DNA from: Pseudomonas purpurea
GTDB taxonomy: Bacteria; Pseudomonadota; Gammaproteobacteria; Pseudomonadales; Pseudomonadaceae
NCBI RefSeq assembly: GCF_039908635.1
Contig: NZ_CP150918.1
Coordinates: forward strand, 3,653,001-3,717,000
Reading direction: 5' to 3'
DNA: 64,000 bases
Shown here: positions 1-64,000 of the stretch, in pieces
Layout of the letters: each line of letters opens with the position of its first letter
Numbering within the stretch: position 1 is the stretch's first letter
Program-made: the position numbers and the translations under genes
Notes under the pieces: generated by a model
Database searches by the model: none
What the model saw: only the letters and a program-made list of their open reading frames with translations
What the model was told of the DNA's origin: nothing

Positions 1-292
1 GCCGCACCTGGCGACGGTCACCCTCGCAGCGTTGGCGGGTGAGGAAACCTTTCTGTTCCAGACGATCGAGCATGCGAGTCATCGAACCGCTGTCCAGCGA
101 CAGGTGACGACACAGCTCCGCCGGCGTATCGACGCCGAACTGGGCCATGATGATCAACACCTTGAACTGCGCGGACGTGATGCCGTGGGGTTCCATGTGC
201 GTGTCGATCAGCCGGTCCTTGAGCAAGGCCGCACGCCCCAGCAGCAGCCCGAGGTGGCAATTGTGAAAATCGTCGGGATTGAAATGCTTCAT
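1..292 (-). CDS. MarR-family transcriptional regulator (partial, C-terminus outside window)
   Basis: Reading leftwards from 292 gives an uninterrupted frame beginning MKHFNPDDFHNCHLGLLLG and running off the window edge. It contains the MarR winged-helix pattern: a dimerisation helix, then 'GITSAQFKVLIIM', the recognition segment 'TPAELCRHLSLDSGSMTRMLDRLE', and the wing start 'KGFLTRQRCEGDRRQ'. MarR proteins are usually dimeric repressors released by small phenolic or drug-like ligands. An in-frame ATG lies at 304, but the one at 292 has a better upstream GGTGG. Two identical palindromes immediately upstream (308-319 and 341-352) are the probable autoregulatory operators. It is codirectional with the decarboxylase/exporter genes at 527-3557, so it may control efflux or product-related functions there or beyond the window edge. 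The missing C-terminus prevents subfamily assignment. Confidence 0.85.
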   Translation of the reverse strand, partial: MKHFNPDDFHNCHLGLLLGRAALLKDRLIDTHMEPHGITSAQFKVLIIMAQFGVDTPAELCRHLSLDSGSMTRMLDRLEQKGFLTRQRCEGDRRQVR

Positions 293-307
293 CTGACCAC
301 CCATTAG

Positions 308-319
308 CTGCCTAGGCAG
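308..319. promoter_or_regulatory. Palindromic operator, proximal copy
   Basis: CTGCCTAGGCAG is a perfect 12-bp palindrome just ahead of the MarR start. An identical copy lies 33 bp away, which is about three helical turns. This arrangement fits two MarR dimers binding the same face of the promoter. That MarR binds it is inference. Confidence 0.7.
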
Positions 320-340
320 GGAAAGTATGTCGAGATGTTA

Positions 341-352
341 CTGCCTAGGCAG
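341..352. promoter_or_regulatory. Palindromic operator, distal copy
   Basis: This is the second exact copy of CTGCCTAGGCAG, 33 bp from the first. The rest of the interval up to the decarboxylase stop (353-526) shows no gene and no convincing intrinsic terminator. Confidence 0.7.
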
Positions 353-526
353 CCAATGTCAACGTAATAGTTAGGAAGCTTTGTAATTAGGTGATCAGCG
401 GCACTGAGCGTCTTCAAACAATGAAATGGGTTTTCAACGGGGTCGCGTCACACGCTTCATGCACAGGTCCGGGTGATTGAAAGCACTGGTGATGCCGTCC
501 CCGGCTGAGGCGGCAGCCCATGCGGC

Positions 527-2032
527 TCATGACTTTGCGGGTAGACCGCCTTCGGCCAGGGAGGCAATGGACGTGAGTAGCGCGTTGATATCCGCCCCTG
601 TGGTCCCGGGATTCAACAAGGTCATTTTCAGGGTGATCAAACCGGCATGACGGGTGACGCCCAGGTTGGCGATTCCCTGCTCAAACAATGTCTGGGCAAT
701 GTGACGATGCAGTGCGTCCCGATCCTCGGCTGCGTGCAAGGGAGTGCAAACCCGCAGCAGAACGCTGGTCAATTGCCCGCAACTGACCAGTTCGAAGGCT
801 GCCGAGGCGTCGATCACCTTGGCGACCTCGGCTGCCAGGTCAATGCACTGGTCAATCATTGCCGCGTACTGACGGGTTCCGATACTGCGCAGGCTCATCC
901 ACAGCTTCAGCGCATCGAAACGGCGGGTGGTTTGCAACGATTTTGTCACCAGGTTCGGCAAGCCGTCCCGATCATCCTCCGGCGGGTTCAGGTAATCGGC
1001 GTGTGTGCGCATGAGTTCGAAATGCGCTGCGTCACGCAGCAGAAACGCACCGCAACTGATGGTCTGGAAAAACTGTTTGTGGAAGTCCAGCGTCAGGGAA
1101 TCCGCCCGGTCCAGACCGTGCAGACGGTGGCGATACCGGTGTGATAACAGCAAGGCACCGCCCCATGCCGCGTCAACGTGCAGCCATAGCCCATGGGCCT
1201 GCGCGATGTCGGCGAGGGTGTCGAGCGGATCGATGGCGCCCGTGTCCGTGGTGCCCGCTGTAGCGACTATCACGAAGGGCGTTCGCGATTCACTCGCAAG
1301 CCTTGCGAGCGTGCACTTAAGGTCGTCCACCGACATTTTTCCGTCCCGGTCACAGGACACGGGTATCGCCGCGTTTTTGCCCAGCCCCAGTAACGACAGC
1401 GACTGTTGCACCGAAAAATGCGCCTGGCGCGAACACACGGCAACCATCCCTTGGGCGCACGCAGGAAGCCCCTGCTCCTTGACGTCCACTCCCCAGCGAA
1501 GCAGAGCGTAACGATCACGGGCAAGCAGCAGGCCCATCAAATTGCTTTGCGTTCCCCCGCTGGTAAACACACCGGCGTCGCCGTCCGGGTAGCCTGTCCA
1601 TGCACGCAGCGCACTCACCAGATGCTGTTCGAGAAAGGTCGCGGAGGGACTCTGGTCCCAAGAGTCCAGCGACTGATTGGCTACGTTGATCAGGACTTCG
1701 GCCAGTTGGCTGGCCAACGTGGTCGGACAGTGCAAATGGGCGATGCAAAGGGGGTGGTGGACTTGCAAGGCATGGTCGAGAAAACAGCTGGCGGCATCGG
1801 CCAGCGCCTGTTCGTCACCCACCCCTTGCGGGGGGAAAACGTCCAGATCGGACAAGGCTTTTCGCTGGGCGGCGGGCTGCGTTCCGTCAAACAGCGTGCC
1901 TGTTTCCAACCAGCGACTCGCGATGTCGACGGCCTGCCCCATCAAACGACGGTATATGTGCGCCCCAGCCGGATCAGCCGTGGTCATCCCCCGGGTGAGT
2001 TCATCAAGGCGGTTGGCATGACTCAGCGGCAT
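527..2032 (-). CDS. PLP-dependent group II amino-acid decarboxylase
   Basis: This is a 501-residue fold-type I PLP enzyme of the glutamate/aromatic/diaminobutyrate decarboxylase family. Visible marks are the cofactor phosphate loop 'TSGGTQSN' (about 157-164), a stacking His near 205 ('SRQAHFSVQQ'), 'HVDAAWGG' with the pyridine-binding Asp near 287, and the Schiff-base Lys in 'DFHKQFF' (K319). The start at 2032 is preferred over an upstream in-frame ATG because GGAG sits about 10 nt before it and the family N-terminus begins there. It follows the MFS gene by 25 nt, so the two are probably cotranscribed. In this context it could decarboxylate an amino acid that feeds, or is released from, the peptide pathway at 5.5-9.4 kb. 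The substrate cannot be read from sequence; 2,4-diaminobutyrate or aromatic amino acids are possible. Confidence 0.85.
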   Translation of the reverse strand: MPLSHANRLDELTRGMTTADPAGAHIYRRLMGQAVDIASRWLETGTLFDGTQPAAQRKALSDLDVFPPQGVGDEQALADAASCFLDHALQVHHPLCIAHLHCPTTLASQLAEVLINVANQSLDSWDQSPSATFLEQHLVSALRAWTGYPDGDAGVFTSGGTQSNLMGLLLARDRYALLRWGVDVKEQGLPACAQGMVAVCSRQAHFSVQQSLSLLGLGKNAAIPVSCDRDGKMSVDDLKCTLARLASESRTPFVIVATAGTTDTGAIDPLDTLADIAQAHGLWLHVDAAWGGALLLSHRYRHRLHGLDRADSLTLDFHKQFFQTISCGAFLLRDAAHFELMRTHADYLNPPEDDRDGLPNLVTKSLQTTRRFDALKLWMSLRSIGTRQYAAMIDQCIDLAAEVAKVIDASAAFELVSCGQLTSVLLRVCTPLHAAEDRDALHRHIAQTLFEQGIANLGVTRHAGLITLKMTLLNPGTTGADINALLTSIASLAEGGLPAKS

Positions 2033-2057
2033 GTTCGAATGCTCCGGGGATAAAGGC

Positions 2058-3557
2058 TCATGGCGTGGCAGCAGCTGTGGCGGGCGAGCGCAGGAGCAGG
2101 TAAATACTGAGCGCGCTGACGAGCAACAGCGCAGCCGCCGCACCGAGAACAGAGCCATACGCCATTTGATAGGCTGCTTTGGCCGCTGAAATCAACTGCA
2201 ACCCGATTTCAGGGGAGACCTTGGCGGCCACAATAAGCGCGCCATCCAGACTGTCTACCGCCTGATCGAACGATTCGGCCGCTTCGGGTAATGCGACAAA
2301 ACGGCTGTAGATCCCGCCCGCCAGACTTCCCAGTAACGTAACACCCAAGGCCCCGCCCAACTCGAAAGAGACTTCTTCTACCGAGGCAACCATTCCAACC
2401 TGGGTGGCAGGTGCCCGGTGCATGATGATGCTCGACGCCGCCGTCATCGCGGCCCCCACGCCCGCCCCCAACCCCATCAGCGCAAAGGCTGACGGCATGT
2501 TCGAGACCATCAGCGCGCCGATGCTCAGCCCCGACATCAGCAACGCGACCGTCAGCACCCGCGTACTGCCGAACGTAGGCAGGAACCAGCCCGTCAAAGG
2601 CCCGGCGAAGAACGCCGTGAGGGGAAGTGGCAGGATGACGAGCGCCGCCTTCAACGGTGTCAGGTCCTGCACCAGTTGCAAATACTGGGTCAACACCAAC
2701 TCCAGGCCAAGCAATGCCAACGAAGCGCAAAACGCTGCGGCAATACCGGCGCTGAAGACCGGGTCGCGAAACAGACGAAAATCTATAAGCGGGTGCATCG
2801 CGCGCTGCTGGCGCCGAACGAACACAATCAACAGCGATACACCGACCGCCATGGCACAGGCTGCGACAAACAGGTCAGGCTGGGGGCGACCGAACTCCTT
2901 GATGGCATACACCACCCCCACCAGGCCAACCATGATCTGTAGCGAGCCGGAAACATCCCAGGCCTTGCCTTTCTGAACGGGTTGACTCGGGATGAAATAG
3001 AGCGCGCAAGGCAAGACGACAAGAATGATCGGCAGGTTGATCAAGAACACCGCCCCCCATCCATAAAACTCCAGGACGACGCCTCCCAGAATCGGCCCCA
3101 GTGCGGCCGCGCCAGCCGCCGCCGAGGCCCACACACCAATGGCGAGGGAGCGTTCGCGCTCATCGACAAAGGTCTGGCGGATGATCGACAAGGTCGCGGG
3201 CATCATCATCGCCGCCCCCACGCCCAGTACCGCCCGTCCCAGGATCAGCCATTGCGGGCGGGTGGCAAAGGCTGACATCAGCGAGGCCAGCGCAAACACA
3301 CCAAGACCGCTGACGAACAATCGCTTGCTCCCCAAGCGGTCACCTGCCGCACCCAGCCCCGGTAACAGACCAGCAACGAGCAAGGGGTAGATATTCAGAA
3401 TCCACAGTTTTTCGTTAGCGTTCGCCTGCAAGTCCCGGGTCAGCAGGGGCAACGCCGCGTAAAGAACGGTTCCATCGATTGAAATCAACAGCAAGGCACT
3501 GGAGACCAAAGCAAGGATCAACCAGCGTCGGCGATGTGGCGGTGATGGATGCGACAT
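2058..3557 (-). CDS. MFS exporter, DHA2 (14-TM drug:H+ antiporter) family
   Basis: A 499-residue very hydrophobic protein with about 14 predicted membrane segments. The DHA2 signatures are visible: 'SIDGTVLYAALP' in TM1, a GDRLGSKR-type motif A loop, and the TM5 motif C region 'LGPILGGVV'. Family members (QacA, EmrB, SmvA) export cationic or amphipathic compounds using the proton gradient. The start has only a weak Shine-Dalgarno. It lies between the solute-binding-protein gene (93-nt gap) and the decarboxylase (25-nt gap), all on one strand. It is a plausible exporter or self-resistance pump for the product of the neighbouring cluster. That role is inferred from position only. Confidence 0.88.
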   Translation of the reverse strand: MSHPSPPHRRRWLILALVSSALLLISIDGTVLYAALPLLTRDLQANANEKLWILNIYPLLVAGLLPGLGAAGDRLGSKRLFVSGLGVFALASLMSAFATRPQWLILGRAVLGVGAAMMMPATLSIIRQTFVDERERSLAIGVWASAAAGAAALGPILGGVVLEFYGWGAVFLINLPIILVVLPCALYFIPSQPVQKGKAWDVSGSLQIMVGLVGVVYAIKEFGRPQPDLFVAACAMAVGVSLLIVFVRRQQRAMHPLIDFRLFRDPVFSAGIAAAFCASLALLGLELVLTQYLQLVQDLTPLKAALVILPLPLTAFFAGPLTGWFLPTFGSTRVLTVALLMSGLSIGALMVSNMPSAFALMGLGAGVGAAMTAASSIIMHRAPATQVGMVASVEEVSFELGGALGVTLLGSLAGGIYSRFVALPEAAESFDQAVDSLDGALIVAAKVSPEIGLQLISAAKAAYQMAYGSVLGAAAALLLVSALSIYLLLRSPATAAATP

Positions 3558-3650
3558 TGTGATCGACCCTGATCAAGGCGAACGGGAGTGCCTTCCTTCG
3601 GAAAGAAACCAGCCGAGGCGTCAGCCGACTCGGCACTGCCCGACGCAAAC

Positions 3651-4685
3651 CTACTGCGAAAGTTCTGTCCAGATTGCCGCGTACTGCTCTTGCACGTTTG
3701 CCGGGCAGGCAAAGGTGAACTGCGCCTTGCGCAAGACCTCTGCCGGGATATTCAGCTCCGGAGCGTCCCGCATGGACGCGGGCATGAACTGTTCGGCACC
3801 GGCCACAGCACTGGCGTAACCATGGAAGGCAGAGTTCAAGGCTGCATTGCGCGGTTCCATGATGAAATTCATAAACAGCCTGGCATTCGCCACGTTCGTG
3901 GAACGCTTCAGGATCACCACGTTGTCACTGAATATTTGCGTGCCTTCCCTTGGAAGGCCGAAGCGGATCGTCGGGTTGATCATGCGCTGGCGCAAGGCGG
4001 CACCGTTCCAGTCGATGCTGGCCTTGAAATGCCCGGTGGCCATTTTCTGTACGCTGCCGTACTCCATGGAGGCCCACGCCGGCCGGGCCTTGACCAGGGT
4101 ATTGCGCACCTGGCGCAACAATTGCGGATCGGCATCACACATCTTGCCGCCGTGATAACGCACGGCGGCGTAGATGACTTCGTTCATGTCCGCGCCAATG
4201 TTAATCGTCCCTTGCAGTTCCTTGGGCGGATCAATCACCACAGACCAAGTGTCGATATCCCCTTTGTAGACATCGGTGTGAATGGCAACGCCCACCACTC
4301 CCCACGCCCATGGCACCGAAAATTTGCGCCCTGGATCAAAAGGCGGGTCGACCCATTGCGCAGTCAGATTGCGGAAGTTGTCCAGTTGGGATGGATGAGC
4401 CGCCAACACCAGGTCCTCGGCTATCCACAAGGGCAAATAATTGCCTGCCACCACCGCTACATCCGCGGCCACTGACTGGTCTCGAACCTTGGCAAGCGCA
4501 GTGTCACTGGATTCGTACTCAACCAGCTCAACCGCGACGTTGTGCTCTTTTTCGAACTTTTCGATCATCTGCGCACTGGTGTAGCTTTCCCAATTGTAGA
4601 GCGTGAGCGTGCCCTCGGCCTTGACCACGCCAAACGCGCAACTGAAGGCCAGGGCGATACCTGTTCTGGAAAGTGTTAACGGCAT
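3651..4685 (-). CDS. Periplasmic solute-binding protein, polyamine (PotD/PotF-like) type, orphan
   Basis: A 344-residue secreted binding protein. It has a signal peptide (about residues 1-23, ending ...GVVKA before EGTLTLYNWESY). The 'LTLYNWESY' opening is typical of PotD/PotF/SpuD spermidine or putrescine receptors, as are 'VPWAWGVVGVAIHTDVY' and 'SVQKMATGHFKASIDWNG'. GGAG lies about 8 nt before the start. No permease or ATPase gene of an ABC importer is adjacent, so it is an orphan receptor. It may share another transporter, or serve as a periplasmic carrier or sensor for a cationic product of the cluster. The polyamine specificity is a family-level guess. Confidence 0.85.
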   Translation of the reverse strand: MPLTLSRTGIALAFSCAFGVVKAEGTLTLYNWESYTSAQMIEKFEKEHNVAVELVEYESSDTALAKVRDQSVAADVAVVAGNYLPLWIAEDLVLAAHPSQLDNFRNLTAQWVDPPFDPGRKFSVPWAWGVVGVAIHTDVYKGDIDTWSVVIDPPKELQGTINIGADMNEVIYAAVRYHGGKMCDADPQLLRQVRNTLVKARPAWASMEYGSVQKMATGHFKASIDWNGAALRQRMINPTIRFGLPREGTQIFSDNVVILKRSTNVANARLFMNFIMEPRNAALNSAFHGYASAVAGAEQFMPASMRDAPELNIPAEVLRKAQFTFACPANVQEQYAAIWTELSQ

Positions 4686-4773
4686 TGAGCTGACTCCAAA
4701 GCCTCGCGGCGAGCGCTGAAACCTGTCAGTGACAGTGAGTAATGAGAATGGCCAGTAACCCCGATGCCAGAAT

Positions 4774-5430
4774 CTAAGCCATTGGCAGCAGCACTCTCAG
4801 GTGAGCGACCCGTTGGGGAAGGTCGTCCTGGAGGGCCATCGTCGAGTAAGCGATTGACATCGAAAACACCCCCAGCAGCACGGAGGCTGATCGCTGGAAA
4901 GTCGCCGTATGATTCGACCAGGACTGGCGGGAAGTCAGAATCTTGCCCAGGGACGCCCACAGTATTCCGATGGGCCCAAGTGCAATCAGAAACACACCCA
5001 TCGCCCAGGCAAACTGCTCAGTGGACTGGAAAGCACTTAACGGAAAGACCGAGCTGGCGAAAAGGAATGCCTTGGGATTCAACAACGTTGCCAAAAACAC
5101 TTCGAAAAAGTGGGCGGGCCTGCGCAGAGTGTCATGAAGGACATGGCTGTTTCGCCATAGTTTGAACGCCAGCCACAGCAAGTACGCCGCACAGAGCAAC
5201 TTGATGCCATCGAGCAGCCAAGGCCGGCTCGCGGCAAAAGACAGCAGGAAAAAGCCCCAAGTCAAAATAGCCAGGGCGTACCCCATGGCCTCTGCCACCA
5301 CCAAAGGCAGTGTTCTGCGCACCCCGACCTTGAGCCCTGAAGAAAACAGCAGCGTATTGGTCGGCCCCGGCACTATCAGAATCAGCGAGGCGTAGAACGA
5401 CATGACGAGCAACTCATGAAAGACAGGCAT
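4774..5430 (-). CDS. LysE/RhtB-family amino-acid exporter
   Basis: A 218-residue membrane protein with about six hydrophobic segments. The LysE-family opening is present: an N-terminal helix, then 'PGPTNTLLFSSGLKVGVRRTLPLVVAEAMGYA', matching the family GP.P..............G...G.......G pattern. GGAGG sits 5 nt before the ATG. Relatives export lysine, homoserine, threonine or amino-acid analogues. It lies just downstream of the tRNA-synthetase-like gene and reads the same way. Export of an unusual amino acid or small peptide product is therefore plausible but inferred. Confidence 0.88.
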   Translation of the reverse strand: MPVFHELLVMSFYASLILIVPGPTNTLLFSSGLKVGVRRTLPLVVAEAMGYALAILTWGFFLLSFAASRPWLLDGIKLLCAAYLLWLAFKLWRNSHVLHDTLRRPAHFFEVFLATLLNPKAFLFASSVFPLSAFQSTEQFAWAMGVFLIALGPIGILWASLGKILTSRQSWSNHTATFQRSASVLLGVFSMSIAYSTMALQDDLPQRVAHLRVLLPMA

Positions 5431-5498
5431 AGAACCTCCGGGCTCGGTGTCCCAAACGGTATAAAGTGGCGGCGTGTCGAGCCCGGGTGGCTGCGCAA

Positions 5499-6386
5499 CT
5501 AACTCCGGGAAAACGGACGCGCGGTGCGAAAGACCTCGATCGTGTCCAGACCCAACGCTGTCCGGCAGAGCCGCTCGATGCCGATACCAAACCCTGAACT
5601 CGCGGCGGGAACGGTGTTGGACCTCATCAGTTCACACATGAGCTGGTCCTCGGGGCCAAAACTGTTGAGGCGCCTGGCCTGTTCCTCAAACCGGTCGGCA
5701 TCATCTTCATCCGTGTAGCCGTGGACCACTTCGATCGCATCGATAAGGATCTCGAAACGGTCCACTATCGCCGCCGTTCCTGGCCTTCTTTTGGCCCGTA
5801 CTTCGGGCAGCAACGGAAAGTCCGTGACCACCACACAACGGTCTTTGGAGAGCGGTTCGACATTTTCGGTGATGTAGCGGTCGATCAACCACAGCGGAGA
5901 AATTTCATAATCGTTGTACATCTCCTGGAAGGCGCCCACCAACTTCATGGCCGAGTGTTCGTCCGAGAACAGGTCTATTCCCAGATCCTTGCGAATCAAC
6001 TCCCCGAACGACAAAACCTCTATCGGCCCTGGATAAAACTCGCTGACGATGCGTGTCGCCAGGTCCAGCATTTCATCGATGGTGGCGTCACGTTTGTAGA
6101 GATCGAGCATGGTGAATTCAGGCAAGTGCGTTGCGTCCAGTTCATCCGGACGAAAACTGGGGCCCATTTCGTAAACCGCCGGTGTGAACTGCAGGTTGTA
6201 GCGCAAGGCAAACGCTGACGACTCACGGAGCCAGCGACCATCCATCAATTGCAGTCTGGGACGGTCTGCATCGCCAGGAAACTTGCGCAGTATCGGCGTC
6301 ATGATTTCGAAGTAACCTTCGTGATCCAGCAGATGACGGATGCGGCGCATCATGGTGGACTTGTAGATAACCGGTTCAATCGGCAT
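5499..6386 (-). CDS. Class II aminoacyl-tRNA-synthetase-like enzyme, stand-alone catalytic domain (EpmA/LysRS-like)
   Basis: A 295-residue protein consisting of only a class II synthetase core, with no OB-fold anticodon-binding domain. Motif 1 is at 'GYFEIMTPILRKFPGDA' (P31). Motif 2 is 'FRPDELDATHLPEFTMLDLY' (R79, E90) and motif 3 is 'GFGIGIERLCR' (R272). All ATP- and aminoacyl-adenylate-binding signatures look intact. The closest known layout is EpmA (PoxA/GenX), a LysRS paralogue that ligates beta-lysine to a protein lysine. This copy is not next to epmB or efp and is embedded among oxidases and exporters, so it is unlikely to be the housekeeping EpmA. It may activate an amino acid and attach it to a peptide or small molecule. 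AAGGA lies about 13 nt before the start. Confidence 0.85.
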   Translation of the reverse strand: MPIEPVIYKSTMMRRIRHLLDHEGYFEIMTPILRKFPGDADRPRLQLMDGRWLRESSAFALRYNLQFTPAVYEMGPSFRPDELDATHLPEFTMLDLYKRDATIDEMLDLATRIVSEFYPGPIEVLSFGELIRKDLGIDLFSDEHSAMKLVGAFQEMYNDYEISPLWLIDRYITENVEPLSKDRCVVVTDFPLLPEVRAKRRPGTAAIVDRFEILIDAIEVVHGYTDEDDADRFEEQARRLNSFGPEDQLMCELMRSNTVPAASSGFGIGIERLCRTALGLDTIEVFRTARPFSRS

Positions 6387-6539
6387 GGCTGCTTAATATC
6401 CTTATTGAGAAATTGAGCGTTCGACGGCCACGCCCCTGCCAGGCCTGGATGCCCTGTCGGGGCACTTCGCGGCCGTCATGCATTGGCTTGGGCAAACCTC
6501 AGGGTTCGTGGCTTTTTCCAGGGCAAAAAAGCGTTCAGT

Positions 6540-6944
6540 CTAGGGCGCAGGCTTTCCTTTGAGCCCAACGTCGATTTTCCACCAGCGTGGCCGAGAGGAC
6601 GTAAAGGAGTGCGCTGTGGGACGCAGCGCACTTTGCCCCTTGGCGTCGAAACTGCCGAGTACCAACGCGACCGTGGGTGCATCATCAATGGCGCCCAGCG
6701 TGCTGCCGCAGCGAGGGCAAAAGGCTCGGCTGGAGTACTCCGAAGATCGGTACAGGGTCGGCATCCCGCCTTCGCCCACCCATTGCACTTCATCCTTTGA
6801 GAACTCCACCCAGCACAGGGTCAACCCACCCGAGTGCCGCTGACATATCCCGCACGAGCAGGTATGAGGGTTTTGGGGCTCACCCGTGGCAACGAATCGG
6901 ATGTGCCCGCAGAGGCATCCACCCTCATGTTTTTTAGTACTCAT
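6540..6944 (-). CDS. GFA/CENP-V-family zinc protein
   Basis: A 134-residue protein of the GFA (glutathione-dependent formaldehyde-activating enzyme) fold. Its zinc ligands are visible as 'GGCLCGHIRF', 'CSCGICQRHSGG' and 'FCPRCGS'. Gfa was described as binding glutathione and aiding S-hydroxymethylglutathione formation, though many members have no proven enzymatic role. It starts 21 nt after the stop of the diiron-oxidase gene and is probably in the same operon. Because some haem-oxygenase-like diiron oxidases release formaldehyde, this pairing is chemically suggestive. The 153-nt gap to the synthetase-like gene holds no gene. Confidence 0.82.
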   Translation of the reverse strand: MSTKKHEGGCLCGHIRFVATGEPQNPHTCSCGICQRHSGGLTLCWVEFSKDEVQWVGEGGMPTLYRSSEYSSRAFCPRCGSTLGAIDDAPTVALVLGSFDAKGQSALRPTAHSFTSSRPRWWKIDVGLKGKPAP

Positions 6945-6965
6945 GCAAAGATCTCGTCCTTGTGA

Positions 6966-7826
6966 TTAAGCGGCTTTGTGCCTGGATGCCCGACCTTCCT
7001 GCACCAGGCTATGGATCTCGGCCCATTGGTCGACGAACGGGTTGAGCATCTGCAAGAACCCGTCAACTATCTGCGGTTGAAGGAAGTTGAAGAGTTCGGC
7101 CTCGTGAATAAACCGGGCGATGCCATCCTGGTGACCCTGTTCGACCGCCACACTGCCTGTGGCCGCAACATGATCATCATCCAGGTGCATCCGGTAGTAG
7201 AAATCAAGACGCTTCAGCGAGCGACCCGACCCCAGCCCCAGGACCGTGCCCAGCCGGTCGGTGATCTCCCGCAGCAACTGGGTCTCGGCAATGGCAACGG
7301 CTTCGGTTGCGTAGTACATGCCCAGTATGGTGGAAGGGCAATGCGACCAGGTCAGGACATCAATCAACGAGATAAGCGAGCGTGTCGAGTCGGTACGGGG
7401 CATCCAGCCATTGACCCGCAAGCCAAGGTCCTCAATCAGCGCACCACTGAAAACCACATAGTGGGCAGGCAGCTTGCCTCTCTCGCCCCCCTCCTCCAGG
7501 AAATTGCGCGTCAACTCCTGAGCCAGCTCGGGGCAGAAGCCTCTGACGGTCTCTGCCGCCCGTAGCAGCATGGTGGAGTTGTAGCGCGCAAACACAGACA
7601 GTTCGGCAATGTACAACTGCGCTTCTTCTTTCGAGAGACTCTTGGGATCAACCAGGTCATGGATCTTCTGATAGAGACTGGCGATCATCGGGTTCAAGTG
7701 CCCGGCAATCAGTTCGCGACCGGAAACCGCCGCTTTGCCTTCTCGTATGACTTTATTGATCAGCGCATCGGTGTCGGTACACTGGCTGAGATAACCGTCA
7801 ACCAGACTGGGGAAGTTTCTGTACAT
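6966..7826 (-). CDS. Haem-oxygenase-like diiron oxidase (HDO superfamily, iron-containing redox enzyme)
   Basis: A 286-residue all-helical protein resembling the HDO/TenA-like superfamily (UndA, SznF, BesC, FlcD). Candidate iron ligands fit the family order: an acidic residue then His in 'FLEEGGERGKLPAHYVVF' (E112, H122), a Glu in the helix 'GMYYATEAVAIAE' (E175 or E181), and a late His/Asp cluster 'YRMHLDDDHVAA' (H214, D218, H219). Known members carry out N-oxygenation, desaturation or oxidative C-C cleavage of amino-acid-derived substrates. A perfect AAGGAGG lies 9 nt before the start. The gene follows the JmjC-type oxygenase by 25 nt. The ligand assignment is by eye and needs an alignment. 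Confidence 0.8.
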   Translation of the reverse strand: MYRNFPSLVDGYLSQCTDTDALINKVIREGKAAVSGRELIAGHLNPMIASLYQKIHDLVDPKSLSKEEAQLYIAELSVFARYNSTMLLRAAETVRGFCPELAQELTRNFLEEGGERGKLPAHYVVFSGALIEDLGLRVNGWMPRTDSTRSLISLIDVLTWSHCPSTILGMYYATEAVAIAETQLLREITDRLGTVLGLGSGRSLKRLDFYYRMHLDDDHVAATGSVAVEQGHQDGIARFIHEAELFNFLQPQIVDGFLQMLNPFVDQWAEIHSLVQEGRASRHKAA

Positions 7827-7851
7827 CGGCTAATCCTCCTTGAACAATCGA

Positions 7852-9105
7852 TTAATGGCAGTGGAGCCCGCCGGTACGGGACATCTCGCTCAGCAGCTCA
7901 ATCAACTCATCGGCGTCTACATTGACGGACTCCCGCTGGTTGAGCCGTTCCAGCAGACTGATAAGACGCCCGTGCGGATCAGCCAAGACGATACTTTGGG
8001 CCCCGATAAACACCCGAAACTCATCACGACCGCAATCCAGACCCGCCTCATACGAGGCCAGGAAAGGTTGGCGCAGTGACACCACCGAACCTCGCTGCAC
8101 GCGCTCAGGCGCAGACAGTCGGGTGTCTAGCAGCAGGTTTTCGCTGATGGCTCTGGGCAACTCCCAACCGCCATTGCTGCGCAGCCGATGCCAGTAATAA
8201 TTGAGGTAATGAGGGAGTTCATTATCGACCCAGGACCGAACGGTCGACTCCAACAGTTCGGTCACCGGACTCAACAGCGGATTGTCATTTTTCAACGGCA
8301 CGAGCGCCGACATGCCTTCTTCATCGAAAGGCAGCGTCAGGTCACTGAGCGCCGGAATCACTTTCCCTGACAGAAACCGCTTCAACGGATAGGTATAGAA
8401 CGGCAACGCGACAGAAACAGAGTATTGGTCCTGGCGCCCAATGTGATAAACGGAAGCCGGCAAGTACAGTACGTCGCCCGGTTTAAGGACATGCAAAGTG
8501 GCTGTTTCCAGCAATCGTTCATAGGCTTCGGAATCCGCGAAAGTGGGCGCACGGTGCCCCACCATCTCGACATAAAGTTCCCTGGACCAACAGTAAAAGT
8601 CTTTTACGCCCGGGCCAAGATGACAGAGAAAGGCATGTTCGAAGCCCTCATGAATACCAAAGGCAGTACCCGAGTAGTTACCACAGAACGCGGCTTGTTC
8701 CACCCCGCCAATAGGAAATCCCTTGTAGTCGAAGAACGATTGAATCAATTGGCCAAAGTCAGCCGCCAGTTTTGGACTGGCCTGTTCAAGATTGTTTACA
8801 ACCAGACTGAATCGCTCTTTACCCGTAAGGCGCTGCATAAACCCCATAAGCGCTTCATCTGGCAGGGTATCTTGAGAGAAGGCACCTTCAATCAAATCGT
8901 CCCGGCGATTTTCTCCGTCGTAAACCCGAATGCGACAGTCCAGGGCTTCACGCAAGTTGCGGTCCTGCAGTGCATAAAAAGCGGACTCCACTGTCTTGGC
9001 TGTGGCAAAGCCTGTGGCAAGTGGAAGTAACGACTCAAAAAGAAAGGGGTCCCGTCCTGAGTTGGTTTTTTCTTCGAAGCCTTCCCATACTTCTTTATCA
9101 AACAT
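7852..9105 (-). CDS. JmjC/cupin_8-type Fe(II) oxygenase, ribosomal-oxygenase-like layout
   Basis: A 417-residue protein with a double-stranded beta-helix core and a C-terminal winged-helix-like segment ('LISLLERLNQRESVNVDADE'). This layout is shared with ribosomal oxygenases (YcfD, MINA, NO66), which hydroxylate residues in proteins. The distal iron His is clear in 'DVLYLPASVYHIG' (H221). The proximal site reads 'GIHEGFEHAF' (H152-E153-G154), so the usual Asp of an HxD motif appears to be Gly. The start at 9105 is chosen over the longer frame at 9132 because GAGGAAGG lies 8 nt before it. As first enzyme after the repeat peptide it is the best candidate to act directly on the peptide, for example hydroxylating Pro, Asp, Arg or Lys. 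The substrate is inference. Confidence 0.8.
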   Translation of the reverse strand: MFDKEVWEGFEEKTNSGRDPFLFESLLPLATGFATAKTVESAFYALQDRNLREALDCRIRVYDGENRRDDLIEGAFSQDTLPDEALMGFMQRLTGKERFSLVVNNLEQASPKLAADFGQLIQSFFDYKGFPIGGVEQAAFCGNYSGTAFGIHEGFEHAFLCHLGPGVKDFYCWSRELYVEMVGHRAPTFADSEAYERLLETATLHVLKPGDVLYLPASVYHIGRQDQYSVSVALPFYTYPLKRFLSGKVIPALSDLTLPFDEEGMSALVPLKNDNPLLSPVTELLESTVRSWVDNELPHYLNYYWHRLRSNGGWELPRAISENLLLDTRLSAPERVQRGSVVSLRQPFLASYEAGLDCGRDEFRVFIGAQSIVLADPHGRLISLLERLNQRESVNVDADELIELLSEMSRTGGLHCH

Positions 9106-9156
9106 GAATGACCTTCCTCTACCCACCATCACTGAACATTGTGTGACACCGTCGAG

Positions 9157-9194
9157 GTAAGCCGGCTGCCCAACCCGCGCAGCAGCCGGCTTAC
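9157..9194 (-). terminator. Strong hairpin between precursor-peptide gene and first enzyme (attenuator or processing stem)
   Basis: GTAAGCCGGCTGC (9157-9169) pairs perfectly with 9182-9194, giving a 13-bp stem with a 12-nt loop. It starts 3 nt after the peptide stop codon and no U-run follows. It therefore fits partial termination or 3'-end protection of the short transcript better than full termination. This would let the peptide be made in excess of the enzymes. Confidence 0.75.
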
Positions 9195-9196
9195 GA

Positions 9197-9367
9197 TCAG
9201 ATCAGGCTCGCCGCATCAGGGCGCACGCCTGTTTTCATTGCATCGGGACGCACACCCGTCTTCATCGCATCCGGGCGAACGCCAGTCTTCATTGCATCAG
9301 GACGCACGCCTGTTTTCATCGCATCAGGACGAACACCCGTCTTCATCAAACAAGTTCCACTGTTCAT
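9197..9367 (-). CDS. Repetitive precursor peptide: five tandem MKTGVRPDA units
   Basis: A 56-residue ORF with layout MNSGTCL, then MKTGVRPDA five times, then ASLI and stop. The repeat units occupy 9346-9320, 9319-9293, 9292-9266, 9265-9239 and 9238-9212. AAGGAAG sits about 5 nt before the ATG. The units are identical in protein but not in DNA: seven of the nine codons vary synonymously between copies and none varies non-synonymously. This strongly argues for selection on the peptide sequence. The gene heads a same-strand run of modifying-type enzymes and exporters. Each unit offers modifiable Lys, Thr, Arg, Pro and Asp, and a single Cys sits in the short leader. I read it as a multi-core precursor peptide but recognise no named family. 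Confidence 0.85.
   Translation of the reverse strand: MNSGTCLMKTGVRPDAMKTGVRPDAMKTGVRPDAMKTGVRPDAMKTGVRPDAASLI
9212..9346 (-). repeat. 27-bp coding tandem repeat, five copies
   Basis: Five contiguous 27-bp units encode MKTGVRPDA with only synonymous differences. There are no spacers, so this is not a CRISPR array. Units 2 and 5 differ at just two bases. Confidence 0.95.
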
Positions 9368-9748
9368 ATCGCTTCCTTTTTAATCATAGAGTTAGAGCAT
9401 TGTGGTGTTGCAAAAACAGATACCTTTAACGGTCGCGCCTAGAGCAACTGCTTCAGCCACAAGCATGCCTTCAACGTTTAACGCTGAGGTTCCTGATTTA
9501 TGGGACGCACTTAAACACGCCTAGTGTCCTACAGAAAAAGACTACAACAGGCGCCGTGCGAAATTGAAGATAGATGGGTTTTGAATTCGTGCTTTGGGCA
9601 TTTGTTTCTAATTATTAGAAGACTGTTACAGAGGCCTCTAAACAAACAGTTGCAAGCGTGTGACGGGTATCTGGGCAAACAACTCATGAACGATTGATGT
9701 CTGCAAGGACGTCACTGAAACGGCGACTTGCGCAATCATTGTGGGTCG
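9368..9748 (-). promoter_or_regulatory. Upstream region of the peptide cluster with palindromes
   Basis: This 380-nt gene-free stretch must hold the cluster promoter. Two dyads stand out. TTCTAAT-T-ATTAGAA is a perfect inverted repeat at 9606-9620. At 9622-9650, ACTGTT and AACAGT flank the 10-bp palindrome AGAGGCCTCT (9630-9639). Two CTAGGCG-containing segments (about 9435-9442 and 9519-9526) resemble each other. I could not assign a convincing -35/-10 pair. The dyads are candidate operators for an unknown regulator. Confidence 0.45.
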
Positions 9749-9780
9749 AGGTCAGCCCCTTCGCCGCAGGGGGCCGACCT
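9749..9780 (-). terminator. Hairpin after tamB
   Basis: AGGTC-A-GCCCC pairs with GGGGC-C-GACCT (one internal mismatch, 10-nt loop), 12 nt beyond the tamB stop. No T-run follows, so it may be a weak terminator. Confidence 0.5.
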
Positions 9781-9791
9781 TGATCGGGGAG

Positions 9792-12700
9792 TTAGAAATC
9801 CCGCTTGTAGAAGATGTCCAGCGAACTGGCGACTCCGCTGGCAGCCTCCAGATAAACCTTCTTGCTCAGTTTGTAACGCAAGGCGATGGTGTTGGCCGGT
9901 TCGAACACGCCAACGCCATAACGCAAACTGAGTTTCTCGGAGATGTTGCCGCTGGCCACCACGCTGGTAGTGGTGCCGCTGCCCTGGGTGTCGAGCTGAA
10001 AGTCCTGGATGCCCAGGCCCTTGGCCAGACTGCCGGTCAGGTCGGAACTGCCCATCAGGCCCAGCCCCAATGCAGCCTGCGCGAGCATGTTGTTGTCTTC
10101 ACCGTTGCTGGTCAGCGGACGCCCGAGCACCAGATAGGACAGCGCCTGTTCCTGGCTCATGGCCGGTTCCGAGAAGATCTGCGTGGTCGGCTGCTCGGCG
10201 CTGCCGCTCAGGCGGATACCGGCGATCACGTCATCTGTCTGGCGCACCGCTTCGATGTCCAGGTACGGTTGGTCGAGAGGGCCGGCGAACAACAACCGCG
10301 CACGGCGCACCGTCAATCGCTGGCCGTAGGCCCGATAACGGCCATCGTTGAGCCAGAGCTCGCCACGGGTGTCCATGTTGTCGCCGATGTGTACCTGGCC
10401 TTGCAGGTTGGCGGTCAGGCCGAACCCGGCAAAGCTGAGTTTATCCTCGCCCACCACCACATCCACATCCATCGCCATGGCCATCGGCGGTTTGCCCTCT
10501 TCGGTCTGGTGACCGACGATCACCGTGTCGTCAGAGACCTTGACCGTCGAGGGCGGTAACTCGCGCACCGTGATCTCGCCCTTGGGCACACGCACCTTGC
10601 CGGCAATCTTCAGTTGCTCGTTATTGATCGAGATGTGCAGGTCCGGCGCCACTTCCAGCGCCGCATACGGTTCGACCGTCACCGGCAGTTGCGTGCCTTT
10701 GAGGCTCACATCCACCAACAGCGCCTGGCCCCAGGCGATGTGCCCGTTCACGCTGCCCTGCCCGGCCTTGCCGCTTTTCCAACTGCCGTTGAGCTGCACG
10801 CTTTCGCCGGCAATCTGTGCCTGAACCTGCAACGCTTCAAGGCTGGTCGGCAACTGCGAGCCTGCGATTTCACCGTCGCTGAGGGTCAGGTTGCCGTTGA
10901 CCTGAGGCGCCAGCAAACCGCCCGACAAACTGCCGCTGCCGTTCAAGCGCCCGGTCAGTTTTTCGACCATTGGCACGAACGGCCGCACCACCGACACATC
11001 CAGACCATTGAGGCGGAACGAGCCGCTCAACGGCTTGCTCTTGGCCAGCGGATTGATCTGCGCCTGAACGCTCAACTCGCCCAGCTTGCCACCGACAAAA
11101 TCGAGCTGCGTGTCGATGCGTTTCGGGTTAAGGGTGCTGGTCAGTTTCAGGGTCTGGTAGGGGAAATCCAGCCACTGGTCTTTTTCCTTGATGCGCAGCG
11201 TACCGCCACTGGCATCGACCATGACCTGGCCTTTCGGGCCGCTGGCCGGCAAGTCCAGTTGCACGTCCGCGTTGAGCTTGCCCTGCCAGGCGAAGTCTTT
11301 CGGCAACCATTGCGCCAGGCTGTCGATCGGGAATTGCTTGAGGTGGTAACGCAGTTTCGGCTCAGGCATCAGGCGCTGATCCTCGCCACACAAACTGGCC
11401 GGGCCGGACATCCAGCAATGAGCGCCGAACGTCAGCCGACCATCGGCCAGGCGTTCGACTTTTGCCGGGCTCTGCAGCTTCCAGTCCTGGCCGCCGGCCT
11501 GTACGTCGCCACTGGCCAACCGGCCGCGCCAGTTGCCTTTGTCCAGCGCACCGTCCAGACCCAACGCCAGTTTCAGCAACGGCCCTTGCAGGTCCAGTTG
11601 CAGCTTCTGGTTTTTGATATCGCCCTGGGCGCTGGCGGTGAGGGCGCCCAATTGGGTGTCGCCGGCCTGAATGCCGCTGCCCTTGAGGTCGATCTTCGCC
11701 CGTTGCGCGCTGTCGAGATTGGCGTCCAGGTTCAGGCTTTGCAGGCGATTGTCGTCGAACGCCAGTTGCGTACCTTGCAGGCTGAGTTTGCCTTGGGGCG
11801 CCTTGAGCGTTCCGCCGACATCGACTCGACCATTGAGCTGCCCGCGCAATTGCGGCCAGAGCTGGCCAAGACGCAGCGCCTTGATGTCGAGCTGGCCGGT
11901 GAGCTTCTGTTGCAAGTTGCCGGTGCCGTCGATGCGGTTGTCGCCGAGGCGGATGTGCAGCGCGCTCAGATTCCAGCGTTCAGCGCCGCCATCGGCCTTG
12001 GCCTGCAAGATCGCCGGTTGACCGCGCAGTTTGCCCTTGAGGTCCAGGTCGGCGTTCAGGCTGAGCGTTTCATGCTTCATTTCACCCTTGCTGCGCAACG
12101 GCCCGGCCAACGTCCCCGGCAGTTCGGCAACCCAGTACGCTGGGTTGATCGCCGACAGGTCCAATGCCGTGTCCCAAGCGATGCCGTCGGCAAATTGCAG
12201 GTTCAAATGCCCTTCGGCCTTGCCCTGCCCTGCCACCAGTTTGAATTCCGGCAGGAAGATTTTCGTCAGGTCGCCACTGAACGGGCTGCTCAGGCTGAAC
12301 GCCCCGGCCGGGCCATCCAGCGCAGCCTTGAAGTTGCCCAGATAATTGCCATCGCGGTAGGACACCTCGCCATTGAAGCTGCGCAACGCAACCTGAGGCT
12401 CATCAATCAACGGGTACAGCCTGTACCACGGGAAATCCAGCCAATCGATTTTTGCTTCCGCGCTCAGGCCCTCGGACCAATCGAGCTGCCCGCTCAGTTT
12501 CAGGTTTTGCTGGGCGTTGGCATTCAGCTCCAGGCCGGCGATCTGCGCGCCCTTGGCGTCGACCTTGCCTTGCAGCAGCAACGCGACCGGGCCTTGCTCG
12601 GCTGGCACTGTGGCTTTGCCGAGCAGTTGATAGCCGTTCTTCAGGTCACCATTGCCGGTCAGTTCCAACTGGTCAAGTTGCAAGGTGTCGGGCAAATCGG

Positions 12701-13463
12701 CGCTGGCCTTGAAGCCATCGGCGGTGATGCGCACCTTGGCGGGCAAGTTGTCCGCCAGCGGTTGCAGTTCACCACTCAGGCGACCTTGCAGGTAACCGCT
12801 GCTGTCGGCGTTGAGGTTAAGGGTTTTCAGCAGGTCGCCATCGACTTTCAGCGCCAGCGCCCACGGCGTGTTGCCCGGCGCCGGCAAAGTCAGTGTGCCT
12901 TCAGCGCTCAGCGGCCAGTTGCCGGTCGGTTGCAGCAGCCCGGAAAGGTCCAGGCCCAGGTCGTCACGTTGCAGGTGAACAGAGTCGATCTGCAAACCCT
13001 TGGCGGTCCAGTGAGCAGCCAGTTTCAGGTCTTTGAGCTGCTCGCTGCCGTCCAGTATCAGGCTGCCGACCTGCACGTCGCCCAACTGAATCGCCACCGG
13101 CAGTTTCAGCTCAGGCAGGCTGATCGGCCCACTGCTTTTTTCGCTGCCGGGGGCGAACTGCAAACTGACCTGATCGACCTTCAACTGCTCGATGCACAGG
13201 GTCATGCGCGCCAGGCACAGCGGCGACCAGGCCAGTAATGGTCGGTTCAACTCGACACGACTGCCCGCTTGTTGCCACAGCAGGTGATCGGCACTCCATT
13301 GACCGCCCAACCGGCCCTGAAAATTGTCCACCGTCAAACCCGGCACCTGGCTCAGGACCCAACGGCTGCCGGCCTGTGTGCCGAGCACCGTAACCACCGT
13401 CGCTATAACCAGCATCAGCAGCGCGAGAACCGCCAGCAGCGCTATTTTCAAACCACGCTTCAC
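9792..13463 (-). CDS. tamB: Translocation and assembly module inner-membrane component TamB
   Basis: A 1223-residue protein with a single N-terminal membrane anchor (about residues 6-28, 'LKIALLAVLALLMLVIATVVTVLG'). It continues as a very long repetitive beta-rich AsmA/DUF490-type region, and the conserved TamB C-terminal domain ends in 'YKRDF'. TamB spans the periplasm, works with TamA, and is implicated in outer-membrane protein insertion and bulk lipid transport. Translation begins at a GTG that overlaps the tamA stop by 4 nt, giving coupled expression. The length matches the family. The large opposite-strand open frames here are shadows of this gene. Confidence 0.96.
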   Translation of the reverse strand: MKRGLKIALLAVLALLMLVIATVVTVLGTQAGSRWVLSQVPGLTVDNFQGRLGGQWSADHLLWQQAGSRVELNRPLLAWSPLCLARMTLCIEQLKVDQVSLQFAPGSEKSSGPISLPELKLPVAIQLGDVQVGSLILDGSEQLKDLKLAAHWTAKGLQIDSVHLQRDDLGLDLSGLLQPTGNWPLSAEGTLTLPAPGNTPWALALKVDGDLLKTLNLNADSSGYLQGRLSGELQPLADNLPAKVRITADGFKASADLPDTLQLDQLELTGNGDLKNGYQLLGKATVPAEQGPVALLLQGKVDAKGAQIAGLELNANAQQNLKLSGQLDWSEGLSAEAKIDWLDFPWYRLYPLIDEPQVALRSFNGEVSYRDGNYLGNFKAALDGPAGAFSLSSPFSGDLTKIFLPEFKLVAGQGKAEGHLNLQFADGIAWDTALDLSAINPAYWVAELPGTLAGPLRSKGEMKHETLSLNADLDLKGKLRGQPAILQAKADGGAERWNLSALHIRLGDNRIDGTGNLQQKLTGQLDIKALRLGQLWPQLRGQLNGRVDVGGTLKAPQGKLSLQGTQLAFDDNRLQSLNLDANLDSAQRAKIDLKGSGIQAGDTQLGALTASAQGDIKNQKLQLDLQGPLLKLALGLDGALDKGNWRGRLASGDVQAGGQDWKLQSPAKVERLADGRLTFGAHCWMSGPASLCGEDQRLMPEPKLRYHLKQFPIDSLAQWLPKDFAWQGKLNADVQLDLPASGPKGQVMVDASGGTLRIKEKDQWLDFPYQTLKLTSTLNPKRIDTQLDFVGGKLGELSVQAQINPLAKSKPLSGSFRLNGLDVSVVRPFVPMVEKLTGRLNGSGSLSGGLLAPQVNGNLTLSDGEIAGSQLPTSLEALQVQAQIAGESVQLNGSWKSGKAGQGSVNGHIAWGQALLVDVSLKGTQLPVTVEPYAALEVAPDLHISINNEQLKIAGKVRVPKGEITVRELPPSTVKVSDDTVIVGHQTEEGKPPMAMAMDVDVVVGEDKLSFAGFGLTANLQGQVHIGDNMDTRGELWLNDGRYRAYGQRLTVRRARLLFAGPLDQPYLDIEAVRQTDDVIAGIRLSGSAEQPTTQIFSEPAMSQEQALSYLVLGRPLTSNGEDNNMLAQAALGLGLMGSSDLTGSLAKGLGIQDFQLDTQGSGTTTSVVASGNISEKLSLRYGVGVFEPANTIALRYKLSKKVYLEAASGVASSLDIFYKRDF

Positions 13464-15187
13464 AGCTCAGGCCCCATGGAAAAGTGCAAACGAATACCGC
13501 CGTCGTCGTCCAGCGCATGAGCCAGGTCGAGGCGAATCGGGCCCACGGGTGACACCCAGCGCACGCCGACACCGACACCGGTCTTGAGGTTCGGCAGTTC
13601 GAGTTTGTTGAAGGAGTTGCCCTGGTCGACAAAGGTCGCGATCCGCCATTTTTCGGCAATCGAGTATTGATACTCCGCACTGAGCGCGACCATGTAGCGG
13701 CCACCGATTCGGTCACCGTCGGCGTTCTCCGGGGACAGGCTCTGGTAGTCGTAACCCCGCACGCTCTGGTCGCCACCGGCGAAGAAGCGCAATGACGGCG
13801 GAACGGATTTGTAGCCGTTGGTGGCGCTGCCACCGACCTGCACGCGCCCGAGCAACCGGTGGTTGTCCCAGACCGTGGTCAGGCCTTTGAACAGTGCTGT
13901 GCCGTAGAGCAAATTGGTGTCCGAGGCCAACCCTTCCTTCGCCACCTTGGTGTCGAATTGCAGGCGATAACCGTTGTGCGGATCGATGCGATTGTCGCTG
14001 CGCAAATAGGAGTAGCTGACGCCGGGCATCAGCAAATTACTGAGGCCCGAGTCATCGCCGAGGCGGTATTCCTCACGTTGCCATTTAAGCGAAATCACCC
14101 GCTGCCAGCCGCTGGGCAACTTGCTGTGCCATTCCGGGCCCAGGGTGAGCAACTTGCTCAGGCTGTCCGTGTTGGCCAGTTCTTCATACTGATAGCCACC
14201 GGCAAACCGCAATTTGTCGGTGAGCGGCGGGTCCAGTGGAATGTCGTACCACAGGCCGACGTTTTGCCGAGGCGCCGACAACTCGGCCTCCCAGCCATAG
14301 CTGTGACCTTGGGGGTTGACCCAATGCCGGGTCCAGTTGGCCTTGGCACGTGGCCCGACGTCTGTCGAAAAACCCAGGCCAAGGCCCATGGTGCGCGGCT
14401 TGCGGGTGTCGAGTTTGACGGCCACCGGAATCACGTCGTTGGCCGCCGCGGTCGGTGCGGCGTCAACGCGCACCGAGTCAAAATAGCCGCTCGATTGCAG
14501 GGCCTGATTGAGTTCGGCGATCAGCTCGGAGTCATAAGGCGCGCCGCTCTTGAACGGCACCATGCGTTGCAGCAGGTCTTCGTCGAACGGTGTGTCGCCG
14601 GTAAAACTGACCTTGCCCAGCGCATAACGCGGGCCGCTGTCGTAGATCAATTCGATGTCGGCCACCCCGGCCAGCGGGTCGACCAACAGCTTCTGACTGG
14701 TAAAACGCCCACTGAAAAAACCGTAGCGCGAGGCCTGGTTCTGGATCAGCCGCTTGGCGTCTTCGTAATGGCCATGGTTGAGCACTGCACCGGGTTTGAG
14801 CAGATCGCTTTTGGGCACGCGAAAGGACTTGAGCGCAGCCGCCGCGCCGTCGATGCGCACGGTCACGTTGCGCAGGTGAATGGGTTCGCCGGGGTCGATG
14901 GTCAGCACCAGCCTTGGCGATTTGCCGTCCTTGACCGTGCTTTCTATATGGGGCTGGTAATAACCCAACGCCTGGGCAGCCTTGCGCGCCTGCTCTTCGG
15001 CGCCACGACTGAAGCGCAACAAGGCAGCTTCATCGCGATCGCCGAGATCGCCGATGTACCCTTCAATGTTGGCCTTGAGTTCGTCGTTGGACGGTTTGAT
15101 CCGCACGTCCAATTCACTGTGTGCCAGGGCCGCCGTGCTGCTGAACAGCACCAGCAAACCGCTGGTAAATCTTCCTGGAAATTTCAT
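13460..15187 (-). CDS. tamA: Translocation and assembly module outer-membrane protein TamA
   Basis: A 575-residue Omp85-family protein. It starts MKFPGRFTSGLLVLFSSTAALA (signal peptide), followed by about three POTRA domains (residues about 25-245) and a 16-strand barrel. The Omp85 motif 'FFAGGDQSVRGYDYQSL' and a C-terminal beta-signal ending in 'RLHFSMGPEL' are present. TamA pairs with TamB to assemble autotransporters and other outer-membrane proteins. The start at 15187 begins a proper signal peptide, although upstream in-frame starts exist and no clear Shine-Dalgarno is visible. It lies 65 nt after an acetyltransferase gene and is coupled to tamB. Confidence 0.95.
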   Translation of the reverse strand: MKFPGRFTSGLLVLFSSTAALAHSELDVRIKPSNDELKANIEGYIGDLGDRDEAALLRFSRGAEEQARKAAQALGYYQPHIESTVKDGKSPRLVLTIDPGEPIHLRNVTVRIDGAAAALKSFRVPKSDLLKPGAVLNHGHYEDAKRLIQNQASRYGFFSGRFTSQKLLVDPLAGVADIELIYDSGPRYALGKVSFTGDTPFDEDLLQRMVPFKSGAPYDSELIAELNQALQSSGYFDSVRVDAAPTAAANDVIPVAVKLDTRKPRTMGLGLGFSTDVGPRAKANWTRHWVNPQGHSYGWEAELSAPRQNVGLWYDIPLDPPLTDKLRFAGGYQYEELANTDSLSKLLTLGPEWHSKLPSGWQRVISLKWQREEYRLGDDSGLSNLLMPGVSYSYLRSDNRIDPHNGYRLQFDTKVAKEGLASDTNLLYGTALFKGLTTVWDNHRLLGRVQVGGSATNGYKSVPPSLRFFAGGDQSVRGYDYQSLSPENADGDRIGGRYMVALSAEYQYSIAEKWRIATFVDQGNSFNKLELPNLKTGVGVGVRWVSPVGPIRLDLAHALDDDGGIRLHFSMGPEL

Positions 15188-15252
15188 AGGCGCGGATGCT
15201 ATCACGAGCGTGAGAGCCTGATAGAGCGAACAATCTGAACAAAAGTTCGCCC

Positions 15253-15903
15253 TCAAGCCGTAGCGCGGTGCAACACCTGCGGGTTGGCGTGGAAAAACAC
15301 ATGCTCCAGGATCGGGCCGACCGCCACCTCACCGATCTCCTCGTAACCCTGGCGTTTGTAGAACTCCAGGTAACGCGGATTGCCCGTGTCGAGTACCACG
15401 CCCTGGGAATGCTCGTCGACGGCGCACCAGTTGTGCACGGCTTCGAGTAGCTGCTCGCCGAAGTGCTTGCCCTGGAACTGCGGATGAATCCCCAGCAACG
15501 GCAAGACATGCACCGAGTCCGAGGGTATGCACGCCGCCACGGCCATGTGGTAATCCAGGTAACGCCGCGTGCAGCGAAATCCGGTGCTGAGCACCATGCG
15601 CAAGCGCCAGGCCCAGCTTTCGGTAATCCCCAGCCGACGTTGCGGCGGCGCGATCAGCGCCATGCCGATCAATCGGTCATTGACCACCAGCCCGATGGCG
15701 GGTAAATCCTGAAGAAAGTGCTGTTTGACCAACTCGCGCACCGTCGCCCGTACCCGCTGCTCATAACCGGGCCGTTCGGCCTCGAACAAGTACTTGAAGG
15801 TCGGTTCATGGCGGTATGCGTGATACAGCAACGAGCGGGCTTCACGCGAATAGCCGCTGTCGAGCCGGTGGATGTCGGCAATGGCGGTCGAGGTTTCAGG
15901 CAT
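15253..15903 (-). CDS. GNAT-family N-acetyltransferase
   Basis: A 216-residue protein with the GNAT core. The acetyl-CoA loop is seen in 'LLGIHPQFQGKHFGEQLLEAV' (motif A, Q/R-x-x-G-x-G/A-like) and the C-terminal strand in 'NPRYLEFYKRQGYEEIGE'. GGGAG is about 10 nt before the ATG at 15903, which is preferred over a longer frame. It precedes tamA on the same strand, a placement that probably reflects cotranscription and not shared function. Substrate unknown. Confidence 0.85.
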   Translation of the reverse strand: MPETSTAIADIHRLDSGYSREARSLLYHAYRHEPTFKYLFEAERPGYEQRVRATVRELVKQHFLQDLPAIGLVVNDRLIGMALIAPPQRRLGITESWAWRLRMVLSTGFRCTRRYLDYHMAVAACIPSDSVHVLPLLGIHPQFQGKHFGEQLLEAVHNWCAVDEHSQGVVLDTGNPRYLEFYKRQGYEEIGEVAVGPILEHVFFHANPQVLHRATA

Positions 15904-16270
15904 GACGGTTGATCTCCCTGGGCGCAGCTCATAAAGGCCCCGCTCTTGTGGGTACGAACCCGGTGCCATGGCGTTCGTTCCCTCGTCCTAGGACATTAGC
16001 AGTGCATCCGTCCTGCTGCCACGCCGCCCTCTGCCCTACAGGTTCGCTGACATCAGCGCTTTGCCAGGGCGGCAAGATTGACCGTACAAAAACAGTGCGT
16101 GGGCAACCTTGAAGCGGCCCTTCGGCGCCCTGCCAGCAACATCGCAGGTTACATATTCCAGGGGCAGGGTTGCTACACTGTGCCGCGTTCATCTGCGTAA
16201 ACACCCCTCAAAGGCCCATGAAGACTGGCCGAGGACTTATTTCGAAACCGCTTTGCCAGGACTGCCGACC
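15904..16270. promoter_or_regulatory. Divergent intergenic region between GNAT gene and xthA
   Basis: This 367-nt stretch has no supported gene. It must hold promoters for both flanking genes. A TACACT -10-like element near 16173 faces xthA, but no well-spaced -35 was found. Confidence 0.3.
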
Positions 16271-17083
16271 ATGAAGATCGTCTCGTTCAACATCAATGGC
16301 CTGCGCGCCCGCCCCCATCAACTGGCGGCGCTGATCGAGAAGCACCAGCCAGACGTCATTGGCCTGCAGGAAACCAAGGTCCATGACGACCAGTTCCCGC
16401 TGGCCGAAGTCCAGGCCCTGGGCTACCACGTGCATTACCACGGGCAAAAAGGTCATTACGGTGTCGCCCTGCTGTCGCGCCAGGCACCGATTGAACTGCA
16501 CAAAGGCTTTGCCAGCGATGAAGAAGACGCTCAGCGGCGTTTCATCTGGGGCACTTTCGCCGATGCCAACGGCACGCCGGTGACCATCATGAACGGCTAC
16601 TTCCCACAAGGTGAAAGCCGCGACCACCCGACCAAGTTCCCGGCCAAGGAACGTTTCTACAACGACTTGCAGACGCTGCTCGAAACCCGTTTCAGCAACG
16701 ACCAACCGCTTGTGGTCATGGGCGACGTGAACATTTCCCCGGAAGACTGCGACATCGGCATTGGCCCGGACAACATGAAACGCTGGCTGAAAACCGGCAA
16801 ATGCAGCTTCCTGCCGGAAGAGCGCGAGTGGATGGCACGCTTGAAAAACTGGGGGTTGGTGGACAGTTTCCGGCACCTCAACCCGGACGTGAACGACCGT
16901 TTCAGCTGGTTCGATTACCGCAGCCGCGGCTTTGAAGACGAGCCCAAGCGTGGCCTGCGCATTGACCTGATCATGGCCTCCCAAGGGCTGTTGCCACGGG
17001 TCAAGGCGGCTGGCGTCGACTACGATTTGCGCGGCATGGAAAAACCGTCGGACCACGCACCGATCTGGCTTGAACTGAACTGA
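16271..17083 (+). CDS. xthA: Exodeoxyribonuclease III
   Basis: A 270-residue member of the exonuclease/endonuclease/phosphatase fold. Catalytic signatures are present: '[10 protein letters not shown]' (metal-binding Asn), 'GLQETKV' (Glu), '[15 protein letters not shown]' (Asp/Asn) and C-terminal '[10 protein letters not shown]' (Asp-His). ExoIII is an AP endonuclease and 3'-5' exonuclease in base-excision repair. The start [10 protein letters not shown] has AGGA about 8 nt upstream and matches the family length, so the longer upstream frame is not used. Confidence 0.96.
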
Positions 17084-17192
17084 TCGGCGACGTCGAACCC
17101 GTCATTCAGCAAGATGCCGGTGGCCGCCAACAGCGGCAATGAGGGACGGATCAAGAATCGGCGGGTGGAGGTCCGTATTTACTGAACGGCCT

Positions 17193-17215
17193 GATCGTTC
17201 CCCATGGGAACGATC
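17193..17215. terminator. Hairpin between convergent xthA and acyl-CoA dehydrogenase genes
   Basis: GATCGTTCCC pairs perfectly with GGGAACGATC across a 3-nt loop. It sits between two convergent genes, so it probably acts as a bidirectional end although it lacks a long T-run. Confidence 0.55.
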
Positions 17216-17238
17216 AATACCGCCGGTTCACACGCTCA

Positions 17239-18468
17239 TCAATGCCCGCTGCGCAGCATCTCTTCAGGCACGTACTTGCCGATTTCGAACTTGCCGACTG
17301 CGGCGCGGTGTACTTCGTCCGGGCCATCGGCCAGACGCAAAGTGCGCTGCATTGCATACATGTAGGCCAGCGGGAAATCATTGGAAACCCCGGCGCCGCC
17401 ATGGATCTGGATCGCCCGGTCGATGACCTTCAACGCCACGTTAGGCGCGACCACTTTGATCTGGGCGATTTCGCTTTTCGCGACCTTGTTGCCCACGGTG
17501 TCCATCATGTACGCCGCTTTGAGCGTCAGCAGCCGCGCCATGTCGATTTCCATCCGCGAATCGGCGATCTTGTCGATGTTGCCACCCAGGCGTGCCAGCG
17601 GCTTGCCGAATGCCGTGCGATTGATCGAGCGTTTGCACATCAATTCCAGTGCCCGCTCCGCCATGCCGATCGAGCGCATGCAGTGGTGAATCCGCCCCGG
17701 GCCAAGACGACCCTGGGCAATTTCAAATCCACGGCCCTCCCCCAACAACACGTTTTCGTAAGGCACCCGGACGTTGTCGAACAACACCTCGGCGTGACCG
17801 TGTGGCGCATCGTCATACCCGAACACCGGCAGCGGGCGCACGATCTTCACACCTGGGGCATCCACCGGCACCAGAATCATCGAGTGCTGCTGATGACGCG
17901 GCGCATCGGGATTGCTCAGGCCCATGAAGATCAGGATTTTGCAGCGCGGGTCGCAAGCGCCCGACGTCCACCATTTTTTGCCGGTGATCACCCACTCATC
18001 GCCGTCACGCACGGCACGGGCAGCCATGTTGGTGGCGTCGGAAGACGCCACGTCCGGTTCGGTCATGGCGAACGCCGAACGGATCTCGCCACGCAGCAGC
18101 GGCGCCAGCCAGCGTTGTTTCTGCTCTTCATTGGCGTAACGCACCAGCACTTCCATGTTGCCGGTGTCCGGCGCCGAGCAGTTGAACGGCTCCGGCCCGA
18201 GCAAGGAGCGGCCCATGATTTCCGCCAGGGGTGCGTATTCCAGGTTGGTCAGGCCGGCGCCCAATTCCGACTCCGGTAAAAACAGGTTCCACAGGCCTTC
18301 GGCCTTGGCCTTGTTTTTCAGCTCTTCCATGATCGCCGTCGGCTGCCAGCGATCGCCTTCGGCGACCTGACGCTCGAACACCGCTTCGGCTGGATAAACG
18401 TAAGCATCCATGAACGCGGTCACGCGTTCACGCAGTTCCTGAACCTTGGGGGAATAGGCGAAATCCAT
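17239..18468 (-). CDS. Acyl-CoA dehydrogenase (ACAD10/11-like)
   Basis: A 409-residue FAD-dependent acyl-CoA dehydrogenase. The FAD- and substrate-binding segments are visible: '[16 protein letters not shown]', '[10 protein letters not shown]' and '[18 protein letters not shown]'. The N-terminal '[18 protein letters not shown]' and the 400-plus length resemble the ACAD10/11-type group more than short-chain dehydrogenases. A LysR gene is divergently transcribed across a 164-nt region and is its likely regulator. It lies upstream of the leucine catabolism genes, but its substrate is not evident. Confidence 0.9.
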
Positions 18469-18632
18469 GGCAGCTCTACCTTTTTTGACGAGGTGTTGAA
18501 CAGGTTGTTGAGGTCATGAATCGATGCTAGATCAGCGTTGATAATTTACCTAACCTATTCTCGGCGTGTATTAACATTCATCACCGATATATGATCGGCT
18601 GATCGAGAGCCCCACAATAAGAGCGAAGCGCC

Positions 18633-19562
18633 ATGAATCTGAGCAAGGTCGATCTCAACCTTTTCATCGTCTTTGACGCGATCTACACCGAAGCCAATCT
18701 GACCCGCGCCGGGCAGATAATCGGCATTACCCAGCCGGCGGTGTCGAACGCTCTGGCCCGCCTGCGCGAGACGTTCAACGACCCGCTGTTCGTGCGCACC
18801 GCCCAGGGCATGGTGCCCACGCCGATGGCGCAAAACATCATCGGCCCGGTGCGCAACGCCCTGTCGCTGCTGCGGATCTCGGTGCAGGAAAGCCGGATTT
18901 TCAACCCGTTGCAGGCGGCCAAGACCTACCGCATCAGCATGACCGACCTCACCGAAGCGGTGATCCTGCCGCCGCTGTTCCAACGCCTGCGACGCCTGGC
19001 GCCTACGGTGATTATTGAGAGTTTTCTGTCAAAACGCCGCGAAACCACCAAGGACCTGGCGGCCGGGCGCCTGGATTTTGCTGTCGACGCACCGCTCAAC
19101 ACCGACCCGCAAGTGCGCCACGTCAAGTTGATGGAGGACCGTTACGTGTGCGCCATGCGCAAGGGGCATCCGCTGGCGAGCAAGGAAAAACTCACCCTCG
19201 ATGATTACCTGTCGCTGACTCACATCCACATCTCCAGCCGTCGCAGCGGCCTCGGCCATGTGGACCTGGCGCTGGGCAAAATGGGCATCCAGCGCAAGAT
19301 CGCCCTGCGCTCGCAGCATTACCTGATGGCATCGCAAGTGTTGCAGCAGACCGACATGGTGATGACCGTGCCGGAGCGGTTTGCCCGTCGTCATGACCTG
19401 CACGCCTTCAACCTCCCGGTCAACGATGTACCGCCGGTGGAAACCCACTTGTATTGGCACGAAAGCACCGATCAGGACCCGGCGAACCGCTGGATGCGCG
19501 AGCAGATGATCGAGTTGTGCCAGCAGGTGACGGCGCATGAGAAGAAGCACGACAAGGTGTAG
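18633..19562 (+). CDS. LysR-family transcriptional regulator
   Basis: A 309-residue LysR protein. The N-terminal winged helix-turn-helix is clear ('LDLNLFIVF'-type opening, then 'ANLTRAGQIIGITQPAVSNALARLRETFNDPLF'), and a PBP-fold effector domain spans about 90-300. It belongs to the NodD/LinR-like branch ('KVDLNLFIVFDAIYTEANLTRAG'). It is divergent from the acyl-CoA dehydrogenase gene, and a small dyad CCGAT-N5-ATCGG at 18584-18598 between them is a possible binding site. Confidence 0.9.
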   Translation: MNLSKVDLNLFIVFDAIYTEANLTRAGQIIGITQPAVSNALARLRETFNDPLFVRTAQGMVPTPMAQNIIGPVRNALSLLRISVQESRIFNPLQAAKTYRISMTDLTEAVILPPLFQRLRRLAPTVIIESFLSKRRETTKDLAAGRLDFAVDAPLNTDPQVRHVKLMEDRYVCAMRKGHPLASKEKLTLDDYLSLTHIHISSRRSGLGHVDLALGKMGIQRKIALRSQHYLMASQVLQQTDMVMTVPERFARRHDLHAFNLPVNDVPPVETHLYWHESTDQDPANRWMREQMIELCQQVTAHEKKHDKV

Positions 19563-19585
19563 GAAATGCACCGCGTTATCGTTCA

Positions 19586-19659
19586 TCGCAGGCAGGCTCG
19601 CTCCCACTCTGGACCGAGGTGAACGCAATTCCAATGCGGGAGCGAGCCTGCTCGCGATG
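19586..19659. repeat. REPIN-type inverted repeat pair
   Basis: A segment carrying GCAGGCAGGCTCGCTCCCA is followed by its inverted partner GGGAGCGAGCCTGCTCGCGA. This is the Pseudomonas extragenic palindrome pair and sits just after the LysR gene. Confidence 0.75.
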
Positions 19660-19690
19660 TGGCCAGCAAGAACACCAAAGCGCCACGGTC

Positions 19691-19706
19691 TTGACGTAAA
19701 CGTCAA
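19691..19706 (+). promoter_or_regulatory. LiuR operator in the liuR promoter
   Basis: TTGACGT-AA-ACGTCAA is an inverted repeat 43 bp before liuR. It overlaps a TTGACG -35-like hexamer, as expected for MerR-type regulators acting on an elongated spacer. Similar TTnACGT palindromes recur before liuA. Confidence 0.75.
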
Positions 19707-19748
19707 CCTGCCATTAGCTTAACGCCAAGACCTTTCAAGAGCCCGCCC

Positions 19749-20150
19749 ATGAGCAGCCAGACTTACAGCATCTCCGACCTCGCCCGCGAGCTCGACATCA
19801 CCACGCGGGCCATTCGCTTTTACGAGGAACAAGGTCTGCTCAGCCCCGAGCGACGAGGCCAGGAACGCATCTATTCGCCCCGCGACAAAGTCAGTCTGAA
19901 GCTGATCCTGCGGGGCAAGCGCATCGGTTTTTCCCTGGCCGAATGCCGCGAGTTGATTGAGCTCTATGACCCTTCCAGCGGTAACACCAAGCAACTGCAC
20001 AGCATGCTGGTAAAAATCAGTGAGCGCCGGGAGCAGCTGGAACAGCAGCTGCTTGATATCGAACAGATGAAACTGGAACTCGACACCGCTGAAGAGCGCT
20101 GTGTCCAGGCGCTGGAACAAACGCTCAAAAGTCAGGAATCGGTTCAGTAG
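19749..20150 (+). CDS. liuR: MerR-family regulator of leucine/isovalerate catabolism LiuR
   Basis: A 133-residue MerR protein with the helix-turn-helix 'SISDLARELDITTRAIRFYEEQGLLSPERRGQERIYS', then a wing and a dimerising coiled coil (about 75-120, 'LHSMLVKISERREQLEQQLLDIEQMK'). It lacks metal-binding cysteines. LiuR controls branched-chain amino-acid degradation genes in Pseudomonas and related Gammaproteobacteria. Its own operator and two more before liuA support autoregulation and control of the operon. liuE follows 86 nt downstream across a REP hairpin. Confidence 0.92.
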   Translation: MSSQTYSISDLARELDITTRAIRFYEEQGLLSPERRGQERIYSPRDKVSLKLILRGKRIGFSLAECRELIELYDPSSGNTKQLHSMLVKISERREQLEQQLLDIEQMKLELDTAEERCVQALEQTLKSQESVQ

Positions 20151-20166
20151 GTCTACACCACCCCTT

Positions 20167-20192
20167 GTGGGAGCGGGGTTGCTCGCTCCCAC
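20167..20192. repeat. REP hairpin between liuR and liuE
   Basis: GTGGGAGCG pairs with CGCTCCCAC around an 8-nt loop. This is the conserved Pseudomonas REP core and may modulate read-through from liuR to liuE. Confidence 0.7.
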
Positions 20193-20236
20193 AGAGGCCT
20201 TCGCAGTATTCAGACAATTACAACAGGTCGAACCCC

Positions 20237-21136
20237 ATGTCCCTTCCAACCCACGTACGCCTTGTCGAAGTCGGCCCGCGCGATGGCCTGCAAAATGAAG
20301 CCCAACCCATCAGCGTCGCGGACAAGGTACAACTGGTCGACGCCCTGAGCGCTGCGGGCCTCGGTTACATCGAAGTCGGCAGTTTCGTTTCGCCCAAATG
20401 GGTGCCGCAGATGGCCGGCTCTGCCGAGGTCTTCGCACAGATCCAGCGCAAACCTGGCGTGACCTACGGCGCACTGGCACCGAACCTGCGCGGGTTTGAA
20501 GACGCCATCGCGGCCGGGGTCAAGGAAGTCGCGGTGTTTGCCGCCGCGTCCGAAGCGTTCTCCCAACGCAACATCAATTGCTCGATCAGCGAAAGCCTGG
20601 CGCGTTTCGTGCCGATCATGGACGCCGCCAAACAGCATGGCATCAGCGTGCGCGGTTACGTGTCCTGTGTGCTGGGTTGCCCTTACGAAGGTAACGTCCC
20701 GCCTGCGCAAGTCGCCATGGTCGCGCGCGAGCTCTACGCCATGGGCTGCTACGAGGTCTCCCTCGGCGACACCATCGGCACCGGCACCGCAGGTGCCACG
20801 CGCACAATGTTCGAGGTGGTTTCGGCCGACGTACCACGGGACAAACTCGCCGGGCATTTCCACGACACTTATGGCCAGGCCATGGCCAATATCTACGCCA
20901 GCCTGCTGGAAGGCATCACGGTGTTCGACAGCTCCATCGCAGGCCTCGGCGGCTGCCCGTATGCCAAGGGCGCCAGCGGTAACGTCGCCACCGAAGACGT
21001 GTTGTACCTGCTCAACGGCCTGGGTATCGAGACCGGCGTCGACATGGAGCGCCTGATCCTGGCGGGCCAACAAATCTGCAACGTACTGGGCCGCCCCACC
21101 GGTTCGCGCGTCGCGAAGGCACGTAGCGCCCAGTGA
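20237..21136 (+). CDS. liuE: Hydroxymethylglutaryl-CoA lyase
   Basis: A 299-residue TIM-barrel lyase that splits HMG-CoA into acetoacetate and acetyl-CoA, the last step of leucine degradation. Visible marks are the N-terminal 'VEVGPRDGLQNE' and the conserved 'GCPYEGNVPPAQVA' and 'SLGDTIGTGTAG' segments. The metal-binding 'GHFHDTYGQA' and the cysteine loop 'GGCPYAKGASGNVATED' are also present. AGGTCGA is about 10 nt before the chosen ATG. It lies between liuR and the sRNA crcY, away from liuABCD, matching the arrangement known for the P. putida mvaB-crcY region. Confidence 0.95.
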   Translation: MSLPTHVRLVEVGPRDGLQNEAQPISVADKVQLVDALSAAGLGYIEVGSFVSPKWVPQMAGSAEVFAQIQRKPGVTYGALAPNLRGFEDAIAAGVKEVAVFAAASEAFSQRNINCSISESLARFVPIMDAAKQHGISVRGYVSCVLGCPYEGNVPPAQVAMVARELYAMGCYEVSLGDTIGTGTAGATRTMFEVVSADVPRDKLAGHFHDTYGQAMANIYASLLEGITVFDSSIAGLGGCPYAKGASGNVATEDVLYLLNGLGIETGVDMERLILAGQQICNVLGRPTGSRVAKARSAQ

Positions 21137-21145
21137 TGTGTCCGG

Positions 21146-21178
21146 GTGTTACCGCCCCCTCACTCAAACGAGTAACAC
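21146..21178 (+). promoter_or_regulatory. CbrB-like upstream activating site of crcY
   Basis: GTGTTAC (21146-21152) and GTAACAC (21172-21178) form a 7-bp inverted repeat with a 19-nt spacer, about 80 bp before the -24 element. CbrB is described as using TGTTAC/GTAACA arms. The spacer length here should be checked against crcZ and crcY of relatives. Confidence 0.6.
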
Positions 21179-21258
21179 GGAAACAAACTGACAGGATTTT
21201 TATGAAAGAATTGTCCTACAAAATATTAGAAGCCTGATTTTAAAGGGCTTTTCAGAGT

Positions 21259-21274
21259 TGGCACGGCTTCTGCT
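21259..21274 (+). promoter_or_regulatory. Sigma54 promoter of crcY
   Basis: TGGCACGGCTTCTGCT carries the -24 GG (21260-21261) and -12 GC (21272-21273) with the required 10-bp spacing. It lies immediately before the A-rich sRNA region. Confidence 0.85.
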
Positions 21275-21284
21275 ATCTCTATGG

Positions 21285-21660
21285 CATAACAAGAATAAAA
21301 AGCAGCAAACCTAATAAAAATAAGACGTAACGACTCTGACATAACAAAAACAACACGGCAGAGACGCAGCTAACAGATTTTTTTGGAGAAGGTGTGCTTT
21401 TCAGGGTGCTGCACGCAGCCACCCGCAACCGGGCAGAGAACAATAAAACTACCTTCAGGTAGCTCCCGAACTGGTTGGATCGCTTGGCGAAAAAGCAGAT
21501 CAGCGCTCAAAAAAATACGTTTGCTCTTGATCCCGGATGGGGATCGCCCAAAACAGCAGTAAAGGGTCACGGTTGCCAAAAACAACAACAGACCGCCCCT
21601 TAATAATAAAAAAGAGCACGTAACAAAAAATTAAAGGGGAGCCTCGGCTCCCCTTTGTGC
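21285..21660 (+). ncRNA. crcY: Hfq/Crc-sequestering small RNA CrcY
   Basis: About 375 nt of A-rich, non-coding sequence follows the sigma54 promoter. It contains several AAnAAnAA 'CA motifs' (for example AACAAGAATAAAAA, AATAAAAATAAG, AACAAAAACAACA, AACAATAAAACT, AAAAACAACAACA). It ends at the intrinsic hairpin AAAGGGGAGC-CTCG-GCTCCCCTTT (21633-21656). CrcY/CrcZ RNAs titrate Hfq from target mRNAs and so relieve carbon catabolite repression when CbrAB is active. Location downstream of the HMG-CoA lyase gene is the known place of CrcY, so I favour CrcY over CrcZ, which sits after cbrB. The 5' end is inferred from the -12 position. Confidence 0.88.
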
Positions 21661-21690
21661 TGTCTGCAATTCACCAAAATCTGTTGGCGC

Positions 21691-21732
21691 GCGCGGCGAT
21701 CCGACCTGCCCGGGCAGATCGGATCGCCGCGC
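21691..21732. repeat. Long palindrome between crcY and the acyl-CoA ligase gene
   Basis: Two 21-nt arms centred at 21711/21712 pair at 20 of 21 positions and contain the Pseudomonas repeat core GGCGATCCGA. It probably ends transcripts from both sides. Confidence 0.7.
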
Positions 21733-21741
21733 CGCTCGTTC

Positions 21742-23437
21742 CTACGGTATCGCCTTGAGTTCCTCGACACTGATCTCGCGCATTCGGAACTTCTGGATCT
21801 TGCCGGTCACGGTCATCGGGAATTCCTCGACGAACCTGAAGTAACGCGGTGTCTTGAAGTGTGCAATACGCTCCTTGCACCAGGTTTGCAGTTCCAGTTC
21901 GTTAGCGCTATGGCCGGGGTGAAACTTGATCCAGGCCACGATCTCCTCGCCATACTTCTCGCTGGGAATGCCGATTACCTGCACATCCGCCACTGCCGGG
22001 TGAGTGAAGAAAAACTCTTCCAGCTCCCGGGGATAAATGTTCTCGCCACCGCGAATGATCATGTCCTTGTTGCGCCCGGCGATGCACACGTAACCCTGCT
22101 CGTTCATGCTCGCCAGGTCCCCCGTGTGCATCCAGCCAGCTTCGTCGATGGCCTCGGCCGTGCCTTGCGGGTTGTTCCAGTAACCGAGCATCACGCTGTA
22201 GCCACGGGTGCAGAGTTCACCGATAACCCCTCGGGCAACAATGTTGCCAGTCTCGTCGATGATTTTGCTTTCCAGTTGTGGCTGGGTTCGCCCGACAGTG
22301 GTGACGCGCAACTCCAGATCGTCGGCAGGACCGGTCTGTAACGACACCGGACTGGTCTCGGTCATGCCGTAGGCGATCTGCACTTCGCTCATGTGCATCT
22401 CGCTGATGACCCGACGCATCACCTCAATCGGACAGGTCGCTCCCGCCATGATCCCGGTGCGCAGGCTCGACAGATCAAATTCACCGCGTCGGGGTTGATC
22501 GAGCATGGCGATGAACATCGTCGGCACGCCGTACAGCGCCGTGGCCCTGCTCTTCGGCAACGGTACTCAGTGTCAGCAACGGGTCGAAGGCATCGTTCGG
22601 GTAAATCATCGTGCTGCCGTGGGTGATGCACCCCAGATTGCCCATGACCATGCCAAAGCAGTGATACAGCGGCACCGGAATCACCAGGCGATCACTGGCC
22701 GTCAGCCCGAGGCTCTCGCCGACCATGTACCCGTTGTTGAGGATGTTGTAGTGGCTGAGGGTGGCACCTTTGGGAAAACCGGTGGTGCCGGAGGTGTACT
22801 GGATGTTGATCGGTTGGTCGAAATGCAGACTGTCCTGCCGGGCCTTGAAGTCACCGGGCGCGACCCCGGCGCCTAGGTCGCTCAACTGCGACCAGGGCAA
22901 GAAGCCCGACGGTGGACAAGCGTCGAGACTGATCACCCCGCGCAAGTCGGGCAAGCGCTCGCACTGCAACTGGCCGATGGATTGCTCGGCCAGTTCCGGT
23001 ACCAGGCCTTGCAGCATCGCGTGGTAATCAGACGTTTTGAAAGCGCCGGCGCAGACCAGCCATTGGCAGCCGGACTGCTTCAATACGTACTCCAGTTCAG
23101 CGCTGCGGTAAGCCGGATTGATGTTGACCAGGATCACCCCGATCCTGGCGCTGGCGAACTGGGTGATGCACCACTGTGCGCAATTCGGCGCCCAGATGCC
23201 GAGGCGGTCACCTACCTGCAACCCCAGCGCCAACAGCGCCCTGGCGTGCAGGTCGACGGCTTGCGCCAATTGCGCCCAGCTGTAGCGAAGTTGCTGATGA
23301 CGCACCACCAGCGCTTCACCCTGCGGATGCTGTGCGACGGTGCGGTCGAACGCCTGACCGATGGTCATTGCCAGCAAGGCTTTGTCCTGCGGGCCACGGC
23401 TGTAACTGGGCGCTGGCGCAGCACTGTGTTGATCCAT
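21742..23437 (-). pseudogene. AMP-dependent acyl-CoA synthetase, interrupted by a +1 frameshift
   Basis: Two adjoining frames make one about 565-residue ANL-superfamily ligase. The first part (23437 down to about 22545) has 'NIQYTSGTTGFPKGATLSH' (P-loop, A3 motif). The second has 'YGMTETSP', '[33 protein letters not shown]' and the C-terminal catalytic Lys in '[11 protein letters not shown]'. The frame breaks where GAG CAG G GCC ACG should read GAG CAG GCC ACG: one extra base in a G/C run at 22543-22547. AGGAGG precedes the start. It is divergent from liuA and shares the LiuR operators, so it probably activates an acid feeding this pathway. The break may be a sequencing error. Confidence 0.88.
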
Positions 23438-23464
23438 AACGACCTCCTATTGTCTTTATTGTAG

Positions 23465-23560
23465 GAACGAGCGATGTGGCTATCCGACTTGCCCGCGACA
23501 AGGCCGCCACAGCTTATGTAAAAGCCTGCATTAGCGTTTATCGCGAGCAAGCTCGACGCT
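23465..23560. repeat. Degenerate REP-type element before liuA
   Basis: Diverged copies of the Pseudomonas repeat core (ATCCGACTTGCCCGCGA and TCGCGAGCAAGCTCG) lie in the divergent promoter region between the ligase gene and liuA. Confidence 0.5.
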
Positions 23561-23576
23561 GACAGAGTCGCCCAAG

Positions 23577-23592
23577 TTGACGTTAACGTAAA
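23577..23592. promoter_or_regulatory. LiuR operator, distal copy
   Basis: TTGACGTTAACGTAAA is a near-perfect palindrome of the type seen before liuR, placed between the divergent ligase gene and liuA. Confidence 0.75.
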
Positions 23593-23620
23593 GGGTGATT
23601 GACAGCGATTCATCTCAGGC

Positions 23621-23634
23621 TTACGTTAACGTAA
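23621..23634. promoter_or_regulatory. LiuR operator, proximal copy
   Basis: TTACGTTAACGTAA is a perfect 14-bp palindrome 70 bp before liuA and is the best LiuR box in the window. Confidence 0.82.
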
Positions 23635-23680
23635 AGGTGACATCCGTTCCGGCGCGCCCGGCCGCCCAACCTCCATTTAT

Positions 23681-23688
23681 AAAAACAA
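23681..23688 (+). promoter_or_regulatory. Crc/Hfq CA motif in the liuA leader
   Basis: AAAAACAA matches AAnAAnAA and lies just before the liuA Shine-Dalgarno (GAAGG at 23692-23696). This position is typical of translational repression by Hfq/Crc, which CrcY would relieve. Confidence 0.5.
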
Positions 23689-23703
23689 GTTTGAAGGTGC
23701 CCC

Positions 23704-24867
23704 ATGAGCTATCCGACCCTGAACTTCGCCCTTGGCGAAACCATCGACATGCTGCGTGACCAGGTCCGCGCCTTCGTTGCCAAGGAAATCGCCCCGCGCG
23801 CCGCGCAGATCGACATCGACAACCTGTTCCCCGCCGACCTGTGGCGCAAGTTCGGGGACATGGGCCTGCTGGGCATCACCGTGCCGGAAGAATACGGCGG
23901 CGCTGGCCTGGGTTACCTGGCGCACGTGGTGGCCATGGAAGAAATCAGCCGCGGCTCGGCCTCGGTCGCCCTCTCCTACGGCGCGCACTCCAACCTCTGC
24001 GTCAACCAGATCAACCGCAACGGCAACCACGAGCAAAAAAGCAAATACCTGCCCAAGCTGATCAGCGGCGAACACATCGGCGCCCTGGCCATGAGCGAGC
24101 CGAACGCCGGTTCCGACGTGGTCTCGATGAAGCTGCGGGCCGACAAGCGCGGCGACCACTACGTCCTCAACGGCAGCAAAACCTGGATCACCAACGGCCC
24201 GGACGCCAACACCTACGTGATCTACGCCAAGACCGACCTGGAAAAAGGCGCCCACGGCATCACCGCATTTATTGTTGAGCGCGACTGGAAAGGTTTCAGC
24301 CGCAGCAATAAATTCGACAAGCTCGGCATGCGCGGTTCGAACACCTGCGAGCTGTTTTTCGACGACGTTGAAGTGCCGGAAGAAAACATCCTCGGCGTGC
24401 TCAACGGCGGTGTGAAGGTGTTGATGAGCGGCCTCGACTACGAGCGCGTGGTGCTCTCCGGCGGTCCGACCGGGATCATGCAGGCCTGCATGGACCTCAT
24501 CGTCCCGTACATCCATGACCGTAAACAGTTCGGCCAGAGCATCGGCGAATTCCAGCTGATCCAGGGCAAGGTCGCCGACATGTACACCCAGCTCAACGCC
24601 AGCCGCGCCTACCTGTACGCAGTGGCCCAGGCTTGCGAACGCGGCGAAACCACCCGCAAGGACGCCGCCGGGGTGATCCTCTACAGCGCCGAACGTGCGA
24701 CCCAAATGGCCCTCGACGCGATCCAGATTCTGGGCGGCAACGGCTACATCAACGAGTTCCCGGCAGGCCGCCTGTTGCGCGACGCCAAACTCTATGAAAT
24801 CGGCGCCGGCACCAGCGAAATCCGCCGCATGCTGATTGGTCGCGAACTGTTTAACGAGACAAAGTAA
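23704..24867 (+). CDS. liuA: Isovaleryl-CoA dehydrogenase
   Basis: A 387-residue FAD-dependent acyl-CoA dehydrogenase oxidising isovaleryl-CoA to 3-methylcrotonyl-CoA. Signatures are '[17 protein letters not shown]', '[20 protein letters not shown]' and '[43 protein letters not shown]'. The catalytic Glu common to IVD enzymes is expected in the '[14 protein letters not shown]' helix, where YE is present. GAAGG precedes the ATG. First gene of liuABCD, with two LiuR boxes and a CA motif upstream. Confidence 0.96.
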
Positions 24868-24892
24868 TTTGTCAGCGGCAAGCGACACGCTA

Positions 24893-24933
24893 CAAGCGGC
24901 AAGGGGACTCCACGCGCTCCTACTTGCCGCTTG
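24893..24933. repeat. Inverted repeat between liuA and liuB
   Basis: CAAGCGGCAAG pairs with CTTGCCGCTTG (19-nt loop) within a region of further AAGCGGCAAG-like pieces. This is a common Pseudomonas intergenic element and may stabilise the upstream transcript. Confidence 0.6.
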
Positions 24934-24967
24934 CAGCTTGAAACTTGCGGCTGCTACGGAGTAGCCC

Positions 24968-26572
24968 ATGATTTTGCATACCCAGCTCAACCCCCGCTCC
25001 GCAGAGTTCGCGACCAACCGCACGGCGATGCTTGTACAGGTCGACGCCCTGCACACACTGCTGGCTCAGGTTCAACAAGGCGGCGGCGCCAAAGCCCAGG
25101 AACGTCACACCTCGCGCGGCAAACTGTTGCCCCGTGAGCGGATCAACCGCTTGCTCGACCCAGGCTCGCCCTTCCTGGAAATCAGCCAACTGGCGGCCTA
25201 CGAGGTCTACGGCGAAGACGTTCCCGCCGCTGGCGTGATTGCCGGTATCGGTCGCGTCGAAGGCGTCGAATGCATGATCGTCGCCAACGACGCCACGGTA
25301 AAAGGCGGCTCGTACTACCCGCTGACCGTGAAAAAACACCTGCGCGCCCAAACCATCGCCCAACAAAATCGCCTGCCGTGCATCTACCTGGTGGACTCGG
25401 GCGGCGCCAACCTGCCGCGTCAGGATGAAGTGTTCCCGGACCGCGAGCACTTCGGGCGGATTTTCTTCAACCAGGCCAACATGAGCGCCATGGGCATTCC
25501 ACAGATCGCCGTGGTGATGGGCTCTTGCACTGCGGGCGGCGCGTACGTCCCGGCCATGGCCGATGAAGCGATCATGGTCCGTCAGCAGGCAACGATTTTC
25601 CTCGCCGGCCCGCCGCTGGTGAAAGCCGCGACCGGTGAAGTGGTCAGCGCCGAAGACCTTGGCGGGGCCGATGTGCACTGCAAGATTTCTGGCGTGGCCG
25701 ACCACTACGCCGACAGCGATGAACACGCCTTGGCCCTGGCGCGACGCAGCGTGGCCAACCTCAACTGGCGCAAGCTTGGCGAGTTGCAGCAACGCACCCC
25801 GATTGCCCCGCTCTATGCCAGCGATGAACTGTACGGCGTGGTCTCGGCCGATGCCAAGCAGCCGTTCGATGTGCGCGAAGTGATTGCACGGCTGGTGGAC
25901 GGCTCGGTGTTCGATGAGTTCAAGGCCTTGTTCGGCACCACGCTGGTGTGTGGTTTTGCGCACTTGCACGGTTACCCGATTGCGATCCTCGCCAACAACG
26001 GCATCCTCTTCGCCGAGGCTGCGCAGAAAGGCGCGCACTTTATCGAACTGGCTTGCCAGCGCGGCATTCCGTTGCTGTTTTTGCAGAACATCACCGGCTT
26101 CATGGTCGGGCAGAAGTACGAGGCTGGCGGCATCGCCAAACACGGCGCGAAACTGGTGACGGCGGTGGCCTGCGCCAAGGTGCCGAAGTTCACCGTAATC
26201 ATCGGCGGCAGTTTCGGCGCTGGTAACTACGGCATGTGCGGGCGCGCCTACGACCCGCGATTCCTGTGGATGTGGCCGAACGCACGGATTGGCGTGATGG
26301 GCGCCGAGCAGGCGGCAGGCGTGCTGGTGCAGGTCAAGCGCGAGCAGGCAGAGCGCAGCGGCCAGGCGTTCAGCGCCGCACAGGAAGCCGAGATCAAGCA
26401 ACCGATTCTCGACCAGTACGAACAGCAGGGTCACCCCTACTACTCCAGCGCCCGCTTGTGGGATGACGGCGTGATCGACCCGGCGCAGACCCGCGACGTG
26501 CTGGCCCTGGCCTTGTCCGCATCGCTGAATGCGCCTATCGAACCGAGCCGCTTCGGCGTGTTCCGGATGTGA
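24968..26572 (+). CDS. liuB: 3-methylcrotonyl-CoA carboxylase, carboxyltransferase (beta) subunit
   Basis: A 534-residue carboxyltransferase that moves CO2 from biotin to 3-methylcrotonyl-CoA. The two crotonase-fold halves are visible: '[32 protein letters not shown]' with '[17 protein letters not shown]' in the N-half, and '[26 protein letters not shown]' with '[22 protein letters not shown]' in the C-half. Length fits MCC-beta. It sits between liuA and liuC, separated by repeat elements on both sides. Confidence 0.96.
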
Positions 26573-26578
26573 TGTTCT

Positions 26579-26664
26579 GTGGGAGCGGGCTCGCTCGCGA
26601 AGGATTCACCGCGGTTTATCTGAGACACCGCGTTATCGTTCTTCGCGAGCAGGCTCGCTCCCAC
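26579..26664. repeat. Complete REPIN between liuB and liuC
   Basis: GTGGGAGCGGGCTCGCTCGC (26579-26598, continuing to 26602) and its inverted mate at 26641-26664 flank about 38 nt. A full REPIN inside an operon may cause uneven expression of upstream and downstream genes. Confidence 0.8.
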
Positions 26665-26687
26665 ATGAGTTGTGGAGACGGAAAAAC

Positions 26688-27500
26688 ATGAACGACTTCA
26701 ACACCCTTGAACTGCTGACCGACCCCCGCGGTTTCGCCACGTTGTGGCTCAGCCGTGAAGCCAAAAACAACGCGTTCAACGCCGAGATGATTCGCGAATT
26801 GATCCTGGCCCTGGACAAGGTGTCGGCAGACCCCGCGTTGCGTTTCCTGCTGGTGCGCGGGCGCGGCAAGCATTTCAGCGCGGGCGCCGACCTGGCCTGG
26901 ATGCAGCAATCGGCCGAACTCGACTACCACACCAACCTGGACGACGCCCGGGAACTGGCCGAGCTGATGTACAACCTCGCCAAACTGAAAATCCCTACCC
27001 TGGCGGTGGTGCAAGGCGCAGCCTATGGCGGTGCACTGGGGCTGATCAGTTGCTGCGACATGGCCATCGGTGCCGACGACGCGCAGTTCTGCCTCTCGGA
27101 AGTGCGCATCGGCCTGGCCCCGGCGGTCATCAGCCCATTCGTTGTGCAAGCCATCGGTGAGCGTGCTGCGCGGCGTTACGCGCTGACCGCCGAACGTTTC
27201 AGTGGCCAGCGGGCCCGTGAAATCGGCTTGCTGAGCGACAGCTACCCGATCGGCGAACTGGAAGTGCGACTCCAGCAGTGGATCGACAACCTGCTGCTCA
27301 ACAGCCCTCAAGCCATGCGCGCCAGCAAGGACTTGCTGCGCGAAGTCGGCAACGGCGAACTGACCCCGGCGCTGCGGCGCTACACCGAAAACGCCATTGC
27401 CCGCATTCGTGTCAGCCCTGAAGGCCAGGAAGGTCTGCGGGCCTTCCTGCAAAAACGTCCGCCAGGCTGGCAGCCCGTCACTACCAAGGAGCCGCGTTGA
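26688..27500 (+). CDS. liuC: 3-methylglutaconyl-CoA hydratase (enoyl-CoA hydratase family)
   Basis: A 270-residue crotonase-fold enzyme hydrating methylglutaconyl-CoA to HMG-CoA. The oxyanion-hole segment 'GRGKHFSAGADLAWMQ' and the second active-site loop 'VQGAAYGGALGLISCCDMAIGADDAQFCLSEVRIGLAPAV' are present. The ATG at 26688 begins MNDFNTLELL and has GGAG upstream. Its stop overlaps the liuD start (TGATG), so the two are translationally coupled. Confidence 0.93.
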   Translation: MNDFNTLELLTDPRGFATLWLSREAKNNAFNAEMIRELILALDKVSADPALRFLLVRGRGKHFSAGADLAWMQQSAELDYHTNLDDARELAELMYNLAKLKIPTLAVVQGAAYGGALGLISCCDMAIGADDAQFCLSEVRIGLAPAVISPFVVQAIGERAARRYALTAERFSGQRAREIGLLSDSYPIGELEVRLQQWIDNLLLNSPQAMRASKDLLREVGNGELTPALRRYTENAIARIRVSPEGQEGLRAFLQKRPPGWQPVTTKEPR

Positions 27501-29450
27501 TGAACGCCCCTGTCCTCACCACCCTGCTGGTGGCCAACCGTGGCGAAATCGCCTGCCGCGTGATGCGTACCGCCAAGGCACTGGGCCTGACCACCGTGGC
27601 CGTGCACAGCGCCATCGACCGCGAGGCGCGGCACAGTCGCGAAGCGGACATCCGCATCGACCTGGGCGGCAGCAAAGCGGCTGACAGCTACCTGCAAATC
27701 GACAAACTGATCGCCGCCGCCAAGGCCAGCGGCGCCCAGGCGATTCACCCAGGTTATGGCTTTTTGTCGGAAAACGCCGGTTTTGCACGCGCCATCGAAG
27801 CCGCCGGGCTGATCTTTCTTGGCCCACCGGCCTCGGCCATCGACGCCATGGGCAGCAAATCCGCCGCCAAGGCCCTGATGGAAACCGCCGGCGTGCCGCT
27901 GGTGCCGGGTTATCACGGCGAAGCCCAGGACCTGGAAACCTTCCGCGTCGCGGCTGAACGCATCGGTTACCCGGTGTTGCTCAAGGCCACCGCGGGCGGC
28001 GGCGGTAAAGGCATGAAAGTGGTCGAGGACGTCAGCCAACTGGCCGAAGCCCTGGCCTCGGCCCCAGCGTGAAGCGCAGTCCTCGTTCGGCGACTCGCGA
28101 ATGCTGGTAGAGAAATACCTGATCAAGCCGCGTCACGTGGAAATCCAGGTCTTCGCCGACCAGCATGGTAATTGCCTGTACCTCAACGAACGCGACTGCT
28201 CGATCCAGCGTCGGCATCAAAAAGTCGTCGAGGAGGCACCGGCCCCCGGCCTGAGCCCGCAGTTGCGTCAAGCCATGGGCGAGGCCGCCGTGCGTTCGGC
28301 GCAGGCCATCGGGTATGTCGGTGCGGGCACGGTGGAGTTTCTGCTGGATGCACGCGGCGAATTTTTCTTCATGGAAATGAATACCCGCCTGCAAGTCGAG
28401 CACCCGGTCACCGAGGCGATCACCGGCCTCGACCTGGTGGCCTGGCAGATTCGCGTCGCACAAGGTGAGCCCCTGCCGATGACTCAGGCGCAAGTGCCGT
28501 TGCGCGGCCATGCGATTGAAGTGCGGCTGTATGCCGAAGACCCGAGCAATGACTTCCTGCCCGCCACCGGCCATCTCGAACTCTACCGGGAGTCGGCGGC
28601 AGGTCCAGGACGTCGGGTTGACAGCGGCGTGGAGGAAGGCGACCGCATTTCGCCGTTCTACGACCCGATGCTCGGCAAACTGATCGCCTGGGGCGAAGAC
28701 CGCGAACAGGCACGCCTGCGGCTGTTGAGCATGCTCGATGAATTCGTCATTGGCGGGTTGAAAACCAACATCAGTTTCTTGCGGCGCATCATCGGCCACC
28801 CGGCCTTCGCCGCAGCCGAACTGGATACCGGGTTCATTCCGCGCTATCAGGAACAACTGCTGCCACCGGCAAGCGAGCTGAGCGATGAGTTCTGGCAAGC
28901 GGCGGGCCAGGCTTTCGCCCAGAGCCAGCCGGCCCTGGTGCGTCACGACGACCCGGCGTCCCCGTGGGCCACGGCCAGCGGTTTTCGCGCCGGACTGGCG
29001 ACACAAACCACCCTGCACTTGACCTGCGAGGGGCAGGACCGAGCGCTCACACTTGAGGACACCAACGGCCGTCACGCTGAACTCAAGGGCGAGCAATTGC
29101 TGATCGAGTGCCATGGCGTACGCCGTTCGCATCGGGCGATCCGTCGGGGCGACACGTTGTTTTTGCAGTGGAAAGGTGAACTGCGCCGGCTCGACGTCTA
29201 CGACCCGATTGCGGCGGTGGAGGCCAGTCACAGTCATCATGGCGGCTTGAGTGCGCCCATGAACGGCAGCATCGTGCGCGTGCTAGTCGAAGCCGGGCAA
29301 ACGGTTGAAGCCGGGGCTCAACTGGTGGTGCTGGAGGCGATGAAAATGGAACACAGCATTCGCTCGCCCCACGCCGGGGTGGTGAAAGCGGTGTATTGCC
29401 AGGAAGGCGAGATGGTCAGCGAAGGCAGTGCGCTGGTGGAACTGGAGTAA
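27500..29450 (+). pseudogene. liuD: 3-methylcrotonyl-CoA carboxylase, biotin (alpha) subunit, with +1 frameshift
   Basis: About 650 codons encode biotin carboxylase plus a biotin carrier. The N-part has 'LVANRGEIACRVMRTAKALGL' and the ATP-grasp loop 'KATAGGGGKGMKVV'. The second part resumes 'MLVEKYLIKPRHVEIQVFAD', has 'EMNTRLQVEHPVTE' and ends with the biotin site 'VLEAMKMEHSI'. The frame breaks at TCG GCC CCA GCG TGA, where removing one C (28062-28065) gives TCG GCC CAG CGT GAA and restores the protein. AAGGAGC precedes the ATG. The gene is probably intact in the cell, since its partner liuB is intact and the insertion matches five others in the window. Confidence 0.92.
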
Positions 29451-29463
29451 TCAGCGCGACAAA

Positions 29464-29488
29464 AAAGGTCCTGCACTGCAGGACCTTT
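29464..29488. terminator. Bidirectional intrinsic terminator between liuD and the LexA-like gene
   Basis: AAAGGTCCTGC and GCAGGACCTTT form an 11-bp stem with a 3-nt loop. An A-run lies on one side and Ts on the other, between convergent genes. Confidence 0.85.
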
Positions 29489-29492
29489 CTGA

Positions 29493-30161
29493 TCAGAACT
29501 TGGCCGTCGCCTGTACGACCACGCCAATGATTCGGCACTCGTCAGTGAACAGCATTTTGGGGTACGTCGGATTGAGCGGTACCAGGTAGCGCTGGCCGCC
29601 CTCCTCGATCAGTTTGCGAAACACCGCCTCGGCGCTGTGCGACCACTGGGCGATCACCAGTTTTCCGGGCTCCGGCACAACGGCCGGGTCGACCAGAATC
29701 AGCATGTCCTGAGCAATGCTCAAACCGCTTGGCGCGGTCATCGCGTCCCCCACGACCACCAGCCAGAACGCAGGCCCCTGCGCGTGGTAATCGGTCAGCT
29801 CGAAACGGTTTGTGGCGTAGGGCTCCGTTTCAGACTCACGCACCTCGCCCACCTCTTGCCAGTCACTGACCGGGTAGCGGAAGTACGGGTTGTATTTCTG
29901 TGACAGAGGCACTTCGCAAGCGAGGTCGTCATCCTCACTGGCTTCCAGCAGCTCGGGCTCCCGGATAACCAGCGCCACCTCCAGAAAGTCCAGCCCCAGC
30001 GCCTTGAGCACACGGTTCATGTCTTGAATGCTGGGCTCGCGGCGTTTGTTCAGCCAATGGCCGACACCGCCCTGAGACATCCCGAGGCGCTCTGCGAGTT
30101 TTTCCTGGGTGACCTTCTGGTCACTCATTTTGGCCTTGACCAGTTCGATCCATTTATCCAT
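29493..30161 (-). CDS. XRE/S24 LexA-like repressor with Ser-to-Ala change at the expected catalytic site
   Basis: A 222-residue repressor. It has an N-terminal helix-turn-helix ('VTQEKLAERLGMSQGGVGHWLNKRREPS') and a C-terminal LexA/peptidase S24 domain (about 95-220), similar in layout to PrtR-type regulators. The S24 nucleophile motif, normally GDSM, reads 'VVVGDAMTAP' with Ala at 140 (codon GCG at 29742-29744). The general-base Lys is retained in 'AVFRKL' (K183). If the reading is right, RecA-stimulated self-cleavage should not occur. The start at 30161 (MDKWIELVKAKM) is the conserved one; the longer frame is rejected. It is divergent from a DUF6124 gene across about 130 bp, which it may regulate. 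No pyocin genes are nearby. Confidence 0.87.
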   Translation of the reverse strand: MDKWIELVKAKMSDQKVTQEKLAERLGMSQGGVGHWLNKRREPSIQDMNRVLKALGLDFLEVALVIREPELLEASEDDDLACEVPLSQKYNPYFRYPVSDWQEVGEVRESETEPYATNRFELTDYHAQGPAFWLVVVGDAMTAPSGLSIAQDMLILVDPAVVPEPGKLVIAQWSHSAEAVFRKLIEEGGQRYLVPLNPTYPKMLFTDECRIIGVVVQATAKF

Positions 30162-30290
30162 GGGCTGAACAATACGTTGCGTACTCACACCCTCAACACA
30201 CAAATTGTATTATTTAATTTGTCGTAACAACTACATAACGTACTAATCTTTGAATGACTCCTCTACCTCATTCACAGGGCACCTCTCGCG

Positions 30291-30632
30291 ATGAATCCAG
30301 CCAGCAAGGACACCACTGAAATGGAAATCGACCCCAACCTCACCTCACTAAAAGGGTGTGCGGCCGCACAGCGCGCTCTGGACTATTACTTGAAACCGGC
30401 TGTTTCGGAATTCGAAGTCGCCGAACGGTTCTTCGACGTCAATCAACGTGTCAGCCGCGAAGAAGCCCTGGTTCACGCCTCGGACCTGCTGCGTTGTGCT
30501 GCGGCCACGGCGTATGAGTCGGCAGACAACCTGCGCGGTGCAAGCCGTGACCTGGCGTTTTCGGTGGTGCACATGATCGACATGGCCAAAGCCATGGTGG
30601 ACCGTTCACTGGAGGGAAATCAGCCGGGTTAA
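30291..30632 (+). CDS. DUF6124-family small protein
   Basis: A 113-residue soluble protein resembling a Pseudomonas-specific family that I associate with DUF6124. The core 'AAAQRALDYYLKP', then 'ALVHASDLLRCAAATAYESADNL' and 'RDLAFSVVHMIDMAKAMVDRSL' suggests a small helical bundle. Function unknown. A second in-frame ATG at 30321 has AAGGA upstream and could be the true start. It is divergent from the LexA-like repressor. Confidence 0.65.
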   Translation: MNPASKDTTEMEIDPNLTSLKGCAAAQRALDYYLKPAVSEFEVAERFFDVNQRVSREEALVHASDLLRCAAATAYESADNLRGASRDLAFSVVHMIDMAKAMVDRSLEGNQPG

Positions 30633-30729
30633 CCGTCTGAAGGTGCGAAGAACGCTACGCAGCAACACAATTGCCGGAACGTTTGCACAAGGGCAGGAAA
30701 AATATTTCCAATCGGGCAGATGAAAACAT

Positions 30730-30758
30730 TTGACTTGCAAATGATAATGATTATTATT
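30730..30758 (+). promoter_or_regulatory. prrF promoter with overlapping Fur box
   Basis: The -35 TTGACT (30730-30735) and -10 TATTAT (30752-30757) are spaced 16 bp apart. GCAAATGATAAT and GATTATTATTGC (30737-30760) form the Fur-type dyad covering the promoter, so iron-loaded Fur should repress it. Confidence 0.85.
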
Positions 30759-30764
30759 GCATGC

Positions 30765-30877
30765 AGCTGGTCGCGAGATCAGTCGATAGACCAAGAGACC
30801 TTAGGTCGGACTCTTGGAATATCTCCTCATCAGGCTAATCACGGTTTTTGACCCGGCTTTTTGCCGGGTCTTTTTTT
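30765..30877 (+). ncRNA. prrF: Iron-responsive small RNA PrrF
   Basis: About 113 nt resembling PrrF1/PrrF2. The conserved core segments 'CTGGTCGCGAGATCAG', 'CAAGAGACCTTAGGTC' and 'TATCTCCTCATCAGGCTAAT' are present. An intrinsic terminator GACCCGGC-TTTTT-GCCGGGTC followed by seven Ts (30850-30877) ends it. PrrF RNAs pair with mRNAs of iron-rich proteins (such as sodB and TCA-cycle enzymes) under iron starvation, with Hfq. Only one copy is in this window, so it cannot be assigned as PrrF1 or PrrF2. The rest of 30633-31153 shows no gene. Confidence 0.92.
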
Positions 30878-31153
30878 GCCAGTTATCTGGCTATGGCTTC
30901 AGGCTAATGAAGACTGGTGCTGCTAAATTCGATGGCGCGGATGATATCAAAAGAATATCGGTTTGCAAGCGAACCTCGGCTTGACGTCAGCAAAGTAATA
31001 GAAATTAGCACTTGAGAATCAATCGCATAGCCACTAAGCTGCTGTCGCGTCAAGGACGACGCCCCCCCTTTCTTCCCCGCAAATTGCGGCCTGTTTCAAC
31101 CCCCTCTTGCGTGTAAAGTAGCAGCCATAAAAATCATACTCAGGAAAGAGACT

Positions 31154-32305
31154 ATGACCGTGGCTCATCGCACTTTTGACATCTCTGCAGACTTCGACAG
31201 CGGCAACATTCAGGTCCTGGACATCAGCAATCCGTTGCAGGCATTGCTGGCCATCAAGCCCGATACCCGTAGCGCGCATTTCCAGTGGTTCCACTTCAAG
31301 GCCAGCGGCCTGCATGTGGGCCAGGAGCATTGGTTCCGCTTGAGCAACGCCAGCAAGTCTTCCTATAACAAGGCCTGGGATGGTTATCAGGCGGTGGCCT
31401 CGTACGACCACGTCAACTGGTTCCGCGTCCCGACGATTTTCGAAGGCGACTGCCTGCGCTTCAGCCTTGAAGCCACCGCCACCCACGCCTGGTTTGCGTA
31501 TTTCGAACCCTACAGCCGTGGGCGCCACGACTGGCTGATCGAACAAGCGCTGACCAAGGCAGGCACCGAGTTGCTGGCCACGGGCAAAAGTGTCGAAGGT
31601 CGCGATATTCAGTTACTGCGCAAAGGCAGCGGTGCCGAGGGCCAGCGCAAGGTCTGGATCATCGCCCAGCAGCACCCCGGCGAGCATATGGCCGAATGGT
31701 TCATGGAAGGTGTGATCGAACGCCTGGAACAACACAACGACCCACAGTTGAATAAACTGCTGGCCAGCGCCGACCTGTACCTGGTGCCCAACATGAATCC
31801 GGACGGCGCGTTCCACGGCCATCTGCGCACCAATGCCATGGGCCAGGACCTCAACCGCGCCTGGCAGAGCGCCAGCCAGGAAATCAGCCCCGAAGTGCTG
31901 TTCGTTCAGCAACAGATGGAGAAGTACGGCGTAGACCTGTTCCTCGACATCCACGGCGACGAAGAAATCCCCTACGTATTCACCGCCGGTTGCGAAGGTA
32001 ATCCTGGCTACACGCCGCGCCTTGAAAAACTCGAAGAGCATTTCCGCAGTCACCTGAAACACCTGACCCGCGACTTCCAGACCACCCACGGCTACACCCG
32101 TGACCTGCCAGGCCAGGCCAACATGACCCTGGCCTGCAACAGCGTCGGCCAGAAGTTCGATTGCCTGTCCCTGACCCTCGAGATGCCATTCAAGGACAAC
32201 AATGACGCACCGAATGCGCTGACCGGCTGGTCCGGCAAACGTTCGAAGCAGTTGGGTAAAGATGTGTTGACGACGGTGGCGGAGATGGTCGACCGTCTGC
32301 GCTGA
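31154..32305 (+). CDS. M14-family zinc carboxypeptidase (AGBL/cytosolic carboxypeptidase-like)
   Basis: A 383-residue protein without a signal peptide. An N-terminal beta domain (about 1-130) is followed by an M14 catalytic domain. Zinc ligands are seen in 'AQQHPGEHMAEW' (HxxE) and 'LDIHGDEEIP' (His). The substrate-binding 'NMNPDGAFHGHLRTNAMGQDLNRAW' and the catalytic Glu in 'LTLEMPF' are also present. Bacterial relatives of this cytosolic carboxypeptidase group have little-known substrates. A hairpin at 32321-32346 ends the unit. Confidence 0.92.
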   Translation: MTVAHRTFDISADFDSGNIQVLDISNPLQALLAIKPDTRSAHFQWFHFKASGLHVGQEHWFRLSNASKSSYNKAWDGYQAVASYDHVNWFRVPTIFEGDCLRFSLEATATHAWFAYFEPYSRGRHDWLIEQALTKAGTELLATGKSVEGRDIQLLRKGSGAEGQRKVWIIAQQHPGEHMAEWFMEGVIERLEQHNDPQLNKLLASADLYLVPNMNPDGAFHGHLRTNAMGQDLNRAWQSASQEISPEVLFVQQQMEKYGVDLFLDIHGDEEIPYVFTAGCEGNPGYTPRLEKLEEHFRSHLKHLTRDFQTTHGYTRDLPGQANMTLACNSVGQKFDCLSLTLEMPFKDNNDAPNALTGWSGKRSKQLGKDVLTTVAEMVDRLR

Positions 32306-32320
32306 GTGACAGAACAATAA

Positions 32321-32346
32321 AACATGACCTCCCAAGAGGTCATGTT
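32321..32346. terminator. Hairpin terminator after the M14 carboxypeptidase
   Basis: AACATGACCT pairs perfectly with AGGTCATGTT around a 6-nt loop. It lies between convergent genes with A-rich and T-rich flanks. Confidence 0.75.
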
Positions 32347-32437
32347 GGTTTATGCAATCACTCTTTCCGCCACCTGACATCGACAACTCGAAATGCAATC
32401 CGCTCGATAATCTCGGTGAGTTCCGAGAGCCGAATGA

Positions 32438-33811
32438 TCACTGATCTTCATTTGCAAATGTCTCATGGGGCTTTGCTTGAACAACATTGCTTTCTGGCGA
32501 TTCCGTACCATCAAAATAAATTGCAACGACATGGTATGGATTCAACCCGCTCGGAGGATTATGCACAAAACCATCAGTTGTATTACTAGTACCAAACCTT
32601 TTAGGCTCCAGCGACACACGATCCCGCCCCCACATTTCATACCTGACTGCGCGAGGAGTCGAATCCCATCGAAAATGAATACTTTTGAGACTTGCAGCAA
32701 CGAACCTGAAGTTTTTAGGCGCACCCAACACAACGTGGGAATAGGACGATAGCCGTTCAGCATTCTCGCGCCACACGCGCGCCATATCCGCTGTCACCGC
32801 ATTGCCCCAAGGTCGCCCACTTGCATCCTTAAGTTGCGGATTTGAATAAACCGGGGCACTACCTTTTTGGCACATAAGCTCGCCGCTCGATCCGTTGTGA
32901 TAACCGAAGTGATAGTCCGCCACCCCCTCATCATTACAATGATCACCCCCTGCGTTATGACCAATTTCATGCCTGAAAATAGTCGAGTTGGCCACCGAAC
33001 CAATAGCTATTCTTCCGGGCATATGAGCCCAGCCACCTGCCTGACCAGGAATATTTCCAACCTTCAAGGGGAAAAATCCAAAGACCAGGTCCGGTTCGGA
33101 TTTTTTAATACCCTCCGCAAAAATACTGGTCAGTCGTTCAAGTGTCTCCTCCGTTAACAAATACTCCTGTTCGACTACCTGAATGCCGACCACCTTGAAA
33201 GATACATTGGTAACCAGTGAATTACGCAAAGACAAGTTTATTGACTCGACCTGAGCCACAGCATGAGCACGGGGGTCCCTGGCCCAATCCGCAGCTGCAC
33301 GAGAATACCCAACGAATATGTCAACAACTCGAGGTGACTCGACATTCATGCCTGAAGTTTTACCCGGCCGATCACTCTTATCCGGACTCAGGATGCCGTC
33401 TGAAGTCAAGTCATCATGCTTCGGATCAGATTCAAATCTCCGTTCCCCATTTGCATTTATGAGCAAGACCCCATTCTTCTTTGGAGTGTTAATCAACGCA
33501 ATCAAACTGCCATCAGCGGAACGAACCGTAACCAAAGCGCCCATTGCCCCATCCGGCATCCGCAAATTACCGCTCTCAACGGTATACCCATCAATCACCT
33601 TCGAACTCGAACGCTCAAACACCGCTGGCGCAATCACATCCGCATATAACTGCGCCGTGCTCTTGCTGGCAACGTTCTCGACAACCCAGGCTTTCGGCTC
33701 ACCCGCATCCGGCGGCGGCAATGAGTGCCCACACGCACTGAGTAACGCGGCCAACGAAATACCCCACAGCATGAATGAAACACGCCGCATGAAACGTACA
33801 GTCTTGAGCAT
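32438..33811 (-). CDS. Secreted zinc metalloprotease lipoprotein (metzincin, reprolysin-like) with C-terminal FnIII-like domain
   Basis: A 457-residue lipoprotein. The N-terminus has a signal and lipobox 'ALLSAC' (Cys27). After an uncharacterised N-region, the catalytic domain carries the metzincin motif HEIGHNAGGDH (281-291, HExxHxxGxxH). 'DIFVGYSRAAADWA' resembles the opening of reprolysin-type domains. A fibronectin-III-like tail ('APKNFRFVAASLKSIHFRWDS') ends it. GGAGAGGAG precedes the ATG. The gene is visibly more AT-rich than its neighbours, which suggests acquisition by transfer. It probably acts at the outer membrane or cell surface. Substrate unknown. Confidence 0.85.
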   Translation of the reverse strand: MLKTVRFMRRVSFMLWGISLAALLSACGHSLPPPDAGEPKAWVVENVASKSTAQLYADVIAPAVFERSSSKVIDGYTVESGNLRMPDGAMGALVTVRSADGSLIALINTPKKNGVLLINANGERRFESDPKHDDLTSDGILSPDKSDRPGKTSGMNVESPRVVDIFVGYSRAAADWARDPRAHAVAQVESINLSLRNSLVTNVSFKVVGIQVVEQEYLLTEETLERLTSIFAEGIKKSEPDLVFGFFPLKVGNIPGQAGGWAHMPGRIAIGSVANSTIFRHEIGHNAGGDHCNDEGVADYHFGYHNGSSGELMCQKGSAPVYSNPQLKDASGRPWGNAVTADMARVWRENAERLSSYSHVVLGAPKNFRFVAASLKSIHFRWDSTPRAVRYEMWGRDRVSLEPKRFGTSNTTDGFVHNPPSGLNPYHVVAIYFDGTESPESNVVQAKPHETFANEDQ

Positions 33812-33961
33812 GGCTCCTCTCCCTGAATAACACGGTCGGTACTTTTCGACTGACCTTGTCCGGGCCACTGCAGTCTCTGTGCATTGAGCATGCTTTTACG
33901 GGCGCTCGATACTGTCAGAGTTGACAGGTACGCGAGTTGTTTTCAGGGCTAGCGCACTCGA

Positions 33962-34411
33962 TCAGCCGTCCACGGCGATTCGCCGACAATCCTGCGGCCC
34001 CAACAACCGCCCATCCTCGGACCGCAACTCCAGCCGCTGTACCGGCTGGCCTTTTTCGCGGTCGACCATCACCGAGTGTTGCTCCCCGGCCTCATACAGA
34101 TTCGCCTCGCCCCACTGGCGCAAACCGATGATCAGGTTGAACAGGTCATTGCCCTTGGGCGTCAGCACGTACTCTTGATAAGCGCTGCCGTCCGATGCTG
34201 GAACCACCTCAAAAACCCCATGCGCCACCAGGTTGCGCAAGCGCATCGACAGGATGTTCTTGGCCATGCCGAGGTTGCGCTGGAACTCGCCGAAACGCCG
34301 GATGCCGTCGAACGCATCGCGGATGATCAGCAAGGACCAACCGTCACCGATGGCCTCCAGTGAACGGGCTACCGGGCATTCGGCGCTCTCAAGACTTGTA
34401 CGTTTGGCCAT
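33962..34411 (-). CDS. HxlR-family transcriptional regulator
   Basis: A 149-residue winged-helix regulator. The HxlR pattern is seen in 'ECPVARSLEAIGDGWSLLIIRDAFDGIRRFGEFQRNLGMAKNILSMRLRNLVAHGVF' and the wing in 'YVLTPKGNDLF'. The Cys in 'ECPV' is the conserved position used for redox sensing in some members. It is divergent from an MFS gene across about 100 bp, the usual arrangement for a regulator and its efflux target. No strong Shine-Dalgarno is visible, and a GTG at 34426 is an alternative start. Confidence 0.9.
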   Translation of the reverse strand: MAKRTSLESAECPVARSLEAIGDGWSLLIIRDAFDGIRRFGEFQRNLGMAKNILSMRLRNLVAHGVFEVVPASDGSAYQEYVLTPKGNDLFNLIIGLRQWGEANLYEAGEQHSVMVDREKGQPVQRLELRSEDGRLLGPQDCRRIAVDG

Positions 34412-34511
34412 GATTGAAGGCGCCACTCGATGTGAAAATGTGGTTGCAATATAAAACCAGCCTCACTACCGTACAACTGGTTTTCTTTTGAAACCACCTT
34501 GGGAGTCAGGC

Positions 34512-35730
34512 ATGCCATCCACCGCACACCCACCACTCAACACCCGCATTGTCCTTTTGTTCGCCCTCGCCTGCGGACTGGCAGTGGGGAACGTTTACTA
34601 CGCACAACCCCTGCTCGACGCCATGGCCCAGGCCTTTGACATGGACCCGGCGACCATCGGCATCGTCGTCACCCTGACTCAAGTTGGCTACGGGCTCGGC
34701 TTACTGCTGTTGGTGCCGTTGGGGGACCTGCTCAACCGGAGACGCCTGATCGTCGTGCAAACGCTATTGTCAGCCGTGGCGTTGCTGATGATTGCCCTGA
34801 CGCCCACCAGCACCTGGCTGCTGATCGGCATGGCGTTGACCGGTCTGCTGGCGGTGGTCACTCAGGTCCTGGTGGCCTACGCCGCCACACTCGCGGCACC
34901 TGCCGAACGCGGGCGCGTGGTGGGCGTGGTCACCAGCGGCATCGTGGTCGGCATTCTGCTGGCACGCACGGTGTCCGGTGGCATGGCCGATCTGGCGGGC
35001 TGGCGCTCGGTCTATCTGCTCTCGGCCGGCCTGACGCTGTTGATGGCGCTGGCGCTGTTTCGTGTATTGCCCCGGCACGAACCGTTACAGACGCCAGCGT
35101 CCTACGCGGCACTGATTACCTCGGTACTGAGCCTGTTCAAGGAAGAACCGGTGCTGCGTCAACGTTCGGTGCTGGCACTGCTGACCTTCGCCAGCGCCAT
35201 GGTGCTGTGGACGCCGATGGTGCTGCCGCTGAGCGCTGCGCCGTTATCGTTGTCGCACAGCGAAATCGGATTGTTCGGACTGGCCGGTGCCGCCGGCGCA
35301 CTGGCCGCCGCGCGTGCCGGACACTTGGCCGACCGGGGCCTGGGCCACTGGACCAGCGGCTTGTCGTTGTTGTTGATGCTCGCCTCATGGCTGCCGATCG
35401 GCCTGACCCAATCCTCGCTGTGGGCGCTGCTGCTGGGAGTCATCACCTTCGACCTCGGCCTGCAAGCGGTTCACGTCACCAGCCAGAGCATGATCTACAG
35501 CGTGCGCCCCGAGGCTCAAAGTCGGCTGACGGCTGGCTACATGCTGTTTTACTCCATCGGCAGCGCGGCAGGCTCCGTCGCCTCGACAGCGGTCTACGCC
35601 TGGGGCCGGCTGGCTCGGCGTGTGCCTGCTGGGTGCGGCAATCAACGCCGTGGCGCTGGGCTACTGGCTGCTGACGCTCAACAGCAGCAAGGCTATGCAG
35701 CAAAACCCGGTCGCCACGACCGTTGGCTGA
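34512..35730 (+). pseudogene. MFS transporter (12-TM), 3' end displaced by a +1 frameshift
   Basis: About 405 residues of an MFS permease of the YfcJ/AraJ-like type. Visible segments are 'GNVYYAQPLLDAMAQAF' in TM1, the motif A loop 'LLVPLGDLLNRRRL', and repeated helices. Near the C-terminus the frame switches at TAC GCC TGG GGC (35601-35607). Deleting one G gives TAC GCC TGG GCC GGC TGG and a normal final helix ending at TGA 35728-35730. GGGAG lies about 9 nt before the ATG. It is divergent from the HxlR gene. The frameshift is probably a sequencing artefact. Confidence 0.87.
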
Positions 35731-35743
35731 GCCGAATCAGTGC

Positions 35744-36754
35744 TCAGAACCCCACGTCCAGCACCACGTTATCCAGGTAGGTGCCAGCCGGCGGCGTGGT
35801 CTGGTCGGTATAGATTTTTGCGTTGTAGTTAAAGACCTGACTGCCCGTGCCCAAGCCATTGCCGGGGTTGACCTCGGCATCGGAACTGGCCCGACGCGCA
35901 GCGCCGACACTGCCCCACCGGGTGGTGCCGGCGCTTTTGAAAATATCGTAAGACAGATAATTGCTGCCCGAAATCATCCTTCGCCGACCGCCGGTGCTGA
36001 CGGCGTGCTGACCATCGTCCAGCCCCACGGTGTAGGCGCTGCCCTTGGTGCAGGTCAGGTTGACAGTCTGGTTGGTGACCGTGGCGAACGCGCTGATCAC
36101 CGGGGCGCTGCCGAAGCTGATATTGGGTGCGGTGATCAAACAGTCGTTGGTAACGGTCATGGTCACCGTCAGGGTGGTGGAAGCATTATTGATATCCCGC
36201 AAAGCGCAAAGGCCACCGATTCCCAGCAGGTAACAGTAGTTCCAGTTCCAGGCAACGCTCAGGGTCTCGGAGTAGACGCCGGCGGCAACATTGCTGCCAC
36301 TGATGCTGGCCAGATAGATCGGTACGGTCTTGGCCACCAAGGGATTGCTCAGCAAGCCAAGGTTATCGGCGATCGAGTTGCGGGCGAAGTCGAACGCAAT
36401 GCCGCGACTGATCGGATAGCTGGTGCTGTTATTGCCATACATCGTGTAACTGATCACGTCTCCGGTGGGGCCGACCAAGCCCGAGGTCGCGGCTGTGAAG
36501 GTGGCATACAAATGGTCATTGGCCGCCAGTTGCGATACCAGCGAGCCCGTACAGCTCAGCCCGGCATTGGTGGTCGAGCTGGGTTGCGAGGTGGTCCGCA
36601 CCGTGATCGAACTGACCGAACCGAAGCCGGCGGGCACGGTGCTGACCACCGAGCACAACGCCCAGGCCTGCCCCGACAACACCATCGCCAACAGCCCCAG
36701 CCACCCGCCGATCCATCGTTGCACGCTCCGTCTCCTTGTTCGTCTGACTGTCAT
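35744..36754 (-). CDS. Spore coat U domain pilus tip adhesin (Csu-type)
   Basis: A 336-residue secreted protein with two spore-coat-U (SCPU) domains. The signal peptide ends '...LSGQAWA' before LCSVVST. The second domain carries 'TVTNDCLITAPNISFGSAPVISAF' and ends in the donor-strand pattern 'GTYLDNVVLDVGF'. Its size is about twice that of the four other SCPU proteins, fitting the CsuE-type tip subunit. The ATG at 36754 overlaps the usher stop by 4 nt. Last gene of the pilus operon. Confidence 0.85.
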   Translation of the reverse strand: MTVRRTRRRSVQRWIGGWLGLLAMVLSGQAWALCSVVSTVPAGFGSVSSITVRTTSQPSSTTNAGLSCTGSLVSQLAANDHLYATFTAATSGLVGPTGDVISYTMYGNNSTSYPISRGIAFDFARNSIADNLGLLSNPLVAKTVPIYLASISGSNVAAGVYSETLSVAWNWNYCYLLGIGGLCALRDINNASTTLTVTMTVTNDCLITAPNISFGSAPVISAFATVTNQTVNLTCTKGSAYTVGLDDGQHAVSTGGRRRMISGSNYLSYDIFKSAGTTRWGSVGAARRASSDAEVNPGNGLGTGSQVFNYNAKIYTDQTTPPAGTYLDNVVLDVGF

Positions 36755-39135
36755 TGGCACACCAGTGGCCCAATCAACGGCACCTGCTCCTGATTCATGT
36801 CCAGCGCAAACTGTGCCCGGCAGGTCTGGCCGTCGGCCAGGGTTACCTTGAGGCTGTTTTGCCCGACGAGGTTTTCCAGGTACACCAGGCCGTCCCAGCC
36901 GACCACCGCCCTCGACCCGTTCTGTTCATTGAGCACATTGCTGCCCAGCGGCAACTGCTGTTGCCGGGCGTCCACCAGCACCACGCTGGCGGCGACGATG
37001 CGGGTCAGTGGAAACTCCAGCAGATAACCGCTGCCACGGCGCACCGCAATGCGTTGCTCCACGTTCGGGCTTTGCACGTTGGCCGGCAGATTCAGCGGGT
37101 CGATTTCGTATTTGCCGCGGTAGTACGCGCTGCTCCACGGCACCAGGAGGTGACCGTTGCGGTCAGTCTGGCCCACCAACTGGTTTTCATAGCGCACCGG
37201 AATGTCGGCGAAACCGTGGGTGCTGACCACCACAAAGGCGTCGTCGATCCGGTTGGCGGCGAACAGTTGCCGGTCCATCCACACCAGCGATCCGCTGGCG
37301 TCGGCCCAGCGGGTTTCGGCATCGCTGCTACCGTACACGCCCGCCTGCAACTGCACCGATTGCAGGCGCCAGGTCAGGTCGGCCTGCCGGTAATCAGGGC
37401 CTGAGCCATGGGCGTAACCAAGGTTGAAACCGACGCCACCTTCAGTCGGCACCGAACGGCTGTAATTGACCCGCTGACGGTTTTCGCCGGTTTTACTGCG
37501 CTCGGTGCTCACGCTCAGGCTGCCGCGCAGGTCGAAAGGGATCACCACTTGCGCCTGCATGGCCCAGTTGCTGTCGCCGATTTCACGGTTGGCCGACAGG
37601 TAGAAACTGGTGTTGCGCCACAGCGGTTTGCTCCAGGTCAGGTTGAGCAAGCGAGTACGCGAATCATCCGCCGCACGCACATCGAAATAGCCCGCGCCGA
37701 GGCTGCCCCAGGTGTCGAGGTTGAGGCTCAGGGTCAGTTGCTCGCTGCGTTGGCTCAACGTGGTGAACGGGCTGTCGACCACGGTCAGGTCGGCGTACTG
37801 ATCACGGCGCTGCATCCGTTGGTAGGCGATGCTGTAGCGCTGGCTGCTGTACTGATAACCGAGGCTCAGTTGCTGACCGCTGGTGCCGTCGAACTGACTT
37901 TGACTGAGCGCCGTGTTGAGCACGCCGAAATTGCCCAGCCGCAGGTTGCCGCCCACACCACCGAGGGTCAGCGAATCGGACGCTTCGGCGTGGCCTTCCA
38001 GGGTCAGGCTGTCACTCAGGCCATAACGCAGGCTGCCGGACGTCACGCCCGGGCCATAACCGAAATCCCGAATCCCGTAGTCACGACGCAGGGTACCGGC
38101 CGCCACGGAAAAGTCTGTCAGGCCCTTTTGCAGCAAGGTGCTGGTGACGTAGAACGGCACGGTGGTGGAGACCTGTCGACCGAGGGCATCGGTCGTCACC
38201 ACCACCGCTTCACCGGCACCGTTGATGAACGGAATGTTGGTCAGGGTGTAAGGGCCGGGTTGCAACTCGGCGCTGCTGGACTTGTAGCCGTTGATGAACA
38301 GGTCGACCGAGGACGGCACCGCCGCTTCACCGGCGAACTGCGGCAAGGGATAGGTCACCAGGTCCGGGCGCACACCAAAATCGCGGGACAACTGCACGCC
38401 GCCCAGGCGCACCGAGTTGCTCCACGGCAAGGCACCGCTGACCAGGTCGCCGGCCTCATAGGTCAGCAAACGTTCGTCGTCGGAGTAACGCCAGGTGGTG
38501 TCGTACCGCAGGTAACCGTTGTCCAGCGTGTCGACAGCCCCGCCCGACAGCGTGCGCCGATACTGCCCGGTGTTGGACAGCGTGCCCCAACGGTCGAACA
38601 GCCGTACTTCGTTCCACGCCGCCAAATAGCTGCCGCCGTCGTCGGTGTCGTTGAGGTACAGGTCGTAGTTCAGCAGTGCGCCGAAACTGCTCAGCGCCGG
38701 GGTGCGCGGATAAGCCTGGCGGTTGCCGACGAACTGCTCCGGCAACCAGTCCGGCGGCACACTCAGCAGCAGGCGCTGGCCTTGACTGTCGTACTCGGTG
38801 TGCAGGCCCGGCAAGTGGTCGAGGTCGACTTCGGCGCCCACGCCGTCGGGCAAGGTCATGCCGGTATCGCGCAACGCCGTGGCCGGCAGAAACAGTCGCC
38901 CGGCCCGTTGATCGACCGCCACGACACGCCCGGTATTCATCTGGTTGACCACCAGTTCAAGGAACAATTGAGCATCGGCCACAACCTCCATGCCGCTGGG
39001 CGGTGGCGGCAGGTCACCGGCCCGGGTGTGAATCGCCACGACCAGACAGCAGACACCGAGCACAGCCCATAGCGAACGCCGGATACTGCGAGCCCTACCC
39101 TGGCTCATCACCGCTTTTCGTCCATCGATGGACAT
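36751..39135 (-). CDS. Chaperone-usher pilus outer-membrane usher (CsuD-type)
   Basis: About 794 residues of a fimbrial usher. A signal peptide (RRSLWAVLGVCCLVVAIHTRA) leads into the N-terminal chaperone-binding domain ('DAQLFLELVVNQMNTGRVVAVDQRAGRLF'). A 24-strand barrel with plug follows ('VDLFINGYKSSSAELQPGPYTLTNIPFINGAGEAVVVTTDALG'), then C-terminal domains. The start is uncertain: the ATG at 39135 has GGAGG only 3 nt away, while 39108 has a weaker site but sits nearer the signal peptide. The usher translocates subunits delivered by the chaperone at 39227-40009. Confidence 0.92.
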   Translation of the reverse strand: MSIDGRKAVMSQGRARSIRRSLWAVLGVCCLVVAIHTRAGDLPPPPSGMEVVADAQLFLELVVNQMNTGRVVAVDQRAGRLFLPATALRDTGMTLPDGVGAEVDLDHLPGLHTEYDSQGQRLLLSVPPDWLPEQFVGNRQAYPRTPALSSFGALLNYDLYLNDTDDGGSYLAAWNEVRLFDRWGTLSNTGQYRRTLSGGAVDTLDNGYLRYDTTWRYSDDERLLTYEAGDLVSGALPWSNSVRLGGVQLSRDFGVRPDLVTYPLPQFAGEAAVPSSVDLFINGYKSSSAELQPGPYTLTNIPFINGAGEAVVVTTDALGRQVSTTVPFYVTSTLLQKGLTDFSVAAGTLRRDYGIRDFGYGPGVTSGSLRYGLSDSLTLEGHAEASDSLTLGGVGGNLRLGNFGVLNTALSQSQFDGTSGQQLSLGYQYSSQRYSIAYQRMQRRDQYADLTVVDSPFTTLSQRSEQLTLSLNLDTWGSLGAGYFDVRAADDSRTRLLNLTWSKPLWRNTSFYLSANREIGDSNWAMQAQVVIPFDLRGSLSVSTERSKTGENRQRVNYSRSVPTEGGVGFNLGYAHGSGPDYRQADLTWRLQSVQLQAGVYGSSDAETRWADASGSLVWMDRQLFAANRIDDAFVVVSTHGFADIPVRYENQLVGQTDRNGHLLVPWSSAYYRGKYEIDPLNLPANVQSPNVEQRIAVRRGSGYLLEFPLTRIVAASVVLVDARQQQLPLGSNVLNEQNGSRAVVGWDGLVYLENLVGQNSLKVTLADGQTCRAQFALDMNQEQVPLIGPLVCQ

Positions 39136-39226
39136 CTCCCTCCTGCTGCAACCCCGACCCTCATGGTCTGACTGGCCAGCCCTCCTCGCCATGATTGCCG
39201 GTCAGCGGCCTGCGCTTTTTTGCGCT

Positions 39227-40009
39227 TCAATGTGCTGGCGCAACACTCTGGAGCTGCGGCGCGCCATTGACCCTGACCTGTAGCGTCGGCGCCCCGGAAA
39301 CCGGCTCGGGGGCCAGCCAGCGCATGCTCGCGCCGGGCAGCACATAGCCGAGCAGACCCTCGACCAGCGGCCGGCTCTGGCTGCCTTGCTGGAAGGTCAC
39401 ATCGGTGAGGCGTGCGTGCACGGCCCCCTGATTGCGCACTTCAACGTAGGAACGCCCGTCGACCGCCACTGTGCGCCAGCTCAAGTCCGGCACGCCGGCA
39501 CCTTTCGGGTCGCGCTTGCGGGTGGTGTCCTCCTTGCTCCACAGCCCGGCACCGTAGGCAAACAGCGGCACGGAATAGCGCATCTGAAAACGGATCGCCG
39601 CCGCAGTCTTGCCGTCCTCGGCCGTCAGCACCTGGGGCCCCGGGATTTCGTCGATAATGATCCGGTAAGCCAGTTCCTGACCCACAGGCACCTCACGGGT
39701 GCGAGTCAGGCGGACCAGTTGCTTCTGGCCGGGTTCGATCTTCGCCACGGGCGGGCTGCCGATCACGTCGCGCTGGTTCTGGTACTGGTCGCTGAAACCG
39801 CTCTGGCTCCAGGCGAATACCCGGATCTGCAGATTGGCGGTTTCGGTGCCGCGATTTTCAAGCCACAGCGCACTGGCCTGCTGATCGGCCTCCAGCACCG
39901 GATCGATCGGCCAGATCAGCACTGAACTGGCCGCCTGTGCGTTGAACGACATCAGCATGGCCAACCACCACCAGCCCATGGCGCGCCAGCGCCGCGAAGG
40001 TGAATACAT
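39227..40009 (-). CDS. Periplasmic pilus chaperone (PapD-like, CsuC-type)
   Basis: A 260-residue two-domain Ig-fold chaperone with a signal peptide (about 1-26, ending NAQA). The chaperone pattern is visible in 'SALWLENRGTETANLQIRVFAW' and 'PPVAKIEPGQKQLVRLTR', with the subunit-binding strand following. GGAGCAGG precedes the ATG. It folds and donates a strand to the SCPU subunits encoded upstream. Confidence 0.9.
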   Translation of the reverse strand: MYSPSRRWRAMGWWWLAMLMSFNAQAASSVLIWPIDPVLEADQQASALWLENRGTETANLQIRVFAWSQSGFSDQYQNQRDVIGSPPVAKIEPGQKQLVRLTRTREVPVGQELAYRIIIDEIPGPQVLTAEDGKTAAAIRFQMRYSVPLFAYGAGLWSKEDTTRKRDPKGAGVPDLSWRTVAVDGRSYVEVRNQGAVHARLTDVTFQQGSQSRPLVEGLLGYVLPGASMRWLAPEPVSGAPTLQVRVNGAPQLQSVAPAH

Positions 40010-40036
40010 ACGCCTGCTCCTTATGAAAACGCCCCA

Positions 40037-40537
40037 TCACCACGACAGCTGCACTTGCAGCACGTCGCTGTATGTCCCCCCAGGCACGTTGCCCGGCAAT
40101 TGCACCTGACCGTAAATCGGCAGGCTGATGTTATTGGCGTCGGTGTAAGCCACCGAAACACTCTGGCTGATCCCCAGGGCCTGGCTGTACGCAGCATCGC
40201 GAAACAACTGATAGGCCACGCGAGCACTGCCGCTATTGAGCTGCATGTGCCGCCCGCTGCTGTTGTACTGGCCGCCATCGACGGTCATGCTCAGCGTCAC
40301 GCCCGGCGTGCATTGCAATTGCACCCCGCTGGTCAGCGCCACCTGTACCGTGCTGGTGGACAACGCCGATGCCGTGCCAAACGCCAGGTTGCCGTAGTTG
40401 CTGACGCCTCCCACCACCAGGCAACCGGCAGCGATCGTCGCACTGACCTGAAAGCTCTGGCTGGTCACCGCCGCCAGCGGCATCGGCAGGCTGGCGGCAC
40501 ACAACAAGGCCAGCGCCGCACAGCTGTGGCGGGCCAT
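40037..40537 (-). CDS. Spore coat U domain pilus subunit
   Basis: A 166-residue secreted SCPU-domain protein. It has a signal peptide (about 1-23), 'VSATIAAGCLVVGG' with the first conserved Cys, 'VQLQCTPGVTLSMTVDGGQY' with the second, and the C-terminal 'VPGGTYSDVLQVQLSW'. One of four similar minor or major pilins in the operon. It begins 4 nt after the stop of the preceding subunit gene. Confidence 0.87.
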   Translation of the reverse strand: MARHSCAALALLCAASLPMPLAAVTSQSFQVSATIAAGCLVVGGVSNYGNLAFGTASALSTSTVQVALTSGVQLQCTPGVTLSMTVDGGQYNSSGRHMQLNSGSARVAYQLFRDAAYSQALGISQSVSVAYTDANNISLPIYGQVQLPGNVPGGTYSDVLQVQLSW

Positions 40538-40541
40538 CGCA

Positions 40542-41078
40542 CTAGAAACTCAGTTCTACGGCAACCGTGTCGGTGTAGACCCCGGCCGGCAGGCCCGCCT
40601 TGCCCACGGCCTTGCCGTAGAGGTTCACGGTTTGCGCTGCCCCGGTACTGGCGGAGAGGTTGACGACCCCGTCGATCGCGAGAATCGTCTGGTGCCCCGC
40701 ATCGGTGTAAAAGTCATAAGGCACGTAGTGGCTGGTGCCGTCGAACAGCGCGCGGGTGCCTCCAGTGGATTGCCCGTCATTGGCGCCCGCGCGCACTTTC
40801 ACCGTGGGCGAGGTGCCTGCCGAACACTGTATCGACAACGCGCCGCCACCACCGGCCAACACCTGGGCATCGGCTTCGGTAAACAGGCTGGTGGTGGTGC
40901 CGAAGTTCAAGGCCCCGAAGTTCAGGCCGGTGCTCCCGGACGCACCGTTGACCAGGCAACTGCTGGTCAGGGTCAGGGTCGATGAGATCTGCCCGGTGAC
41001 CGTGGTCACGGCGTTGGCACTGGACGCCAACGCCAGCCCCAGCAGCGATAAACCTATCCTCGATACAAGTTTATGCAT
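40542..41078 (-). CDS. Spore coat U domain pilus subunit
   Basis: A 178-residue SCPU protein. It has a signal peptide (ending SANA), 'LTLTSSCLVNGASGSTGLNFGALNFG', 'LSIQCSAGTSPTVKVRAGAND', and C-terminal 'PAGVYTDTVAVELSF'. It is probably an assembled subunit sharing the chaperone and usher encoded downstream. Confidence 0.87.
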   Translation of the reverse strand: MHKLVSRIGLSLLGLALASSANAVTTVTGQISSTLTLTSSCLVNGASGSTGLNFGALNFGTTTSLFTEADAQVLAGGGGALSIQCSAGTSPTVKVRAGANDGQSTGGTRALFDGTSHYVPYDFYTDAGHQTILAIDGVVNLSASTGAAQTVNLYGKAVGKAGLPAGVYTDTVAVELSF

Positions 41079-41096
41079 GGTGTTCGTCCTCTGAAG

Positions 41097-41636
41097 TTAC
41101 CAATTGAGCGTTACCGTCAGGGTGTCGGTGTAGATCCCTGCGGGTATGGCGTGGGTATTCGCGACCACCGAGCCAAACACCGGGATGGGTACCTGGGCGC
41201 CACTGGTAACGGCAAAATTGCGGGTTTGGCCGATGCTGTAGCTGTCACTGCCGGCAGCATCGAGAAACAATCGATAAGGAATGGTCTGGCGGCCGTTGCT
41301 CAGGCGCCGGGTGGTGCCGTCACCGTTGGCACCGCCATCGATGGCCACGGTGAAACCGGTGACCGACGTGTTGCAGGCCACCTCCAGCTTGCCGTTGCCG
41401 GCACTGCTCAGGTTGGCGTTGAGGGGGTGCAGCCAGGTCGGCCCTTGTTCGCCGAAATCCAGTCGACCGACATCCCTGGCCGGGCTGTCCGGATCGGCGC
41501 CGTCACCCTTGCGCACTTCACAACCGGCGATGATGACCAGCCGGGCGTGAATCTGCCCGCTGATCACGGCGTACGCGTCATCCGCCAGCAACGCCAGTGC
41601 GCCAAAGGTCAGAAATGTCCAGCGCTTGCTCTTCAT
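41097..41636 (-). CDS. Spore coat U domain pilus subunit
   Basis: A 179-residue SCPU protein starting MKSKRWTFLTFGALALL with a signal peptide. AGGTG lies about 4 nt upstream, which supports this start over the longer frame. Conserved features are 'ARLVIIAGCEV', 'LEVACNTSVTGFTVAIDGG' and 'PAGIYTDTLTVTLNW'. Confidence 0.86.
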   Translation of the reverse strand: MKSKRWTFLTFGALALLADDAYAVISGQIHARLVIIAGCEVRKGDGADPDSPARDVGRLDFGEQGPTWLHPLNANLSSAGNGKLEVACNTSVTGFTVAIDGGANGDGTTRRLSNGRQTIPYRLFLDAAGSDSYSIGQTRNFAVTSGAQVPIPVFGSVVANTHAIPAGIYTDTLTVTLNW

Positions 41637-41738
41637 CGCACCTGTCCCGTTTCCATCAGGATTCACTTTGTCGCTCGCCCGTTGGCGAACGCCTTTCCCT
41701 GCAACGCCCACCTCCACCGGTCAGTCACTCAACCAGCG

Positions 41739-42266
41739 CTACCAGGTGACCGTGACCTTCACCAGGTCGGAATAACGGCTGACCCGTGGAATCTCGGCCA
41801 GGCTTTCGATGCGTCCATACAGCGGCAAATCCACCGAGCCCGAATCGGGCACACGGCCACTCAGCGGGACGTTGACCGGCAACGGAATGCGCCGCGCGGC
41901 GTCCTGATACAAACGATAAGGAATGGGTTTACCCGATGCGGCAGCGGCCGCCAGGTAGCGCACGTCGCCGACACCACCGTGCAGGCCACCATCGACGCGT
42001 AATTGATATGGGGTGTCCGGGTTGCATTCCAGGCGCGGTAAACGGCCGTTGATCAGCGCGGCGCCAAGGGGTCCGGCCGGGTCGTCGAGACGTGCAGTGC
42101 TGCCAAAATCCAGCACACCCAGTTGCACGATACCGTTACTGCGTGCCTGACCGACCAATTGGCAACCCCGTTGCACGTTGACACGCACCTCCACCTGGAG
42201 GTCTGCGGCCAACGCCGTCACGCTGAGCATCACGCTCATGACTGCCAACACCAACATTCCCTTCAC
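41739..42266 (-). CDS. Spore coat U domain pilus subunit, first gene of the operon
   Basis: A 175-residue SCPU protein. It has a signal peptide (1-20), 'VRVNVQRGCQLVGQARSNGIVQLGVLDFG', 'PRLECNPDTPYQLRVDGG', and an end 'RYSDLVKVTVTW'. As first gene it may be the main rod subunit, equivalent to CsuA/B. It is divergent from the LRR kinase across 167 nt that must hold both promoters. Confidence 0.85.
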   Translation of the reverse strand: MKGMLVLAVMSVMLSVTALAADLQVEVRVNVQRGCQLVGQARSNGIVQLGVLDFGSTARLDDPAGPLGAALINGRLPRLECNPDTPYQLRVDGGLHGGVGDVRYLAAAAASGKPIPYRLYQDAARRIPLPVNVPLSGRVPDSGSVDLPLYGRIESLAEIPRVSRYSDLVKVTVTW

Positions 42267-42433
42267 GGCCTCAATCCTTTTGAGGAGTGTTTGCTTGGGG
42301 ATGAGGTTAGCAACGCCGCCCGAAACCGCCAGTCAGGTCGCTACTTAGCCTCCTGCACGGGGGTGTTTGCCGCTATCATGGCGGCCATTTTCGAAGGGCT
42401 GACGCCCTTATCTGTCGGAGTGTCGAACGGCTC

Positions 42434-43747
42434 ATGCATACCCTCGCGCAACTGCGAGCCGGCCAACTGGCGGGGCTCAAACGTCTGGACCTGTCCTGTG
42501 GACTGAGCGAATTTCCCGAGGAGATTTTCGAGCTGGCGGACTCGCTGGAAATCCTCAACCTGGGCGGCAATGCCCTGAGTGAGTTGCCCCACGACCTGCA
42601 TCGGCTCAAGCGTTTGCGGGTGTTGTTCTGCTCCGACAACCAGTTCACCCGGCTCCCCGAATGCCTGGGTCAATGCCCGACGCTGACGATGATCAGTTTC
42701 AAGGCCAATCGCGTCGAAACGGTCCCGGCCGCCGCGCTGCCGCCGTTGTTGCGTTGGCTGATCCTGACCGACAACTGCATCAGCGAGTTGCCGAGCGAAC
42801 TGGGCGAACGCCCGCACCTGCAAAAACTGATGCTGGCCGGCAATCGCCTGCACAGCCTGCCACCCAGCCTCAGCCAGTGCCATCAACTGGAGTTGATTCG
42901 CATCGCCGCCAACCACCTGAGCGAATTGCCGCACTGGCTGGTGACATTGCCGAGCCTGGCCTGGCTGGCCTACGCCGGTAATCCGCTGGAAACCGAAGCT
43001 GACGCTTCAGCCCTGGACGCAGTCGCCAGCATTCCCTGGTCCGAGGTGCAGCTTGGCCAGTTATTGGGCGAAGGCGCTTCCGGGATGATCCATCAGGCGC
43101 GCTGGGCCGCGCCGACAACGCCTGCGCGTCAGGTTGCGGTCAAGCTGTACAAAGGACACATGACCAGCGACGGCTCGCCGCTGCATGAAATGAATGCCTG
43201 CATCAGCGCCGGACGCCATCCCAACCTGATCCGCATCGAAGGCCGGATCGCCGACCATCCGCAGGCGCAGAACGCCCTCGTGATGCAGTTGATCGACCCG
43301 CACTTTCGCAACCTCGCGGCGCTGCCCAGCCTGGCCTCATGCTCGCGAGACGTGTATGCCGACAATTGCACATTCAGCGCGCCAGTGGCGCTGCGCATCG
43401 CCCGCGGCATTGCCTCTGTGGCGGCTCACCTGCACGAGCACGGCATCACCCATGGTGATCTCTACGGTCACAATATTTTGTGGGACGAACAGGGCGAATG
43501 CCTGTTGGGTGACTTCGGCGCGGCGTCGTTTCATGCCACGGCGGACACCCTGGAAACCCGCGCACTGCAACGCATCGAAGTGCGGGCATTCGGGATTTTG
43601 CTGGGAGAGTTGCTGGAGCGCATCGACGATGGGCTCAGTGCCGAGGGCCGTCAGCGGCTGGAAGACTTGCAACAGCGCTGCTGTCAGCCGGATGTGCTCG
43701 CGCGCCCCGGATTTGCCGAGATCGAGCATCTGCTGGGTTGCCAGTGA
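42434..43747 (+). CDS. Leucine-rich-repeat protein kinase
   Basis: A 437-residue fusion. Residues about 1-185 are seven to eight leucine-rich repeats of the bacterial LxxLxLxxNxLxxLP type ('LEILNLGGNALSELPHDL', 'LQKLMLAGNRLHSLPPSL'). Residues about 195-435 are a Ser/Thr-type kinase. It has a glycine loop 'LGEGASGMIHQA', VAVKLYK Lys, the catalytic 'ITHGDLYGHNILWD' and the metal-binding 'LGDFGAAS'. The catalytic Asp, Asn and DFG appear intact, so it is probably active. Substrate unknown. A hairpin at 43772-43806 ends the unit. Confidence 0.92.
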   Translation: MHTLAQLRAGQLAGLKRLDLSCGLSEFPEEIFELADSLEILNLGGNALSELPHDLHRLKRLRVLFCSDNQFTRLPECLGQCPTLTMISFKANRVETVPAAALPPLLRWLILTDNCISELPSELGERPHLQKLMLAGNRLHSLPPSLSQCHQLELIRIAANHLSELPHWLVTLPSLAWLAYAGNPLETEADASALDAVASIPWSEVQLGQLLGEGASGMIHQARWAAPTTPARQVAVKLYKGHMTSDGSPLHEMNACISAGRHPNLIRIEGRIADHPQAQNALVMQLIDPHFRNLAALPSLASCSRDVYADNCTFSAPVALRIARGIASVAAHLHEHGITHGDLYGHNILWDEQGECLLGDFGAASFHATADTLETRALQRIEVRAFGILLGELLERIDDGLSAEGRQRLEDLQQRCCQPDVLARPGFAEIEHLLGCQ

Positions 43748-43771
43748 CCCGACGCGGTCATTGGCCAGCGT

Positions 43772-43806
43772 GCCTCGCGCCTACAGGTTTGCTGTAGGCG
43801 CGAGGC
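43772..43806. terminator. Hairpin between convergent LRR kinase and yebC-family genes
   Basis: A perfect 15-bp stem (GCCTCGCGCCTACAG and its complement) with loop GTTTG lies between converging genes. It resembles the Pseudomonas 'CGCGCCTACAGG' repeat also seen near 51.6 kb. Confidence 0.75.
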
Positions 43807-43819
43807 GGCGTTCAGTCGC

Positions 43820-44524
43820 TTAACCGGCCAACCCGACAAACATGTCTTGCACGTCGTCATGGTTATCCAGGCCTTCGAGGAAGGCTTCGACTTCTTCCAT
43901 TTGCGCATCGCTCAAGCCGCTGACCGGGTTCTTCGGCTTGTAGCCCAGCTTGGCCGACAGCACCGTGAAGCCTTGCTCCGGCAGTGCTTTTTGCACCGCG
44001 TCCAGGTCCATCGCTTCGGTGATGAACAGGGTCGCGCCCTCTTCGCCCGGCTCGAAATCCTGGGCGCCAGCTTCGATGGCGGCCATTTCCGGATCGGCGT
44101 CAGGGCTGTCCGGGGACGCCTCGATCATGCCCACGTGGTCGAAGTCCCAGGCCACCGAACCCGAAGCGCCCAACTGCCCCTTACGGAACGCCACACGAAT
44201 TTCGGCAACGGTACGGTTGATGTTGTCGGTAACGCATTCAACGATCAGCGGCACCTGGTGCGGGGCGAACCCTTCGTACGTGACACGGTGATACTGCACG
44301 GTTTCACCGAGCTGGCCCGAGCCTTTCTTGATCGCGCGTTCCAGGGTTTCGCGAGGCATCGAGGCTTTCTTGGCCTGTTCCACCACCAGGCGCAGGTGCG
44401 CGTTGGTCGTGATATCAGCACCATTACGCGCAGCAATGGTGATTTCTTTCACCAGCTTGCCAAAGATCTTGCCTTTGGCGTTGGCTGCCGCTTCTTTGTG
44501 TTTAACCTTCCACTGTGCGCCCAT
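43820..44524 (-). CDS. YebC/PmpR-family protein
   Basis: A 234-residue protein with the family start '[28 protein letters not shown]' and the conserved '[28 protein letters not shown]'. Members are DNA-binding regulators (PmpR) or, as more recently described, translation factors easing ribosome stalling at polyproline (TACO1/YebC). This gene is not next to ruvC, so it may be the second YebC paralogue often present in Pseudomonas. GAGAG precedes the ATG. Confidence 0.9.
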
Positions 44525-44743
44525 TTCTCACTCTCTTGATCGGTGGCGCCGAGACATCTATTGGTCGACGCAGGTGCGTCAGTTTATACGGCCTAAACCT
44601 GCCAATCGACCAAAAATTGGAACGCCTGATCGACATCTTCACCTCATGTCGTAGGGGATTTCTGAAAATGCCTTTTGAGGTGTCTATCAGACGTCATCGT
44701 TTCGTACCCTTTGCGCCCGTCCTCCAAGGCACAAGAGTGTGTG

Positions 44744-46747
44744 ATGCATAACGACATGGAAAGCCCCTTCACCCTGACCCTCGCCGCTCAAGGGCTGAGC
44801 CTGCCGGTGCAGAGGTTCAGTGGTCGCGAAGCCTTCAACGAACCCTACTGCTTCGAGATCACCCTCAGCCGCCGCGCGCCCCTCATTGACTTGAACACAC
44901 TGCTCGGCCAACCGGCGTTCCTCGACATGGACACTCGCTGCGGCATCCACGGCATTGTTCAGAGCGCGGGGTTGCAGTATCGCGACCCGCAAACCGTCGG
45001 CTATCAACTGACCCTGGCACCCAGCCTGATGGTGCTGGCGCAAGGCCCCGTGCGCCGGGTGTTCCATGAACTGAGCGTACCGGCGATCCTGCGCCAACTG
45101 CTTGAAGCACACCGACTGCCCGACACCGCATACCGCTTCGAACTGCCCGGCGGCCACTACCCACCCCGACCGTTTTGCATCCAGTACGACGAAAGCGACC
45201 TGCATCTGTTGCATCGCCTGTGCGAAGAAGAAGGCATTCACTATTACTTCGAACACCAGCCGGACGCTCATGTGCTGGTGTTTGCCGAAGACGCGGACAG
45301 CTTCGCGCAACAACCGGTCATGGCGCGCTTCCGACCGCCCCCAGCTTTGACAGGCCGCACGCCAGCCATTACCCACGTCTATCAACGCCACTATCTGCCA
45401 GCCCCGACGCCTCTGCCAGCGAGCCCGCCCTCACGTTCCGAAAGCAGCGCCATGGAGACCTTCGACGGGGCCGCCAACCAGCCACCTGCGGATACGCAAC
45501 CGGCGATGGGCCGTCAGAGCCCCGCACTCGCGCGCCGCCAGCAACTCAGCCGACGGGCACTGGAACGTTTGCGCAGCCGACACCAGCAGATCGAAGGTCA
45601 AGGCACCCATCCGCACCTGCGCAGCGGGCACCTTGTGCAGTTGAGCGAACATCCACTCTCGATGTTCAACGACCAGTGGCTGGTCACCGAAGTCCAGCAC
45701 CTGGGCCTTGCGCCCTCGGAAACTGCCACACAGGAGGAACAGTGGCTGGCGGATGACCCGACGATGCACCCTCAGGGCTATGGCAACCGGTTCAAGGCGA
45801 TTCCCTGGTCTGTGGTGTTCAGGCCCGCGCTCAATCACCCAAAGCCCTGCATTCCGGGTTACCAGCGTGCAACGGTGTGCGGTCCCAAGGGACAATTGGC
45901 GGCCCTTGATGAACAAGGACGGATCAAGATCAGTTTGTGGTCAACGCAGGCGCCGGACTCGCAGGCACCCGCGGGGTTCTGGCTGCCAATGGCACCAGGC
46001 GGTCAAACCCGGCAACCGCTGTGTGGAAGTGAGGTGCTTATCGGCTTCGTCGACAATGACCCCGACCAACCGGTGTTACTGGCGTTCCCCGAACATCCTG
46101 TCACCGCGCCCGCCCCCGCGCCAGGGGTGTACCTGGACGGATGCAGGCTCAGCGACGCCACCGCTCATGTCCACGTCGGTGCCGGGCAGCGGTTGCACGT
46201 CGAGGATGTCCAGCCACTGACACTGACCGCCCGGCGCAACCAACTGCACCTGAGCCCCGAGCGCATCACCTTGTGCGCCAGCGCCGAAACAACGCCCGCG
46301 TCCCGGCCAAGGGAGATGCCAAAACCCGACGCCCGGCTGGCGGACGGCGACCTTTACCTGTTTGCCCAACCTCCCGCCCGCACCGAGCGCCTGGCCGACA
46401 CCACGTGGTACATCGTCCGGTTGCCCCATCCGGGCTTCAAGAATCTACCCGGCCTGGGCCGCGATTGCGTGCTGATGGAAGGTAAAAGCCAGGCGTCGGG
46501 GAATCTGGGTCTGAGCGCTGAACAGACCAGGCACCTGGCCGAGGCATTCGTCAGCACCCCGCAGCAGCTTTGCCTGCTTTACCCGGGTCACTGCGTGCCG
46601 CTGGCCGAATACTTCGACCGCCACTGGAACCCCGAGCAGCGCGCAGCCTTCCTGCAACAGGGCAAACCGCCCGCAGCGGCAGGGAAAAAGCACAACAGCG
46701 ATCTGCTGCTCGACTGGCTGCTCAACCGACCAGCCCCATCACACTGA
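44744..46747 (+). CDS. VgrG-type type VI secretion tip protein with extra C-terminal region (orphan)
   Basis: A 667-residue VgrG. The gp27-like base (about 1-380) has 'FNEPYCFEITLSRRAPL' and 'YDESDLHLLHRLCEEEGIHYYFEH'. The OB-fold follows with 'QGRIKISLW' and 'GFWLPMAPGG', 'GSEVLIGFVDNDPDQPVLLA'. The needle is short. A distinct tail (about 540-667, 'LYLFAQPPARTERLADTTWYIVRLP' onward) matches no domain I recognise and may bind an adaptor or act as effector. No other T6SS gene is adjacent. The ATG at 44744 is the best of several clustered starts. Confidence 0.87.
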   Translation: MHNDMESPFTLTLAAQGLSLPVQRFSGREAFNEPYCFEITLSRRAPLIDLNTLLGQPAFLDMDTRCGIHGIVQSAGLQYRDPQTVGYQLTLAPSLMVLAQGPVRRVFHELSVPAILRQLLEAHRLPDTAYRFELPGGHYPPRPFCIQYDESDLHLLHRLCEEEGIHYYFEHQPDAHVLVFAEDADSFAQQPVMARFRPPPALTGRTPAITHVYQRHYLPAPTPLPASPPSRSESSAMETFDGAANQPPADTQPAMGRQSPALARRQQLSRRALERLRSRHQQIEGQGTHPHLRSGHLVQLSEHPLSMFNDQWLVTEVQHLGLAPSETATQEEQWLADDPTMHPQGYGNRFKAIPWSVVFRPALNHPKPCIPGYQRATVCGPKGQLAALDEQGRIKISLWSTQAPDSQAPAGFWLPMAPGGQTRQPLCGSEVLIGFVDNDPDQPVLLAFPEHPVTAPAPAPGVYLDGCRLSDATAHVHVGAGQRLHVEDVQPLTLTARRNQLHLSPERITLCASAETTPASRPREMPKPDARLADGDLYLFAQPPARTERLADTTWYIVRLPHPGFKNLPGLGRDCVLMEGKSQASGNLGLSAEQTRHLAEAFVSTPQQLCLLYPGHCVPLAEYFDRHWNPEQRAAFLQQGKPPAAAGKKHNSDLLLDWLLNRPAPSH

Positions 46748-46764
46748 GCGTGCTTGAGCAGCGC

Positions 46765-47628
46765 TCACGGCGGCGGCGCCAACTCGAAAAACGCCTGTAT
46801 CAAGCGTAAATCCCGGCGCCGCTCCATACAGCCGAGCAAGTGCCGGTTGACCAGCCCTTCGCCAATGATCGGCACCGCCCGCACCCGTGGGTCATGGCTG
46901 ACCTCTACCGAAGACACCACGCCCACCCCCAGGTCGGCCGCCACCGCTTCGGTCACCGCCTCACGGCTGTCCAGTTCCAGCAACACCCGAGGGTTGACCT
47001 TGGCCTGCGCGCACGCTTCATCGAAGGTGCGACGTGTGATCGACGTCGGTTCTCGCAACACCATGATCACCTGATCCAGTTGCTTGAGCGCAATGCCTTC
47101 CGGCAGTGCCACCCATGGGTGAGCGTGGGGCACCAACGCGCAAATCCGCGACTGGTTCAAGGCTTGCAGGTGCAAGCCTTTGCGTGGTTCGACCTCGGTG
47201 AGCACCGCCACGTCGGCATGCTCGGACAACAGCGCCGCGAGGGTTTCCTGAGCGTTGCCCAATCGCAGGTTGACGGTGATCCCCGGATACCGCGCCCGCA
47301 AACTGGCAAGCATCGGCATGACCTGATGCGGGCCGTCCGCCGCCACTTCCAGGCGTCCGGTCAATAACTGGCGGTTCGCTTCGAGCATCACCTGCGCTTC
47401 CTCGGCCAGGCCGAACATCGCCCGGGTGATCGCCGCCAGTCGGGTGCCCTCCTCCGTCAGCTCGACCCGCCGGGCCGTGCGCCGCAACAGCGTGATCTGG
47501 TAGTGCTCTTCCAGCGCCTTGATGTGCCCGGTAACGGCCGGTTGGCTGATGAACAAGCGCGCCGCCGCACGGGTAAAACTGCCTTCGCGGGCCACCGCAT
47601 CGAAGGCGCGGAGTTGGAACAGATTCAT
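46765..47628 (-). CDS. LysR-family regulator, probably of 2-aminoethylphosphonate degradation
   Basis: A 287-residue LysR protein beginning 'MNLFQLRAFDAVAREGSFTRAAARLFISQPAVTGHIKALEEHY'. It has an effector domain in which 'VLREPTSITRRTFDEA' is recognisable. It is divergent from phnW across 114 bp that contains a perfect 12-bp palindrome (47687-47698). It is therefore likely the local activator of phnWX. A longer upstream frame runs into phnW and is rejected. Confidence 0.9.
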   Translation of the reverse strand: MNLFQLRAFDAVAREGSFTRAAARLFISQPAVTGHIKALEEHYQITLLRRTARRVELTEEGTRLAAITRAMFGLAEEAQVMLEANRQLLTGRLEVAADGPHQVMPMLASLRARYPGITVNLRLGNAQETLAALLSEHADVAVLTEVEPRKGLHLQALNQSRICALVPHAHPWVALPEGIALKQLDQVIMVLREPTSITRRTFDEACAQAKVNPRVLLELDSREAVTEAVAADLGVGVVSSVEVSHDPRVRAVPIIGEGLVNRHLLGCMERRRDLRLIQAFFELAPPP

Positions 47629-47686
47629 GGCTATCGGTCTCGCTGATGGCTGGCATAACAATAAACAATTTGATTGATGGTACGGC

Positions 47687-47698
47687 AAATTGCAATTT
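47687..47698. promoter_or_regulatory. Candidate LysR operator before phnW
   Basis: AAATTGCAATTT is a perfect 12-bp palindrome with an AT-rich context (ATAAACAATTTG nearby) between the LysR gene and phnW. Confidence 0.55.
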
Positions 47699-47742
47699 AT
47701 GCCCCGTAGCTTCATCCCCCAGCGTCTTGCGAGGACATGAAA

Positions 47743-48852
47743 ATGAGTACCGTCGAGCCCATCCTGCTCACCCCTGGCCCACTGACCACATCGCTGCGCA
47801 CCCGCCAGGCGATGATGGTGGACTGGGGTTCGTGGGATGAGCGCTTCAACCAGCTCACCGCCAGCCTCTGCGAACAGTTGCTGGCCATCCTCGACGGCGC
47901 CGACACTCACCACTGCGTACCGTTACAAGGCAGCGGCACCTTTGCCGTCGAAGCAGCCATCGGCACACTGGTGCCCCGCGACGGTAAAGTGCTGGTGCTG
48001 ATCAACGGTGCCTACGGCAAACGCCTGGCGAAGATCTGCGAAGTGCTCGGCCGTGCCTACAACACCTTCGAAACCGCCGAAGACGAACCGACCACCGCCG
48101 CCGACGTCGACCGCCTGCTACAGGCCGACAGCAGCATCACCCATGTGGCGCTGATCCACTGCGAAACCAGCACCGGAATCCTCAATCCGCTGCCGGAAAT
48201 CGCCGACATCATTGCCCGACACGGCAAACGCCTGATCATCGACGCCATGAGTTCCTTCGGCGCGTTGCCAATCGACGCTCGAAAAATCCCCTTCGACGCA
48301 CTGATCGCCGCCTCCGGCAAATGCCTGGAAGGCGTGCCGGGCATGGGTTTCGTCTTCGCCAACAAAACGTCTTTGGCGAATGCGGCCGGCAACGCTCACT
48401 CGCTGGCGATGGACCTGTTCGACCAGCACAGCTACCTGGCCAAGACCGGCCAATGGCGCTTCACCCCGCCAACCCACGTGGTCGCGGCGCTGCACGAAGC
48501 CCTGCTGCAATACACCGAAGAAGGTGGCCTGCCGGCGCGGCATCAGCGTTACGCCGACAACTGCCGGGTGTTGCTCGATGAAATGGCCAAACTCGGTTTG
48601 CGCAGTTTCCTGCCGGCCGCAATCCAGGCGCCAATCATCGTTACCTTTCATGCCCCGAAAGATCCGCGCTACCAGTTCAAGGCATTCTACGAACGGGTGA
48701 AAGCCAAGGGTTTCATTCTGTATCCGGGCAAATTGACCCAGGTCGAGACCTTCCGCGTCGGCTGCATCGGTCACGTCAACCAGGCTGAAATGAAAGCCGC
48801 CGTGGCGGCGGTCGCCGAGGCGCTGCGCGAAATGGAAGTACTGGAGTTTTAA
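47743..48852 (+). CDS. phnW: 2-aminoethylphosphonate:pyruvate transaminase
   Basis: A 369-residue fold-type I PLP enzyme turning 2-aminoethylphosphonate and pyruvate into phosphonoacetaldehyde and alanine. It starts '[25 protein letters not shown]', has '[14 protein letters not shown]', '[15 protein letters not shown]', and the PLP Lys in '[19 protein letters not shown]'. GAGGA lies about 8 nt before the ATG at 47743, which is preferred over the ATG at 47737. phnX follows after a REPIN. Confidence 0.96.
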
Positions 48853-48870
48853 ACCCCACCGCATTCCCCT

Positions 48871-48973
48871 GTGAGAGCGGCGGTGCGGCGATCCGACCTG
48901 CTCGCGAAGACGATTGAACATTCAACATTGAAGTCGACTGATTTACCGCTATCGCGAGCAGGCCCGCTCCCAC
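48871..48973. repeat. REPIN between phnW and phnX
   Basis: GTGAGAGCGGCGGTGCGGCG...CTGCTCGCGAA is followed about 50 nt later by the inverted partner ATCGCGAGCAGGCCCGCTCCCAC. The two outer arms are a mixed pair of repeat variants. Confidence 0.75.
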
Positions 48974-49019
48974 CAGAAGCAGTTCCCTTATTAACCAGAT
49001 GCCACAGGATTTGATCACC

Positions 49020-49847
49020 ATGAACTACAACAACCCTACCCAGCTCCAGGCCGCCATCCTCGACTGGGCCGGCACCGTGGTCGATTTCGGCTCTTTTGCG
49101 CCGACCCAGATTTTCGTCGAGGCCTTTGCCGAATTCGACGTTCAGGTCTCCATCGAAGAAGCACGTGGCCCGATGGGCATGGGCAAGTGGGACCACATTC
49201 GCACCCTCTGCGATCAACCGGACGTCGCCGAGCGCTACCGCACCGTCTTCGGCCGTACGCCCACCGACGATGATGTGACTGCGATCTACCAGCGCTTCAT
49301 GCCCCTGCAAATCGAAAAAATCGCCGAGCACTCGGCGTTGATCCCGGGCGCGCTGGAGACCATCGCCCACCTGCGCCAACAAGGGCTCAAGATCGGTTCG
49401 TGCTCCGGCTATCCGAAGCAGGTCATGGACAAAGTCGTTGAGCTGGCCGCCACCAACGGCTACGTGGCTGACCATGTCGTTGCCACCGACGAAGTGCCCA
49501 ACGGTCGCCCGTGGCCGGCCCAGGCACTGGCCAACGTGATTGCGCTGGGTATCGACGACGTTGCTGCTTGCGTGAAGATCGACGACACCGTGCCGGGCAT
49601 TCTCGAAGGGCGCCGTGCCGGCATGTGGACCGTGGCGCTGATCTGCTCGGGCAACGCACTGGGCTTGACCTATGAAGGCTATCGCGCCTTGAGCCGTGAA
49701 AAACTGGCCAGCGAACGCACACGCATCCACGCGATGTTCGAAGGCTCGCGCCCGCACTACATGATCGACACCATTACCGATTTGCCTCACGTGATTGCCG
49801 ACATCAACAAACGCCTGGCCAACGGGGAGATGCCACAAAGCAACTGA
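49020..49847 (+). CDS. phnX: Phosphonoacetaldehyde hydrolase (phosphonatase)
   Basis: A 275-residue HAD-superfamily enzyme cleaving phosphonoacetaldehyde to acetaldehyde and phosphate. The nucleophile Asp lies in '[13 protein letters not shown]'. The cap-domain Lys expected for Schiff-base formation is near '[13 protein letters not shown]'. The later motifs are '[15 protein letters not shown]' and '[22 protein letters not shown]'. It completes the PhnWX route with phnW. AGGA lies about 11 nt before the ATG. Confidence 0.96.
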
Positions 49848-49865
49848 TGGCCGCGTGTGCAACAA

Positions 49866-49900
49866 AAAAGCGCCAGCCCTTGAACGGGGCTGGCGCTTTT
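49866..49900 (+). terminator. Intrinsic terminator after phnX
   Basis: AAAAGCGCCAGCCC and GGGCTGGCGCTTTT form a 14-bp stem with a 7-nt loop and a T-rich end, 19 nt after the stop. Confidence 0.9.
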
Positions 49901-50045
49901 ATTTGCCCCATCGACTGCCTCGGAGCATAAGACAGGGCATAAATGCCTGATCTGCCTCAGGCAAAGCCACGCAAACAGGATTACAGTTAGGGCACTCCGT
50001 CGCACAAGAACGGAGGTTTCAGACCTGAATAGCGAGGAATACCGT

Positions 50046-50603
50046 ATGCCCTGGAAGAACTCCGACACACGCTACAGCACCGTCTCCATCGCGCTGCACT
50101 GGTTGATGCTGGTGTTACTGGCGGTGGTCTATGCCTGTATCGAATTGCGCGGGATCTTTCCCAAGGGCAGTGGCGGTCGGACCCTGATCAAGGAAGCCCA
50201 CTTCATGCTCGGCCTGACGGTGTTTGTGCTGGTCTGGTTGCGGTTGTTTGCCCGTAGCCTGGGAACCGCGCCGAAGATCTTCCCGGCGTCCCCGCCGTGG
50301 CAAACCGTGCTGGCCCGACTGATGCACTGGGCGCTGTACATCTTCATGATTGCCATGCCGATTCTCGGTTGGTTGGTCACCAGTGCCGAGGGGCACCAAG
50401 TGATGTTCTATGGCATAGACCTGCCGCTGCTGATTGACGAAAACAAACCGCTGGCCAAGCAACTCGAAGGCTGGCACGTACTGGGCGGCACTATTGGCTA
50501 CTGGCTGATCGGTCTGCACGCATTGGCGGGGCTGTACCACCATTACGTGGTGCGCGATAACACCCTCTTGCGGATGATGCCCAAGCGCATCAGCCCTGAC
50601 TGA
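50046..50603 (+). CDS. Cytochrome b561
   Basis: A 185-residue four-helix membrane dihaem cytochrome. Candidate haem His residues are in 'ALHWLMLVLLAV', 'EAHFMLGLTVFV', 'GWHVLGGTIGYWLIGLHALAGLYHHY'. Family members shuttle electrons between quinol and acceptors such as superoxide. Its stop overlaps the end of the converging desulfhydrase-type gene by 14 nt. Confidence 0.92.
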   Translation: MPWKNSDTRYSTVSIALHWLMLVLLAVVYACIELRGIFPKGSGGRTLIKEAHFMLGLTVFVLVWLRLFARSLGTAPKIFPASPPWQTVLARLMHWALYIFMIAMPILGWLVTSAEGHQVMFYGIDLPLLIDENKPLAKQLEGWHVLGGTIGYWLIGLHALAGLYHHYVVRDNTLLRMMPKRISPD

Positions 50604-51522
50604 CAGGCACAAAACCCCGGCGGCCCTGCAAGCCGCCGGTGTGCACGAAAACCAGCCGTGTACCGGCAGCGAAACGTCCCGCCTCGACCTGTTGCTTGAG
50701 TGCCAGCAGCGCTTTGCCGGTGTACAGCGGCTCCAGGGGAATGCCGCTGACCTGCTCGGAGCATTCGATGAAGGCCAGCAACTCGGGATCAACCCTGGCG
50801 AAACCACCGCGGCTGCCGTCGAACAGCTCATAGCCGTCGTTCGGCAAGGCACATTCGCCGAGGATCGTCTCCACCTGCTGCGCCACGCCATGATCATCCG
50901 GTACCGCCAGCGCGCCATACACCGGATGCCTTCCCGCCTCGGCCAGCACCAGCCCGGCCAGCGTGGTGCCGGTTCCGCAGGCCAGCCACCAACCGTCGTA
51001 GTCGCTCCAGCCCAACGCGTTCAGTTGCTCACGCACGGGGGTGAGCAATTGAGCGCAGCCGAGGGCACCGAGCAAACCGCCGCCGCCTTCAGAAACTGGA
51101 TGCAGATGCGGATATTGCGCCTGCCACGGCTGCCAGAAGCCCGGTTCGTTGCGCGCGCGATAACCGCCGTAACCCAACCAGTGCACCTGCATGCCGAAGG
51201 CCTGCAAGTCCTGCACGGTCAGGTTTTCTTGCGGATGACCGCGCAGCAGGCCCACGGTGGGAAAACCGAAGCGTTTGCCTGCCGCCGCCAGTGCATGCAA
51301 ATGGTTGGAGTAAGCCCCGCCCAGGCTGATCACCCCTTCGGCCCCCGCCTCGCTGGCCACTCTCAGGTGATCAATGAGCTTGAACCACTTGTTGCCCGAG
51401 ATCAGCGGGTCGATCTGGTCCAGGCGCAGGACCGCGACGTCGACGCCAGCTGCGGTGAGCCAGTCCAAGTGAAGACGTTCAAGGGGAGCATGGGGGAGCC
51501 AGTCACAAGAAGGAGAAAGCAT
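50590..51522 (-). CDS. D-cysteine desulfhydrase / ACC-deaminase-family PLP enzyme
   Basis: A 310-residue fold-type II PLP enzyme. The PLP Lys lies in 'DPLISGNKWFKL', with 'SLGGAYSNHLHALAAAGKRFG' next and the phosphate-binding 'ACGTGTTLAGLVLA'. 'VFVHTGGLQG' is typical of the DcyD/ACC deaminase family. D-cysteine desulfhydrase activity is more likely than ACC deaminase, but the distinguishing residues need an alignment. A terminator-like hairpin lies directly before the ATG and no Shine-Dalgarno is visible. Confidence 0.87.
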   Translation of the reverse strand: MLSPSCDWLPHAPLERLHLDWLTAAGVDVAVLRLDQIDPLISGNKWFKLIDHLRVASEAGAEGVISLGGAYSNHLHALAAAGKRFGFPTVGLLRGHPQENLTVQDLQAFGMQVHWLGYGGYRARNEPGFWQPWQAQYPHLHPVSEGGGGLLGALGCAQLLTPVREQLNALGWSDYDGWWLACGTGTTLAGLVLAEAGRHPVYGALAVPDDHGVAQQVETILGECALPNDGYELFDGSRGGFARVDPELLAFIECSEQVSGIPLEPLYTGKALLALKQQVEAGRFAAGTRLVFVHTGGLQGRRGFVPVSQG

Positions 51523-51523
51523 G

Positions 51524-51554
51524 GATGCCGGCTCTTTGGGAAAGAGCCGGCATC
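51524..51554. terminator. Hairpin abutting the desulfhydrase-type start codon
   Basis: GATGCCGGCTCTT pairs with AAGAGCCGGCATC (13 bp, 5-nt loop). On the minus strand it occupies positions -2 to -32 relative to the ATG at 51522. Confidence 0.7.
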
Positions 51555-51569
51555 TTACCAGCACAGAGA

Positions 51570-51650
51570 ACGCCTTCGTGGGCAAGTCGGATCGACACAT
51601 CGCTCGCGCCTACAGGGTTCAAACCCGTAGGAGCAAAGCCTGCGCGCGAT
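51570..51650. repeat. REP-type repeat before the desulfhydrase-type gene
   Basis: CGTGGGCAAGTCGGATCGACACATCGCTCGCGCCTACAGG-like sequence and GTAGGAGCAAAGCCTGCGCGCGA form a diverged Pseudomonas repeat pair. It lies between fadH and the next gene. Confidence 0.55.
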
Positions 51651-51676
51651 GGCCATTGGCACGCTCGGCCGGCGTA

Positions 51677-53738
<2,062 letters not shown>

Positions 53739-53928
53739 TCACGGGGAAAATGCGGGCGCTCTTTGGCGCCCATCTGTCATGTTCGACAGACTAAGAGCAC
53801 GCTCGCGGTCGCTCAATGACCGTAACTGACAACTTATTGATCCAAATGCACAGCGCCTCTTGGCAAGCAGGCCCACGGGCCCTACCCTAGTCGGCGAACC
53901 CTGCACACGGCCGCTGACTGTTTTCCCC

Positions 53929-55059
53929 ATGCGCAAATTTCTCTGCCTCACCTTTTCCCTGGCCCTGATCGCCGCCATCACCACTTACGTGATGTGGACC
54001 AACGACCGCCCGGTCGGCCACTACCTCTCGGACCTGCGCATCAAGCTCGTGGTCGACCAGGGTGTTCCGGCCGGGCGTGGCAATCTTTTGGGGATCCAGC
54101 CCGAACTGTTCCCCACCGACTATCAAAGCCCCGAGCGCTTGCACCGCAAACTCGCGGCGTACCTGCAACAGGCCCGCGATCAAGGTCTGGTGAACGAGAA
54201 AACCGTCGTCGTACTGCCCGAACATGTCGGCACCTGGCTGATGCTCAGCGGCGAGAAAGACGAGCTGTATCAGGCCGGCAGCCTGAAAGAAGCCATGAAC
54301 TGGCTGGCCGTCAGCAACCCGCTACGCTTCGTGCGTGCGCTGATCAGCGCCACGGGCGACAGCCGACTGGATGACGCGCACCTGCGCATGAAAGCCAAAA
54401 CCATGGCCCGGGATTACCAACAGTTGTTTGGTGGGCTGGCCAAGGAATTCGGGGTGACCCTGGTTGCCGGCTCCATCGTGCTGCCCGAACCGAGCGTCAG
54501 CGACGGACAATTGAATCCGGGGCGCGGGGCGCTGTACAACAGCACCCTGGTGTTCGGCCGTGACGGAATGCCCATCGGCCAACCGCAACGCCAGTTGTAC
54601 CCAACGTCCGAGGAGCGCGGCTTTATCCAGCCCAGTGTCGATCAGGCAGTCACCGTCATCGACACCCCCGCCGGTCGTTTGGGCGTGTTGATTGGCAGCG
54701 ACAGCTGGTACCCGCAGAACTACCGCAAACTCAATGACCTGGGCGCCCAACTGATCGCCGTCCCCGCGTTTGTCAGGGGCCGCGGTACCTGGGACAAGCC
54801 TTGGCACGGCAACAAGGGTGTATCGACCCCAAGCGAAATCGACCTGAAACCCGGTGAACTCAGTGAAGGTCAAGCCTGGCATCGCCTGACACTCATCAGT
54901 CAGCCTCCCGGCAGCCTGGCAACGGCCGGCATGAGTGTGTTCCTGCGGGGCCAGTTCTGGGACCAGAGCACCGCAGGCCAGAGCTTCCTCAGCAGCAATG
55001 GCCAGCATGTTGCCGACGGCGATGGCCGTGGTGCGCACGTGCTCAACCTCTGGTTGTAG
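53929..55059 (+). CDS. Nitrilase-fold (carbon-nitrogen hydrolase-like) protein, membrane-anchored, nucleophile apparently missing
   Basis: A 376-residue protein starting MRKFLCLTFSLALIAAITTYV (signal or anchor). The remaining domain resembles C-N hydrolases: 'VNEKTVVVLPEHVGTWL' supplies the Glu, but the Lys region reads 'GQPQRQLYPTSEERG'. The nucleophile segment, normally ICYD, reads 'LGVLIGSDSWYPQNY' and lacks Cys. It may be a non-catalytic or repurposed member. It is divergent from fadH and 3 nt upstream of the AraC gene, so it is cotranscribed with it. The same three-gene neighbourhood exists in P. aeruginosa as I recall it. Confidence 0.75.
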   Translation: MRKFLCLTFSLALIAAITTYVMWTNDRPVGHYLSDLRIKLVVDQGVPAGRGNLLGIQPELFPTDYQSPERLHRKLAAYLQQARDQGLVNEKTVVVLPEHVGTWLMLSGEKDELYQAGSLKEAMNWLAVSNPLRFVRALISATGDSRLDDAHLRMKAKTMARDYQQLFGGLAKEFGVTLVAGSIVLPEPSVSDGQLNPGRGALYNSTLVFGRDGMPIGQPQRQLYPTSEERGFIQPSVDQAVTVIDTPAGRLGVLIGSDSWYPQNYRKLNDLGAQLIAVPAFVRGRGTWDKPWHGNKGVSTPSEIDLKPGELSEGQAWHRLTLISQPPGSLATAGMSVFLRGQFWDQSTAGQSFLSSNGQHVADGDGRGAHVLNLWL

Positions 55060-55062
55060 GCC

Positions 55063-56103
55063 ATGAAACCACAGCCGATGCGCCTCGGAGACCTCTCGGT
55101 CGGCTTCGTCGACAGCCTGGCCGACGCCGTGCGTAGCCAGGGCCTGGACCCTCAGCAATTGCTTGATCAATACGGACTGGACCCGGCGCGCCTGGCCGAG
55201 GCTGGCGCCCGGTTGTCGATCCCGCGCTACATGCGCCTGGGCCACGCCGCCATTCAACTGACTGGCGACCCGGCGCTGGGCCTGAAAATGGGCCAGCTCA
55301 GCCGACTCAGCCAGGCCGGGCTGGCCGGAGTCACCGCCGCGCAGGCGCCGACACTGCGTGAGGCGGCGCGTTGCCTGATTCGCTTCGAGGCGTTATACGG
55401 CTCCAACTACCGTGGCCAATCGAGTTTTCACGAGGACGCCCATGGCGCCTGGCTGCGGTTCTACTCCATCAGCCCCTACAACGCCTACAACCGTTTTGTG
55501 GTGGATTCGATCATCGCCGGCTGGCTGCAACAGTTGTCCAGCGTCAGCGGCCAGGTGCTGCGCGCCGAGCGCATCGACATTGAGTTTGCCGAACCCGAAT
55601 ACCGTGAACGCTATGCCGTGCTGGGCGACTGCCCGATCCAGTTCGGCGCCGAACACAACCAACTGCGCTTGAGCCAGGCCAGCCTGACGCTGCGCAACCC
55701 GGTCCATTGCCCGAGCACCTGGCGGCACTTGTTGCAGCTGTGCGAACGGGAACTGGAGCAATTGACCCGCACACGCAGCCTGCGTGAACGCATCACCCAA
55801 TTACTGGGGCCGTTGCTCAATGGCGGTCGGGAACCCGACCTGGAAGAAGTGGCGGCACGCCTGAAGCTGCCGACCTGGACCTTGCGCCGTAAACTGGCCG
55901 AAGAAGGCACTCAGTTTCGGGCAGTGCTCAATGACACCCGCCGCGACCTGGCCATGACCTACATCCGTGACACGGAGCTGGCCTTTGGCGAAATCGCCTA
56001 CCTGTTGGGCTTCGCGTCAGCCGAAGCCTTTCAACGCGCCTTCAAACGCTGGAACAGCCAGACACCCGGCGAGTTCCGCCGCAGTCACAGACAATCAGCT
56101 TGA
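55063..56103 (+). CDS. AraC-family regulator (arabinose-binding-domain/OruR-like type)
   Basis: A 346-residue regulator. The N-terminal 'FVDSLADAVRSQGLDPQQLL' through about 240 is the AraC_binding_2-like effector domain common in Pseudomonas. The C-terminal double helix-turn-helix is 'DLEEVAARLKLPTWTLRRKLAEEGTQFRAVLNDTRRDLAMTYI' and 'FGEIAYLLGFASAEAFQRAFKRWNSQTPGEFR'. It begins 3 nt after the nitrilase-fold gene stop. It likely controls fadH or fatty-acid-related genes nearby. Confidence 0.9.
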   Translation: MKPQPMRLGDLSVGFVDSLADAVRSQGLDPQQLLDQYGLDPARLAEAGARLSIPRYMRLGHAAIQLTGDPALGLKMGQLSRLSQAGLAGVTAAQAPTLREAARCLIRFEALYGSNYRGQSSFHEDAHGAWLRFYSISPYNAYNRFVVDSIIAGWLQQLSSVSGQVLRAERIDIEFAEPEYRERYAVLGDCPIQFGAEHNQLRLSQASLTLRNPVHCPSTWRHLLQLCERELEQLTRTRSLRERITQLLGPLLNGGREPDLEEVAARLKLPTWTLRRKLAEEGTQFRAVLNDTRRDLAMTYIRDTELAFGEIAYLLGFASAEAFQRAFKRWNSQTPGEFRRSHRQSA

Positions 56104-56119
56104 TGCGTGAAGCTGCGCC

Positions 56120-56206
56120 CTACAACTCCGTAGCGTCTTCAGCGGGTTCCGGCGGGTCCAGTTCAAACGCCTGATACTCGAGAAGTTCTTCTTGATAATC
56201 GTCCAT
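56120..56206 (-). CDS. Small acidic protein, 28 residues
   Basis: The ORF MDDYQEELLEYQAFELDPPE... (28 residues, about 11 acidic, no basic residues) has AAAGGA 8 nt before its ATG. It is too short for usual gene callers. It is convergent with the AraC gene. Function unknown. Evidence is only the good ribosome-binding site and strongly biased composition. Confidence 0.5.
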   Translation of the reverse strand: MDDYQEELLEYQAFELDPPEPAEDATEL

Positions 56207-56458
56207 CGTCAACATCCTTTGGCGGGTCTGCACTGTGCCATCAGCATGAAGTGCCCACATGACAGAAAAATGAAGCCTGGATAAACCTTGCGCCTCTGAC
56301 GTTAAAACGTAGCAGATTCGCACGAATTTACCGCAGGCCCATTTCAGGGCGGTTCAAGTAGACAAGGAAGGACGCGAGAAGATTCGGCAAAGTCTGGAAC
56401 ATCGCGACAGGCAGACGAATGTCAGGGCCTGGATGCCCGCAGCGACGGGCCTTCAACC
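56207..56458. other. Gap without recognised genes
   Basis: About 250 nt with no supported ORF. It includes a minor CAGGGCCTGGATGCCC...GGGCC hairpin near 56423-56450. Confidence 0.4.
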
Positions 56459-56494
56459 GCCGCGAGCGCGTGCTGGTTAACACGCGCTCGCGGC
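56459..56494 (-). terminator. Hairpin after the DUF2242 gene
   Basis: GCCGCGAGCGCGTG pairs with CACGCGCTCGCGGC (14 bp, 8-nt loop), 10 nt beyond the stop. No T-run is visible. Confidence 0.7.
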
Positions 56495-56503
56495 GTTCAG
56501 CAC

Positions 56504-57355
56504 TTAATGGCCTGACACAGGCAGCGCGGGGATCGGCTCGGTCGGTGCAGGCAGTGAGCTTGGGTTGACCGGTGGCGTGATGATTTCCGTGACCGGCGCA
56601 GGCTCAACGTGTTCGCTCGGCGCGAACGGCGCACTTTCAGGCGGCGGTGCTACCGGCTCCGAAGCGGTTGCTGGCGGCACTGGAACGCTTTCGGCCGGTG
56701 TTATCGGGGCAGGCTCTACCGCAGGCGTCGGCGCTGCGGGAGCCGGTGTTGCCTCTGGGGTCAGCGATGCTGGCTTGGCTTCCGGCATGCCCAAGTCAGT
56801 CTTGGGTTTTTCAGAAATGTGCGCGGCTTTTTTCACGTCGGGCGGCAGGAACAACTCCACCAGCGCAAAGAACCGCTCATAGAACTTGGCCGAGGAAACG
56901 GTTTCGCTGGCGACCTTCACCATCGAGTCGTCGGACGAGCCGATCGGCATCGACACGGAACCCAGTACACCGACACCCAGACTCGCCGAATTATTGGTCT
57001 TCTTCAGCGCATAGCGGTCCTGCAAGGCATTGGCAAACATCGTCGCGTGATGGCTGCTGTCTTCGGCACACACCACACTGAAACTGATTTCCAGGTGCGT
57101 ATCACCGGTCTGCTGAAAACTCTTGTGGCCGCTGACCAGTTTCGGATCGCTGCTGGTGATGATGTAGCCCTGGCTCAGCAAGGCCCGACGGGCGGCTTCG
57201 CAGGAAGCGATGTCGGTGACGGGGTATTTGCGTGAAAACGTCCCGGAGTCATCAAAGTTTTCATGCTCATAAATGGCCTGATCCTTCGAGCAACCGGCCG
57301 CAGCAGCCAGCACGAGTGCCAGTCCGACGGCACGCAAATGAAATGATTTAAACAT
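56504..57355 (-). CDS. DUF2242 lipoprotein
   Basis: A 283-residue lipoprotein. The lipobox is in 'LALVLAAAAGCSKDQAIYEHENFD' (Cys22). The conserved DUF2242 domain spans about 25-180 ('ARRALLSQGYIITSSDPKLVSGHKSFQQ'). A long Pro/Ala/Glu/Val-rich disordered tail (about 185-283) may span the periplasm or bind peptidoglycan. AGGA lies 8 nt before the ATG. Function unknown. Confidence 0.85.
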   Translation of the reverse strand: MFKSFHLRAVGLALVLAAAAGCSKDQAIYEHENFDDSGTFSRKYPVTDIASCEAARRALLSQGYIITSSDPKLVSGHKSFQQTGDTHLEISFSVVCAEDSSHHATMFANALQDRYALKKTNNSASLGVGVLGSVSMPIGSSDDSMVKVASETVSSAKFYERFFALVELFLPPDVKKAAHISEKPKTDLGMPEAKPASLTPEATPAPAAPTPAVEPAPITPAESVPVPPATASEPVAPPPESAPFAPSEHVEPAPVTEIITPPVNPSSLPAPTEPIPALPVSGH

Positions 57356-57446
57356 TGAACATCCTGAAGAAAACGATCCGGGGCGTATTGTGCAACAGAT
57401 CGCGCCATCACGGCGCATCGATTAGTGTCTTGCAAGCGTTACAACA

Positions 57447-58347
57447 CTACTGACCATCGTTTACCGGAAAAAGTCGCGCGCAAAAATGATCGATGAAGAC
57501 GCGTAGTTTCGCAGCCGCGTGGCGACTGGACGGCCAGAGAATCCAGAATGTGCCGTTGTGTTCAAGACAGTCATCAAGCACCTGCCGCAATGCACCCCGC
57601 TCGACCGATTCGCGAACCATGAAGTCAGGAAGGCAGGCAATGCCCAGGCCCTTGGTGCACCACATGGTGCACGGCCTCGATCGAGGTGCTGACAAATCGA
57701 GTCGGCAGCAGCGCTTCACTGCCATCGGCCAGGCGCTGCAACGGCCAGGGTTCGAGCTTGCCGGTGGCGTGAAAGATGTGGCGCAAACAGGCATGGCTCG
57801 CCAGATCGGCCGGTGTCTGCGGCACACCCTGACGCGCAAGATAATCAGGCGTTGCGACCAGTACCAGTCGAAACCGTCCCAGTTGTCGGGCCATCAGGCG
57901 TGAATCTTTCGGATTACCGGTGCGTATCACGGCATCGAAGCCTTCCTCGACCACATCCACCATCCGATCCGACAGGTCGATGTCCAATTCGATGTCCGGG
58001 TAGCGCCGCATGAACTCCGTGACCACCGGCATGACCAGCCCTGGGACTTGTGGCACGCTGATGCGCAGCTTGCCGCGAGGTGCGCTTGCTGCATTGCACA
58101 GTTCAAATTTCGCCGCCTCGACCTCCGCCAGAATCTTGCGACAGCGCTCCAGGAACATCGCGCCTTCGGCGGTCACCGTGATGCTGCGGGTGCTGCGATG
58201 GAACAGCCGCACGCCGAGCTGCGCCTCAAGTCGGGCGATACTCTTGCCGATGGCCGAAGACGAAACCCCCATCAAGCGCCCCGCCTCGGTAAAGCTGCGG
58301 GTGTCGGCGGCCTGCACAAACACCGAAATGCTGCCAAGACTGTCCAC
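57447..58347 (-). pseudogene. LysR-family regulator, interrupted by +1 frameshift
   Basis: About 299 residues in two frames. It opens (GTG start, GGAGG 6 nt away) 'MDSLGSISVFVQAADTRSFTEAGRLMGVSSSAIGKSIARLEAQLGVRLFHRSTRSI', a CrgA/DsdC-like branch. The frame breaks at CAC CAA GGG CCT; removing one G (57647-57651) restores 'VHQGLGIACLPDFMVRE' and the rest of the effector domain. It is divergent from an MFS gene at 58471, its likely target. Confidence 0.88.
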
Positions 58348-58470
58348 GGCTCCCTCCATTATTCAGGACACTTACATCCGATAAGTTCGGAACCTTAGCC
58401 TGTTTTTCCGCTTAACGCAGCGCCCTACCCTTGGCTTCGTTGTCACTTCTTCTGAAACGGACCCGAGCCC

Positions 58471-59676
58471 ATGAACCCACCCGAATTGACCACCCTCCTG
58501 CCGACGGCGCAAGCACCGTCCGCTGATCGGCTACCCTTGGGGGGGCTGCTGGCACTCGCCACCGCCGCCTTCATCACCATCATGACCGAGGCCTTGCCAG
58601 CCGGACTGCTGCCACAAATGAGCCATGACCTGGGCGTATCCCAGGCCTGGATCGGCCAATTGGTGACGATGTACGCCATTGGCTCACTGCTGGCAGCCAT
58701 TCCCTTGACCGTCGCCACCCGTGGCTGGCGCCGCCGCCCCTTGTTGCTGATTGCGATTGGCGGCTTTGCCCTCGTCAACAGTGTCACCGCGCTGTCCGAA
58801 AACTACTGGCTGACCCTGGTGGCGCGACTCTTCGCTGGCGTTTTTGCCGGGCTGCTCTGGGCATTACTGGCCGGTTATGCCAGCCGAATGGTCGCCCCTC
58901 ACCTGCAAGGCCGGGCGATTGCCGTGGCCATGCTGGGCGCTCCGCTGGCGCTTTCCCTTGGCGTGCCGGCAGGCACCTTTCTTGGCACGGTCGTGGGCTG
59001 GCGCCTGAGCTTTGCGGTGATGACCGGGTTAACGCTGGTGTTGCTCGGCTGGGTGCGCTGGCAGGTCCCGGACTTCCCCGGCCAAAGCGCCGAAAAACGC
59101 CTGCCGGTAAAACAGGTGTTTGTCTTGCCTGGCGTCACGGCAGTGCTGTTCGTGACATTCACCTACGTTCTGGCCCACAACATTCTCTATACCTACATCG
59201 CGCCATTTGTGGTGTCGGCAGGCCTCACCGCACAGATCGATCAAGTGTTGCTGGTGTTTGGTCTGGCCGCGTTGGTGAGCATCTGGGTCACAGGCCTTTT
59301 GATTGATCGCAGGTTACGTTCACTGGTGCTGGCAAGCTTCGCCTTGTTCGTTCTGGCGGCAGTGGCATTGCTGCTCAATGCCAGCTCGGCAGCGACCGTT
59401 TATGGCGCGGTGACGCTGTGGGGGTTGGCGTATGGCGGTGTACCGACATTGCTGCAAACCGCACTGGCAAAAGCGGCCGGCGATTCGGCGGACACCGCCC
59501 AGTCAATGTTGGTGACGGTGTGGAACCTGGGCATTGCCGGCGGTGGCGTGGCCGGCGGCATGCTGCTGGAAAGCCTTGGCGTGATGTCATTTTCGTGGGC
59601 GGTCCTGGGCCTGATGCTGCTGGGCCTGTGGGTGGTCTTCAACGCCCGGCAGCAGGGTTTCCCGGTACGCCATTAA
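58471..59676 (+). CDS. MFS transporter (12-TM, DHA1/sugar-efflux-like)
   Basis: A 401-residue permease with about 12 hydrophobic helices. 'TIMTEALPAGLLPQMSHDLGVSQAWIGQLVTMYAIGS' in TM1-2 and 'FAGVFAGLLWALLAGYASRMV' are typical of the YdhP/AraJ-like DHA1 group. A divergent LysR gene lies 123 nt away. The unit ends at the terminator 59689-59718. Substrate unknown. Confidence 0.9.
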   Translation: MNPPELTTLLPTAQAPSADRLPLGGLLALATAAFITIMTEALPAGLLPQMSHDLGVSQAWIGQLVTMYAIGSLLAAIPLTVATRGWRRRPLLLIAIGGFALVNSVTALSENYWLTLVARLFAGVFAGLLWALLAGYASRMVAPHLQGRAIAVAMLGAPLALSLGVPAGTFLGTVVGWRLSFAVMTGLTLVLLGWVRWQVPDFPGQSAEKRLPVKQVFVLPGVTAVLFVTFTYVLAHNILYTYIAPFVVSAGLTAQIDQVLLVFGLAALVSIWVTGLLIDRRLRSLVLASFALFVLAAVALLLNASSAATVYGAVTLWGLAYGGVPTLLQTALAKAAGDSADTAQSMLVTVWNLGIAGGGVAGGMLLESLGVMSFSWAVLGLMLLGLWVVFNARQQGFPVRH

Positions 59677-59688
59677 CCCCCAAAAACA

Positions 59689-59718
59689 AAAGACCCCGGC
59701 CTTTCGGTCGGGGTCTTT
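59689..59718 (+). terminator. Intrinsic terminator after the MFS gene
   Basis: AAAGACCCC and GGGGTCTTT flank a GGCCTTTCGGT-type loop, giving an 8-9 bp stem with A/T flanks. It also serves the converging ppiD gene. Confidence 0.85.
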
Positions 59719-59745
59719 CATGTCGCAGGCTGAATCAGTCAGGCG

Positions 59746-61605
59746 TTAGAAACGCTTGATCTCGGCCTGGCTTTCCAACTGCTTGCGGTACGCAGCAAAG
59801 TCTTGCTGACCAATACGCGAGGCCAGGTAACGACGGTATTGAGCCTTCTCTTCTTCAGAAGGTGCAGCCGCCTCGTTCACGCTGTCCAGACGCACGATCA
59901 CCACCGTGCCATCGGCCAGGGTCACGCTGCTGAAGGTCGGTTTGTCCTTCGCTTCAGGCTTCGGCATGCGGAACAGTGCTTGCAGCACAGTCGGGTCAAC
60001 CCCTTCCTGAGCACGTGTAGCAGCATGCATGGCTTTCCAGCTCTGACCGGCCAGTGGCGCCTTGCCGTCGCGCAGGCTGGCGATCAACTCGTCGGCCTTG
60101 GTTTTGGCGGCAGCACTTGCGTGCTCCTTGGCCAATTGCACGCGAATGCTCGCCGCGACGCTTTCCAGCGGCAGTTGCTCAGGCTTGCGATGCTCTTTGG
60201 CACGCAGTACCACGACGGTTTCCGGGTCCAGCTCGATGGCGGTGCTGTTGGCACCCTCATCCAGCACTTCTGGACTGAAAGCCGCAGCGAGCACTGCACG
60301 GTTGGCTGCAACGCCGTCGCCACCTTCACGGCCAAACGGCGCCGAGGTATGAACGGTCAGTTTCAGGTCCTGAGCCGGCTGGGCCAGATCGGAAGCTTCG
60401 AACGAGGAGTCTTCCAGTTGCTTGGTCGCCTCGACGAAACGCTGCTCGACCTGCTGGGTCTTCAGCTCACGAGTCAACTTGTCTTTCATGCTGGCGAAAC
60501 TCGGTATCGCAGGAGCCTCGACACCCAACAACTTGATCAGGTGGAAACCGAAGTCGGTGCGAACCGGTGCCGAAACCTGATCCTTGTCCAGCGCATAGAG
60601 CGCCTTCTCGAAGATCGGATCGTAAACACCTGGGCCGGCGTAACCGAGGTCACCGCCATTGTTCGCCGAACCTGGATCCTGGGAAAGCTCCTTGGCCAAG
60701 GCCTCGAACTTCTCACCTTTGGCCAGACGCGCCTGAATGTCTTCGATCTTCGCCTTGGCTTGCGCCTCGGTCATCTTGTCGTTGACTTCAATCAGAATGT
60801 GCGCGGCCCGACGTTGCTCGGCCAGGTTCGCGGTTTCCTTCTGATAAAGCGCTTGCAGCTCTTCGTCATTGACGCTGACCTGGTCGAAGAACGACGCTTT
60901 CTTGAGTTCGATGTAATCAATGACCACCTGATCCGGTGTCATGAACTCTTTGGCGTGCTCGTCGTAGTAGGTCTTGACCTCTTCGTCGGTCAGCTTCACG
61001 GCGGCCAGATCAGCCTTGATGTTCAGGGTTGCGAAGTCGCGGGTCTGTTTTTCCAGACGAGCGAACGCCAGTACCTGACCATCGGTGACAAAACCGCTGC
61101 CGGCCAGGCCAGCGCGCAACTGACCGATCAGCATTTCCTGAGCCAGCATCTGGCGGAATTGCAGACGGCTATAGTTCAACTGACGAATCACCTGATCGAA
61201 ACGCTCAGGACTGAACTTGCCGTCGACCTGAAATTCAGGCGTCAACAGGATCACTTGGTCCAGCGCGGCTTCAGAGAAGGCGAACTTGGAATTCTCTGCG
61301 CCCTGCAACAGCAGTTTGCGGTCGATAAGCCCTTTGAGAGCCGACTCACGCAGCATTTTTTCGTCGAGCAAAGACGCATCGAAATCCTTGCCCAGTTGTT
61401 GCATGAGCTGACGGCGTTGCATGTCGACCGCCTGGCTCAGCTCATTCTGGCTGATCGCTTCGCCATTGACCTTGGCCGCATCATTGTTATGCGTGGCGGC
61501 CTGGAAAATGGCCTCGATACCGGTAAAAGCCATCAGTACAACGATGATCCCGATAATGGTCTTGGCAATCCAGCCTTGTGAATTGTCCCTGATATTCTGC
61601 AGCAT
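59746..61605 (-). CDS. ppiD: Periplasmic chaperone/peptidyl-prolyl isomerase PpiD
   Basis: A 619-residue SurA-N/parvulin-type protein anchored by one N-terminal helix ('AKTIIGIIVVLMAFTGIEAIF'). The SurA_N chaperone region is about 40-190. One parvulin domain is about 265-360 ('RRAAHILIEVNDKMTEAQAKAKIEDIQARLAKGEKFEALAKELSQDPGSANNGGDLGY'). PpiD aids folding of exported proteins near SecYEG. Its place after lon, hupB and a tRNA-Asp gene is the conserved Pseudomonas order. Confidence 0.96.
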   Translation of the reverse strand: MLQNIRDNSQGWIAKTIIGIIVVLMAFTGIEAIFQAATHNNDAAKVNGEAISQNELSQAVDMQRRQLMQQLGKDFDASLLDEKMLRESALKGLIDRKLLLQGAENSKFAFSEAALDQVILLTPEFQVDGKFSPERFDQVIRQLNYSRLQFRQMLAQEMLIGQLRAGLAGSGFVTDGQVLAFARLEKQTRDFATLNIKADLAAVKLTDEEVKTYYDEHAKEFMTPDQVVIDYIELKKASFFDQVSVNDEELQALYQKETANLAEQRRAAHILIEVNDKMTEAQAKAKIEDIQARLAKGEKFEALAKELSQDPGSANNGGDLGYAGPGVYDPIFEKALYALDKDQVSAPVRTDFGFHLIKLLGVEAPAIPSFASMKDKLTRELKTQQVEQRFVEATKQLEDSSFEASDLAQPAQDLKLTVHTSAPFGREGGDGVAANRAVLAAAFSPEVLDEGANSTAIELDPETVVVLRAKEHRKPEQLPLESVAASIRVQLAKEHASAAAKTKADELIASLRDGKAPLAGQSWKAMHAATRAQEGVDPTVLQALFRMPKPEAKDKPTFSSVTLADGTVVIVRLDSVNEAAAPSEEEKAQYRRYLASRIGQQDFAAYRKQLESQAEIKRF

Positions 61606-61706
61606 GCGTCCCCCAGAAACGGTTGAACTTCAAATTAAGCAACCGTGGAGCGTGGGTAGTATCCGGATAGAAGAAAGGCGCATCCGAGGATGCGCCTTCT
61701 CGTAAC

Positions 61707-61783
61707 TGGCGGAGCGGACGGGACTCGAACCCGCGACCCCCGGCGTGACAGGCCGGTATTCTAACCGACTGAACTACCGCTCC
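61707..61783 (-). tRNA. tRNA-Asp (GTC)
   Basis: A 77-nt cloverleaf including an encoded CCA. The acceptor is GGAGCGG/CCGCTCC, with the D-arm AGTTCAGTCGGTTAGA, anticodon loop CCTGTCACG (GTC) and T-arm GGGTTCGAGTCCC. It lies between ppiD and hupB. Confidence 0.97.
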
Positions 61784-61836
61784 GCTGCCAAGTCAGGAAT
61801 GACCCCGACCCGGATGGGCAAAAACCTGAATGAAGC

Positions 61837-62109
61837 TTAGTTAACGGCTTCTTTCAGTGCTTTACCGGCTTTGAAACCTGGTTTTTTGGCTGCTGCGATT
61901 TCCAGCGTCTTACCGGTCTGTGGGTTACGACCGATGCGAGCTGGACGATCAGTCACGGAGAACGTACCGAAACCAACCAGAACAACGGAGTCGCCAGCCT
62001 TGAGAGCGCCAGTGACGGATTCGATTACTGCGTCCAGCGCACGGCCAGCAGCGGCTTTCGGGATATCAGCGGATGCAGCGATAGCATCAATCAGTTCCGA
62101 CTTGTTCAC
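61837..62109 (-). CDS. hupB: DNA-binding protein HU-beta
   Basis: A 90-residue HU protein with '[49 protein letters not shown]' and the DNA-binding arm '[19 protein letters not shown]'. It starts at GTG 62109 (GGGGAC upstream); earlier in-frame starts add non-family residues. HU compacts and bends the chromosome. It follows lon, the usual order. Confidence 0.96.
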
Positions 62110-62256
62110 TCTAAGTCCCCTTATATCTATTTGAGATGATTCTAAGTTTTTTGGTGAAAGCAAAAACGAGTGCTGAATGGCCTACAGACACTTAAGAGCC
62201 GCTTTATAACAAGGGCTCTAAAAAGCTGTCAAGGAAGCCCCCCAGGCTAATACGTA

Positions 62257-64000
62257 CTAATGCGTGCTAATTCTTTCCTTAGAGTCAGACTCGCGTTTTT
62301 CATCCTTTGCAACTATCTCGGGAGCCACATCCGGCAAGGGCTCCGGCGCGTATTGCAGCGCAATTTGCAGGACCTCGTCAATCCATTTAACGGGTTTAAT
62401 CTGAAGATCCTGTTTGATGTTGTCAGGAATTTCCTTCAGATCACGAACGTTCTCTTCAGGAATGATCACGGTCTTGATCCCACCGCGGTGAGCCGCCAAC
62501 AGTTTCTCCTTCAAACCGCCGATTGCCAGCACCTGGCCACGCAGGGTGATTTCCCCCGTCATGGCGACATCCGCACGCACCGGAATCCCGGTCAAGGCAG
62601 ACACCAACGCCGTACACATGCCTACACCCGCACTAGGGCCGTCTTTAGGCGTAGCACCCTCAGGCATGTGGATGTGCGTGTCGCGCTTCTCATGGAAGTC
62701 CAGAGGGATGCCCAGGCTCTTCGCCCGACTGCGCACAACGGTCAACGCAGCCGTGATCGACTCGACCATCACATCACCCAGGGAGCCGGTCTTGATCAAT
62801 TGACCTTTGCCTGGCACCACGGCCGCCTCGATGGTCAGCAACTCACCGCCCACCTGCGTCCAGGCAAGGCCGGTCACTTGACCCACCTGATCCTGCTGCT
62901 CGGCCAGGCCATAGCGGAATTTGCGCACACCCAGGAAGTGTTCCAGCATCTCGGCCGTGACTTTCACCGAAAAGCGTTTTTCCATCGCATGCTCTTTGAC
63001 CGTCTTGCGGCAGACCTTGGCAATCTGGCGCTCAAGCCCACGCACACCGGCTTCGCGGGTGTAGTAACGAATGATGTCGCGAATCGCTTCAGCATCAAAC
63101 TCCAGCTCGCCTTTCTTCAAGCCATTGGCCTGAATCTGCTTGGGAGAGAGGTACTTGACCGCGATATTGATCTTCTCGTCCTCGGTGTAGCCCGGCAGGC
63201 GAATCACTTCCATCCGGTCAAGCAGCGCCGCAGGAATGTTCATCGAGTTCGAGGTGCACAGGAACATCACATCAGACAGATCGTAGTCGACTTCCAGGTA
63301 GTGGTCGTTGAAGTTGTGGTTCTGCTCCGGATCGAGCACTTCCAGCAACGCTGACGCCGGGTCACCCCGCATGTCGCTGCCCATCTTGTCGATTTCATCC
63401 AGCAGGAACAGCGGGTTGCGCACACCCACTTTTGTCATCTTTTGAATCAATCTTCCCGGCATCGAACCGATGTAAGTCCGGCGATGGCCACGAATTTCAG
63501 CTTCATCACGCACACCACCGAGGGCCATGCGAACAAATTTGCGGTTGGTGGCATGAGCAATCGACTCAGCCAGGGAGGTTTTACCCACCCCAGGAGGACC
63601 TACCAGGCACAACACCGGGCCACGAATTTTCTTCACGCGCTTTTGCACGGCGAGGTATTCGAGGATGCGCTCTTTGACTTCTTCCAGACCATAGTGGTCG
63701 GCGTCGAGAATGTCTTCTGCGCGCGCAAGATCCAGGCGAACCTTGCTTTGGGCCTTCCACGGCACCTGGACCAGCCAGTCGAGGTAGGAGCGAACCACGG
63801 TCGCTTCGGCGGACATCGGCGACATCTGCTTGAGCTTGTTCAGCTCTGCCTGTGCCTTGGTCAACGCGTCTTTGGGCAGGGCCCCGCCGCATCGATACGC
63901 TTTTTCAGCTCTTCAATTTCGTTGTGGCCTTCGTCGCTGTCGCCGAGCTCTTTCTGAATGGCCTTCATCTGCTCATTCAGGTAGTACTCGCGCTGGCTGC
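62257..64000 (-). pseudogene. lon: ATP-dependent protease Lon (partial, N-terminus outside window; +2 insertion)
   Basis: The visible part has the AAA+ Walker A '[15 protein letters not shown]', Walker B '[11 protein letters not shown]', and the proteolytic Ser in '[11 protein letters not shown]' with its Lys partner further on. It ends '...[16 protein letters not shown]'. Near 63879-63885 the minus strand reads GCG GCG GGG CCC TGC; the conserved 'IDAAGLPKDAL' needs GCG GCG GGC CTG CCC. One extra G and one extra C are present, so the upstream part (from 64000) is out of frame. Lon degrades misfolded and regulatory proteins. Its conservation argues that this is an error in the sequence. Confidence 0.93.

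Follow-up and report, generated by a model that had tools for sequence, protein, structure and literature searches.

A repeat peptide encoded beside conserved oxygenase, oxidase and ligase genes in Pseudomonas purpurea: a probable substrate of an undescribed leaderless RiPP-type pathway

In this study, a stretch of 64,000 nucleotides from the genome of Pseudomonas purpurea (contig NZ_CP150918.1, positions 3,653,001 to 3,717,000; hereafter the window) was analyzed around a short open reading frame (ORF) at 9197..9367. A first-pass annotation had reported a 56-codon ORF of five perfect MKTGVRPDA repeats at this position; both the translation and an independent call by Tandem Repeats Finder (27 bp, 5.0 copies, 9212-9347) bear this out, the coding strand being the minus strand. 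Read from 9367 to 9197, the translation is MNSGTCLMKTGVRPDAMKTGVRPDAMKTGVRPDAMKTGVRPDAMKTGVRPDAASLI followed by a stop, that is MNSGTCL, the five units (coding 9212-9346), ASLI and the stop codon, whereas the plus strand of 9197-9367 gives a different reading that is not an MKTGVRPDA-repeat peptide. The synonymous variation claimed for seven of the nine codons, with the residues unchanged, was confirmed: seven of the 27 bases vary between the five units, all at third positions and all silently. With 20/81 single changes in the consensus 27-bp unit being synonymous, the chance of seven silent changes in succession is about 6e-5, as a rough per-site estimate. On this pattern, the peptide motif is kept by selection on the protein.

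The ORF is equipped with plausible expression signals. The good Shine-Dalgarno sequence mentioned in the first-pass annotation was located by sequence inspection as AAGGA at 9374..9378 (minus strand, 9378-9374), and a similar motif lies ahead of the start in all 26 precursors examined of the 32 described below. Directly after the stop, and before the next gene, there is a minus-strand hairpin (9157..9194) with 14 pairs and two further inner pairs, which gave z = -1.96 against shuffles when an 87-nt stretch was folded. A stem-loop follows the precursor stop in all 11 loci folded (of the 32 with a precursor), and its z score is at or below -1.96 in ten; that of locus L034 (z = -0.73) is no better than shuffles. 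The hairpin sequences differ between groups, and the position is conserved. Since no terminator-like T run was seen at the window hairpin, it is more likely to be a partial terminator or an mRNA-stabilizing element, and in its place after the stop it could raise the level of precursor mRNA above that of the enzyme mRNA. The part of the window at about 4-10 kb has a GC content of 52-57%, as against 59-64% for 10 to 20 kb, a drop that is compatible with acquired DNA.

Eight genes lie downstream on the same strand. The nearest encodes a JmjC/cupin 2OG-oxygenase-like protein (7852..9105, with the start taken as ATG at 9105, GTG at 9132 also being possible), which matches PF08007 (JmjC_2) with 23.1 bits against a cut-off of 22. 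It is followed by a haem-oxygenase-like oxidase of the DUF3865 family (HDO; 6966..7826; Pfam match, 36.5 against a cut-off of 31.6), a GFA family protein (6540..6944; domain match), which is a conserved partner in related loci, and an EpmA/GenX- and LysRS-like ligase (5499..6386) with an intact class II motif 3 (G-F-G-I-G-I-E-R). Beyond these are a LysE-type amino-acid exporter (4774..5430; domain match), a PotD/PotF-like periplasmic binding protein with no permease beside its gene (3651..4685), an MFS exporter resembling SmvA/QacA (2058..3557) and a PLP decarboxylase resembling diaminobutyrate decarboxylase (527..2158). All of the members of the same-strand cluster that had been proposed (JmjC, HDO, GFA, aminoacyl-tRNA-synthetase-like enzyme, exporters and PLP decarboxylase) are present, but the PotD/PotF-like protein had not been named. 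Moreover, cluster membership stands for the four-enzyme core but not for the MFS and PLP decarboxylase genes, for which none of the 35 related loci that were compared, including the second genome of the genus, gave a match; their membership is doubtful, and by gene content they lie outside the conserved set. No protease domain was recognized among the eight downstream proteins, and no YcaO, TfuA or LanB-type domain was found among them.

With the window's own genome counted in each sample, HDO was found in two of 398 genomes of the same genus, two of 398 of the family and one of 398 of the phylum. The second genome of the genus (G274) keeps the gene order of the window through the binding protein, with identities of 63% for JmjC, 74% over 248 residues for HDO, 78% for GFA, 70% for the EpmA-like protein, 65% for LysE and 61% for the binding protein; no match to the tamA/tamB-like neighbours of the window was found at this locus. 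Its precursor units are MKAGVRPDA, LKTGVRPDA, LKAGERPDA, MKAGVRPDA and MKAGVRPDA. The HDO gene of this genome (L006 9598-9738) contains an apparent change of reading frame near residues 39-47, either a sequencing error or a damaged gene.

Wider searches showed that the repeat ORF and the enzymes occur together in three phyla. An HDO-alignment search of a collection of 84,980 species genomes yielded 24 loci, from Xenorhabdus (two), a Parvularcula MAG, an Acidobacteriota MAG, Nostoc carneum and 19 actinobacteria (Streptomyces and relatives, Amycolatopsis and Nocardia), and 23 of them contain a repeat ORF, the exception being the Acidobacteriota locus L024. In plasmids, the HDO query matched 16 records (ten Streptomyces, two Nostoc and four Pantoea fragments), of which eight were examined, including one of the four from Pantoea; all seven full-length loci among these (five Streptomyces and two Nostoc) contain a short repeat ORF, which the annotation lists as a hypothetical protein. 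Of the 33 loci examined in all for a precursor, 32 have a repeat ORF of four to nine units, L024 being the one without; this count leaves out L011 (the same record as L042), L013, L014, L016 and L020, together with L001-L005, L007 and L008 (which are from the window's own genome, duplicate records or matches by chance). In the reverse direction, a tblastn search of 72,556 plasmids with a Streptomyces precursor returned 15 records: 11 from Streptomyces, one from Nostoc commune and three weak matches in Providencia and Rhizobium (E 0.2-0.8) that were taken as chance. The remaining 12 records all carry a JmjC gene and 11 carry HDO, and all ten HDO-bearing Streptomyces plasmid records were recovered; the search was not exhaustive, as it missed Nostoc carneum, in which a precursor is present. 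The eleventh Streptomyces plasmid (L015) has the precursor, EpmA-like, desaturase, amidinotransferase, TauD and JmjC genes, with no match to HDO or GFA. Taken together, the precursor role put forward for the ORF is strongly supported, and at the level of gene content the repeated peptide is linked to a fixed set of enzymes.

Across the 32 precursors, 175 units of the form K-x-G-x-R-P were collected. The Gly, Arg and Pro are each present in 175/175, and Lys in 173/175; the residue after Pro is Asp in 151, Gly in 23 and Tyr in one. The conserved motif is [L/M]-K-x-G-x-R-P-D. Precursors carry four to nine units at a spacing of 8-12 residues, which does not agree with the earlier idea of a fixed nine-residue unit. 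Non-synonymous drift, which had been suggested as an argument against a precursor role, was found to lie outside K-x-G-x-R-P, apart from two Lys-to-Gln changes; both are in L034, where LKDGMRPDA and LQLGMRPDA alternate and two of the four units have Gln. The residues ahead of the first unit number 2-23 and are unlike between groups (with a tentative start in L037), and no conserved N-terminal leader is evident across the 32 precursors. The Arg codons vary inside 20 of 26 precursors. The precursor precedes JmjC in the Gram-negative loci and the desaturase in Streptomyces, and it follows HDO in Nocardia. No match was found among Pfam or NCBIfam models for the repeat precursor peptides tried. In Nostoc carneum an apparent fifth unit lies in another frame, consistent with the loss of an expendable copy.

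The conserved core, as defined by sequence comparison, is the precursor, a JmjC protein with an HxG motif, a CADD/HrmI/BesC-like HDO, a GFA protein and an EpmA/LysRS-like ligase; among the 24 genome loci, HDO is present in 24 (by construction) and JmjC, GFA and the EpmA-like gene in 23 each. Wherever the genome scan shows JmjC (23 loci), it is accompanied by GFA, which is partial in L035, L038 and L039. The JmjC protein has the expected fold, with the ribosomal arginine hydroxylase YcfD/ROX as the best fold match, but the HxD/E...H facial triad of JmjC_2/ROX oxygenases is not found. Instead, HxD is replaced by HxG (H153-E-G155, with the second His at H222, in a 418-aa translation from 9108), a two-His motif with a small residue for Asp that resembles that of Fe/2OG halogenases, as far as the motif goes. 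HxG occurs in 18/18 aligned JmjC sequences and in 32/33 JmjC ORFs from related loci, where only an outgroup departs from it (two of the ORFs come from one Nostoc record, and L014 was left out); ROX and two outgroups have HxD. The HDO has a haem-oxygenase-like fold with BesC among its fold matches, although BesC is not the closest HDO, and H122, H214, H232, E111, E112, E175, D216 and E229 are invariant in 20/20 sequences as candidate residues of a three-His/three-carboxylate dimetal site. The EpmA-like protein scores far below the cut-offs of the EpmA models TIGR00462 and NF006828 (102.4 of 286.9 and 92 of 264 bits) and matches LysRS in the PDB with E 4.2e-32; in its motif 3 the G-x-E-R-L columns are invariant in 14/14, and the motif is present in 30/31 ORFs. 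Because the host genome has EarP (512 bits) and no EpmA above the cut-off, lysylation of EF-P is an unlikely role for this protein. The use of paralogous aminoacyl-tRNA synthetases as amino-acid ligases in biosynthesis is a known theme (PMC2922099).

Further genes join this core by lineage. In the 19 actinobacterial loci, the additional genes encode a membrane desaturase (all 19), an amidinotransferase as annotated (19), TauD (17), a protein once annotated as HEAT (16), an enzyme of the arginine-deiminase type (15), an antiporter (11) and a nitroreductase (nine); contig ends limit these counts in part. A fold-III decarboxylase is found in Nostoc commune and Parvularcula, as is another protein that matches no Pfam model. 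LysE and the binding protein recur in G274 and in both Xenorhabdus loci; in the latter (L021 5567-7177 and L022 5007-6605) they form one ORF, which suggests that the exporter works with a periplasmic binding domain. Among the 24 genome loci, only that of Nostoc carneum lacks the EpmA-like gene, and the two EpmA-like matches elsewhere in its genome, off the plasmid, are both of aminoacyl-tRNA synthetase size. An A-PCP-reductase protein adjoins this cluster (L011 12358-15363), and a replacement of the EpmA-like amino-acid activation by this protein is possible.

Several loci depart from the pattern. Enzymes without a repeat ORF had been named as evidence against a precursor role; the ORF is kept in all genome loci except L024 (6322-10397), which has HDO (63-66%), a PhyH protein with an HQD motif, an ODC/DAP-decarboxylase-type PLP decarboxylase and a diverged EpmA-like gene. 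No GFA gene or repeat ORF was found at this locus and no JmjC relative across its assembly, in which an empty precursor search shows nothing either way; this locus either has an unseen precursor or is a version acting on free amino acids. On a Pantoea agglomerans plasmid (L013 7905-8724), a cluster remnant consists of a 91-aa HDO fragment, a full-length GFA gene and the start of an EpmA-like gene, and no repeat ORF was found there. A full-length JmjC relative (37%) on a plasmid of Streptomyces sp. NBC_00445 (L014 8974-10317) lies near adenylation- and ketosynthase-type genes, again with no repeat ORF seen at the locus. On a Pantoea ananatis plasmid (L016 6748-12109), a distant JmjC that keeps HxD is located beside arginase-family, second cupin, GNAT and MFS genes, possibly another arginine-based pathway; no repeat ORF was found in this or the other JmjC outgroup (L020).

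Among the nearest known systems, YcfD/ROX is a protein oxygenase, but it has HxD rather than HxG, and identity over the YcfD rows is only 11-14%. EpmA, the EF-P beta-lysyl ligase, which attaches an amino acid to a lysine of its protein substrate, belongs to the same class II LysRS-like family as the cluster ligase; the latter differs in its low score against the EpmA model and in its host, which has EarP. In PEARL systems of the 3-thiaglutamate type, a LanB-like ligase extends the C terminus of a scaffold peptide by an amino acid, unlike here, where the eight window proteins have no LanB-type domain. The bes pathway (BesD/BesC) to beta-ethynylserine acts on free lysine with no known precursor peptide, and a two-His Fe/2OG halogenase precedes its HDO step. 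The HDO of this pathway, BesC, cleaves a lysine derivative with release of formaldehyde (PMC13108848). In mangotoxin biosynthesis (mboABCDEF, Pseudomonas syringae), the HDO MboA oxidizes the C-terminal residue of an Arg-built tripeptide and an arginine-deiminase-type enzyme yields citrulline; however, the tripeptide is made nonribosomally by ATP-grasp ligases, and no JmjC, GFA or EpmA-like gene is named in the account cited (PMC13185094). The std cluster for a homocitrulline RiPP derivatizes and then oxidizes a lysine side chain using YcaO-TfuA, a carbamoyltransferase and an MNIO, with no enzyme type in common among those described (PMC13174530). The thiovarsolins (varAYTO, Streptomyces varsoviensis) are similar in having a precursor family that ranges from unrepeated to five repeats, with the Arg-containing core APR, a haem-oxygenase-like protein (VarO) that a deletion mutant suggests is linked to an Arg side-chain double bond, amidinotransferase and MFS genes, and no specific protease (PMC6511847). 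Unlike the present cluster, they need YcaO and TfuA and have a predicted leader, and no JmjC, GFA or EpmA-like gene is among the seven named.

Very probably, the repeat peptide serves as the starting material for a modified peptide or amino-acid product of an as yet undescribed class. We consider it on balance probable that the ORF encodes the dedicated, ribosomally made substrate of a RiPP-type pathway, likewise undescribed, that works without a leader on several units per peptide by the following mechanism, in which we infer that the conserved enzymes act on the peptide. With no leader, the enzymes would bind the units directly. The JmjC protein and HDO would oxidize the peptide itself, with the invariant Arg as the likeliest site and Lys as the other; the EpmA-like enzyme would adenylate a basic amino acid and join it to the unit Lys side chain in the manner of EpmA; and host peptidases would free the product. 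In this genus and Xenorhabdus, LysE and the binding protein would export an amino-acid-sized compound, and guanidine enzymes in actinobacteria or a decarboxylase in Nostoc commune and Parvularcula would provide lineage-specific tailoring. By analogy with VarO and MboA, and given the invariant Arg-Pro and the YcfD-like fold, Arg is favoured as the modified residue, while aminoacylation of Lys is favoured by the near-invariance of this residue and by the EpmA-like ligase; the two could hold together. The product would be a peptide or an amino acid, and the presence of LysE argues for a small one. As in RiPP systems, a small precursor is encoded beside candidate modifying enzymes and is conserved with them (23/24 loci), but the usual, although not universal, N-terminal leader and core that most RiPP precursors have are not found. 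Also against this reading are the absence of a protease domain in the eight window proteins, the retention of HDO and the EpmA-like gene in L024 without JmjC, GFA or repeats, the Nostoc carneum plasmid without an EpmA-like gene, the L014 JmjC without a repeat ORF, L015 without HDO or GFA, and L034 with its Gln units and undistinguished hairpin.

Some of these same observations suit the strongest rival, in which the peptide is a carrier or scaffold rather than the product: the EpmA-like enzyme would load a free basic amino acid onto the Lys of each unit, JmjC and HDO would oxidize it, and it would be cut off and exported while the peptide is recycled, much as the 3-thiaglutamate PEARL scaffold and LysW work. 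We regard this as a possible but unlikely alternative, and its specific version, a ribosomal, leaderless, multi-site carrier with an isopeptide-charged KxGxRP Lys on which the two-His JmjC and HDO build a noncanonical amino acid, is likewise tentative. Across three phyla the units hardly vary and show no variable core, there is neither a leader in the precursors nor a recognized protease among the eight window proteins, the exporter is of the amino-acid type and is joined to the PotD-like protein in Xenorhabdus, the accessory enzymes are of types acting on basic amino acids or guanidines, and the sole cluster without an EpmA-like gene has another amino-acid activator in its A-PCP-reductase. 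However, lysine loading leaves the invariant Arg-Pro unexplained, L034 has Gln units, and no release enzyme was found.

The HxG motif, which separates 32 of the 33 related JmjC ORFs and the window from ROX and the two outgroups, would also fit an improbable reading in which a halogenase-like JmjC chlorinates the unit Lys and HDO fragments it in the manner of BesC, giving allylglycine-type residues, ammonia and formaldehyde to be handled by GFA. BesC is among the HDO fold matches, GFA is found with JmjC in each of the 23 genome loci that carry the latter, and BesC chemistry is described as releasing formaldehyde (PMC13108848). Nevertheless, the natural two-His oxygenase AspH hydroxylates and is reported to have no halogenase activity (PMC6817910), so that a two-His site is not diagnostic of a halogenase; moreover, other HDOs are closer than BesC, JmjC occurs without GFA in L015, and L024 has a PhyH protein with HQD and no JmjC. 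To our knowledge actinobacteria have no glutathione, and the GFA name accordingly says little. The hairpin immediately 3' of the stop and the repeated basic residues might instead indicate an attenuation leader, an Arg/Lys-codon-rich regulatory ORF that, when translated, would govern the hairpin and the enzyme genes following it. This is disfavoured and very improbable, since Gly and Pro are as constant as Arg, codons vary freely (Arg codons within 20/26 precursors), the window hairpin has no T run, the precursor position differs between groups, and there are up to nine units. Least probable of all, in our view, is an unmodified peptide that is itself the effector (an antimicrobial, or a binder of metal or nucleic acids), the enzymes next to it being unrelated: it is short, basic and repeated, but the same four enzyme genes are tightly linked to it in three phyla, which speaks against this.

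No description of this gene combination was found in the literature searched, which comprised open-licence papers, so that this absence is not proof; the thiovarsolin paper came nearest. RiPP classes are usually found via a few marker enzymes, none of which is in the window, and the precursor has no leader and is either so short that it can be missed or annotated as hypothetical. If the carrier explanation were true, the peptide would correspond to the C-terminal PEARL scaffolds but be loaded on its side chains, and we know of no description of an EpmA relative dedicated to biosynthesis in this way. The preferred RiPP-type reading joins three enzyme types, a two-His JmjC protein, a DUF3865 HDO and an EpmA-like ligase, in one testable pathway, and its K-x-G-x-R-P unit motif is simple enough for genome mining and synthetic-peptide tests. 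It may also provide a biochemical role for DUF3865 and for some GFA proteins.
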